DNA of 35,597 nucleotides from a virus. Numbering within the stretch: the first letter of the stretch is position 1; every line of letters begins with the position of its first letter. Made by a program: the position numbers and the translations under genes. Of this stretch, positions 1-35,597 are shown piece after piece. The stretch is from positions 1 through 35,597 of IMG/VR virus record IMGVR_UViG_3300011258_001062; one strand, 5' to 3'. The notes under the pieces are model-generated. The model was not told the DNA's origin. It saw only the letters and a list, made by a program, of their open reading frames with translations, and searched no databases.

Positions 1-2
1 TC

Positions 3-266
3 GGCTACGGCGCGGAGATCGAAAAGGGTGACTGGTTTATGTCCATCGGCCCTCTCGGATCTGAGGGACGGTACACTACAATTGTCCATAAATCCGGCGT
101 CGGATTACGTTTTGGGACCGGATGTTTCCGAAACAAGACTGCCGCCGAGTTTCGCGCGGCCATCGCAGAAACCCACGGCGATAACGAACACGCCAAAGCG
201 TATCTGTGGATGCTTGAGGCTATTGAGCGGCACCCGGATGTGTTGGCACGGGAGGCGGTGACATGA
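3..266 (+). CDS. Hexapeptide-repeat (left-handed beta-helix) protein, C-terminal part
   Basis: This frame is open from the window edge to a TGA at 264-266, with no start of its own. It begins with a hexapeptide-like stretch (GYGAEIEKGDWF), then SIGPLGSEGRYTT and a helical tail. The gene at the far right end (35401-35597) carries the matching first part, ending in IGPNAKIGPDAKIGSGA. The simplest reading is one gene of about 155 codons split by the cut in a circular genome. Left-handed beta-helix repeats are common in acyltransferases, but no catalytic histidine can be assigned here, so the function is unknown. The stop overlaps the next start by four bases (ATGA). The in-frame ATG at 39 is probably internal. 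Confidence 0.7.
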   Translation, partial: GYGAEIEKGDWFMSIGPLGSEGRYTTIVHKSGVGLRFGTGCFRNKTAAEFRAAIAETHGDNEHAKAYLWMLEAIERHPDVLAREAVT

Positions 267-649
267 GCGGCGAAACGCATACGCCTGGGCCATGGCGGGT
301 TGAACAAGACACAACTCTGATATGGGGCGATTGTGTGCCCGATGACCAATCCACATATGGCATGGGCATACCTATAGCAGAAGCCCGCCAAGGCTTAGGC
401 GGAAGCATGAACTGGAACAGGCGGTCGATATCCTGGCAGGAATCCGAAGCCAACGCCCGCCTAATCGCCGCCGCGCCGGAGTTGCTTGAGGCGCTGGAGG
501 AGGCGCGGACATCCCTCTTGATCGTGGCGGAGCAAGTTCTTGGCGAAAGCAAATCAGCCCCGCAGTGGGACGGCGTTTATGAAAAACTGATGCCGTATGT
601 CGATAAGGCCCGCGCCGCCATCGCCAAAGCGCGCGGACAAGCCCAATGA
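263..649 (+). CDS. Conserved phage hypothetical protein with HTPGPW and ANARLIAAAPELL motifs
   Basis: The protein has 128 residues. It starts with MSGETHTPGPW and carries SEANARLIAAAPELLEALEE around residues 64-83, a pairing familiar from many small accessory proteins of temperate phages. The N-terminal half looks beta-rich and the C-terminal half is helical (possible coiled coil from about residue 70). Function is unknown. The ATG overlaps the upstream stop, preceded by GGAGG. Its first 14 bases (ATGAGCGGCGAAAC) and the upstream GGAGGCGG are shared with the gene at 35401, which suggests a recombinational junction. It lies in the rightward early operon. Confidence 0.85.
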   Translation: MSGETHTPGPWRVEQDTTLIWGDCVPDDQSTYGMGIPIAEARQGLGGSMNWNRRSISWQESEANARLIAAAPELLEALEEARTSLLIVAEQVLGESKSAPQWDGVYEKLMPYVDKARAAIAKARGQAQ

Positions 650-822
650 CCGCCGCACAGACACAAACGCCGGACGCCCTGCTAGCCATGGCCGACGCCG
701 CATTTCTGGCCGGTCGAGCATACCGCGCCAAGGGCATGAACAACGCCGCTGATGAAGCGTTCAACCGTAGCTGCGAACTGGTGGATCAAGCGGGCGTTAT
801 CAAAGCGCGGGAGGCGGGATGA
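646..822 (+). CDS. Small hypothetical protein, 58 aa
   Basis: This short frame starts at the ATG overlapping the previous stop (ATGA, 646-649) and ends in a TGA overlapping the next ATG (819). The sequence is Ala-rich and predicted helical (ALLAMADAAFLAGRAYRAKG), ending in VIKAREAG. Coupled overlaps at both ends support it as real. No family was recognised. In phage operons like this, such peptides are usually non-essential accessory products. Confidence 0.6.
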   Translation: MTAAQTQTPDALLAMADAAFLAGRAYRAKGMNNAADEAFNRSCELVDQAGVIKAREAG

Positions 823-1274
823 TGGGGGACGATGAGATTGAAGAAGGCTCGCCCTGCAATCAGGAGAATTGCGCCGGTCGCTTTGAGTTGGCTCCCGTGG
901 TCGGCTGCTCATGCCACATAAGCCCGCCGTGCAGCGCATGTACTAACGCTGGTTTTGCCTGCGACACATGCGGGCATGATACGACGGTCATCAAATATCC
1001 TGAGAGTTACCTGCCGACAATGAAACAGCCGGTCGATAGGCATGACGCATGGACGCACACAAAAACAAGCGGGCCATTCAACTCTACACCTTTCACCGAT
1101 TGCTGCGGCACAGCCGCGATCAACACGGATAGATGTCCAACATGCCGAGCGCAAATTAGATATCACGACGATGGTCTTGCGGCGCGCAGGCGGTGGGCAA
1201 ATGGCGGGTGCTTGATGTGCGGAAAGCCACTGCCAAAGGAACGCTTGGGGGAGGCAGGAACATGCACATGTTAG
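819..1274 (+). CDS. Cysteine-rich putative zinc-binding protein
   Basis: The protein has 151 residues with about 18 cysteines, many as CxxC pairs or near-pairs: CSACTNAGFACDTCGHD (about 38-54), RCPTCRAQ (about 105-112), CLMCGKPLP (about 131-139) and a terminal CTC. Together with scattered His residues, this arrangement suggests two or three zinc ribbons. No catalytic domain is visible. It may bind nucleic acid or protein, but that is inference from cysteine spacing. The start overlaps the previous stop; a second ATG follows directly (822). Confidence 0.7.
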   Translation: MMGDDEIEEGSPCNQENCAGRFELAPVVGCSCHISPPCSACTNAGFACDTCGHDTTVIKYPESYLPTMKQPVDRHDAWTHTKTSGPFNSTPFTDCCGTAAINTDRCPTCRAQIRYHDDGLAARRRWANGGCLMCGKPLPKERLGEAGTCTC

Positions 1275-1289
1275 CAGCGAAGGGCCCCA

Positions 1290-1430
1290 ATGACTGACAT
1301 GATCACATGGCTATTCCCGCCGTGCGCCTCGCGCCTGGACGCGGACATCATCACGGCTTCGATCTGCGTATCGGCGCTGTCATTTAGCGCAATCCTGGCG
1401 CTCGTAGCGCCTGCAATTTGGGAGATTTAG
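1290..1430 (+). CDS. Small single-pass membrane protein, 46 aa
   Basis: It starts at ATG 1290 with an AAGGG ribosome-binding site about nine bases upstream. Residues of roughly 22-43 (ITASICVSALSFSAILALVA) form one hydrophobic transmembrane segment behind a short polar N-terminus containing LFPPCASRLD. The function is unknown. Small membrane peptides in early phage operons sometimes act in exclusion or host takeover, but nothing here shows that. Confidence 0.5.
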   Translation: MTDMITWLFPPCASRLDADIITASICVSALSFSAILALVAPAIWEI

Positions 1431-1433
1431 ACG

Positions 1434-1646
1434 ATGGGTGGCGATATGACGTTATGGGTGGCTCTAGGTGATTTTCACAGTGGCGGGAAATATCCAAGGG
1501 CGGTAACTGATGAATCTCGTTGGCGCGACAGTTGGATGCGGGACGATTCCACTACATCTGTTCTGGAAATTACATTCAACCCAGGCACCGGCGGAGCTTC
1601 CGTGACGGTTGAAAAGAACACGGAAAGGAGCCCATCCAATGACTGA
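1434..1646 (+). CDS. Hypothetical protein, 70 aa
   Basis: A short protein starting MGGDMTLWVALGDFHSGGKY, polar and probably beta-rich, with no recognised motif. It starts three bases after the preceding TAG, with GGGAG about 12 bases upstream, and its stop overlaps the next gene's ATG at 1639. The tight packing supports expression in the rightward operon. Confidence 0.55.
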   Translation: MGGDMTLWVALGDFHSGGKYPRAVTDESRWRDSWMRDDSTTSVLEITFNPGTGGASVTVEKNTERSPSND

Positions 1647-2010
1647 CGCGCTAGACTGGACGAAGCCGATACAGACGCGCGATGGGCGTAAGGCGCGGGT
1701 GTGGGATGAGCCGCTGAGCGACGGGCGACGGGTTGTGGTGGTGACTTCCAATGGCACGGAGGACATTGCCCAGTATTTGCCGCACGGTGAATTGGCTTGT
1801 GGGGGAGATATGCTTGAATGTTTGGACATCATCAACGCGCCGGAGCCGGAGCGGTGGCTGGTGTTCCACGAGGCTATGGGCGGGGTTTGGATTACGGGAG
1901 AGATAGACAGCGAGGCGGACGCCAGGAAGCAAGCCGAGAGTTTAACGAAACAAGCCTACATCGCCAAGCTGATACCTGTCGCGCCGGAGAAGGAGAATGA
2001 CGATGGATGA
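1639..2010 (+). CDS. Hypothetical protein, 123 aa
   Basis: The start at 1639 (MTDALDWTKPIQTRDGRKAR) was chosen because AAAGGAG lies eight bases upstream and the ATG overlaps the preceding stop. A longer frame from 1609 has no better signal. The first part looks like a small beta domain (TKPIQTRDGRKARVWDEPLS) of a type seen in phage accessory proteins. The C-terminal third (SEADARKQAESLTKQA) is helical. Function is unknown. Confidence 0.7.
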   Translation: MTDALDWTKPIQTRDGRKARVWDEPLSDGRRVVVVTSNGTEDIAQYLPHGELACGGDMLECLDIINAPEPERWLVFHEAMGGVWITGEIDSEADARKQAESLTKQAYIAKLIPVAPEKENDDG

Positions 2011-2221
2011 TAAGCCAGAATATCGGTGGTTGGTGGCAAATAATTGTTACGAGCACGGCATATGGTCTGACCCTGCTGTGTTTCGAAAGCATAACGCCGC
2101 CATTGTGGCGATAAGCGAACTGATATCCGAGGCAAATGAGGTCAACCTTTCCGGCCTCAAAATCTACCTCATCGACCTTCACAAGCTGGAGCCGGTCGCG
2201 GTCACGGGGAGTGACGGGTGA
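2003..2221 (+). CDS. Hypothetical protein, 72 aa
   Basis: Two ATGs compete, 1997 and 2003. The second is favoured because AAGGAG then stands seven bases away, while for the first it nearly touches the start. The product (MDDKPEYRWLVANNCYEHGI) contains an amphipathic helix around AIVAISELISEANEV. No family was recognised. Its TGA overlaps the next ATG at 2221. Confidence 0.6.
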   Translation: MDDKPEYRWLVANNCYEHGIWSDPAVFRKHNAAIVAISELISEANEVNLSGLKIYLIDLHKLEPVAVTGSDG

Positions 2222-2487
2222 TGAGATTTGAACCGATGGAAGACCGCCCAACGGAAGAACACGAGCCGTTCCTGGTGCTGCGGCACGGCAATAGTGTGGC
2301 TGGCTTTCTTATCCAGCAAGTGACGGTTTTTGAAGACCAACTCTATCCGGACGAATTAAACGGCGCGATTGATTGGGATGATCGGGTTACTGACGCAATT
2401 GGATGGTGTGCGATTGGGCCAATCCGAATGCCGGAGACGCTGGATCATTCAGGTTTTCGGATAGTAGAGGCCGCATCCAATGACTAG
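2221..2487 (+). CDS. Hypothetical protein, 89 aa
   Basis: This acidic protein starts MRFEPMEDRPTEEHEPFLVL and ends FRIVEAASND. It has alternating hydrophobic and charged stretches suggesting a small alpha/beta fold, but no recognised motif. ATG 2221 overlaps the upstream TGA; a GTG at 2218 is a less likely start. It is the last clear gene before the excision/integration module. Confidence 0.6.
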   Translation: MRFEPMEDRPTEEHEPFLVLRHGNSVAGFLIQQVTVFEDQLYPDELNGAIDWDDRVTDAIGWCAIGPIRMPETLDHSGFRIVEAASND

Positions 2488-2524
2488 CCCCGCATACACC
2501 GTCAAGACGCTCGCGGCCCGATGA
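2480..2524 (+). pseudogene. Fourteen-codon remnant resembling the start of an excisionase-like gene
   Basis: ATG 2480 opens a frame MTSPAYTVKTLAAR that stops after 14 codons. The sequence resembles the N-terminus of AlpA/excisionase-like HTH proteins (a YTVKTLA-type opening before the recognition helix), and it sits directly before the excisionase-like gene at 2526. It may be the stub of an earlier gene deleted at this junction, or a coupling leader peptide. The resemblance is from memory. Confidence 0.3.
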
Positions 2525-2525
2525 T

Positions 2526-2759
2526 ATGAGCGCGCAGGTCACATACAGCTATGCGCCCCATGCCATGTGCGAGGCCGAAGCCGCCCGCTATGTCGGCGTG
2601 AGCGTGAGCGCGTTTCGTGACCATCCGCACCGGCCTGCCGAAGTATGGATCACCGAACGCCGCAAGGTATTCCGCCGCGAAGACCTTGAGCAAATGGTGG
2701 ACGCCATGGCCGGACTGCCCGTAGCATCACTCGACAAGGGTTATTCAGATGGGTGGTGA
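2526..2759 (+). CDS. Excisionase/AlpA-like DNA-binding protein, 77 aa
   Basis: This small protein has a predicted winged-helix pattern: a helix at about residues 14-31 (MCEAEAARYVGVSVSAFRDH), a strand with a basic turn (EVWITERRKVFRREDLEQMV), and a closing helix. That matches MerR/AlpA/Xis-type HTH proteins. Such proteins bend DNA at attachment sites and steer integrase towards excision. It overlaps the integrase start by 11 bases, the usual place for an excisionase. It could instead act only as a transcription factor. The ribosome-binding site is weak, so translation may be coupled. Confidence 0.65.
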   Translation: MSAQVTYSYAPHAMCEAEAARYVGVSVSAFRDHPHRPAEVWITERRKVFRREDLEQMVDAMAGLPVASLDKGYSDGW

Positions 2760-3822
2760 TGTGGTCAAAATTGATTTGCCATACGTGCAGGCGTTCACGG
2801 CAAAGGGGCGCGAGTTCAGCTATTACCGCCGCGACGGCAAGCGAACACGCATCAAGGGTGCTGTTGGCTCGCGAGAGTGGATGAACCACTATCAGCGGAT
2901 CCACGACATGCACGAAGGCAACGCTGTGACCGCGCCGATAAACGGCACCTTCGCCGCGCTCGTTGCTGAATATCGCGCAGCGCCCGCCTTCACAGGACTG
3001 AAGCCACGGACGCAGAAAGACTACGCCAAGCACTTAGGCGCTATCGTTGCCCGCATGGGCCGCAAGTCCGTAGCAGGGATAACGCGCCCGGAGATACTGC
3101 GCATTCGCGACAAGTTTGCCGAGAAGGCAGGCGCGCGGCAGGCCGACTATCTTGTGAGCGTACTGGCGCTGCTTATGACATTCGGTGTTGATCGCGGCTA
3201 TCGGCAGGATCATCCGGCCCGGCGAATCAAGAAGATGTACAAGCCACAGGGCCACCGCCCATGGGACGATTGGGAGATTGAGAAGTTCCGCCAACATTGG
3301 CCGCTAGGCACATGGGAGAGGACTGCGTTTGAGATATTGCTAAACACAGGTCAGCGGAAGGGCGACGTTTGCCGCATGGCCCAAAGCCAAGTGCAGGGCG
3401 GCAACGTAATGCTGCGCCAAAGCAAGACGGGCGAATGGCTGGTGATACCGCAATCGCGAAGGCTGACAGAGGCGCTCGATGCCTATGGGCGGCGTGGTGT
3501 CACGATCCTGATCGGCGACAAAGGCGCGCCGGTCAAAGAGGACCATTTCGGCCATCGCCTAGCAGAAGCATTCAAGGCCGCTGGCGTGTTCGGCGTCACT
3601 ATCCACGGGCTGCGCTATACAGCCGGAACGATCCTCAAAGAGCTTTGCGTGGATGATGAATTGATTGGTTCGATCTTGGGCCATAAGACACTCGAAATGA
3701 TCCGCAAATACACGCGCCAGAAGCGTAACGCGCGGGCGGCGGTAACTGCGATGGATAATGCGGAAGTGTCAAACTCTTCTGAATTAGTGTCAAACGCCCA
3801 AAATGGGAACACTGTTAAATGA
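2749..3822 (+). CDS. int: Tyrosine integrase
   Basis: The 357-residue protein performs site-specific recombination between attP and the host attB. An N-terminal arm-binding region (about 1-60) is followed by a core-binding SAM-like helical domain (about 66-150) and a catalytic domain (about 170-330). The catalytic set is visible: Arg203 (GQRKGD), Lys226 (QSKTGEW), His286/Arg289 (HGLRYTAG), His312 (LGHKT) and nucleophile Tyr321 (KYTRQK). The tail repeats a VSN motif, because two arm-type repeats lie inside the coding sequence here. attP follows directly, and an excisionase-like gene precedes it. The start at 2749 has AAGGG 11 bases upstream; GTG 2761 is an alternative. Confidence 0.95.
   Translation: MGGDVVKIDLPYVQAFTAKGREFSYYRRDGKRTRIKGAVGSREWMNHYQRIHDMHEGNAVTAPINGTFAALVAEYRAAPAFTGLKPRTQKDYAKHLGAIVARMGRKSVAGITRPEILRIRDKFAEKAGARQADYLVSVLALLMTFGVDRGYRQDHPARRIKKMYKPQGHRPWDDWEIEKFRQHWPLGTWERTAFEILLNTGQRKGDVCRMAQSQVQGGNVMLRQSKTGEWLVIPQSRRLTEALDAYGRRGVTILIGDKGAPVKEDHFGHRLAEAFKAAGVFGVTIHGLRYTAGTILKELCVDDELIGSILGHKTLEMIRKYTRQKRNARAAVTAMDNAEVSNSSELVSNAQNGNTVK
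3765..3795 (+). repeat. Arm-type integrase sites, left arm (two direct repeats of AGTGTCAAAC)
   Basis: The ten bases AGTGTCAAAC occur at 3765-3774 and 3786-3795, spaced 21 bp start to start (about two helical turns), inside the last codons of int. A third exact copy lies beyond the core at 3974-3983. Identical decamers on both sides of an attachment core are the expected layout of arm-type sites bound by the N-terminal domain of tyrosine integrases. Confidence 0.65.
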
Positions 3823-3843
3823 CTGAAAGGAATAGCGAAATTA

Positions 3844-3894
3844 TGGCTGGGGAACCTGGATTCGAACCAGGACCGACGGAGTCAGAGTCCGGTG
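3844..3894 (-). other. attP: attP core: 3' part of a tRNA-Gln (CUG anticodon)
   Basis: Read on the minus strand, these 51 bases match the 3' part of a tRNA: anticodon loop CTCTGAC (anticodon CTG, so Gln), variable region, T arm with GGTTCGAATCC, acceptor strand and a terminal CCA. There is no D arm or 5' acceptor strand, so it is not a functional tRNA gene. It is the segment a prophage supplies to restore the host tRNA-Gln after integration. C and T oppose each other at the outer pair of the anticodon stem, suggesting that identity with the host gene ends near 3891. It begins 21 bases after the int stop and is flanked by arm-type repeats. Confidence 0.88.
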
Positions 3895-3917
3895 ATAATC
3901 TAACAAAATCAACGCCG

Positions 3918-3927
3918 GTTAGACACA
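3918..3927 (-). repeat. Possible inverted arm-type site
   Basis: On the minus strand this reads TGTGTCTAAC, matching the arm repeat AGTGTCAAAC at eight of ten positions. It lies between the attP core and the exact repeat at 3974. It could be a weaker integrase site or a chance match. Confidence 0.3.
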
Positions 3928-3973
3928 ATTCTGCACCTGTTCACGGTGATACGAATCAATGCGTTAGCACAGA

Positions 3974-3983
3974 AGTGTCAAAC
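3974..3983 (+). repeat. Arm-type integrase site, right arm (AGTGTCAAAC)
   Basis: This is the third exact copy of the decamer found twice upstream of the attP core. It lies about 80 bp beyond the core in a stretch (3895-4019) where no gene is convincing. Placement on both sides of the core supports a P/P' arm arrangement. Confidence 0.6.
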
Positions 3984-4019
3984 TTTGGCGCGGTTTTATG
4001 CTCTGCGGCAGACATAAAC

Positions 4020-4139
4020 ATGGATCAAGCGGGCGAGGATGAACTCCGGCGCGTTAGCGTTCCAGATGTAATTAGACGCATCCGGGCAAAGCAGGAGGCC
4101 AAGCCCAAGCACACTCCTATTCCTGGTCCCACCCCATGA
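4020..4139 (+). CDS. Small hypothetical protein, 39 aa
   Basis: The frame is open without a stop from 3819 through the attP core, but the upstream part only translates the reverse complement of a tRNA and is unlikely to be protein. From ATG 4020 the sequence is polar and helical (ELRRVSVPDVIRRIRAKQEA) and ends in a TGA overlapping the ATG of the next gene (4136). That overlap is the main support. There is no good ribosome-binding site. Function is unknown. Confidence 0.35.
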   Translation: MDQAGEDELRRVSVPDVIRRIRAKQEAKPKHTPIPGPTP

Positions 4140-4312
4140 CCGCCCCCAAGAAGCGCGCGCTCGTCGAGGCGCTGGAGGCGCTAACTAATTTTGCGTCAAG
4201 AACCCTAGTCGCCATGCCTCTGCGGCACAAAGAAACAAAAAACATACGCGATCAGATCGCCACCGCCCGCGCGCTGGTCGAGGCGTACCGCAAAGAGAAG
4301 GGAGAAGGGTGA
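4136..4312 (+). CDS. Small hypothetical protein, 58 aa
   Basis: A basic, predicted all-helical protein (MTAPKKRALVEALEALTNFA, then RDQIATARALVEAYRKEKGE) that overlaps both neighbours: ATG in the previous TGA, and its own TGA in the next ATG (4312). The repeated helix with an ALVEA motif resembles other small accessory proteins of alphaproteobacterial phages. No function is assignable. Confidence 0.6.
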   Translation: MTAPKKRALVEALEALTNFASRTLVAMPLRHKETKNIRDQIATARALVEAYRKEKGEG

Positions 4313-4608
4313 TGCAAGGGACAATGGTTATTGCCCTGTCGCCAGATGGTCGCGTGCAAGGTTGCGTAGCTGATTTTGATCAGAGCAAATCGGGTGGTTT
4401 CGATTTACGGGACGTCCAAGCCCGTCGTGCCAAAATTCGTTTGTCGGGCGACATCATCCGCGATCATTGCAGCGAGCATCTCTACAAGGCCCTCACACGG
4501 GACACCTACACAGCACAAAAAGTGATGGACGGGTTGCGTGACGAAGGGTGGCGCTTTGAAGTCCGCCAAATCGAAACGAGTGACGACAAGGGTCCGAATG
4601 ATGCCTAA
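4312..4608 (+). CDS. Hypothetical protein, 98 aa
   Basis: It starts at ATG 4312, overlapping the upstream TGA; GGAGAAGGG lies nearby. The first half looks beta-rich (TMVIALSPDGRVQGCVADF) and the second half helical (QKVMDGLRDEGWRFEVRQIE). No motif was recognised. The stop overlaps the following gene's start region (4598). Confidence 0.65.
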   Translation: MQGTMVIALSPDGRVQGCVADFDQSKSGGFDLRDVQARRAKIRLSGDIIRDHCSEHLYKALTRDTYTAQKVMDGLRDEGWRFEVRQIETSDDKGPNDA

Positions 4609-4861
4609 ATTCCGCAAGAAGCCGGTCGTGATTGAGGCCGTGCAGAATATTCCTGAAAACATGCAGGCGGATGTTTCGCCGCAATGGTTCAAAGACGCCG
4701 GGATGGTTGGCGCGGTAGTATGGGGTGCCGAACGTCAACACCTACTCATTCACACACTCGAAGGCGTCATGCGCGCCGATCCGGGCGATTGGATCATTCG
4801 CGGCGTTCAGGGCGAACTATACCCATGCAAGCCGAGAACGCGCGGCTGCGGGAAGCGTTGA
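4598..4861 (+). CDS. Conserved phage protein (KFRKKPVVIEA / GDWIIRGVQGELYPCKP type), altered C-terminus
   Basis: The 87-residue protein starts MMPKFRKKPVVIEAVQ and includes RADPGDWIIRGVQGELYPCKP, the two signatures of a widespread small phage protein of unknown function. In relatives known to me the sequence after YPCKP continues as an acidic aromatic tail. Here it runs to RTRGCGKR and stops, and the next gene starts inside this region in another frame (4825). This looks like a deletion that joined the end of this gene to the start of the next. The two tandem ATGs at 4598 and 4601 are both possible starts. Confidence 0.75.
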   Translation: MMPKFRKKPVVIEAVQNIPENMQADVSPQWFKDAGMVGAVVWGAERQHLLIHTLEGVMRADPGDWIIRGVQGELYPCKPRTRGCGKR

Positions 4862-4998
4862 TGCAGATTTCAATAAGCGCCGATAATCACGGCGAGGATC
4901 AGATATATGATCCGAACTCTATGTCAAATTTGATCCGGGTAAACAATCTCGGGGGTATCGCCCGCGCCGCCCTACAGCCGGAGAAAGCCGATGATTAA
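4825..4998 (+). CDS. Small hypothetical protein with AENARLREAL helix
   Basis: The 57-residue product starts MQAENARLREALMQI, a helical motif frequent in small phage proteins, and ends GIARAALQPEKADD. It starts inside the preceding gene, out of frame, by 37 bases, with no clear ribosome-binding site. This fits the proposed deletion junction. Its end carries CCGGAGAAAGCCGATG, repeated at the end of the next gene. Confidence 0.55.
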   Translation: MQAENARLREALMQISISADNHGEDQIYDPNSMSNLIRVNNLGGIARAALQPEKADD

Positions 4999-5590
4999 TT
5001 ACAAAAATAGCCGCATGTTTCCCATAGGCAACGCCCCTGCGAACAACGATTTGGAGCGGTTGATTGAGCAATCTAAGGCAGTCTGGGCGGACATGACGCC
5101 GGAGCAACAAGCCGAGCATCGGCAAGCCCAACGGGCATCATTCGCGCGGGGTATGGCGCCATGCGAGCACGGCAAAGCTGATTGGGAACAATGCGGAGAT
5201 TGTTGGGCGGAGCATAGAGCGAGGAAAAAATCTATGAATGTAGAAGACAGAGCTTCACAACTTGAATTTATCACACGAGTTCTTAAGGCAGTCCCTGACG
5301 ATGAACATAAATTGATGTGGCGGGATGGGAATGATCAGATAAAGTTCAGCGTTATTTGCAACGACTGGTTTTATGGCGGGGCTGATGCGGAAGAAATCAC
5401 GCCAGAGAACATTGATCTACTGGAGCGCTCTATGTCCGACGCGACGGCGGCTGGCCACTGGGAATACGGATTAGAACTGTTCTGTGCGCGCGCGCGCGGT
5501 ATGCGCCCGCAAGAAGCGTTCTACCAAGGCCTGAACGATCAGATGATTGCCCTTTTGAACGACTGCGGACCGGAGAAAGCCGATGGCTGA
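4991..5590 (+). CDS. Composite hypothetical protein, 199 aa
   Basis: The N-terminal part (about 1-75) contains APANNDLERLIEQSKAVWAD, MTPEQQAEHRQAQRASFARG and a Cys pattern CEHGKADWEQCGDC that could bind zinc. The C-terminal part (about 80-190) contains ITPENIDLLERSMSDATAAG and ELFCARARGMRPQEAFY, a helical module seen separately in other phage proteins. The two halves are joined by a Lys/Arg-rich linker (RARKKSMNVED), so this may be a fusion of two neighbouring genes. Function is unknown. It starts at ATG 4991 after CCGGAGAAAGCCG. Confidence 0.75.
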   Translation: MINYKNSRMFPIGNAPANNDLERLIEQSKAVWADMTPEQQAEHRQAQRASFARGMAPCEHGKADWEQCGDCWAEHRARKKSMNVEDRASQLEFITRVLKAVPDDEHKLMWRDGNDQIKFSVICNDWFYGGADAEEITPENIDLLERSMSDATAAGHWEYGLELFCARARGMRPQEAFYQGLNDQMIALLNDCGPEKADG

Positions 5591-5861
5591 GATTAAGCAG
5601 GAGTGGATCGAAGCCCTTGCCGCCAAGCTAGGTGATGGAGACAGGAGCGCTACGCACTGTATTGATTGCAACACGGCCTTTGCGGAGGCGCTTCAAGCCG
5701 TCGCCCCGCTGATCCGCGCCGATGCGCTGCGGGAGGCGGCGGATATTTGCCGGGATGTCAGCTTTTTGCCCGGCAAAACGCTTGAGCAGACGGATCAGAT
5801 ACATGAGATAGGCGACCGTATCCGCGCCCTAATCGACGCGCCCAAGGGAGACGCTGAATGA
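5583..5861 (+). CDS. Hypothetical helical protein, 92 aa
   Basis: A predicted all-alpha protein with AEALQAVAPLIRADALREAA (about 33-52) and a C-terminal helix IGDRIRALIDAPKG. The pattern RADALREAADICR...RIRALI is common among small phage accessory proteins of unknown role. Its start uses the same CCGGAGAAAGCCGATG junction as the gene before it. Confidence 0.7.
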   Translation: MAEIKQEWIEALAAKLGDGDRSATHCIDCNTAFAEALQAVAPLIRADALREAADICRDVSFLPGKTLEQTDQIHEIGDRIRALIDAPKGDAE

Positions 5862-6052
5862 CTGACGTAAACATTGATACGGCTGCGCTCGCCAAGCGGC
5901 TAAACGCGGCCCGGTGTTTGAGGGATGATTCTGTCTACGGGACTCGGTCTACCAGATGGCACCACCTGAGCCCATCAGATGTCTCTTTGGCAGCCACAAT
6001 CATTGCGGCCTTGTCGCCCTTGCAGGAGACGCCGAATGAGCCGAATGACTGA
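5858..6052 (+). CDS. Hypothetical protein, 64 aa
   Basis: A short protein starting MTDVNIDTAALAKRLNAARC and ending with a helix around DVSLAATIIAALSPLQE. ATG 5858 overlaps the preceding stop (ATGA), and its end overlaps the next gene (start 6036). No family was recognised. Confidence 0.6.
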   Translation: MTDVNIDTAALAKRLNAARCLRDDSVYGTRSTRWHHLSPSDVSLAATIIAALSPLQETPNEPND

Positions 6053-6266
6053 CGCTCTGAATCCCTCGCCATGGCTGCCGGTGCCGGAAACGCCAACGCC
6101 GGGCGTCGCACCGTTCGATGGGGAGTGGTATACTGTAGCATGGGCGAACGAAAGCAGTTGGATTGGCCGGTGGCATAACGACAGATGGCGTCCGATAGAA
6201 GGCTTTGCCCTGTCGCCGCCCACGCACTACATGCCGCTGCCAGAGCCGCCGGAGGATGAAGGATGA
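6036..6266 (+). CDS. DUF551-like protein, 76 aa
   Basis: The protein has the DUF551 pattern: an opening WLPVPETPTP, central aromatic strands with GEWYTVAWAN, and the closing THYMPLPEPPE. DUF551 proteins are small phage proteins of unknown function. ATG 6036 is preferred over upstream starts because GGAGAC lies ten bases before it; ATG 6045 is an alternative. Confidence 0.75.
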   Translation: MSRMTDALNPSPWLPVPETPTPGVAPFDGEWYTVAWANESSWIGRWHNDRWRPIEGFALSPPTHYMPLPEPPEDEG

Positions 6267-6526
6267 AGTCCTACAGATGTATATGTGCGTTCGCGGAAGA
6301 TTTGGGCGAGACAAGCCCTTATCAATTCCCGCGCGTGGGGATGGCCGATAACGTTCTTTACCGTGGCCGCTGGATCGTTCAACACGCGCCTAGCGGCCAA
6401 CAGGCGGTGATTGGTGGCAATCGCGGTACATTGGCGCCCGAAGCCGCAGAATGTTGCCCAGATTGGTTCACGGATCAGCGCGAAACAACATGGAAGGGCA
6501 ACCTAATGCCGGATAGAGAATGCTAG
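6263..6526 (+). CDS. Hypothetical protein, 87 aa
   Basis: It starts MKSYRCICAFAEDLGETSPY right after GGAGGATGAAGG and overlaps the upstream stop. It contains four to five Cys and several Trp residues (CCPDWFTDQRETTWKG) but no clear metal-site pattern. Function is unknown. The TAG overlaps the following ATG at 6520. Confidence 0.65.
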   Translation: MKSYRCICAFAEDLGETSPYQFPRVGMADNVLYRGRWIVQHAPSGQQAVIGGNRGTLAPEAAECCPDWFTDQRETTWKGNLMPDREC

Positions 6527-6921
6527 GCGCACTGCTCAACGCCGCACTTAACCTAAGGGGGCAGGAGGACAGAAATGCCGTCTTGAGGGCTCAACAGCAA
6601 GCTTTTATTGAGAGCCGCAAGTCGATGAGGCAAAACGCTATCAGTCCGTCCATGACGGATGAAGTCATTGAGACAGTAGCAATTCGCGCCATGGGCAAGG
6701 TCTGGCGAATGTTGCCGCCAGCTAGGCATCACCATATCCTAAATGGCTTGTCTGTGACGTATCCTGATATGCCGATTGTCCAGCCAGAAGATCAAGGCTT
6801 CGGGACCAACTTGCGTGATTTCGTTGGTAGAGAAGAAGCCCGCGAGATTGCTGCGCGAAAGGGGCAACTTCTGCCGACGGCTATCAACCACATTGAGTTA
6901 TTTTCAGAGGATGTGTGGTGA
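6520..6921 (+). CDS. Hypothetical protein, 133 aa
   Basis: A mostly helical protein: a basic N-terminal coiled-coil-like region (AVLRAQQQAFIESRKSMRQN), a central MTDEVIETVAIRAMGKVWRM and a C-terminal EAREIAARKGQLLPTAINHI. No domain was recognised. It overlaps the upstream stop by seven bases. Confidence 0.65.
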   Translation: MLGALLNAALNLRGQEDRNAVLRAQQQAFIESRKSMRQNAISPSMTDEVIETVAIRAMGKVWRMLPPARHHHILNGLSVTYPDMPIVQPEDQGFGTNLRDFVGREEAREIAARKGQLLPTAINHIELFSEDVW

Positions 6922-6998
6922 TCCCCGAACGCTACGCCCGCTACGTCTGCGCGTTCCTGGCCGTCGGGATTGTCGCGTGCCTAGCATGGGGCGGTTAG
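6918..6998 (+). CDS. Very small membrane protein, 26 aa, GTG start
   Basis: The frame opens with a GTG overlapping the upstream TGA, with GAGG about ten bases before it, and encodes a short basic start followed by one hydrophobic segment (YVCAFLAVGIVACLAWGG). Such tiny single-pass proteins occur in phage early operons. It is too short for firm assignment. Confidence 0.4.
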   Translation: MIPERYARYVCAFLAVGIVACLAWGG

Positions 6999-7050
6999 GT
7001 GATTGATCGCAGGCTATGATCATTATGGCCTATTAGGAGGCATTATCTAA

Positions 7051-7224
7051 ATGGGACAATTCCACTCAAAGAACAGGCCGCGAAAGCCGAAGCCGCATAC
7101 CGCGAAAGCCCACAAGCGCCGGGCGCAAAAGCGTAAAGAGCGGCTTGGCGGGCTGGCTGCATTTGCTCAAACGAACGCCGGAAGCGCACAGCAGAAGCGT
7201 CGCCAGCATAGCGGGCTTATCTAA
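7051..7224 (+). CDS. Small, highly basic protein, 57 aa
   Basis: It begins at ATG 7051 after AGGAGG (about ten bases upstream). The product is very rich in Lys, Arg and His (KNRPRKPKPHTAKAHKRRAQ), so nucleic-acid binding is plausible but unproven. It is the last rightward gene; its TAA is three bases from the end of the convergent leftward gene at 7228. Confidence 0.5.
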   Translation: MGQFHSKNRPRKPKPHTAKAHKRRAQKRKERLGGLAAFAQTNAGSAQQKRRQHSGLI

Positions 7225-7227
7225 TCG

Positions 7228-7458
7228 TCATCGATCCAGAAAGTCCGCAAGAATCTGGTCAACCTTTGCTCTAGCCAACGCCAGAAGCAGCAGCATGTCG
7301 CCAATGTCGCCCGTGCTGCCTGCCATGTAAAACTGCTCATCGTGATCTAAGCCGATCACAAGCGCCTGCTTCAACTCACCCTTAGCGCCCTCAAGAACGC
7401 GATCTGGGTCTAGGTCGAGCATTGTCGCGCCGGGATATTCGATAATAGATGCAGTCAT
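7228..7458 (-). CDS. Hypothetical protein, 76 aa (end of late operon)
   Basis: This acidic soluble protein starts MTASIIEYPGATMLDLDPDR and ends ARAKVDQILADFLDR. It is predicted alpha/beta, with a hydrophobic helix DMLLLLALARAKV. It is the final leftward gene and its ATG overlaps the stop of the preceding lysis-cluster gene. Function is unknown; being distal to holin and endolysin, a lysis role is only a guess. Confidence 0.65.
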   Translation of the reverse strand: MTASIIEYPGATMLDLDPDRVLEGAKGELKQALVIGLDHDEQFYMAGSTGDIGDMLLLLALARAKVDQILADFLDR

Positions 7459-7724
7459 GCTGGCTCACCTTCCTGCACTAACGCAAAGCCGCAAAACAGC
7501 GTTCCGGCCATGACGCCGCGCCCGTCGGGAGCAACGACCGCTTTCTCTAGGATAAAGCAAAACACGGCAGGAGGCCCCTGTGGCCCGCATAAGATCGCGT
7601 CGGCAACCTTGGCGCATTCGGGCGACAACACGCGCTCCTGGGCCGTCGCAGCGCCCGCAATAGCCGCCAGCAACAAAGCCGCGAACATGCCCGCGATGAT
7701 GTAGCGCCATAGGTCACGCATCAT
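7455..7724 (-). CDS. Secreted or membrane-anchored small protein in lysis cluster
   Basis: Residues 8-28 (YIIAGMFAALLLAAIAGAAT) form a hydrophobic stretch behind a basic N-terminus. An AxA-type site (AATAQ) suggests a signal peptide. The remainder has four cysteines, consistent with a periplasmic disulfide-bonded protein. It lies directly after the holin (start overlaps its stop), the usual position of spanin-like genes, but no lipobox or embedded outer spanin is convincing. It could be an i-spanin replacement, but I see no firm evidence. Confidence 0.6.
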   Translation of the reverse strand: MMRDLWRYIIAGMFAALLLAAIAGAATAQERVLSPECAKVADAILCGPQGPPAVFCFILEKAVVAPDGRGVMAGTLFCGFALVQEGEPA

Positions 7725-8134
7725 TTCGCCCGCCCGTTCAGTTTCTCGACCGTCCGCAAGCCGCCAAGCCCCAATAGCGCTAGAAGCACCGTAAACAGGC
7801 CCTCAGTAGCCAACTCAGGCGGGTTCGGGATACTTGCCCCGCTGGCCGCGATACCCCACGCCAGCAAGTCCCGCAGCATGAACACGTAAAGCAGCGCCAT
7901 GCCGCAAACCCATCCAATGAACGGACGCCAGCCAGCAACGAATATCGTCCGGTGCGCGGCTTCGATCTTGTTAAGTTCGATCTGCGCAAGGTTCGGCTGT
8001 TGGGCGAGGCGCGTTAAGATCGCCTCTTTGTCCAGCTTCTCCCCGTCGCTCGTGAATAGCTTGTCGAGAACATTGCCGACCGCCTCAATCGGCTGCGCGA
8101 CGCCGCCGCCTAGAATGCTGCCAATGATGCTCAT
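7721..8134 (-). CDS. Holin, GTA-type three-TM family
   Basis: The 137-residue protein resembles the 3-TM holin family found in gene-transfer agents and phages of alphaproteobacteria. It has an amphipathic N-terminus with MSIIGSILGGGVAQPIEAVG, a charged helix (LAQIELNKIEAAHRTIFVAG) and hydrophobic segments at about 78-110 (WVCGMALLYVFMLRDLLAWG) and 118-130 (LFTVLLALLGLGG). Holins open the inner membrane so that the endolysin reaches the wall. The start at 8134 is set by AGGAGG five bases upstream. It follows the endolysin gene directly. Confidence 0.82.
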   Translation of the reverse strand: MSIIGSILGGGVAQPIEAVGNVLDKLFTSDGEKLDKEAILTRLAQQPNLAQIELNKIEAAHRTIFVAGWRPFIGWVCGMALLYVFMLRDLLAWGIAASGASIPNPPELATEGLFTVLLALLGLGGLRTVEKLNGRAK

Positions 8135-8135
8135 A

Positions 8136-8564
8136 TCAGCCTCCTGATGCCATTTGCCAATGCGGCTTATCAACGAAGCGCTTCCAATCGCCGCCCCATT
8201 CAACCGCGATATCTAATTCGTCCGCCGCCCGCTTCATGGCGCGCTCGATCTGGTCCCAATACAGCGCTTCATTCCAGACAATGCCGCGCCCGGCGATATA
8301 CGGCGCAAGGTCAACGGCGCGGGATGGGCTGTAGTTGTGCATGGATAATCGTTCCACGCCGTCAACGTATGTCACGATTGGCCCCGGTTCCGTCCGGCCT
8401 TGGGCGTACAGCGCCGCCTGTTCTGCCTGCGAGCGATGCCCGCAGACAACAGTGATATCGACAAGCGACAGTTCCAGCGCCCGATTGACCACGCGCTGCA
8501 TGTCGGGATGGCAGCCAGCCAGCCGTGAGCGTGACGTAGCGCCGAAGCGCCAGACCTTTGACAT
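8136..8564 (-). CDS. Endolysin, M15 family peptidase (L-alanyl-D-glutamate endopeptidase type)
   Basis: The 142-residue protein cleaves the peptide stems of peptidoglycan at lysis. The zinc ligands expected for the VanY/T5-lysin group are visible: His76 and Asp85 (HNYSPSRAVDL) and His135 (KPHWQM). The substrate-pocket motif GHRSQAEQ occurs at 42-49. No signal peptide is present, so release depends on the adjacent holin. ATG 8564 has AGGAGA six bases upstream; a longer frame to 8615 lacks a site. A terminator-like hairpin lies just upstream. Confidence 0.9.
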   Translation of the reverse strand: MSKVWRFGATSRSRLAGCHPDMQRVVNRALELSLVDITVVCGHRSQAEQAALYAQGRTEPGPIVTYVDGVERLSMHNYSPSRAVDLAPYIAGRGIVWNEALYWDQIERAMKRAADELDIAVEWGGDWKRFVDKPHWQMASGG

Positions 8565-8583
8565 ATGCAGTCTCCTGAAACGC

Positions 8584-8605
8584 AAAAGGGCGGCCCGAAA
8601 GCCGC
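8584..8605 (-). terminator. Intrinsic terminator-like hairpin upstream of endolysin
   Basis: On the minus strand GCGGC, a six-base loop and GCCGC are followed by CCTTTTG. The hairpin lies between the preceding membrane-protein stop and the endolysin ribosome-binding site, so it could restrict lysis-gene expression. The stem is short and the T run is four bases, so strength is uncertain. Confidence 0.5.
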
Positions 8606-8634
8606 AACTCTGCAATGGTTAATGGTGGATGCCG

Positions 8635-9000
8635 TCAGATATGCGCGATAATCCCCGCCAGGAGCGCAAAGGCGATGCCAATGGCAATCGGCTTGCCGTC
8701 GCCAAAGCGATGACGCGTCCAGAACCAGAATGCCCCCCATACAGCCAGCGCGGCGCTATACGTCACGGCGTCCACAAGCCAGTGATCGACCATGCCGGGA
8801 GGCTTGCCCGTCATGCGCCACGATGCAAACCACGCTCTGGATAGCGCGTCAGATGCGAAGTTTACCGCAGCGAATATCGAGAATGCTTTCGTCTGCCATG
8901 GCATGTCCTGCCAGTGAGACCGCAAATAAACACAAACCGCAACGCTCGCCGACAGACCGCCGAAGGCATACAAAAGATAGCTAGTCAGAGTTAGGTCCAT
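8635..9000 (-). CDS. Four-helix membrane protein, 121 aa
   Basis: Hydrophobic segments at about 5-25 (TSYLLYAFGGLSASVAVCVY), 39-55, 75-95 (TYSAALAVWGAFWFW) and 104-121 (AIGIAFALLAGIIAHI) give three or four transmembrane helices. Next to the lysis genes it could be a second holin or antiholin, but it has no recognised family signature. GGGGGCGGCG precedes ATG 9000. Confidence 0.65.
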   Translation of the reverse strand: MDLTLTSYLLYAFGGLSASVAVCVYLRSHWQDMPWQTKAFSIFAAVNFASDALSRAWFASWRMTGKPPGMVDHWLVDAVTYSAALAVWGAFWFWTRHRFGDGKPIAIGIAFALLAGIIAHI

Positions 9001-9178
9001 CGCCGCCCCCGCCGATTTCGTTCAGAACATCCGCAGGTTCGGACGATTGCTTTATCGCTTCTCGTAATTCGCCCGCCGCTTTGGATTGCGATTGACGAGC
9101 CGCCGCCACGCCAGCGCTGACGCCGCCCGCAAACAAGACGCCGATCACAGCGCGCACAATGTCATCTAGGCCATTCAT
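8981..9178 (-). CDS. Small membrane-anchored protein, 65 aa
   Basis: It starts at ATG 9178 (MNGLDDIVRAVIGVLFAGGV): one N-terminal hydrophobic helix with a Gly/Ala-rich face, followed by a soluble Ser/Glu-rich tail. The start follows GGGGGCGGCC and overlaps the stop of the gene before it. It belongs to a cluster of three tiny membrane proteins upstream of the endolysin, a setting in which holin or spanin accessory roles are common. Function is not demonstrated. Confidence 0.55.
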   Translation of the reverse strand: MNGLDDIVRAVIGVLFAGGVSAGVAAARQSQSKAAGELREAIKQSSEPADVLNEIGGGGDGPNSD

Positions 9179-9372
9179 GGCCGCCCCCGTTCGCGGTACA
9201 GAACCGTTAATTCTGTGAGCGCCCGCGTGTTGTCGTTCATGGCGTCTTGATAGCCCTTGTTCACCTGATCTAACCGCTTCTCGCGCGTCCAAATCCAATA
9301 CGCCATCGCGGCGCAGATCACAGGCCAAGGCCCATGCGCGGTCAGAAACTCTGACCATGATCCTATGTCCAT
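9175..9372 (-). CDS. Small membrane protein with coiled-coil tail, 65 aa
   Basis: Residues about 14-30 (GPWPVICAAMAYWIWT) form a single transmembrane helix. The rest (REKRLDQVNKGYQDAMNDNT) is a charged helix ending RERGRP. An N-terminal anchor plus periplasmic coiled coil is the layout of inner-membrane spanins, but no paired outer-membrane lipoprotein was found. ATG 9372 overlaps the preceding TGA. Confidence 0.55.
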   Translation of the reverse strand: MDIGSWSEFLTAHGPWPVICAAMAYWIWTREKRLDQVNKGYQDAMNDNTRALTELTVLYRERGRP

Positions 9373-9659
9373 CAAACACCGACCAAAGCAGGGTCAACGC
9401 CCCGCCAATCAACGCCCTGCATCTTTCCTGCTAGAACGTCGTGATCGTCTTCGGCATAGACGCCCTTGCATTCACCCATCCACGCTTGCGACTGGCGCCA
9501 AGGCTTGTCAGCGCCCGCGACCTTGATCACGCATTCCAAGCCGAGGGTATTCCAGGCGACGGATATCGCGCCGCGCCCCGTGGCCTCGTGCTGCGCTTTA
9601 CAGGCCGCTACAGCGCGATCATGCGTTTGCTTGTCCATATGCAGCCATCGCTTGCCCAT
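9372..9659 (-). CDS. Hypothetical protein, 95 aa
   Basis: A soluble protein starting MGKRWLHMDKQTHDRAVAAC with several Trp residues (KPWRQSQAWMGECKGVYAED). No family was recognised. GGGAG lies about 11 bases before ATG 9659; ATG 9638 is an alternative. It sits between the LamG-like virion protein and the lysis cluster. Confidence 0.6.
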   Translation of the reverse strand: MGKRWLHMDKQTHDRAVAACKAQHEATGRGAISVAWNTLGLECVIKVAGADKPWRQSQAWMGECKGVYAEDDHDVLAGKMQGVDWRGVDPALVGV

Positions 9660-9661
9660 GC

Positions 9662-10411
9662 CTATGCTCCCGCCTTGTAAAGCCGCTGCGCTTCCGTTAG
9701 CGCGCCGGTCACAGTCAGGTCGCCAGCGCTGCCGCTGTTGACGCCAAAGCCGTTGTGATCACCGCGCATGTAAAACATCGGCTGCACTCCGAATGGAGCC
9801 TTGCCTTCCGCGCCCAGATATTGAGGCCGTCCGCCGCTAATGAAGCGCTTTACGTCCGCCGCCGTCACCGCCCGGCCTGGATCGCCGATCCACACTTCCG
9901 CAATGTCGGCATTGGCCTTCAACGCTCCGCCGGTCGCGGAGCCGATGGCCCAAGTCGTCACGCCGCTATTGATCGTGCCGGTCGTCTCAATCGTGATGTT
10001 CGACGCCAGAACGCCATCAACATAGACAAACGACGCGCCGCCGCCGGTCGTATCCATAGATGCAAAAATGTGATGCCAATCGCTATCGCCAGTCAGGTCA
10101 GGCCCATCATGCCGCCAGATATCCGTGTTCGACGAATTGCGCCCGACAATACGCACAATGTCAGAAGACGTGACCTGCATATAAACGCGCGTTCCGGTCG
10201 CATGGATGATGTAGCGCGCCGATCCATCCCCGCCGGTATTGCGAACCCATGCCGAGACCGCCAAGCGAGACGCGTTGGCTGTCGTTAGCCCCGTGCCTTC
10301 GATGGCGTCATTCGTGCCGTCGAAGTGAGCGCCGCGCGCTTCATAAGGCGGAGGCCCGCCAGCGCCAGCCGCGCCGATGCCGACGCGCGCGCTTGTCATG
10401 TCGATGCTCAT
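9662..10411 (-). CDS. LamG/concanavalin-like domain protein, probable virion surface protein
   Basis: The 249-residue protein contains a jelly-roll (Laminin_G_3-like) pattern at about 28-185: AHFDGTNDAIEGTGLTTANA, RLAVSAWVRN, SDWHHIFASMD, SFVYVDGVLA and IAEVWIGDPGR. Such domains bind sugars and occur in tail fibres and decoration proteins. The C-terminal part ends GALTEAQRLYKAGA. It follows the spike-base gene, so a spike or fibre role at the virion surface is likely by position. Ligand unknown. Confidence 0.75.
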   Translation of the reverse strand: MSIDMTSARVGIGAAGAGGPPPYEARGAHFDGTNDAIEGTGLTTANASRLAVSAWVRNTGGDGSARYIIHATGTRVYMQVTSSDIVRIVGRNSSNTDIWRHDGPDLTGDSDWHHIFASMDTTGGGASFVYVDGVLASNITIETTGTINSGVTTWAIGSATGGALKANADIAEVWIGDPGRAVTAADVKRFISGGRPQYLGAEGKAPFGVQPMFYMRGDHNGFGVNSGSAGDLTVTGALTEAQRLYKAGA

Positions 10412-10415
10412 GCGC

Positions 10416-10679
10416 TTACCAGAGCGCGATGATGCTAGATGCAGCCGTACCGGCGGCGTAAACGCGCGTCACCCGCAACGGATAAAAGCCGATAGCCAGA
10501 TCTGCGAATGTGACAGTGCCGGAGCCGACCATATCGACTTTCACAGCGCCGGGGCTGCCGACGTACAGCCCGCGCGTGGCGAACGCCAAGTCGGCGCTAT
10601 CGCTCGCCGTCACTGCCGCCGCGTTTTCGAACGGGTCCATAATGCGACGCTTGTCGCTGTTCGCCCATAGATCAACCAT
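10416..10679 (-). CDS. Spike base protein, RCAP_rcc01079-like
   Basis: The 87-residue protein matches the pattern of the small spike base protein known from the Rhodobacter gene-transfer agent: DPFENAAAVTASDSADL, TRGLYVGSPGAVKVDM, GTVTFADLAIGFYPLRVTRV and a closing SSIIALW. In the GTA it belongs to the head spike. Here it is paired with a LamG-like protein and a tailspike, so it may anchor surface spikes on a P22-like head. AAGGA precedes ATG 10679. The family assignment is from memory of the motif order. Confidence 0.75.
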   Translation of the reverse strand: MVDLWANSDKRRIMDPFENAAAVTASDSADLAFATRGLYVGSPGAVKVDMVGSGTVTFADLAIGFYPLRVTRVYAAGTAASSIIALW

Positions 10680-10691
10680 GATATTTCGTCC

Positions 10692-12926
10692 TTATGAAGG
10701 GTTAACGTCTTTGACGCCGATCCAGCTATCCAGAACCATGCCTGTGACGGCTAGGCCGCTTGCTGCGTCGTCTGTGAGGCCGGTTGCGATAGTTAGATCG
10801 CCCGCGCCGGTCGTGGCGCTGTAGGGGTGCGCTACGGCACTTCCGCCGCTGGCAATCAGCGATTGATGAATGGTGCCGTCGTCTTGCGTGACGCGGAGCG
10901 GCTGGCCGGTGAAATAGTGCTCGCGCTCTGCCACGGTGATTGCCGTCGCGCCGGTCGTCTCACTCGCGCCTAGCGTGGTCGCGGGCGGGGTGCCGAAAAC
11001 GTAAGCCGTCGCGGCGGTGTCACTGACTGCCACCGTCACCTGATAGCGGAACGTTGCAGAGACTTGCGCATCCGTGTTCTCAAGGAGTTCATCGAATGCT
11101 TCCAGAACAACGCGCCCTTTGAAGCCAACATCAACCGTCGTGTCTGAAAGCGTCGTGAACGTGGTTCCGCTGTCGTGGCTGACCTGCAACGTCAGCAAAG
11201 CAAACGAGTTCGCCGCGCCGACCACAGCAACCTCTAACTCAGCCCGCACTTGGCGAGGGCCGGGATGTTCTGTAATCAGATAGCCGATGTAATCATTGCC
11301 GCCATCCAGATCGACGGCTGTTGGCGTCAAGCTTGCCGTCGTGAACGTCGCCGTTACAAGATCACGTTGGAATGACCGGGAGCCGCGTAGGTACTGAATG
11401 CGCCCGCTTGTCGCCGCTGACTTGTCAACCTTGGTAAGAATTGAAAACCCGGAATGTTCACCAAAGTAGACGCTGCTATCTACGCTCGACGGTCCGAAGC
11501 GCACGTTAAGGTCTGATATCTGGCCGTACCTAATGTCAACAGTGTTCGCAGGTCCGTCCATATCTACGTTTGTCTGGTATCCAGAGACTTCAAACTCGCC
11601 ATATAAAGCGCTTGAGCCTTCGATGCTAAGTCCAGTCAACCCCTTCGGATCGACCCAATAAACGCGGATGTTGCGCGCCGTTGTAGCGGCTGCGCCGGTC
11701 GATACTGTGACGCTGGTGATATCGTTCGCCATTGTGTTGCGGATATCGTCGCCCGGCGCGATGGCGTCGCCGTCTTGGTCAACCAGGGTGTATTCCGTTG
11801 CTCCGGGGCTGCTGGCAACGTGCGTTAGCTGCTCGTATGTGCCGCCCGCTACATCTTCACGAAATACCCGGATGCCCGCCGCGCGAGCCAAGAAGCGGCC
11901 ATGGCCTTCGCGAACGTGAGTTGTGCCGCTTGTGCTTGTCGTCGGGCCTTTGGCGGTAATCTCTGAGTAGATTCTGCCATTAAAGTAAACGCCTTGCGTC
12001 TGGCTTGATCCAGTCGAGCTAAAGAAACGCACGCCGTAACGCGGATATAAATTCGACTGATTCCATGGATCGTTTTGCGCAACGAGAATATTGTTCATCC
12101 GGGAAAACGTATTCCCGGATTGATCATTATTGAATTGCGCCCCGTCAAAGCTGATGCAATCCGTAAATCGCTCCACGGTTACATCTTGCAGCCGCATCCC
12201 CCTGCTTACGCGAACCTCAATTCCTATGTGGTCACTTGTCCCGATGTGGTCGTCGCCACGTATATGAACCCCCGTCATCGTAAATTCTGTTGTCGGGCGC
12301 CCATCATCAGCGCTGGGCATGATGATCCCATTGCACCCCGAAAAATTCAGAAGGGTCGTGCTGTGCATATCCCCCAGTATCCGGGAGTCAGAAAAGACTT
12401 CAATCGGGCCGTTAAATGTCCATGAATTTGACCCGATATAGGGGTTTGCTACGGGCATGTAGACCGTGCGGCGCTCGCTCGCCCCAGCAGCAACAGCAAG
12501 GTTCATCTGCGTTGTTCGGGCGGTTTCGTCGGCTGCGCTCTTTACGTCGTAATCAATCGCCGCATTGATATCCGCACGACCGCCGATGTTCAGGCGGAAG
12601 GCGCTAATGCTGGATGCTTCAAGCGCTTCCGCAATGCCGGCATCAAGACCTTGAACGGCGTTATCGTGCGTCCAGAGCGTTACGTCCTCAGCCGTTTTGG
12701 CAACGATCTTATAAGCGCCTTCGTCAAGAAACACATTGCCAAGCAATCCTCCGGCGTCGCAGATGATCGGGTTTGCGTTGACGCTCGCCAAGCCGATCCC
12801 GTCAAATGTATCCTTCGGCGTGGTTGTTCCGGCTTCGTAGAAATAAACCTTCGCCCCGCTGACAGGATCGCCGTTCGCGTCCGTAATCCGTTGCGGCAGG
12901 CGTTCCAGCCGATCCATTGCGCCCAT
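10692..12926 (-). CDS. Tailspike protein with N-terminal head-binding domain and beta-helix
   Basis: The 744-residue protein starts with a virion-attachment domain (about 1-95; QRITDANGDPVSGAKVYFYE, GNVFLDEGAYKIVAK, TLWTHDN) shared by many podovirus spikes of alphaproteobacteria. A short linker leads to a right-handed parallel beta-helix (about 140-480; TEFTMTGVHIRGDD, RGMRLQDVTVERFTD). The C-terminal part (about 500-744) is rich in beta sandwiches with CLYBY-like Thr/Ser/Val content. Such spikes bind and often cleave surface polysaccharide. No catalytic acid pair can be named by eye. Start 12926 follows GGAG by seven bases; a terminator hairpin lies just upstream. Confidence 0.88.
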   Translation of the reverse strand: MGAMDRLERLPQRITDANGDPVSGAKVYFYEAGTTTPKDTFDGIGLASVNANPIICDAGGLLGNVFLDEGAYKIVAKTAEDVTLWTHDNAVQGLDAGIAEALEASSISAFRLNIGGRADINAAIDYDVKSAADETARTTQMNLAVAAGASERRTVYMPVANPYIGSNSWTFNGPIEVFSDSRILGDMHSTTLLNFSGCNGIIMPSADDGRPTTEFTMTGVHIRGDDHIGTSDHIGIEVRVSRGMRLQDVTVERFTDCISFDGAQFNNDQSGNTFSRMNNILVAQNDPWNQSNLYPRYGVRFFSSTGSSQTQGVYFNGRIYSEITAKGPTTSTSGTTHVREGHGRFLARAAGIRVFREDVAGGTYEQLTHVASSPGATEYTLVDQDGDAIAPGDDIRNTMANDITSVTVSTGAAATTARNIRVYWVDPKGLTGLSIEGSSALYGEFEVSGYQTNVDMDGPANTVDIRYGQISDLNVRFGPSSVDSSVYFGEHSGFSILTKVDKSAATSGRIQYLRGSRSFQRDLVTATFTTASLTPTAVDLDGGNDYIGYLITEHPGPRQVRAELEVAVVGAANSFALLTLQVSHDSGTTFTTLSDTTVDVGFKGRVVLEAFDELLENTDAQVSATFRYQVTVAVSDTAATAYVFGTPPATTLGASETTGATAITVAEREHYFTGQPLRVTQDDGTIHQSLIASGGSAVAHPYSATTGAGDLTIATGLTDDAASGLAVTGMVLDSWIGVKDVNPS

Positions 12927-12942
12927 GGGCTTTCTCCAATGC

Positions 12943-12964
12943 AAAAAGCCGCCCGGAGGCGGTT
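12943..12964 (-). terminator. Intrinsic terminator upstream of the tailspike gene
   Basis: On the minus strand CCGCC, loop TCCG, GGCGG are followed by CTTTTTG. It lies 17 bases before the tailspike start, overlapping its leader, so it would limit read-through from the ejection-protein genes into the spike and lysis genes unless antitermination acts. Confidence 0.65.
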
Positions 12965-13002
12965 GGTGTAGATTTGGCTTGTCAGGAAGGCGCTAAGTCG
13001 CC

Positions 13003-13215
13003 ATGTTTAGGGGCATGACAGTTGCAGAGATGAGCCCTATCGAACTATATGCCGTCGTCACCGTGGCGATGATGGTGTTCGCGCTGTCTGTGCTAGGTGT
13101 TTTTCAATGGAAGAACTTGGACACGATCAGGCAGAAGACTTTCGCCGGTCTGGGATTGTTCGCCGTGTGGGGGCTTCCGTTTGTAGTGTTTCTTAACGTG
13201 GCGCAATCAAGCTAA
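13003..13215 (+). CDS. Two-TM membrane protein on the opposite strand (possible moron)
   Basis: This is the only rightward gene inside the leftward late operon. The product (up to 70 aa) has two transmembrane helices, about 15-36 (LYAVVTVAMMVFALSVLGVF) and 48-68 (AGLGLFAVWGLPFVVFLNVA), joined by a charged loop (QWKNLDTIRQKT). Starts at 13003, 13015 or 13030 are possible; AGGGG lies close before 13015. It overlaps the 3' end of the convergent gene by 23 bases. An isolated, oppositely oriented membrane gene is the classic setting of a moron expressed in the lysogen (superinfection exclusion, for example). No clear promoter was found. Confidence 0.55.
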   Translation: MFRGMTVAEMSPIELYAVVTVAMMVFALSVLGVFQWKNLDTIRQKTFAGLGLFAVWGLPFVVFLNVAQSS

Positions 13216-15265
13216 CGCCAGCCTGCCCGCCAAGATTGCCGCCGATAGCGCCAGCCGGACGAACGCGGATCATGGCCGCTGCGATATCTGAATCCGTCGC
13301 CCCACGGTTCCGCATTGCGGTAACGAGGTTCTGCGCCAGTTTAACGGCTTCCTCTCCGCGCGATTGCGTCAAGAGTTCGGCGATTTCCTGCGAAAGCCTG
13401 TCCTCGCGCGCCTTTATGACATCATCAGTCTGACCTGTTACCGCCCTGAAGGCTTCGCGGCCCGCGTTAAGCGGCTCGGCCCGTGCAGCCTTACCGATTA
13501 TGCCCGGCGCGGCCATGTCTTTGATATCTTTATTCGTTGCGATACGCATCGCGCTGGCCGAATTTCGCGCAAGGCGCGCTTTAACGCTCATTGTTTGCTG
13601 AAGTCGCGCCATGGATTTGAAAAATGAATCCGCTTCTGGCTTGCCAATAAGAAACGTGATCTTTTCGCGCGCAGCTTTGCTTGACAGATCGGAGATTGCT
13701 TTCGCGGCCTCCCTCGCGTCGATATTCGGATCGCTGGCGATCTGTCGGACGTTCGCAATGCTATCATCTAAGAACTCTCGAACGCCTTGGCGAGCCGCCG
13801 CGCGTTCTGCTGGTCCCGCTTTAGCCAGGCCTTCCGCAATGTCTTCACGGCGCATCGTTGCGCGCAGCATGTCGCGGCCAAGTTGGAGGGCCGCGTCTTG
13901 CGCCAGCTTGTCCCGGCCCGCCGCAATAGCGTCAGAATACGCCGGTGCAGCGTCGCTGATAGCGTCCCGCAGGTCGCGGGCGAGGGCGTTTGCCCGATTG
14001 GCCGGGCCTGTAGGGCGGCGTAAGCCGTCAACTTCTTGGCCGATCTCCTGCAATGCCCGCTTGATATAATCGAGTTGCATCACGTTCGGCATTTCCTTGA
14101 ACGTGATCGAGCCATCGTCTGCGATCTTGGCGCTAATATGCTTGTATTGCCGCGCGCCAAACTCGACCTGCATCTGCTCGTTAGCGTCTCGCACCGCTTG
14201 GCCGAATACGCGCTTCGGAACGCGCTTGAGCACCGTCAATATCTTATCGCCTGCTGCGCCCGTGCCGTAGTCGATAGGGGAGGCGTAGGCTGCGCCATAG
14301 CCCTCTTGCCGTGCGGCGCGTGTGGATGATGAGATATCGCGGGCCGTCTGGTTTAGGCCACGCGGAGCGCCGAACGTGTCGTCAAGCGCTGATGTCATTT
14401 GCCGATTGGTCGCAGCGGCGCGATCATCTACTTGCTGCATGGCTCGTGTTGCGCCCATAACTGAACCATTCGCCGCAGCGTCTAATTGATTGCTCAGAGC
14501 CTGCCCGCCATCAACCAGCATCGCATCCGGCCCGCCCGCCCTAATGCGATCAATAACCGCGTCAGGCCCTTCGGCTTCAATGCCTCGCGCGAGCATCTGG
14601 CTTGCATCAGGTGACGCCCCGGAGGCCGCTGCCGCCTTATTGGCGCGATAGTTTGCGATGGCTTGGCCGAACTTGGTCCCAATTGCCGTAGCAGCGCCGC
14701 CGCCAACAGCGCCGATAGCAGCCCCGGATAAACCTTTCTGGGCCCGATTGGCCGCGCCGCCTTCGCCAGAGCCAAACCCATACAAGCCGCCGAAACCAGC
14801 GCCCTCAAGAGCGCCAAGACCGGCCTTGCCCTGTAGCGTTGCCCCCTTAGCGACCAAGCCAGCGCCGCCCGTAGCCAGCGCCCCGGCAATGCCGCCAACA
14901 ATCTCCGAACCGGTTGCAACAACTCGGTTCTCGTCCGCGAAACGCTTCTGTTGCTGGCGCTCTGCCGTCAACGCTTGGTCGTACCGCTCGCCGTAGGGCT
15001 TGCTGTAATCGAACCAGCCGCCTTCTGGCGTCTTGCCCAATACGGCAGATTCGAACGCCGTCAATTCATCGCCAAAGCCGAACGTTATGCCTTGTGTCAG
15101 GCTGTCAACAACGCCTTCAAGCATGTTGCTTTCCGGGCGTGTGTCCGTAGGGGCTTGCATAGCCGCCCTGAGAGCCTTAGCGAGTGCTGTGGCGTCGCCT
15201 GTATTGCCCGCCGCGTCTGCCGCCTTGAGGGCGTTCTTAAGCCGCGTAATCTGGTCGCCGCTCAT
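13193..15265 (-). CDS. DNA ejection (injectosome) protein, P22 gp16-like position
   Basis: This large (690 aa) virion protein lies last in the P22-type set of three ejection proteins. It has an N-terminal helical region (1-110), a long Gly/Ala-rich stretch with membrane-active character at about 115-205 (ATGSEIVGGIAGALATGGAG, AAIGAVGGGAATAIGTKF), then a long helical, coiled-coil-rich remainder with many Ala/Arg/Glu. This is the expected build of a protein ejected ahead of the DNA to breach the cell envelope. No muramidase motif was found. ATG 15265 overlaps the preceding stop. Confidence 0.75.
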   Translation of the reverse strand: MSGDQITRLKNALKAADAAGNTGDATALAKALRAAMQAPTDTRPESNMLEGVVDSLTQGITFGFGDELTAFESAVLGKTPEGGWFDYSKPYGERYDQALTAERQQQKRFADENRVVATGSEIVGGIAGALATGGAGLVAKGATLQGKAGLGALEGAGFGGLYGFGSGEGGAANRAQKGLSGAAIGAVGGGAATAIGTKFGQAIANYRANKAAAASGASPDASQMLARGIEAEGPDAVIDRIRAGGPDAMLVDGGQALSNQLDAAANGSVMGATRAMQQVDDRAAATNRQMTSALDDTFGAPRGLNQTARDISSSTRAARQEGYGAAYASPIDYGTGAAGDKILTVLKRVPKRVFGQAVRDANEQMQVEFGARQYKHISAKIADDGSITFKEMPNVMQLDYIKRALQEIGQEVDGLRRPTGPANRANALARDLRDAISDAAPAYSDAIAAGRDKLAQDAALQLGRDMLRATMRREDIAEGLAKAGPAERAAARQGVREFLDDSIANVRQIASDPNIDAREAAKAISDLSSKAAREKITFLIGKPEADSFFKSMARLQQTMSVKARLARNSASAMRIATNKDIKDMAAPGIIGKAARAEPLNAGREAFRAVTGQTDDVIKAREDRLSQEIAELLTQSRGEEAVKLAQNLVTAMRNRGATDSDIAAAMIRVRPAGAIGGNLGGQAGVSLIAPR

Positions 15266-16575
15266 TGGCCGTACTTCTTGAGTAGGTCTTCGGTTTCAGT
15301 GTCAGCGGATGGCCCGTTTTGCCTGAACCGCATTACGTCGCTTGGACTGCTGCGGCGAGGGGGCGGTTGCTGCTGTGGAGCCCCGCCGCCCTCTTGGGCC
15401 AGGATTGCAGCCGGACCAAGGCCAACTTCCATCGCCTGTAACGCGCGCGCACGGGCTTCAGCCTTGCGCCTGATTTGCTCCGGCCCGTCGCCGGGTTGTG
15501 GAAGGTAAACCGGCCCGTAAAGGTCGAACTCCTTGTTCGTGATCGCCGCGCCCGTATCCTTGCGGAGCAGAGACATTAGGAACTCTTGCGCGTCCCGGTT
15601 CGCATTCTTGTAATCGTCGCTTGTCAGATGGTTGCCCACAAGCGGGACACGGTTTGCAAGGTTGTCACCCACACCTGTCAACGCCGCTTCATTGCCGTTA
15701 AGCGCCTCATTCGCCCCCCGTCCGCGCCGAAGATAGTTGATATCTTTCGACTGGCCCTCTGTAATCTTCGGCGTACCGCCAAGGCCAACACCCTGCTCAA
15801 GCGTCATTTGACCATCCGGTCCAACAATTACGCGCATCCCCTTGGATTGCGTAGCCTTGGCGAGCGCCGCGTCATAGAAGGCAAGGTTAGGATGGTCGGG
15901 CGGCAAGCGGTTACGCTCCGCGATCAGTTTGCCAAGGGCCGTCTGCGGACCGCTAGCATTTGCAGCCGCTCGGCGGGCGTTAGCCGCTGCCGTCGCCGCA
16001 TTCTGCGCAGATATGTTGTTGTTAAAACGATTGTTGCGCTTGGTCTCGTCGAACTTATCAACCTCAAGCCCATAATCGCGCTCATTCTCCACCACGCCGC
16101 GCTCATAGTCGCGCTCATTGTTCTGCTGCGCCAGGAAGTCGCCAAGCTTCTGCGCCTTCGCAATGCCCATCTGAAGCAGGCCATCGTTTTGAGCCGCCGC
16201 CATGGATTCCTCTGGCGTCATGCCGGGGATCGCGCCGCCCATGCTTTGCAGAAGCTGCCCGCGTTGCTCTACCGGCGTTGACTTCAAAACCAGCATGGCC
16301 TTGCCCGCCGCTTCTAACTCTTGCTTGGCCTGCGCCTTCTCGTTGTCGCCCCATTTCTGCATCAATGCGAACGCAGGATCGTTCGGAGCCTCGACCGCCA
16401 AGGCATTGCGAGCATCTGCATCGCCGGGGTTAGCGAACGCATTGCGCCGCAAGCCCTTGATCGCGGCCTGCTGTTCCTTGGCCTCTCGCTGCGCCTTGGA
16501 CTGCATGGCAATCGCAAAGGCGTTCTGCATATTCGGCTGGCGCACATTCAGCGCCGGGAGTGTCTGGAATGGCAT
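15262..16575 (-). CDS. DNA ejection protein, P22 gp20-like position
   Basis: The 437-residue protein is helical and rich in Gln, Asn and Ala. A long coiled-coil-prone region runs over about 20-210 (QSKAQREAKEQQAAIKGLRR, ENERDYGLEVDKFDETKRNN, NAATAAANARRAAANA), with a globular C-terminal half and a Pro/Gln-rich linker near 395-415 (QQQPPPRRSSPSD). Size, composition and position between the gp7-like and gp16-like genes support the ejection role. The sequence itself gives no enzymatic motif. Confidence 0.72.
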   Translation of the reverse strand: MPFQTLPALNVRQPNMQNAFAIAMQSKAQREAKEQQAAIKGLRRNAFANPGDADARNALAVEAPNDPAFALMQKWGDNEKAQAKQELEAAGKAMLVLKSTPVEQRGQLLQSMGGAIPGMTPEESMAAAQNDGLLQMGIAKAQKLGDFLAQQNNERDYERGVVENERDYGLEVDKFDETKRNNRFNNNISAQNAATAAANARRAAANASGPQTALGKLIAERNRLPPDHPNLAFYDAALAKATQSKGMRVIVGPDGQMTLEQGVGLGGTPKITEGQSKDINYLRRGRGANEALNGNEAALTGVGDNLANRVPLVGNHLTSDDYKNANRDAQEFLMSLLRKDTGAAITNKEFDLYGPVYLPQPGDGPEQIRRKAEARARALQAMEVGLGPAAILAQEGGGAPQQQPPPRRSSPSDVMRFRQNGPSADTETEDLLKKYGQ

Positions 16576-16576
16576 A

Positions 16577-17233
16577 TCAGAAGATCCCCGCTGCGCTGCC
16601 TAGTGCGAACTGCTGGAAGGCGTTGTTAATGCCGTTAGCGCCACCTACAAAGGCCGATCCGCGCGCCGTCGCAGCATCTAGCCCTGCTTGGTTGGCTTGG
16701 CCTGTCAGCGCCGCGCTAAGGTTCGCCGAATTGCCTGTCGCTGCCTGCCCAATGCCAGCCAATGCAGCCCGCCGGTTGAACTCGTTGCCGAACTCATCAG
16801 ACGCCAGCCCTTGACCAAAGCGTGTCATGGCCTTCGCCCGTCCGCCGCTGCGAAGCATCCCGCGCGCCGCCGCCGCGTTGTCGATGGCTTTCTGGCCTTC
16901 CTCAAGCCGGAACTGATAGCCGGGCGAGCCTTCAAAGCCTTGGAACGGGATAGCCGCCCCGCTCATCGCCCCAAGTGATGGATCAACCGGCGCATTAAGA
17001 TTGCGCGTCATGCCCATCAGATCAGCCAGCGAGTAAAGCCCGCTAATGCCTGCGCCGCGCCATGGTGCGAAGTCCGCCCGCGCCTGCGCCCGCTCGTTAG
17101 CAGATGCCGCTTGCGCGTTCTTTGCCGCCTTCGCCTGTGCGTCGCCCGCAAAGATCGATGCTGCTGTAGAAGCAATAGACGACGCGCCCAATAGAACGCC
17201 GCCAATCCCGCCAACGCTGCCAAAAATGCTCAT
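16577..17233 (-). CDS. DNA ejection protein, P22 gp7-like
   Basis: The 218-residue protein begins with a hydrophobic Gly/Ser/Ala region (SVGGIGGVLLGASSIASTAA, about 6-25) that could insert into membrane, then AKAAKNAQAASANERAQARA and the conserved-looking block PFQGFEGSPGYQFRLEEGQK followed by GMLRSGGRAKAMTRFGQG. This block is typical of small ejection proteins of P22-like and related phages. GGAGG lies seven bases before ATG 17233. It is the first of three consecutive ejection-protein genes. Confidence 0.8.
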   Translation of the reverse strand: MSIFGSVGGIGGVLLGASSIASTAASIFAGDAQAKAAKNAQAASANERAQARADFAPWRGAGISGLYSLADLMGMTRNLNAPVDPSLGAMSGAAIPFQGFEGSPGYQFRLEEGQKAIDNAAAARGMLRSGGRAKAMTRFGQGLASDEFGNEFNRRAALAGIGQAATGNSANLSAALTGQANQAGLDAATARGSAFVGGANGINNAFQQFALGSAAGIF

Positions 17234-17244
17234 TGCCGCGCCTC

Positions 17245-17487
17245 CTATGATGTCTTGACGATGCTCGCGGCCCTGAGCGCCGCCAGTAGTTCGTCAATCT
17301 TGTCTGATATGGCCTGCACTTCGGCCTGTGTCGGCGATGCCGATATGGTTTGGTCTAGGTCCGTGACCGGAGTCGCGGCGTTTTCGTTGATGGCCTTTAC
17401 GAACGTCAGAAGCTGCGTATGCCAACGTGGAACGCCGCGTGGATCGCGCGGGAACTGGCTTGGGGCAGGGATGTTGGTTGCGGGCAT
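17245..17487 (-). CDS. Small coiled-coil virion-associated protein, 80 aa
   Basis: It starts at ATG 17487 (MPATNIPAPSQFPRDPRGVP), which overlaps the stop of the gene before it. A Pro-rich head is followed by a helix with QLLTFVKAINENAATPVTDL and a terminal coiled coil (TQAEVQAISDKIDELLAALR). In P22 the tail needle gp26 and gp14 lie in this interval. This short coiled-coil protein might serve a needle or plug-like role but is far smaller than gp26. Not recognised as a named family. Confidence 0.55.
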   Translation of the reverse strand: MPATNIPAPSQFPRDPRGVPRWHTQLLTFVKAINENAATPVTDLDQTISASPTQAEVQAISDKIDELLAALRAASIVKTS

Positions 17488-18557
17488 TACCGGACGAAAA
17501 GCCCCGTCAGCGTGAATTGCACCGCTCGCTTGGCGACAATCCATGCCCCGCGCAACGTGCGATCCTTGCCGGTTACAAACGCCACAAAGCGACGAAACTC
17601 GTCATAGTGTTGATCGGCTTTCCCACGTTCAATCGCTCGATTGCCGTGCCAGCGATATCCGCGCCGGAATGCCTCGCCAATGATGTTGTCGTGCAAGTGG
17701 CGTCGGCACCATACGACCGCGCTAGCCTTATCCCTGCGCGTGAAAGAGCCCGCCGCAACGGCATGTGTGGCGATTACGCAGTCGCCATCACCATCGTCGC
17801 CCGGTCCAGTATCGCCGCCGCCAACGCCGGTATCATCAGAGCCGGAGCCTGTGCTATCCGCACCGACCGCGCCGCCGCCCTCCGGCCCGTTGCCGCCGCC
17901 GCCGTTGCCTGTGTCGTCATTGCCAAAATCATCAAGCCCTACATCGTGAGCCGGTGACGTTGGGCCGATATCCACACCATCACCGCCAAAGCCAAGTATG
18001 TCTGTAATCGCCTCAAGCCCAAACGGCTTGCCCGTGACCGCCTCAAACCCGGCCTTGCCAAGCAGCCCCGCAGCGCCAACGCCGGTAGCCATGCCAAGCG
18101 CATTCGAAACAGATGTTGCAAAACTGCCAAAGTCCGGCGATTCCGCTGTGCCGGTCTGGTCCGTCGCGCCGCCCTGCCCATCGCCGCCGCCGTCGCCAAA
18201 GCCATCGCCGAACGGGTCGAACGCCTGCCGCCCAAACGCCGTAGAGCGTCCAGACAAAGCGCTAGGGCGCAATGCAAAGGGATTGCCGCCAGTGTTCGCG
18301 CTTAGCTGCCCCGCGCCAGCCTGATTGACCAAAAACGGGTTCTGAGCATTCCCGCCGCCCGGTGTGTTGTTGAATACCGGGAAGAAGCCAAAGCCGGAGT
18401 TGTTCGACGCTTGATCGCCGATACTGCCGCCGCTGAACGGCTGACCAATAAAGCCGGTCGGAACGTTCGAAGGCCCGAAGCTGGAGCGCGTTGATGGCTG
18501 ATCGCCAATGCTACCGCCAGAAAGGCTTGAGAACGGATTGCCAAACAAGTCAGCCAT
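17487..18557 (-). CDS. Gly/Asp-rich two-part protein with conserved Cys-containing C-terminal domain
   Basis: Residues 1-130 are low-complexity and contain an internal repeat (GGSIGDQ at 14-20 and 43-49, 29 residues apart). Residues 140-200 include an Ala/Gly region (ALGMATGVGAAGLLGKAGFE). Residues 205-258 are a Gly/Asp-rich spacer. A basic C-terminal domain from residue 260 (CVIATHAVAAGSFTRRDKAS, then HYDEFRRFVAFVTGKDR) is a module I have seen ending other phage structural proteins. It occupies the gp26/gp14 interval of the P22 order, so a tail or assembly role is inferred by position only. Confidence 0.65.
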   Translation of the reverse strand: MADLFGNPFSSLSGGSIGDQPSTRSSFGPSNVPTGFIGQPFSGGSIGDQASNNSGFGFFPVFNNTPGGGNAQNPFLVNQAGAGQLSANTGGNPFALRPSALSGRSTAFGRQAFDPFGDGFGDGGGDGQGGATDQTGTAESPDFGSFATSVSNALGMATGVGAAGLLGKAGFEAVTGKPFGLEAITDILGFGGDGVDIGPTSPAHDVGLDDFGNDDTGNGGGGNGPEGGGAVGADSTGSGSDDTGVGGGDTGPGDDGDGDCVIATHAVAAGSFTRRDKASAVVWCRRHLHDNIIGEAFRRGYRWHGNRAIERGKADQHYDEFRRFVAFVTGKDRTLRGAWIVAKRAVQFTLTGLFVR

Positions 18558-19987
18558 TATGCAGCCCCTCTTTCAACGTCCGCCCGCATGTCCAGGAGCG
18601 TGACCGGAACCGGGTCCGTCACCCGCAAGCGGAAAACCATTTCGCGGCCTTGGCCTAAACGATTCCAGCGAACGCGGTCCTTGTATTTGCCGCGCTCGCC
18701 AAGGCTGCGCGTTAACTCTGTGCCGAACGTGTAGCCACCATCACGGCTGACCGTGAGCATCACTTGCGGATCACTGCCTTGGCCTGTCAGAAGCCCTTGC
18801 CCGCCGTCAAAGTTGGCGTCCAAGCCAGCGAAAAACAGGCGTTCTTCGCCCTGATAAAGCGGCAGTGTCGTAACCGCGTATTCCATCGGCTGACCGGCTT
18901 CCGTGTATGTGTTCCGGTCAACCTCATAGATTGCGCCGGTTGTCCGGTCGCCAATCATCACCTTGCCGTAGGCTTCCATCTGACAGCCCGCGCGCCAAAG
19001 CACAGCATCCGAACCGATGCCGGTTTTGCGTTCATGCCAACGGCCTGTAGCTGCGTCGAAAACGTAAGCCTTGTTGCCGCTTGGGAACACGAACGCGATG
19101 AACTTGTGACCATTCTCAGACCACGCCCAGGCAATGCAGTCTGATACGACCGCCATGTCTTGTAGATCGGCTTCAATGGCGTGTGTGCTGATGCGCTGCG
19201 GCTCATAGCCATTGGCGCGATATATCGTGCGGTCCTCGCCTAGCCAGAATACGGTGTTGTCTTCTTTCGCCACGCCCATGCGCGCGCCGCAACCGCGCTC
19301 GATCACGCCGCCATCAATGCGGGCGAATGGGAAGTCAGCCGCGCCGGAGTTAAACCAGACCTCTGTTGTCTCTTCGCCGAATAGCCACAGTTCGCCATGG
19401 TCGGCGATCATGCTAACCAAGAGATCGGGGTGCTTCTCAGCGCTCGCGAACTCCAACGCATCCAGCGCGTCAAAGTTGGCTAAGGCGGATATGAAATATT
19501 CCTCTGACGTTTTCCGCATATACACGGCGCGGTCATCGAAGTTCACAACACGGGTTGCCGGAAGCCAATCAGGATCGTTGTCAAGTATCCGCTCGACCTT
19601 AGCGTTACCGTCGGGCTCATAGATGTATCCGTCGCCGGTATCCGTGCAGAACACGAGTTGATTACGGTTCGCGGCCATGCTTACGGGCGTATTGCCTAGG
19701 ATCGACTTGCCGGTCAGCGCCGTCGCCGTGCCATCCCGCGCCACCTTATAAAGCTTGTCGCCCGCGACCGCGTACAGGATGCCCGCCATAGTCTGCATTC
19801 CGCGAACGCCAAGCGATGTGCCGAGCGTCGAGAATGCCTTCAGCCCGCCCGTGCGGCTGATGCGCGCCTGAGTGATAGCGCCGCCTTCCGCCGCCTCTAC
19901 ATAGGCGTTCACAACGGCTTGTTGCGACCATGGGCGCACGTCAGACTCTGATGTCTGAATTGGTAGCGGGATTTGAATGCGGGGCAT
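18557..19987 (-). CDS. Packaged DNA stabilization protein, P22 gp10 family (tail hub)
   Basis: The 476-residue protein fits the P22 gp10 family that closes the portal after packaging and carries the needle. Typical features are the opening PLPIQTSESDVRPWSQQAVV and NAYVEAAEGG, followed by repeated beta strands of a propeller-like fold (DKLYKVARDGTATALTGKSI, RNQLVFCTDTGDGYIYEPDG, VFWLGEDRTIYRANGYEPQR). The C-terminal part ends RLRVTDPVPVTLLDMRADVE. It follows gp4 directly, as in P22. Confidence 0.88.
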   Translation of the reverse strand: MPRIQIPLPIQTSESDVRPWSQQAVVNAYVEAAEGGAITQARISRTGGLKAFSTLGTSLGVRGMQTMAGILYAVAGDKLYKVARDGTATALTGKSILGNTPVSMAANRNQLVFCTDTGDGYIYEPDGNAKVERILDNDPDWLPATRVVNFDDRAVYMRKTSEEYFISALANFDALDALEFASAEKHPDLLVSMIADHGELWLFGEETTEVWFNSGAADFPFARIDGGVIERGCGARMGVAKEDNTVFWLGEDRTIYRANGYEPQRISTHAIEADLQDMAVVSDCIAWAWSENGHKFIAFVFPSGNKAYVFDAATGRWHERKTGIGSDAVLWRAGCQMEAYGKVMIGDRTTGAIYEVDRNTYTEAGQPMEYAVTTLPLYQGEERLFFAGLDANFDGGQGLLTGQGSDPQVMLTVSRDGGYTFGTELTRSLGERGKYKDRVRWNRLGQGREMVFRLRVTDPVPVTLLDMRADVERGAA

Positions 19988-19996
19988 GACGGGCGC

Positions 19997-20407
19997 TTAA
20001 TTCACGCCGGAGCGGTAATTGCGGTCATTGAACTGGCTCGGCATATTCAGCAAGCCGGAATCAACCGCCATCTTGAGCGTCGTGTCATCGCTGACGTGCT
20101 GGTACTGCGCCGCGAACCGGCTTTGAGCGCCGGGGTATTCCTTCGCCACGACCTGCGGGATTGGTCGACCAAACTCTGCCGCCAATTCATAGGCCAGCAT
20201 ATAGGCGACGTTGCCGAGGTGCTTGTCGTCGAACGTGACCGTGCTTGACGACGCGTAAGCCGTATGGGCAAGGCCGGGATACCGGAACAGGATATCGTTA
20301 AGCGCCTTAACGCCGATATCCATGTCCTCGGCAGACGCGCTTTCGCCAGCCTGGATCGCCGTCAGCATACGCAATGATCGGCTGATAACGTCCTGCGCTG
20401 TGGCCAT
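19997..20407 (-). CDS. Head completion/tail accessory protein, P22 gp4-like
   Basis: The 136-residue helical protein shows the gp4 pattern: ATAQDVISRSLRMLTAIQAG, GVKALNDILFRYPG, and a later LAYELAAEFGRPIPQVVAKE. In P22 gp4 is the first factor to bind the portal after DNA packaging, before gp10 and gp26. Gene position (coat, small protein, gp4, gp10) agrees. ATG 20407 overlaps the preceding stop. Confidence 0.85.
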   Translation of the reverse strand: MATAQDVISRSLRMLTAIQAGESASAEDMDIGVKALNDILFRYPGLAHTAYASSSTVTFDDKHLGNVAYMLAYELAAEFGRPIPQVVAKEYPGAQSRFAAQYQHVSDDTTLKMAVDSGLLNMPSQFNDRNYRSGVN

Positions 20408-20706
20408 CAGTCAGCGGCGTCCGGTTCGCCGTCTTCATCGTCGCTTTCGTCAGCGTCTTCGACTTTGAAAGCGCCAGCCTCTTCAAGTGCCGCACGAAGT
20501 TTTTCAGCGCCAAGACGCGCATTGACTTCGATGTTCTTCTCAGCGGCGAGGGCCAGGAGTTTGTCTTTCTCGGACGGTTCATCTGGCTCTGTGCCGATAT
20601 TGGCAGGACTATCGGCCCAGCCTTTGGGGATATCTTCAGAGTCGAAGATTTTCGCTTCCAGCGCGCCGCTATCGTCGTGACGGTACATGTAAACTGAATG
20701 GCCCAT
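20407..20706 (-). CDS. Acidic small protein between coat and gp4 genes, 99 aa
   Basis: It starts MGHSVYMYRHDDSGALEAKI and has a central LAALAAEKN-like helical element (DKLLALAAEKNIEVNARLGA) resembling the small SAP/HeH-type helical fold often seen in head-associated proteins. It ends in an acidic tail (VEDADESDDEDGEPDAAD). GGAGG precedes ATG 20706. Role unknown; it may be a head-tail adaptor or DNA-binding head protein. Confidence 0.65.
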   Translation of the reverse strand: MGHSVYMYRHDDSGALEAKIFDSEDIPKGWADSPANIGTEPDEPSEKDKLLALAAEKNIEVNARLGAEKLRAALEEAGAFKVEDADESDDEDGEPDAAD

Positions 20707-20735
20707 GATGAAGCCTCCGTGATGTTATGGGGTGT

Positions 20736-20775
20736 AAAAACAGGACAGGCGGCAGAGGCCGAAGCCCCCGCCGCC
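20736..20775 (-). terminator. Strong UUCG-loop terminator after the coat gene
   Basis: On the minus strand a 12-bp stem (GGCGGCGGGGGC with GCCTCTGCCGCC, two G-T pairs) is capped by the stable tetraloop TTCG. Nine bases later comes TTTTT. It lies eight bases after the coat-protein stop. It would protect the abundant coat mRNA and lower read-through into the tail genes. Confidence 0.75.
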
Positions 20776-20783
20776 CTTGCCGG

Positions 20784-22022
20784 TTACGCGGTGCCGCTGA
20801 TGCGGGTTGCGAGATCGGGGTAGATGGCCTTCACGCCGTAGAGAACATCCATGCGAAGGATGTTCGCATCGGTATTGATGTCGTATTGCTCGACCACGCG
20901 CACAGAGAGTCCGTTGTGGCGCTGCGTGAAGTGCTTCGCGCCCCCATTGGGGGGCTCAAGATCACAGATCGCAAGAGCAAAGGCGTTCTTGTGCATGACC
21001 AAGTTAGACCGATACGCGGTCGCGGCAGAACCAACGACAGTGATCGCCGCATTATCCGCCGGGGCGGCGCTAACTGTCTGATACGGACCGGTTGTGATGA
21101 TTGCCGGAGAGATTGTCAGGGCGGCATCACCAGAGCCATCACTGTCAGCATCAGCCGTAACAACGAACTGCTGCAAGAAGTCTAGAACGTCTTTCCCGTC
21201 TGTCCCGCGCGCGGGGACAGGGTTGACGGCATAGACCCCAGCGACAGTAAACACGTCGCCTTTCTTCAGAACGCCCGTCACGCTGTTTGACCAGCCGTCA
21301 GTGTTCAAGGTCTGTGTGTTCGTGTTCCGGGCCGTCGAATAGGTGACGTTCTGGTTAGCGCCATCAACTAGCGGAGTGCCGCCAAGAGCGCCGACAGTGT
21401 GGTTGCGGACGTTCTGGGTGGCGTAGGTCATTGCGCCAGAGATGTCGCCCAACCGGGCAGACTCATAAGCGCCAATGCTCAGCTTGTCCGAAAACAGGCC
21501 GGTCTGCGTCGCCGCAAGGCCATAACGATCCCGCGGCGCGAGCGCGCCAATCCGCCCATCTTCCTGAACTGCCATCTCATCAAGGCGCTCAGGCCCTTTC
21601 GACAAGTCAGCAAAGCTGTTGATGGTCTGCCCCGGAGTCCCGACCCAATTCCAGACGCTGGAATAGAGCGACGCAATATCGCGATCCATCGTATTCGCCA
21701 AAGCGATCATGCCCGGCTTGATGTAGCGCTCGCTGTATTGTTCGATTGAAAGCGCCTGGTCGGCAGTTGTGAACTCAAACGCGACATGCTCTTGCTTGTC
21801 GATTGTGATATTCGTGGTGCCTTCGGTCACGTCCTGCTTAGACAGTGCCGCACCAGAGACAGTATGGAACTTGACCGGCTTACGGATATCAACCGTAGCG
21901 CCGACCTTCTTGAACTCTTGCTTATAGTCTCGGTGCACGATATTGCCAAAGACCATGTTGTTCTCAAGCTGAACAAGCGCCTCCTTAGCAATGATGCTTG
22001 GAGTGATGATTTCGTTAGCCAT
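20784..22022 (-). CDS. Major capsid (coat) protein, P22 gp5 family
   Basis: The 412-residue protein has the opening typical of the family (ANEIITPSIIAKEALVQLEN, then NNMVFGNIVHRDYKQEFKKV). HK97-fold elements follow, including VTEGTTNITIDKQEHVAFEF and SIEQYSERYIKPGMIALANT. The insertion-like central domain spans about 220-330. Length is close to that of the P22 coat (430). It forms the procapsid with the scaffold protein encoded upstream. AAGGATC precedes ATG 22022, and a strong terminator follows. Confidence 0.92.
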   Translation of the reverse strand: MANEIITPSIIAKEALVQLENNMVFGNIVHRDYKQEFKKVGATVDIRKPVKFHTVSGAALSKQDVTEGTTNITIDKQEHVAFEFTTADQALSIEQYSERYIKPGMIALANTMDRDIASLYSSVWNWVGTPGQTINSFADLSKGPERLDEMAVQEDGRIGALAPRDRYGLAATQTGLFSDKLSIGAYESARLGDISGAMTYATQNVRNHTVGALGGTPLVDGANQNVTYSTARNTNTQTLNTDGWSNSVTGVLKKGDVFTVAGVYAVNPVPARGTDGKDVLDFLQQFVVTADADSDGSGDAALTISPAIITTGPYQTVSAAPADNAAITVVGSAATAYRSNLVMHKNAFALAICDLEPPNGGAKHFTQRHNGLSVRVVEQYDINTDANILRMDVLYGVKAIYPDLATRISGTA

Positions 22023-22034
22023 TTTAGGCGATCC

Positions 22035-22877
22035 TTATTTAAGGCCCGCACGCATGTCTGCGTTTCTTTTTTTGGCGTAATCGGCCATGCTCATCTCACT
22101 GAGTTTGGGTGATGGCTTCGATCCGCCTGCAAGGGTGCGGGCTGGTGTTGGGGCTTTGGTCCGCTTCTTTCCAGGAAGGGTCGCCTTGGCCGCTAGCGAG
22201 GCAATCGCCATCGCTTGACCTGTAGGCGTCAGCTTGGAAATGCGTTCCGATTCATCGGGGTTTTCCACGAGGTAAAACGCTGCTGCATGGCCGTTGTCTG
22301 CTTCGACTAGCGCGTCGGCCATAACCGGCGTCATTGCTACGTCTTCGTCCGCAATGATGTCGGCAAAGCCATCAAGTAGCCCGTCGCCTTTCGTCACCCA
22401 CGCTTGACGCTTTTCGACCGTCTCGCGTTCCTGACGCTGCCGCGATGTCTCATTCGCACGTTGGCGAGCCTCAGCCTTAGCGGCATCGATCTGCGCCCGT
22501 GTGCCATGATCCACGGCGGCGGCTACGTATTCTTCGATTGACTCAAAGTCTTCGAACTTCGGCGCTGGTTTCGGCGGGTCTGGTTGCTTCGCTGGCGCTG
22601 CCTGCGCCTGTTCCACCATCATCCGCTGATATGCCGAGTTCTCTGCTTCAAGCCGCGCTAGGCGACGCTCCAACCGGCCTGGGCGTTTCCGCTTAGGTCG
22701 TGGCTCGTCATCCCCTTCGCCATCGTCACCGTCAGCCTCGTTGGCTTCGGTTTCAGTTTCGTCCGCATCATCGGCTGGCGTTGCGTCAGTTGCATTCGCC
22801 GCGGTATCCGCCGCATCGGTTTCGGCTTCCGGCGTAGCGGGCGCATCGTCCGCTTTCACGTCATCGGTATCTGCCAA
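22035..22877 (-). CDS. Scaffolding protein
   Basis: The 280-residue protein shows the usual build: a very acidic disordered N-terminus (about 1-58), a basic patch (RPKRKRPGRLERRLARLEAE, about 61-80), a helical centre (KAEARQRANETSRQRQERET) and a basic C-terminal helix-turn-helix (MSMADYAKKRNADMRAGLK) that in P22 binds the coat protein. It sits between portal and coat, as in P22. The start is a TTG at 22877, supported by AGAAGGA nine bases upstream; no ATG or GTG fits better. Confidence 0.85.
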   Translation of the reverse strand: MADTDDVKADDAPATPEAETDAADTAANATDATPADDADETETEANEADGDDGEGDDEPRPKRKRPGRLERRLARLEAENSAYQRMMVEQAQAAPAKQPDPPKPAPKFEDFESIEEYVAAAVDHGTRAQIDAAKAEARQRANETSRQRQERETVEKRQAWVTKGDGLLDGFADIIADEDVAMTPVMADALVEADNGHAAAFYLVENPDESERISKLTPTGQAMAIASLAAKATLPGKKRTKAPTPARTLAGGSKPSPKLSEMSMADYAKKRNADMRAGLK

Positions 22878-22880
22878 GGC

Positions 22881-24872
22881 TTAGAATCCTTCTTGTTGCG
22901 CCCCAGGTTCGGGCATTAAAAAACCCGCCTCAGAGGGCGGGTTCGGTGGGAGTTGCTGTTGCGGCTGCATCGTGTCGGGCGGTGGCCCGGTGAGCGCCGC
23001 GAGTTGCGCTTGCATCGCCTGCATACTCATCTGCATTTCGGCCATGATCTGCATGGTTTCGGCCTGCGCTTTGGCTGCGTCAGCCTCGTACTTGCCAGCC
23101 ATCGCCATGTCCTTCTTGGCGCTCGCCATTGCGGCAGGGTCTGGCTGATGTTCCTGTTGCGGCTGCTGCTGCATATCTTCCGGCATTTCCTCTTGCGTCA
23201 GGATGCCGGGATTCGTCTGCGCCATCAGCTTGCGGATACGGTCTTTAATCGGGTCTTTATCCGGCCAATCCTGCGCCTGGACGTACAGATCAGCGATGTA
23301 AGCGCCCATTTGTGGCATGGATTGAATGAACTGCTGCATGGAGTCCGCAGCCTCTTGGCGGCGCGTCTGATATGCCGGGCCAACATCGACCACAACGTCA
23401 TATTTGCCAGTGTCGAAGCCGTAAGAACGCTCATCAGGCGGATCAATTACCGCGTTAATGCGCGCCGTGCTTTCGCTATCATCCTCGCCTAGAACCCTGA
23501 TAACGCGATCCGTGTCGTAAATGATCGGGATAATCTCGACCATCAGCTTGCCAGCGTACTCAATCGAGCGCGCCAGGTTGTCGATGAATGTGAATGTCCC
23601 GGTGTCGGATTCCATCTGACGCTGTCGGATTGCAACGCCGCTGGTTTCATTGGAGCGGTTGCCAAGCCCGGCGTCGTAAATGCCGGTGGTTGCCTTCATA
23701 TCCTCTGCGGCTAACCCAACTTCCTGGCTCCAAGCCTGTGACGCCATCGGCGGCGCAATGCGTTGCGGCATAGCGCCAGGCGCGTCAGGGTCGGGATTAT
23801 ATGGCAGAATCGGATAATTCTTAGTGTTCGACGCCTGCCAGATCGCCTCGTAGCCCTCGATCATGCGGCGCGTGGCGATATAGGGCGCGCGTGGCTGCAA
23901 CGCCCCGGCTTCTGCCTGCGCTGTCCGGCTGTAATTGTACATGCGCTGTGCGTCTTTAGCGTGGCGGATAAGGCCATGCCGCACAGTGCGATCGCCGACT
24001 TGAATTTCCTCGCCAATGACGGGGATGATCGGGATGCGCTTGCCAGGGAAGGGCGTAGGCGGTTCAAGCAGAGCGTCGCCGCTCATAATATACTGGACAA
24101 CCTCGGTCACTTCCCTGCGCCGAACTTGCCCGCCGATATCCTTGTAGACCCTCAGCATTTCGCCGCCGGTCATTTCTTGGCCGTCTTCTGCGATCCAGAC
24201 CTTGCGCTTTTTCTTGCACCAGTATTCGGCAACACGAACGCGCTCGCCTTCAATCCAGCCGCTCCAAGCGTCGCCGTTCGCCGCTTCCCAATTCGTCGGC
24301 ACAGCGTCCGGCCATTCAGCCTCGAATGCCGCCTTAGAATACCATTGCGTGACGAAGCAATAGCGCGCGTCTTCACGGGTTTCCTCTGCCGCGTCAGGAT
24401 CCCAATAGACGGACAACGGATCGCGGATTAGTTCAACCGCTAACTCTTGCTCGTCGCTGGTTTCGTCAACGTAGCGCGTGGCAATGCGGAAATGCCCGAT
24501 GCCGCACTCGACAGAATGCGCTCCGGCCCGCGTGTAATGCCGCGTGGCGCTGCTTGATTGCTCGATGTGCCGAATGAGGCCAGTAAGGATTTCCGCCGTT
24601 TCATCGTCCGCATCATCGTCCGCAGGCCGAACGCGAATGGCGGGCCGGTTCTGCTTCATGTCGCCGGTAACTTGACGGACGAACTGGGGCAGGCGGTTGA
24701 TGGTTAGGCATGGCCGGTTATCGCTTTTGCGGGCGCTTTCGACTTCGCTAGGCCATTGCTCGCCAGCCATGAACTTAAGATCATCGAGCGCTTCGTCGCG
24801 GTTGTCTCGGTCGAAGTCTACAGCGGCTTCGAATTGTTCGCGGGCGGTGCGGAGTAGCGCTTGCTCGTCCAT
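22881..24872 (-). CDS. Portal protein, P22 gp1 family
   Basis: The 663-residue protein forms the dodecameric channel for DNA packaging and ejection. It contains the expected N-terminal core (DDLKFMAGEQWPSEVESARK, NRPCLTINRLPQFVRQVTGD, KQNRPAIRVRPADDDADDET) and KATTGIYDAGLGNRSNETSG near residue 400. A long helical C-terminal barrel region ends with Gln/Met-rich sequence (about 570-663). ATG 24872 overlaps the TerL stop. A canonical terminator hairpin is embedded in its last codons. Confidence 0.93.
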   Translation of the reverse strand: MDEQALLRTAREQFEAAVDFDRDNRDEALDDLKFMAGEQWPSEVESARKSDNRPCLTINRLPQFVRQVTGDMKQNRPAIRVRPADDDADDETAEILTGLIRHIEQSSSATRHYTRAGAHSVECGIGHFRIATRYVDETSDEQELAVELIRDPLSVYWDPDAAEETREDARYCFVTQWYSKAAFEAEWPDAVPTNWEAANGDAWSGWIEGERVRVAEYWCKKKRKVWIAEDGQEMTGGEMLRVYKDIGGQVRRREVTEVVQYIMSGDALLEPPTPFPGKRIPIIPVIGEEIQVGDRTVRHGLIRHAKDAQRMYNYSRTAQAEAGALQPRAPYIATRRMIEGYEAIWQASNTKNYPILPYNPDPDAPGAMPQRIAPPMASQAWSQEVGLAAEDMKATTGIYDAGLGNRSNETSGVAIRQRQMESDTGTFTFIDNLARSIEYAGKLMVEIIPIIYDTDRVIRVLGEDDSESTARINAVIDPPDERSYGFDTGKYDVVVDVGPAYQTRRQEAADSMQQFIQSMPQMGAYIADLYVQAQDWPDKDPIKDRIRKLMAQTNPGILTQEEMPEDMQQQPQQEHQPDPAAMASAKKDMAMAGKYEADAAKAQAETMQIMAEMQMSMQAMQAQLAALTGPPPDTMQPQQQLPPNPPSEAGFLMPEPGAQQEGF
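22918..22943 (-). terminator. Terminator hairpin inside the 3' end of the portal gene
   Basis: On the minus strand AACCCGCC, loop CTCTGA, GGCGGGTT runs directly into a run of six T. It is one of the cleanest intrinsic terminators in the window, yet it lies about 35 bases before the portal stop and codes for PPSEAGFL. A terminating polymerase would leave the portal mRNA without its stop codon, so coupling to translation or read-through is implied. Confidence 0.7.
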
Positions 24873-26119
24873 CAGCCGACGAACCCGACGCTAGCGGCAA
24901 TATCGCCGCCATACAGAGGCTTGGGCGTGGTCTTGACCTTACCTTTCGGGAATAGATCAGTTAGCCCCCACACAAGCGCGTCAACGCGGTCTGGCGAGCC
25001 TTCGCCTTCATAGCCCGCTGCTGTCATTTGACACATTTGCGCCTCCAATTCCGGGAATGCTCCAACGTGGGAGACATTGCCGAGGCTGTATTGTGCGGAG
25101 ATAGGTTCCGCGCGGACATGCTTGCCGCGTGATGCGTGAACGCGTCGGATGGGTAAGTCGGGCCGATAAGCGCGCAGCGTATGCTCACACATATCGCCGC
25201 CCTGATTGACCTCGATTACAACCGAGTCCGCGTCCCATTTGTCGTAAAGTGCGATGGCTCGTTTAGCCCATTGTTCCGGCTTGCCAGCTAGCGTTCCGTC
25301 CTCAAGCACATAAGCGCGTTCGTCTGCACCTCTGCCTGCCACGACAACGCCATGCTCGTTGCTCAATTCCTCAGCGCTGATTGCCGGGTCGATGGCGATC
25401 ACAATGCGCTCCATGTCAGGCGTTTCGGCCCTACGCCCTTCGTTGATCGTCGCCATGTCCCAAATTGCGCCAACGACGGCGGGCTCGTATTCGCCATCCC
25501 AGATATGGGCGTAGCGGACGGGCTGCGAACGACGGTCTAACTCGCGCTCTGCTTCTAGTTCATCGCCGAAAAACGGGTTAGCGTCGTGGTTGACGCGCTT
25601 GATGACCGCATTGTCTGGCGGCGCATCGCCTCGGAAAAACTTGTCAATCGGATCGCTGGCCGCTCTAGGGTTCCAGCTAAACCACATTTCAGAGCCGGGC
25701 TTGCGAATTGTCGGGCGGAGTATTTCAAGCGACCGCGCTGTGATCGTTTGCGCTTCTTCAATCCAGCACCTATCGATGCCTTCCATGGATTTAACCGATT
25801 CGGCAGTTAGGTCAGACAGGCCGGAGAATATGAAAACAGATCCGTTCGCCCCGCGTATCTCATCGCGTGTTGATGTGTAGAACTCGCCAAGACCAAGCGC
25901 TTCGATCTTGTCATCTAGCAGGCGCTTAACGCTGTCCTTGATGCTCTTTTGAACCTCGCGCCCGCAATACACTCGGAGCCGGGCCTGAGCGGCTTGGAGC
26001 AAGAGCGCCGCCGCGAAGCTGTGCGACTTGGCAGAGCCGCGACCGCCATAGAATGCTTTGTATCGTGCAGGCTGGAATAACTCGCGATATGCGCCGGGCA
26101 ACGTGTGCTCAGTCGGCAA
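24872..26119 (-). CDS. Terminase large subunit
   Basis: The 415-residue packaging motor has an ATPase domain with Walker A GGRGSAKS (25-32), Walker B CWIEEAQ (118-124) and a coupling motif near FSWNPRAASDP (147-157). The nuclease domain starts near IVIAIDPAIS (Asp244), followed by VVIEVNQGGD and a final Asp near PDRVDALVWGL. The type is the Terminase_3/PBSX-like group often paired with headful packaging. The start is TTG 26119, overlapping the TerS stop; another TTG at 26101 is possible. The ribosome-binding site is weak, so translational coupling is likely. Confidence 0.93.
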   Translation of the reverse strand: MPTEHTLPGAYRELFQPARYKAFYGGRGSAKSHSFAAALLLQAAQARLRVYCGREVQKSIKDSVKRLLDDKIEALGLGEFYTSTRDEIRGANGSVFIFSGLSDLTAESVKSMEGIDRCWIEEAQTITARSLEILRPTIRKPGSEMWFSWNPRAASDPIDKFFRGDAPPDNAVIKRVNHDANPFFGDELEAERELDRRSQPVRYAHIWDGEYEPAVVGAIWDMATINEGRRAETPDMERIVIAIDPAISAEELSNEHGVVVAGRGADERAYVLEDGTLAGKPEQWAKRAIALYDKWDADSVVIEVNQGGDMCEHTLRAYRPDLPIRRVHASRGKHVRAEPISAQYSLGNVSHVGAFPELEAQMCQMTAAGYEGEGSPDRVDALVWGLTDLFPKGKVKTTPKPLYGGDIAASVGFVG

Positions 26120-26534
26120 AGCTGATCTTCACGTCTACGCCAAGATTGCCCTCGTGAGCGTTCGTGATCTTGTCGCCGTATTTCTTTGGAGACATGCGGG
26201 CCAACGCCCATTTGCGCGCGTCAATCCTAAGCTTGGACCGCTGCACATGTTCGCCGTTAACCGACCACCCCTCATTGTCTTCGCCATTGCGCTCCATCCA
26301 GTCGTTTTGACCGTCGTCAGCAATGTCGAACATCTCATCAAAGATGGCGTCTGCACGGGCTTCCATTGCGCGCGCGTATTGTTCCTGGAAGTCAGGCTTT
26401 TCGCTAACCCACCTCATCACGGCGGAAGTTGCGGGCATGTCATCGCCAGCGCAAATTGACCGGAGGCTTTCGCCCTCAGTCATTCGGCGGCATATTTCAT
26501 CGGCTAGCTGTGTTGTGAATTTGGACCGGGCCAT
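26109..26534 (-). CDS. Terminase small subunit
   Basis: The 141-residue DNA-recognition subunit begins MARSKFTTQLADEICRRMTE with an HTH-like region (LRSICAGDDMPATSAVMRWV, about 24-43). A helical oligomerisation region (FQEQYARAMEARADAIFDEM) follows, then a C-terminal part with KWALARMSPKKYGDKI, a signature of this terminase small-subunit group. ATG 26534 is chosen because GGGGAG lies about eight bases upstream; a longer frame to 26585 would run through a terminator hairpin. A pac site would be expected in or near this gene. Confidence 0.9.
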   Translation of the reverse strand: MARSKFTTQLADEICRRMTEGESLRSICAGDDMPATSAVMRWVSEKPDFQEQYARAMEARADAIFDEMFDIADDGQNDWMERNGEDNEGWSVNGEHVQRSKLRIDARKWALARMSPKKYGDKITNAHEGNLGVDVKISFAD

Positions 26535-26546
26535 ATCACCGCTCCC

Positions 26547-26582
26547 CAAAAACAAAACCCGCCGAGCGTGAGCCGGGCGGGC
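26547..26582 (-). terminator. Intrinsic terminator between early and late genes
   Basis: On the minus strand CCCGCC and GGCGGG enclose a 12-base partly paired loop (CGGCTCACGCTC) and are followed by TTTTGTTTTTG. It lies immediately before the TerS ribosome-binding site, at the boundary between replication genes and morphogenesis genes. It is a natural control point for late expression. Confidence 0.7.
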
Positions 26583-26590
26583 CAAATTCC

Positions 26591-26609
26591 AGACGCAATT
26601 ATGGCGTCT
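26591..26609. repeat. Inverted repeat AGACGC-N7-GCGTCT in the terS leader
   Basis: Perfect six-base arms are separated by AATTATG. The repeat lies in the 129-base gap between the last early gene and TerS, just upstream (in transcription sense) of the terminator. It could be an operator, an activator site or part of pac; the sequence does not decide. Confidence 0.4.
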
Positions 26610-26618
26610 CTAAAAACA

Positions 26619-26667
26619 CACCTAACACGGCTTGTGCGGTACGTCAATACCGTTTTGCGATTGTCAA
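26619..26667 (-). promoter_or_regulatory. Candidate late promoter region upstream of terS
   Basis: On the minus strand TTGACA (26667-26662) and TTGACG (26647-26642) lie 20 bases apart in direct orientation. The second is followed after 17 bases by TAGGTG, a poor -10. Position fits a late promoter, but the -10 is weak, so an activator or no promoter at all is equally possible. Confidence 0.3.
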
Positions 26668-27320
26668 CGTCTTTCTTCAGCGGGCCCTGCCGCCATCACG
26701 CCCGCGACACGAACAAGCATCGGCAGCCAGTACGGCTTGCCTGTATCTGGCATAGTCGCGCCATCCTCGCCAACGTTTCGCAGTAGGTTGCGCGCGGAGT
26801 GACCAAGCGACGCCGTGACATGAGCCTCGACGCGCCGGACGCGGGTTGCTGCTTCTTCGGCTTCGTCAGACGCTTCGCCGGAGATCGTGCGCCCGAAGTT
26901 CATGGACGGCGGGGACCGCCACACGCCAGCCAAGTGCAGATCGTTCCGATATCGGGATAATGTTCCATGCTGCGCGTCTGTCAGCATCCGCCGGTGGTAG
27001 ATCTCGTCTATTTGTGGCGGGTCTCGATGCTCCTGCCAGACCATGACGCCCGCCTGTATTGTTTCGGTTTTCATGAGCTCCCCGTGGCTTCTGCGATAAA
27101 CAATCGGGCTAACTTTCGGCGCAGATTTAAGCCGGGCGCGGCGTGTATGTGCATCGTACCGGGCTACGTCCTTGATGTGAGCCAAGGCATCCTTACGGCG
27201 CTGCCTGTGGAGCAAGATGTGGGCGAATGGCCCCTCTTCGTTGTCGTACACGTCACTGATAGGCCCGCAATGGCGTTTTAAGGAGGCTCTGATGTCTATC
27301 CCGCCGTTTTGCCTACCCAT
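26664..27320 (-). CDS. Hypothetical protein upstream of terS, 218 aa
   Basis: The N-terminal part (MGRQNGGIDIRASLKRHCGP to about residue 80) is basic. The C-terminal part from MKTETIQAGVMVWQEHRDPP contains RRMLTDAQHGTLSRYRNDLH and a helix SDEAEEAATRVRRVEAHVTA, which weakly recalls DUF6456-like proteins of alphaproteobacteria. ATG 27320 overlaps the preceding gene by eight bases. ATG 27074 with GGGGAG close upstream is a possible alternative start, giving 136 aa. Being the last gene before the late operon, a late-regulator role is worth considering, but no clear DNA-binding motif is seen. Confidence 0.6.
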   Translation of the reverse strand: MGRQNGGIDIRASLKRHCGPISDVYDNEEGPFAHILLHRQRRKDALAHIKDVARYDAHTRRARLKSAPKVSPIVYRRSHGELMKTETIQAGVMVWQEHRDPPQIDEIYHRRMLTDAQHGTLSRYRNDLHLAGVWRSPPSMNFGRTISGEASDEAEEAATRVRRVEAHVTASLGHSARNLLRNVGEDGATMPDTGKPYWLPMLVRVAGVMAAGPAEERR

Positions 27321-27615
27321 GTAGCGCTAACCCGTCTACCGCGCCTGTGCGGGCCTTAATCTGCTTTTCTGAATTTATGGATTCCGTAACCTCGGCTTTC
27401 GTCCGCAGCCGTCGGATAACGCCGGTCACGACGCGATTGATTTGCGGGTAGGTCATTTCGAACCGGACGCCCTTGCCGGTGTCGCGGGTTTCGAACGTTC
27501 GTCCGGCGGCGCGGTTTTGAGCGGTGATCGCTGCAACCAGATCATCGAGCGAGCCGTCAACGCCCATCCGCTCCCGAAGGCCGCTGTCGGTTTTGATTTC
27601 GAAAACGCGTGTCAT
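27313..27615 (-). CDS. Hypothetical protein, 100 aa
   Basis: It starts MTRVFEIKTDSGLRERMGVD and ends with a basic helical part (NRVVTGVIRRLRTKAEVTES). The centre has FETRDTGKGVRFEMTYPQIN. No family was recognised. Its ATG overlaps the stop of the DnaA-like gene, so it is probably cotranslated with replication genes. Confidence 0.65.
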   Translation of the reverse strand: MTRVFEIKTDSGLRERMGVDGSLDDLVAAITAQNRAAGRTFETRDTGKGVRFEMTYPQINRVVTGVIRRLRTKAEVTESINSEKQIKARTGAVDGLALHG

Positions 27616-28166
27616 CCTGAAACTCCTACATGCTGGAAAATAGCGCGGCGGGAAGCGACGTAGCGGCCTTCAGGCGTGTCGTGCTCCCAGACCGGGCGCT
27701 TGGACAGTTCGATGGCGCGCAGATTGGCTAGGCGGGCTTCCTCCAGCCTGGATCGTTCGAACGCTGCCGCCCGGCGTTGCGCCTTCATGCGGCGCTTGCG
27801 ATGTCGATTCAGGCGACGGATGTGCGATTGCAGGTCAATCTTGGCGGCTTTGCCTGCGATCTTTTCCTGGGCTCTTGCAAGGATCGCCTCGGCGAGCGCT
27901 ACCTGATCCGGGCAGGCTTTGGCCTTGCGAACGCTGTAAATGGCTGTCGTGTGGTCCTGGAAGCCGACTAGCGCGGCGATGTCGGAGTAGCTGTAGCCTT
28001 CCGGCGCTAGCCGCATGGCGAGGCATAGCGCTTGTCGTGGTCGGGTGATGCTGAAGTTTCTCGAGATGGAGATGATGTCATTCCGCCCGGTCAGCTTTTT
28101 GGCGGCGCGCAGGATCGCTTGCGGCAATGCGGACGCGGCTACGTCGTGGTTTTGCGGTGATGTCAT
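27612..28166 (-). CDS. DnaA domain IV-like DNA-binding protein
   Basis: The 184-residue protein carries at about 38-85 the helix-turn-helix of DnaA domain IV: SITRPRQALCLAMRLAPEGY, then YSYSDIAALVGFQDHTTAIY and SVRKAKA. The DHTT motif contacts the DnaA box in bacterial DnaA. The AAA+ ATPase domain of DnaA is absent. The remainder is a long, very basic helix (SHIRRLNRHRKRRMKAQRRA). It may recognise DnaA-box-like sites in phage or host DNA. ATG 28166 follows GGGAGGGG and overlaps the upstream stop. A second DnaA-domain-IV protein lies at 29714-30094. Confidence 0.8.
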   Translation of the reverse strand: MTSPQNHDVAASALPQAILRAAKKLTGRNDIISISRNFSITRPRQALCLAMRLAPEGYSYSDIAALVGFQDHTTAIYSVRKAKACPDQVALAEAILARAQEKIAGKAAKIDLQSHIRRLNRHRKRRMKAQRRAAAFERSRLEEARLANLRAIELSKRPVWEHDTPEGRYVASRRAIFQHVGVSG

Positions 28167-28357
28167 CAGCCTTGCCCCTCCCGCTGAACGGCGGCGGCGA
28201 TCGCGCCGGATAGCGCTGAATTGATCGCGAGGGCATTGCTCCAGTGGATCTGATGCGTGGCGATGACTATGCCGCCTTCGCGAATGGCGATGGTGACTTC
28301 GCCGGGCTTTTCCGAAAGCGTGACGGCGCAGGTCTTGGCGAGGGGGATGGCGGTCAT
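28166..28357 (-). CDS. Hypothetical protein, 63 aa
   Basis: A small protein starting MTAIPLAKTCAVTLSEKPGE, probably a beta-rich N-terminus with a C-terminal helix (NALAINSALSGAIAAAVQRE). GGAG lies seven to nine bases upstream, and both ends overlap neighbouring genes by ATGA. Function unknown. Confidence 0.6.
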   Translation of the reverse strand: MTAIPLAKTCAVTLSEKPGEVTIAIREGGIVIATHQIHWSNALAINSALSGAIAAAVQREGQG

Positions 28358-28881
28358 GTGGCGGCTCCAAACTTGAGGCGTTTAACGAGGGAGTGCAGGC
28401 GGTTCAGTTGATCCGGCGATACTCGCGGGCCGTCGCCGGGCTGTGGCTGCTGAGCTTTTTCGTAGCGGGCGATCAACGCTTCACCGCGATAGGCCGGGCG
28501 GGTGAATAATTCTGCGTTTTTCTCAGCCAACGCTTCTGCGACTTCTGCGACAGACGGAATCCATTTTGACGAACGGACGAGCGATTTGCAGGCTGCGATG
28601 ATCGTCTCAAGCGGGTATTCCGCCATCACGTCGGCAACCTCAGCGACGTAAAACGTGACGTTGTGATCCGGGGCGCGCTGTGGCCACGATGATAGGAATG
28701 CTTCGGCGCGGCGGCTGACTTCGGCAGGCGAGGCGGGCGGGCGGCTTCGCAGCCAACGGACAGACCCGACAAGAACCGGCATGGTTAGCCGGGATTCATC
28801 GTCGCTATCGCCCCGGCGCAATGCCGCAACGCCTCGTCGCCCTGTTTCGGGTCCGGCTAATTCTGTCAATTCCCGACTCAT
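28354..28881 (-). CDS. Probable replication-associated protein (helicase-loader-like region)
   Basis: The 175-residue protein contains a helical module at about 70-125 (NVTFYVAEVADVMAEYPLET, then ACKSLVRSSKWIPSVAEVAE). This module is common in alphaproteobacterial phage proteins encoded next to replication initiators and recalls helicase-loader/organiser proteins. It has no Walker motif, so it is not a DnaC-type ATPase. The role is inferred mainly from its place immediately downstream of the initiator gene. ATG 28881 overlaps the upstream stop. Confidence 0.55.
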   Translation of the reverse strand: MSRELTELAGPETGRRGVAALRRGDSDDESRLTMPVLVGSVRWLRSRPPASPAEVSRRAEAFLSSWPQRAPDHNVTFYVAEVADVMAEYPLETIIAACKSLVRSSKWIPSVAEVAEALAEKNAELFTRPAYRGEALIARYEKAQQPQPGDGPRVSPDQLNRLHSLVKRLKFGAAT

Positions 28882-29714
28882 TGCAGCGCGCCCCCTTCGT
28901 CGAAGTACCCTGCTGACCGGAGATTATCGAAAGCTTCCGTGATCCGATTGCGCGGGCGGTCGGGTGCGTCGGGGTTCGCTGGCGGTGTGTATTCATCCTG
29001 CCAGCGCTTCTGGTTTAGCCACGTTGACGCCATTGCGATGTAGCTAGTCCCGACCTGCTGGTTTTCCTGAGCGCTTTGGGCGTAGTTTTCGGCCCCGGCA
29101 AGAATGGTCGATTGCAGTTCGGGAGATTTGCTTACCAGTGCGGAATATCGCTTGCGGGCTTCGGCCTTGTTGGCGCTGCCAGATCGCTTTGGATACGCAT
29201 CCCAAAACGCGCCGAAACCATCGTCTATTTTTTCGTCAATCGCACGAGATAGTGAGCGTAGCGAACTATCTTCTTTCTTCTCTGTATCTGTATCTGTATC
29301 TGGTCGTGACACAGGCGTGACTGTCACGGGTCTGTCACGCGTGACACGTTTTTTCGCAACGCCTTGATCTAGCTTGGCTTTTTCGCGCTGTTTCCGTTTC
29401 CGCGCTGCCGCGCCGCGATCTTTGTCGTTTTCGAATTGACGCTTTGTCCAATTGGTCACGGACATGTCACGCACTAAACCGTGACATTCTAGAGCGTCAA
29501 TCACAGCCTGAACGTCCTCTGTTGGGCAATTCAAAACGTCTGCAATCGCGTCTGCGTCCGTCTTAATGACGCCACGATCATCGCCTTCGCTGGCACTCTC
29601 TAGTAGGGCCATCCAGACCACCAGAACGCGCTCGCGTGATGCGCCAATCTTGCGGGCTATGCTGCCGAACTTCGGGTCGGCATAGGTGCCGCTATACCAG
29701 CGAAACCAGATCAT
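28878..29714 (-). CDS. Phage replication initiator-like protein with internal origin repeats
   Basis: The 278-residue protein has a DnaD/winged-helix-like N-terminus (MIWFRWYSGTYADPKFGSIA, and helices around LVVWMALLESASEG and VQAVIDALECHGLVRD). A basic, low-complexity linker spans about 95-150 (TDTDTE repeats). The C-terminal domain (FGAFWDAYPKRSGSANKAEA, SYIAMASTWLNQKRWQDEY) is characteristic of phage replication proteins. The DNA encoding residues about 75-140 carries eight copies of a TGTCACG-type repeat, so the gene probably contains the origin, as lambda O does. Confidence 0.8.
   Translation of the reverse strand: MIWFRWYSGTYADPKFGSIARKIGASRERVLVVWMALLESASEGDDRGVIKTDADAIADVLNCPTEDVQAVIDALECHGLVRDMSVTNWTKRQFENDKDRGAAARKRKQREKAKLDQGVAKKRVTRDRPVTVTPVSRPDTDTDTEKKEDSSLRSLSRAIDEKIDDGFGAFWDAYPKRSGSANKAEARKRYSALVSKSPELQSTILAGAENYAQSAQENQQVGTSYIAMASTWLNQKRWQDEYTPPANPDAPDRPRNRITEAFDNLRSAGYFDEGGALQ
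29281..29302. repeat. Tandem 6-base repeat (TCTGTA x3) in the initiator gene
   Basis: TCTGTA is repeated three times in tandem, followed by TCTGG. On the coding (minus) strand it specifies the Asp-Thr repeat of the linker. It abuts the TGTCACG cluster and is the softest, least GC-rich part nearby, so it might assist duplex opening. Confidence 0.6.
29305..29486. repeat. Iteron-like cluster: eight TGTCACG/CGTGACA elements (candidate origin)
   Basis: Exact copies in either orientation start at 29305, 29322, 29333, 29340, 29465 and 29480. Copies with one mismatch start at 29316 and 29454. Five lie within 42 bases in alternating orientation, three more about 110 bases away. The cluster lies inside the initiator gene, the classic place for an origin in lambdoid-type replication. 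Repeated Val-Thr codons explain some but not all copies. Confidence 0.6.
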
Positions 29715-30094
29715 TACGCAGCCTCCCCATTCCAGACGGGGGTGAGCGACTTGATCGCGCGCTTCGTCTTGCCTTCGTTTACGTATGGCCCATATGCAGC
29801 GGCTCGCATTGCATCTGCGCGCGCCATTGCTTTGTTCAGGATCGAAAGCCCTGCATCCTCAAGATGCAGGTCAAAAAAACGTCGTTGACCGTGGAGGATT
29901 GTCGTATGGCATTTGTCCAGAAGCCGGGCCATTCCTGATGCAGACATGCCAGCGTGCCATCCAGCGCAAATGACTAGATATCGCGCCTTCGTGACTTCGC
30001 GCTTGCGAGATTGGCCGCGCAATATTTCCGCGCTTATACCGGAATCTTTGGCGACCTCACACAGTATGGCATTAGTTAAATAATGGTCGATCAT
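29714..30094 (-). CDS. Second DnaA domain IV-like protein
   Basis: The 126-residue protein contains a domain IV-type pattern at about 15-75: AKDSGISAEILRGQSRKREV, ARYLVICAGWHAGMSASGMA and LLDKCHTTILHGQRRFF, where CHTT replaces the DHTT of DnaA. The order (helix, RGxSRKREV, RYL helix, HTH) closely follows the DnaA C-terminal domain. There is no ATPase domain. It overlaps the GapR gene start-to-stop (ATGA) and lies just upstream of the initiator. Confidence 0.8.
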   Translation of the reverse strand: MIDHYLTNAILCEVAKDSGISAEILRGQSRKREVTKARYLVICAGWHAGMSASGMARLLDKCHTTILHGQRRFFDLHLEDAGLSILNKAMARADAMRAAAYGPYVNEGKTKRAIKSLTPVWNGEAA

Positions 30095-30363
30095 GCCCCG
30101 CCTCCCGGAATAGCGGCCCGGCCAAGGGGCGTATCGGCAAGCATCCCAACTGCGGCTTTATAGGAATCAACCAGCGCCTCATATTCTGCCCGGTCGCTGG
30201 CCTCCATCTTCCGCAACTTCAAAACTTCGCGCATGATCTTTGTGTCGAATCCGTTGGCCTTGGCTTCGGCAAACACTTCTTTGATGTCGCCAGCTATCCC
30301 GGCCTTTTCTTCGTTCAGGCGTTCGATGCGTTCGAAATAGGCTGTGAGTTGTCCGTTGGTCAT
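30091..30363 (-). CDS. GapR family DNA-binding protein (DUF2312)
   Basis: The 90-residue protein has the GapR/DUF2312 signatures: QLTAYFERIERLNEEKAGIA, GDIKEVFAEAKANGFDTKIM and REVLKLRKMEASDRAEYEAL. In Caulobacter GapR binds overtwisted AT-rich DNA ahead of replication forks and supports replication. Homologues are widespread in alphaproteobacteria and their phages. The ATG at 30363 with GAGGGG nine bases upstream is preferred over an upstream TTG that overlaps the ssb stop. Confidence 0.92.
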   Translation of the reverse strand: MTNGQLTAYFERIERLNEEKAGIAGDIKEVFAEAKANGFDTKIMREVLKLRKMEASDRAEYEALVDSYKAAVGMLADTPLGRAAIPGGGA

Positions 30364-30374
30364 TGGCCTGCCCC

Positions 30375-30845
30375 TCAAAATGGAATGTCGTCGTCGAGCG
30401 GCATTGGCGCGGCGCGGCCTGCCGTCCCGTCCTTCGCTCGTCGGTAATCGTCGGAACTACCGCCGCCTGAGCGCTGCGATTGCTCGCCATCGGGCTTGCC
30501 GTCCAGCATCGTCAATTCGCCCCGGAAACGGGCTAGAACGATCTCAGTGGAGTAACGGTCGTTGCCGGATTGATCCTGCCACTTGCGCGTCTGGATTTGG
30601 CCTTCGAGATAGACCTTAGAACCCTTGCGCAAGAACCGCTCGGCGATATCGACAAGATGCTCGTTGAAAATTGCGACGCGATGCCATTCCGTGCGCTCCT
30701 GCTTTTCTCCCGAACCTTTGTTCGTCCATCGTTCGGATGTGGCGACGGACAAGCGCCCAAAGCGCCGCCCGTCTTGCGTTTGTGTGAACTCAGGGTCTTG
30801 GCCCAAGTTACCCACTATGATTGCCTTGTTGACTGATCCGCTCAT
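30375..30845 (-). CDS. ssb: Single-stranded DNA-binding protein
   Basis: The 156-residue protein has an OB-fold at 1-110 (VNKAIIVGNLGQDPEFTQTQ, RFGRLSVATSERWTNK, EWHRVAIFNEHLVDIAERFL, GSKVYLEGQIQTRKWQDQ), a flexible Gly/Ser/Arg linker and the acidic tip DDDIPF that recruits partner proteins. It lies between the Sak4-like ATPase and GapR genes, overlapping the former, and probably works with that recombinase and in replication. Confidence 0.95.
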   Translation of the reverse strand: MSGSVNKAIIVGNLGQDPEFTQTQDGRRFGRLSVATSERWTNKGSGEKQERTEWHRVAIFNEHLVDIAERFLRKGSKVYLEGQIQTRKWQDQSGNDRYSTEIVLARFRGELTMLDGKPDGEQSQRSGGGSSDDYRRAKDGTAGRAAPMPLDDDIPF

Positions 30846-31768
30846 TCTGCGGCCTCCTTCTGGAATGCTTCGGTAAGGCCGCTATCCGCCGCCATGAATG
30901 TCGCCTTGAGGTCGTCTAGGTGGATCGACACAACGTCGCGCTCATTGGGGTTCAGCGGCTTCCAAAACGCCTCGAATGCCGTCCGCCCGCCTTCTGCTGC
31001 GAACTCAGCGCTTGCCATCAAGCCTTCAACGTCAATGTCGCCCATGTCCGTTTTTTCTGGCGCTGGCTTGCCCTCGCTTGCCCATTGAGCAAGGCGTTTG
31101 CCAGTGTCGTAATCAATGCGCTGGCCTTGGACAAAAACAGCATCAAGCGCAGGGTGGTTTTTCTTGACACGGTTGATCGTGTGAGTGTCGCGTTCGATTT
31201 CAGCCTGGACTGTCATTTCAAAGACAAAATCTGGCGCTTGCGTGGCGCTCAGGAAACTGTCTTTGATAACCTTCCCGCCCTTCTGGTGGCTTTTGTACTT
31301 GGCCCGCAAGCAGAGGATGATAGGGATGCGAGATTGCAGAAGCTTCAGAACAAAAAGCTGATGCTGCGCCTTCGGCTTTTTCCAGCAATGCAGTCCAGTC
31401 TTGCCGCTGCGCGCTTCGATGGCTTCAGCTTGGGACAGAACGCCGCCAATGCCTTCCCATTCGTGCGAGGCGCTATCAATAACCAACACGTCATATTTGG
31501 CACCTTCGGCGGCTTTGATGCCTTCGATGTAGCTAGGCCCGTCGAACGGCGCTCCAATCTGCAAAACGTCATAGCCGCCCTCGATTTCGTCGGCGTACAG
31601 TTCGCCGCGCCCGCTTTCCGTGTCGAGCATGGCAATCTTGCCTGTCTCCCCAACAAAGCCACGCGCCAACATCAACGCTGAATAGGTCTTTCCAGATCCG
31701 CTTTCGCCATAAAGCGCGACTAACGGCGTTGCCTTCGTCCTTTCAGCCGGACGGAATGGATTGCTCAT
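30842..31768 (-). CDS. Sak4-like / AAA_24 RecA-fold ATPase (single-strand annealing recombinase)
   Basis: The 308-residue protein has Walker A GESGSGKT (21-28), Walker B YDVLVIDSASHEW (92-104, Asp98) and a RecA-core layout with KIAMLDTESGRGELYADEIE. Phage proteins of this type are Sak4-like recombinases, which promote strand annealing and depend on their cognate SSB. Here ssb follows directly and an exonuclease precedes it. The C-terminal part (about 220-308) is acidic and helical. It could alternatively serve as a replication ATPase. Confidence 0.82.
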   Translation of the reverse strand: MSNPFRPAERTKATPLVALYGESGSGKTYSALMLARGFVGETGKIAMLDTESGRGELYADEIEGGYDVLQIGAPFDGPSYIEGIKAAEGAKYDVLVIDSASHEWEGIGGVLSQAEAIEARSGKTGLHCWKKPKAQHQLFVLKLLQSRIPIILCLRAKYKSHQKGGKVIKDSFLSATQAPDFVFEMTVQAEIERDTHTINRVKKNHPALDAVFVQGQRIDYDTGKRLAQWASEGKPAPEKTDMGDIDVEGLMASAEFAAEGGRTAFEAFWKPLNPNERDVVSIHLDDLKATFMAADSGLTEAFQKEAAE

Positions 31769-32676
31769 TGTGTTAACTCCGTTGGGGTTTGCATTTTGAT
31801 TGCGGTTTCGAGTGCGTCCCGACCCGTGAAGGCTTGAACGTCATCGGCAACGCCGCGACGCTTATCGCTGCGCCAAGTCGGGTCGCCGTGGAAAATCATT
31901 GAGGGGTAGCCCGGCCAATCATTCCGGCTTAAGCAGCGCTGCCACATGCGGATTGATCGGCTAACGCGGGCGGCGGCTGAGTCCCGGCCTTCTGGCGAGA
32001 CAGCAACGGCGCTCAGCGCGTATGGGAACTTCGTCTCTTGGACGATGAAAACCATCTTTTCGAAGTCACGCCCAACAGCCTTGAGGCCGCGCGTATAAAA
32101 GGCGTCCTGCATATCCGGCCCCTCATAGAGCCGGGAAGCTGACCAGATAGACGGGTGCGCGTTGGTCGTGGTCTTGTAGTCCAGCACGATAGGTCCATCG
32201 TCCGGCAGAATATCCGGGCGGCAACGGCACCACACTTCGCCCTCTTGCCAGAGAACGGTCTGCTCGCCTTTGAAGGATTTGATGGCGGCTGCGATTTCGG
32301 GGATGCCGTTCACTTGTAGATAGAACGCTTCGGCCATCGCGCGAACGTCTTTAGCGCCATCCGGAAGCATTGGAATCTTGCCATTGTCGCGAGCCGCGTC
32401 GCGCGCTTCTTTCGCCGCCTTTGTTTTCCAATCCTTCGCGTCGATAACTTCTATTCGGTCAACGCCTTCAATCACAAGCGCATGGGCGGCGGAACCAGTG
32501 TCAAATATCCCGCGCTCCTCAGCCTCATAATTGGGGTTTAGCTTCGGATGCTTTGCCCAAGCATGAATGGGGCTTTGGTCGATCATCGTCACCGCTATGC
32601 TGTTCGATAGCGACGGCGTAGGGCATGGGTCAGCATGATATTCATCCTCCCCAATGTCATAGATTCCCGGCTGCAT
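31765..32676 (-). CDS. RecE/YqaJ-like PD-(D/E)xK exonuclease
   Basis: The 303-residue nuclease probably resects double-stranded ends to give 3' single strands for the Sak4-like protein. Motifs in order: GSAAHAL with His65, Glu138 (GEQTVLW), Asp155 (CRPDIL), Asp166/Lys168 (VLDYKTT) and Gln190 to Tyr194 (MQDAFY). This is the fingerprint of the DUF3799/RecE-type family. ATG 32676 with GGAGA seven bases upstream is chosen; a longer frame to 32871 is Arg-rich out-of-frame sequence of the preceding gene. Confidence 0.9.
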   Translation of the reverse strand: MQPGIYDIGEDEYHADPCPTPSLSNSIAVTMIDQSPIHAWAKHPKLNPNYEAEERGIFDTGSAAHALVIEGVDRIEVIDAKDWKTKAAKEARDAARDNGKIPMLPDGAKDVRAMAEAFYLQVNGIPEIAAAIKSFKGEQTVLWQEGEVWCRCRPDILPDDGPIVLDYKTTTNAHPSIWSASRLYEGPDMQDAFYTRGLKAVGRDFEKMVFIVQETKFPYALSAVAVSPEGRDSAAARVSRSIRMWQRCLSRNDWPGYPSMIFHGDPTWRSDKRRGVADDVQAFTGRDALETAIKMQTPTELTQ

Positions 32677-32959
32677 CGTTCGTCTCCGTTGGTTGAAAGT
32701 TCCCATCCCCCGCCCTCGCAGTGCGCGCTTTGCCGGTGTACGATCCCGCCGTTTGAGTCGGCGAGGCGATGGCCCGACATGAACACGGCATAACCGTGCA
32801 GCAACGCTTGACCGTGCGGCGCGCACGGTTGGGAGTAGCCATCGCAGATACGTGAGCCCGCAGCGCGGCATTGGTCGCGCATTGCAGGCGTTTCAGTGCC
32901 GTTTCGCGCTGACCTTTCGGCGCGATCCGGTATTGCTCTTTGAGGCGGTCAACGCTCAC
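32657..32959 (-). CDS. Small hypothetical protein, 100 aa, GTG start
   Basis: GTG 32959 overlaps the VRR-NUC stop (GTGA) and has AAGGAG nine bases upstream. The first half (SVDRLKEQYRIAPKGQRETA, then LKRLQCATNAALRAHVS) is a convincing helical domain. The second half is Cys/Arg/Thr-rich and less protein-like, and a neighbouring minus-strand frame (32595-32882) is also open. A frameshift near 32820 is possible. The gene overlaps the exonuclease start by 20 bases. Function unknown. Confidence 0.5.
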   Translation of the reverse strand: MSVDRLKEQYRIAPKGQRETALKRLQCATNAALRAHVSAMATPNRARRTVKRCCTVMPCSCRAIASPTQTAGSYTGKARTARAGDGNFQPTETNDAAGNL

Positions 32960-33315
32960 TGCCCGCACTCCTTTGTCGGAATGCGCCAATCAGCCAGCGC
33001 GGCCCGTGTGTCCTCGACACTGCGGACGGTCGCGACCTTCGCTCCGGCGTCAGCAAGGCGCGCGTGTACGGCCTTCTGAGCGGGAGACAGATACGTTTTC
33101 GACGGGGCAGGGCGCTTTACTTCCAGGAAATAGGCGCAACCGTCGTAAATCACTTCGATATCAGGGTGGCCCGGCTGTACGCCCTGGCTCTTGATGTCGG
33201 CCTGAGCCCTCCAACCGCGACGGCCTTCGTTGGGGCTGTGATGGATGTAGCAAGAGCCGGGCAGCACGGCGGACAAGTAGCTGTAGATGCTGGCGTGAAC
33301 TTGGCGTTCTGTCAT
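32956..33315 (-). CDS. VRR-NUC domain nuclease
   Basis: The 119-residue protein matches stand-alone VRR-NUC nucleases: MTERQVHASIYSYLSAVLPG, IHHSPNEGRRGWRAQADIKS, the catalytic GHPDIEVIYDG (Asp52) and FLEVKRP (Glu65, Lys67), then LSPAQKAVHARLADAGAKVA. Phage enzymes of this type probably resolve branched DNA or Holliday-like structures. ATG 33315 is preferred because GGGGGCAG precedes it; an ATG at 33327 lacks a site. It starts the recombination gene block. Confidence 0.92.
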   Translation of the reverse strand: MTERQVHASIYSYLSAVLPGSCYIHHSPNEGRRGWRAQADIKSQGVQPGHPDIEVIYDGCAYFLEVKRPAPSKTYLSPAQKAVHARLADAGAKVATVRSVEDTRAALADWRIPTKECGQ

Positions 33316-33395
33316 TTCTGCCCCCATCGTTTGAACATGATCGCCCTGTCGAACCACCAGCCGGACGCCCATTGACAAGCCCACTCGCAGACCAT
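33312..33395 (-). CDS. Possible 27-aa peptide coupled to the VRR-NUC gene
   Basis: ATG 33395 opens a Trp-rich frame (MVCEWACQWASGWWFDRAIM) that ends with a TGA overlapping the VRR-NUC ATG. It fills the 94-base gap between the HTH gene and the nuclease gene. There is no clear ribosome-binding site. It may be a coupling leader peptide or may not be translated. Confidence 0.3.
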   Translation of the reverse strand: MVCEWACQWASGWWFDRAIMFKRWGQK

Positions 33396-33409
33396 CCAAA
33401 GGCGGCGGA

Positions 33410-33751
33410 TCACTCGCTGCGGCCTTGGGCTTTGCGTAAGGCTTCGATGCTCTCTTGAAGTTCTTGCATCTGCGTATCCAATCGAGCGCGGGCCGCTTCC
33501 TCGTCGCCGCCAAGCAGCACGAAGGCGATCCAATTGGGACCGAACACCTTCCCACACTCGGCAATCGTCTCAGATGTTGGAACGCGCGGGTTTGACCAAC
33601 TCAGCAAGTCCTCGCAGCGGCGAATGCTTAAGCCGGTAATTCTGGCAAGCTGCTTGACGGCATGGCCTTTGAAACGTTGCCGGATTGTGTGTTGGAACCG
33701 TTCCGCTATCGCCACGCTCATAGTGTGGTTCTTCCACGCTGATTTTCGCAT
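33410..33751 (-). CDS. HTH-containing small protein, possible early regulator
   Basis: The 113-residue protein has a predicted helix-turn-helix at about 26-50 (KGHAVKQLARITGLSIRRCE, then DLLSWSNPRVPTSETIAEC), a hydrophobic middle (NWIAFVLLGGDEEAARARLD) and a terminal coiled coil (MQELQESIEALRKAQ). Such proteins open the early operon of several alphaproteobacterial phages, with unproven regulatory roles. ATG 33751 with GGAG seven bases upstream is chosen; ATG 33721 is an alternative. It lies downstream of the long leader with a terminator. Confidence 0.65.
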   Translation of the reverse strand: MRKSAWKNHTMSVAIAERFQHTIRQRFKGHAVKQLARITGLSIRRCEDLLSWSNPRVPTSETIAECGKVFGPNWIAFVLLGGDEEAARARLDTQMQELQESIEALRKAQGRSE

Positions 33752-34086
33752 CCATGTTCTCCAAATTCAGGGACATGGATGGAAACGGACACGAAAGGAC
33801 GGGACGTTGTGAGCGCATTGGCGATATTGTCAGCCGCCTTGTCGCTCAGATTGAGGTCAGAGAACGTGACGGCGCGGGGAGTGCAATCCCTGGCGCTGTC
33901 GAGTGTGAGAAATGCGGGGGCGGCGTGGCTGCAACCACGGTATCCGCCCCCTACAGCGCTACTACCGGGGAAAGGAGCAAACCCAGGAGCGCCGATGGTG
34001 TTAGCGTTGCCCGAAAAAGCCGCTCCAGCCGGTGACGGATCGCCGACTGGAGCGCAGTTCAGGGAGAGACTTGTGCGGGCGGTCAT
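33718..34086 (-). other. Open leader region between cro and the HTH gene (structured RNA or doubtful 122-aa ORF)
   Basis: A frame starting at ATG 34086, five bases after the cro stop, stays open into the HTH gene (MTARTSLSLNCAPVGDPSPA at its start, AADNIANALTTSRPFVSVS near its end). Its first third translates a strong terminator hairpin, and composition is Ala/Ser/Pro-rich, unlike neighbours. It resembles the Ash-type ORFs annotated over structured RNA in other prophages. I favour an untranslated regulatory leader, but a protein is not excluded. The opposite strand has an equally long unconvincing frame. Confidence 0.35.
34014..34054 (-). terminator. Strong terminator directly after the Cro-like gene
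   Basis: On the minus strand CGCTCCAG pairs perfectly with CTGGAGCG, extended inward by a partial CGG/CCG pairing around an ATCCGTCA loop, and is followed by GCTTTTTC. It lies about 250 bases after the leftward promoter and ahead of all replication genes, so expression of the operon must pass it. Confidence 0.75.
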
Positions 34087-34090
34087 TGGG

Positions 34091-34300
34091 CTATGCCGCC
34101 CCTTTTGCTTCGGCGGGCTCAAACCAATCGCTCGGCTTAACTTTGCCCTTCGTTGCCTTCTCAATAGCCAGAGCCGTTCCCAAAGACGGAGTGCGCTCGC
34201 CATTTACCCAACGGGATACAGAGGCATGTGAAACGCCTACGCGCGCGCCGAACTCGGCAAGCGTTAGGTCATGTTGTGAGATGTATGTTTTCAAGTTCAT
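34091..34300 (-). CDS. Cro-like HTH regulator
   Basis: The 69-residue protein has an HTH at about 11-32 (LTLAEFGARVGVSHASVSRW) followed by VNGERTPSLGTALAIEKATK and a closing VKPSDWF, a pattern of Cro/YdaS-type repressors. ATG 34300 coincides with the transcription start predicted from the -10 at 34312-34307, so the mRNA may be leaderless. It is the first gene of the leftward operon and is divergent from the CI-like gene. Confidence 0.85.
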   Translation of the reverse strand: MNLKTYISQHDLTLAEFGARVGVSHASVSRWVNGERTPSLGTALAIEKATKGKVKPSDWFEPAEAKGAA

Positions 34301-34306
34301 GGCTGA

Positions 34307-34335
34307 AATGTAACCTAACGGTACATTCATTGCAA
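34307..34335 (-). promoter_or_regulatory. Leftward early promoter with operator O1
   Basis: On the minus strand TTGCAA (34335-34330), a 17-base spacer and TACATT (34312-34307) form a good sigma-70 promoter. The 21-base dyad AATGTA-N9-TACATT (34307-34327) overlaps the spacer and -10, so a bound repressor would block RNA polymerase. Predicted start is at or next to the cro ATG. TTGCAA is self-complementary and could also serve as the -35 for the opposite, CI-like direction. Confidence 0.75.
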
Positions 34336-34340
34336 GCAGA

Positions 34341-34348
34341 AATGTACC
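34341..34348 (+). promoter_or_regulatory. Operator half-site O3
   Basis: AATGTACC repeats one arm of the O1/O2 operator without a matching second arm. It lies between O1 and the CI-like gene, where a weak rightward promoter for that gene (TTGCAA 34330, GATAAA 34355, 19-base spacer) could be autoregulated. Confidence 0.4.
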
Positions 34349-34393
34349 ATCTTGGATAAAGACGCCAAAATCGCTGATAGGCATTATCTGCGC

Positions 34394-34684
34394 ATGAAAC
34401 TAAGGCTGAAATATTGGCGGAAAGCCCGCAACATGACGTTGGAGCAGGTCGCTGACGGCTTGAATGTCTCGCACGTGGCGGTATCTCGATGGGAGACCGG
34501 CAGTAGAGCCCCCACCGTAGAAAACCTCGCAAAGCTAGCAAAGCTGTACCGTGTGCCGCCTGGACTCCTATTTGAAGACCCGTCAGGGACACCGATTCAT
34601 GAAGCCGCCGATATCGTCGCGAGCCTATCGGCGGATAAGGCGGCGGCGTGGTTGGCGATGGGGCGCGCGCTAACGTCAAAATAG
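34394..34684 (+). CDS. CI-like XRE-family repressor lacking a peptidase domain
   Basis: The 96-residue protein has an XRE HTH at about 12-45 (MTLEQVADGLNVSHVAVSRW, ETGSRAPTVENLAKLAKLYR) and a short helical tail (EAADIVASLSADKAAAWLAM). There is no LexA/S24 domain with a Ser-Lys pair, so RecA-stimulated self-cleavage is unlikely. It lies between two copies of the same operator and is the best candidate for the immunity repressor. ATG 34394 is preferred; an upstream TTG at 34352 would add 14 residues but has no ribosome-binding site. Confidence 0.82.
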   Translation: MKLRLKYWRKARNMTLEQVADGLNVSHVAVSRWETGSRAPTVENLAKLAKLYRVPPGLLFEDPSGTPIHEAADIVASLSADKAAAWLAMGRALTSK

Positions 34685-34724
34685 GTCACTTTTATAAAAA
34701 TTACCGACTAGGCACATTTTCCGC

Positions 34725-34753
34725 TTGCATGTGATGTAACCTATTGGTACATT
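34725..34753 (+). promoter_or_regulatory. Rightward early promoter with operator O2
   Basis: TTGCAT (34725-34730), a 17-base spacer and TACATT (34748-34753) repeat the design of the leftward promoter. The dyad ATGTA-N9-TACAT (34734-34752) sits in the same place relative to the -10, and 14 of its inner bases resemble O1 (TGTAACCTA, then GGTACATT). Predicted start is near 34760, ahead of the gene at 34784. Confidence 0.78.
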
Positions 34754-34783
34754 CCTCTTCAGACAACACGAGAGGAATAACCG

Positions 34784-35113
34784 ATGGCGCAAGTCACATT
34801 CACATTCGAAGTCCCGGTCACGCCGGGCTTCTCCATCCCAGACATAGACGGCGAGGCGACGGTTCAGCAGGAAGACGGCGATCTGTTCGCCGCCGAAATC
34901 CATGTTGATCTTTACAGCGCCGCCAAAAAGAAAATGGTCAGCCATCTGATTGACGAAACGTCCTGGCTTTATCAGTACGCCATCGCCGCTGCTGAGTTCG
35001 CAATTTGGGACAACGACGACGAATTGCGCCACGAAATCCGTGCGGATGAAGAAGGCGACCGGGCTGATTACCTGTACGAGCAAGCCCGCGACCGCGCGAT
35101 GGAGGCCGCATAG
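34784..35113 (+). CDS. First gene of the rightward operon, hypothetical, 109 aa
   Basis: It starts after AGAGGA (seven bases). The protein is acidic: a beta-rich N-terminus (MAQVTFTFEVPVTPGFSIPD) and helical C-terminal half (ADEEGDRADYLYEQARDRAM). No family was recognised. Being immediate-early under O2 control makes a host-takeover or regulatory role possible, but the sequence does not show one. Confidence 0.75.
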   Translation: MAQVTFTFEVPVTPGFSIPDIDGEATVQQEDGDLFAAEIHVDLYSAAKKKMVSHLIDETSWLYQYAIAAAEFAIWDNDDELRHEIRADEEGDRADYLYEQARDRAMEAA

Positions 35114-35404
35114 ATGCTCAGCATCATGGATATGTACATAAATTGCGAGGACTTCCACTCCGCAGAATGCGGGACCGCCACCACGCTCCGGCTGCGCTTT
35201 GGGTGCACAGGAATGCGCTGGATTGATCTTGCAGGGTTCAAGAACGCCAAGGCCATTGCCTCCGCAATCAACGAAGCCCAGAGAGATGCGGTTCCTGATG
35301 CCGGAGTGACAGGGTTAGCGCATTCACGCGGACCTGTTCCCCTGCCCTGCGCCGAGAACGGCAACACAGCCGCCGATGTGGCGCAGATGGAGGCGGCGGA
35401 ATGA
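35114..35404 (+). CDS. Hypothetical protein, 96 aa
   Basis: It starts directly after the preceding TAG (MLSIMDMYINCEDFHSAECG), has a central FGCTGMRWIDLAGFKNAKAI and a Pro/Ala-rich end. GGAGG lies about 13 bases upstream. The TGA overlaps the next ATG. No recognised domain. Confidence 0.6.
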   Translation: MLSIMDMYINCEDFHSAECGTATTLRLRFGCTGMRWIDLAGFKNAKAIASAINEAQRDAVPDAGVTGLAHSRGPVPLPCAENGNTAADVAQMEAAE

Positions 35405-35597
35405 GCGGCGAAACCTTCACACACAAGTTCTTGGGCTGGTTTGATGCCGATGCCCGTAGACATATCAACCCGGATGGCTCCGAAGGCGCGATTGTCGCTG
35501 TGACGGCACGGATTGCGGAGGGCTTAACGTTAAGCGCCTCGATAGAAATCGGCCCCAACGCGAAGATCGGCCCCGACGCGAAGATCGGATCCGGCGC
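35401..35597 (+). CDS. Hexapeptide-repeat protein, N-terminal part (runs off the window)
   Basis: ATG 35401 follows GGAGGCGGCGG and overlaps the upstream stop. The sequence (MSGETFTHKFLGWFDADARR) leads into hexapeptide repeats: ASIEIGPNAKIGPDAKIGSG, each turn of the form I-G-x-x-A-x. The frame continues into the left end of the window (3-266) if five bases, or five plus multiples of 18, are restored. Left-handed beta-helix proteins are often trimeric; role in the phage unknown. Confidence 0.75.
   Translation, partial: MSGETFTHKFLGWFDADARRHINPDGSEGAIVAVTARIAEGLTLSASIEIGPNAKIGPDAKIGSG

Follow-up and report, generated by a model that had tools for sequence, protein, structure and literature searches.

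The terminator tR1 of phage lambda stands right after cro, behind a repressor-controlled early promoter and ahead of cII and the replication genes, and the site described here occupies the same position. Termination at lambda tR1 depends on Rho, and nutR overlaps it (PMC3526286), whereas our site is of the intrinsic type, is spanned by an open reading frame and has no recognised nut site or N protein. A second likeness is found in the pyrBI operon of E. coli, where, according to a passage in PMC4824070 that cites Roland 1988, a terminator lies inside the leader-peptide gene. Both cases combine an intrinsic terminator with a short leader ORF upstream of regulated genes; the leader is translated in pyrBI and may be translated in the phage. 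However, the pyrBI leader opens its transcript and senses UTP via U-rich pause sites, while the phage leader ORF comes only after a complete gene, cro, and revealed neither a sensor nor a pause site. The C4 RNA of P1 and P7, with which the locus had been compared in the first-pass annotation, does not code for protein and belongs to a phage immunity operon, but the leader analyzed here has neither an Rfam match nor an antisense target. The put RNA of HK022 would account for read-through independent of N. Such an RNA must be transcribed ahead of its terminator, whereas here almost only cro precedes the terminator and the leader is mostly downstream. For temperate phages other than the lambdoid coliphages, little is known of how a terminator separating cro from the replication genes is passed or exploited.

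The window, that is the whole stretch of DNA analyzed, comes from a virus and its record comprises 35,597 bases. Judged by its portal, coat, terminase and integrase genes, the phage is a temperate P22-like podovirus. Its immunity region is shared only with a near-identical metagenome contig (L002), in which the leader is identical throughout; otherwise the leader ORF has no close relatives among viral contigs, genomes, phages and plasmids. The same contig extends beyond the right end of the window (35597) into sequence resembling its left start, within a gene carrying GP(N/D)AKIG repeats, and the window record therefore looks circularly permuted. Further along the genome, a GapR-like DNA-binding protein is encoded at 30097-30378 (PF10073, E 1e-30), with 415 relatives in viral contigs, and is common in related phages. 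The replication initiator gene is flanked by two genes for proteins with a DnaA C-terminal domain (29717-30094 and 27615-28370).

The control region and the probable terminator after cro

The elements of the control region are the following:

34394 to 34684, plus strand: CI-like repressor, divergent from cro
34725 to 34753, plus strand: second repressor-controlled promoter (pL-like), TTGCAT-17-TACATT, containing the operator at 34734-34752
34307 to 34335, minus strand: early promoter pR, TTGCAA-17-TACATT
34308 to 34326: operator ATGTAACCTAACGGTACAT, inside pR
34091 to 34300, minus strand: cro, 69 aa, HTH_3
34019 to 34055, minus strand: predicted intrinsic terminator hairpin, arms 34054-34043 and 34032-34021, with a 12-bp stem including one G-U
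34018 to 34014, minus strand: T5 tract of the terminator, with GC between the stem and T5

The 19-bp operator ATGTAACCTANNGGTACAT is present in exactly two copies (34308-34326 and 34734-34752), with 0 expected and none in shuffles. Likewise, the window has just two matches to the pattern TTGCAW-N17-TACATT, and its shuffles have none. Each operator copy lies inside one of these promoters, one of which reads cro and the other the early operon of the plus strand. The -10 element of pR ends 6 nt ahead of the cro ATG, and with a start site placed from this promoter the cro mRNA is therefore predicted to be leaderless.

The hairpin lies between the repressor-controlled pR and the CII-like gene together with all replication genes, its stem beginning 36 nt after the cro stop. 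It is GC-rich, has a dG of -26.2 kcal/mol (z -5.06) and is followed by a T-tract, as in an intrinsic terminator. Only 0.03% of dinucleotide shuffles of 33752-34090 contain a terminator with dG of -25 or below and a T-tract, and the whole minus strand of the window has one other candidate at or below -25, at 20782-20741, after the major capsid gene, where a terminator is expected. The post-cro site had been missed by a consensus terminator scan because of its loop limit of 8 nt. These properties make the hairpin a likely functional terminator, at which transcripts would end in vivo near 34014. The first-pass annotation had placed here a perfect 8-bp stem with a T run, standing between the promoter and every replication gene and gating the replication operon. 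The position, the T run and the gating role agree with our analysis, but the stem has 12 bp with one G-U, and in lambda it corresponds to tR1, which lies between cro and cII, rather than to the tL1 that had been named.

The strong candidate terminator at 20741-20782 is directly 3' of the P22-type coat gene, yet further late genes of the same orientation follow it.

The post-cro terminator may do no more than let a fixed part of the transcripts pass. If it is simply an intrinsic terminator of partial efficiency in the place of tR1, it would set a constant ratio of cro to cII and replication transcripts, any ORF across it being translated only against Rho or left untranslated. A strong hairpin followed by a short T5 is consistent with this reading, which we regard as possible but doubtful, since the spanning ORF described below is coupled at both ends beyond chance and the arrangement is recurrent.

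The leader reading frame and its coupling to neighbours

Two features follow the cro gene on the same strand:

33718 to 34086, minus strand: leader ORF, 122 aa, rich in Ala/Ser/Pro/Gly, spanning the terminator
33410 to 33751, minus strand: CII-like HTH protein, with an alternative start at 33721

The leader ORF begins with an ATG (34086) located 4 nt past the cro stop, about 31 nt ahead of the stem, and ends with a TGA that overlaps the ATG at 33721 of the CII-like gene. The terminator falls within its first ~70 nt, inside an ORF and ahead of the regulated genes, as in pyrBI. Coupling at both ends was found in only 0.3-0.6% of shuffles (P 0.003-0.006). One ambiguity counts against it: the CII-like gene has two candidate starts, and the ATG at 33751, which has the better Shine-Dalgarno sequence (GGAG), would remove the exact ATGA overlap given by the ATG at 33721.

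Other properties of the ORF are those of a non-coding stretch. Its codon score (-0.06) is below the minimum of the accepted genes (+0.027), a deficit that also favors a fixed terminator, and above most wrong frames (mean -0.20). GC at its codon positions is flat, and frames of its length appear, in some frame, in 32% of shuffles. There is no good Shine-Dalgarno sequence for the ATG at 34086, no family was matched in PHROG or Pfam, and structure prediction from the single sequence gave an unfolded peptide (pLDDT 31). By the tests of codon usage, family and fold the ORF thus looks non-coding. The plus-strand ORF at 33779-34231, which has a score of -0.147 and no family, was dismissed as a shadow frame. 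Nevertheless, coupling of both ends beyond chance argues that the leader ORF, low as its codon score is, is probably not an artefact of annotation, and its translation appears to be linked to that of the flanking genes. The earlier description of this region as lacking a convincing gene is therefore not confirmed, and the suggestion that the doubtful ORF may have arisen from annotation is probably wrong, the more so as the arrangement recurs in other leader types.

If the frame is translated, its product could be a functional small protein, with the hairpin as a by-product of GC-rich coding sequence. Both coupled ends are compatible with this, but we consider it very unlikely given the poor codon score, the missing family and predicted fold (for the single sequence) and a hairpin strength and T5 above chance.

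Antitermination by RNA or by protein

The region downstream of the terminator contains one further structured element:

33916 to 33951, minus strand: second strong hairpin, 8+6 bp with a 4-nt bulge, dG -27.2, without a T-run

The leader as a whole folds better than its shuffles (z -3.17), an excess that comes largely from the terminator and the 33951-33916 hairpin. This fold and the second hairpin would suit a C4-type antisense RNA, a put-like RNA or another new structured regulatory RNA in 33752-34090. However, Rfam gave no match for the leader at the gathering threshold or even at E 5, the C4 covariance model was not matched, and the longest antisense pairing of the leader (13 nt) is at the chance level (shuffle mean 12.2). 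Moreover, the transcript from pR contains upstream of the stem only the cro frame and 36 nt, while 33752-34014 is transcribed after the terminator and for this reason is unsupported as a cis antitermination element. A put-type element would be a structured RNA made ahead of its terminator, whereas the structured stretch found here lies downstream. The leaderless cro mRNA and a leader mostly downstream of the terminator leave little room for a nut, put or riboswitch-like antiterminator. We therefore regard a regulatory RNA as extremely improbable. A new antiterminator RNA is unsupported, and the roles proposed in the first-pass annotation for the leader, as an antitermination element or as a small regulatory RNA of the C4 type, do not agree with these data.

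An antitermination protein of the N or Q kind, unrecognised by sequence, could instead act on polymerase within cro or the following 36 nt, modifying it so that it passes the terminator. N-type proteins are small and diverge fast, many early ORFs of the plus strand have no family, and the early and late genes form one long unit on the minus strand in which the capsid gene, too, is followed by a strong terminator, all of which would suit such a protein. Nevertheless, no antitermination family or PHROG was detected among 20 early plus-strand ORFs or the cro-side genes, in agreement with the earlier remark that no N-like protein is recognised. Inspection by eye between cro and the stem revealed no boxA-like or boxB sequence, and the predicted leaderless cro mRNA offers little space for a nut site. 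This alternative therefore seems unlikely.

Recurrence in other phages and a possible control by ribosomes

About 200 phage loci were gathered with TerL, GapR-like and cro queries, and strong post-cro terminators are present in a minority of them. A doubly coupled ORF spanning the terminator was found in 6 of 8 loci (the window, L183, L212, L073, L216 and L227), while the ORF of L185 is coupled only at its 5' end, without the 3' overlap, and that of L215 ends two codons early. Apart from the window, three leader types share this layout (L183/L212, L073/L216 and L227). The combined nominal P for double coupling is 7e-8 over this set, which was put together after the pattern had been seen, and is estimated at ~1e-5 for about four independent lineages. 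On the other hand, L145 and L081 have post-cro terminators without a coupled ORF, which speaks for a fixed terminator. The terminator is absent in many phages with related cro, and a strong coupled one was not found in ten loci of published phages with related cro. A search with the CII-like protein in ~780 alphaproteobacterial genomes gave two weak matches (L210 and L213); L210 encodes a distant CII relative in the same operon position and order, but without such a leader. The genomes searched yielded no further relative of the L183 leader, the L073 leader or the L073 CII.

The loci also indicate with which genes the leader travels. L183 (5053-5500) and L212 (1903-2952) have unrelated cI and cro but are nearly identical from just past cro, with the terminator unchanged, and hence the leader travels with the downstream operon. 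The exchange point lies right after cro, ahead of the terminator, and each locus brings its own in-frame ATG. In L073, L215 and L216 the front half of the leader is kept under three different upstream genes, and the downstream gene of L216 is clearly different. From these comparisons, the terminator is part of the downstream operon, and shifts of the junction have left the frame intact. Between L183 and L212 we counted 5 non-synonymous and 2 synonymous changes in the leader, which argues against a functional small protein, while 11 of the 20-21 changes separating the L073/L215 leaders from that of L216 fall in third codon positions, which favors one. Selection on the leader peptide would accordingly be weak to moderate, as far as such small numbers indicate.

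The hairpin, T-tract, promoter, operators, ORF overlaps and recurrence can be read directly from the sequences, and from them we infer termination in vivo, translation of the leader ORF and a ribosome control of read-through. In such a control, polymerase starting from pR would by default yield a short cro mRNA ending near 34014, and a ribosome stopping at cro would leave the terminator active. A ribosome that finishes cro could re-initiate at the ATG 34086 and follow the polymerase closely, covering the hairpin, and transcription would continue into cII and the replication genes. The act of translating the leader would matter, and the sequence of the peptide would matter little. The lambda terminator tR2, placed in E. 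coli at a distance of over about 27-30 nt from a preceding stop codon, is almost fully active; within a few nt of the stop it hardly acts, and inside the first 100 bp of a coding region it is efficient unless the ribosome is coupled to the polymerase (PMC4824070). In our phage the corresponding distances to the stem are 36 nt from the cro stop and about 31 nt from the leader ATG.

Counting against ribosome control are the leader codon usage, lower than in every accepted gene, the ambiguous CII start and the lack of a good Shine-Dalgarno sequence at 34086. A further objection is that a terminator near the start of an ORF is often out of reach of the ribosomes. Overall, the reading that we prefer, though at even odds, is that the tR1 position holds an intrinsic terminator within a leader ORF whose translation is coupled to that of its neighbours, and that ribosomes set the read-through as in pyrBI attenuation. 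Only tentatively do we extend it to several temperate phage lineages, in which a ribosome-controlled attenuator at the tR1 position, made up of an intrinsic terminator within a content-poor ORF with coupling to cro as well as cII, would replace an N-type protein and translation linked to cro would decide transcription of CII and the replication genes.

The new element is the recurrent embedding of the post-cro terminator in a coupled ORF; a literature search of incomplete coverage found no description for phages of a terminator embedded in such an ORF. If leader translation is the switch, the choice between lysis and lysogeny would be a direct readout of the translational state of the cell that needs no antitermination protein, and a regulatory role would fall to the gaps or doubtful ORFs that many annotations show after cro.

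Two of the gathered loci have further features. L227 is the Cylindrospermopsis phage Cr-LKS3, whose gap of ~127 nt from cro to the next gene is unannotated; a strong terminator (dG about -36), also unannotated, lies there in a coupled post-cro ORF (L227 1045-1180). In L112 (6120-6960), a post-cro gene adjoining the GapR-like gene encodes degenerate decapeptide repeats (..HTQNASSG..) in a long array.
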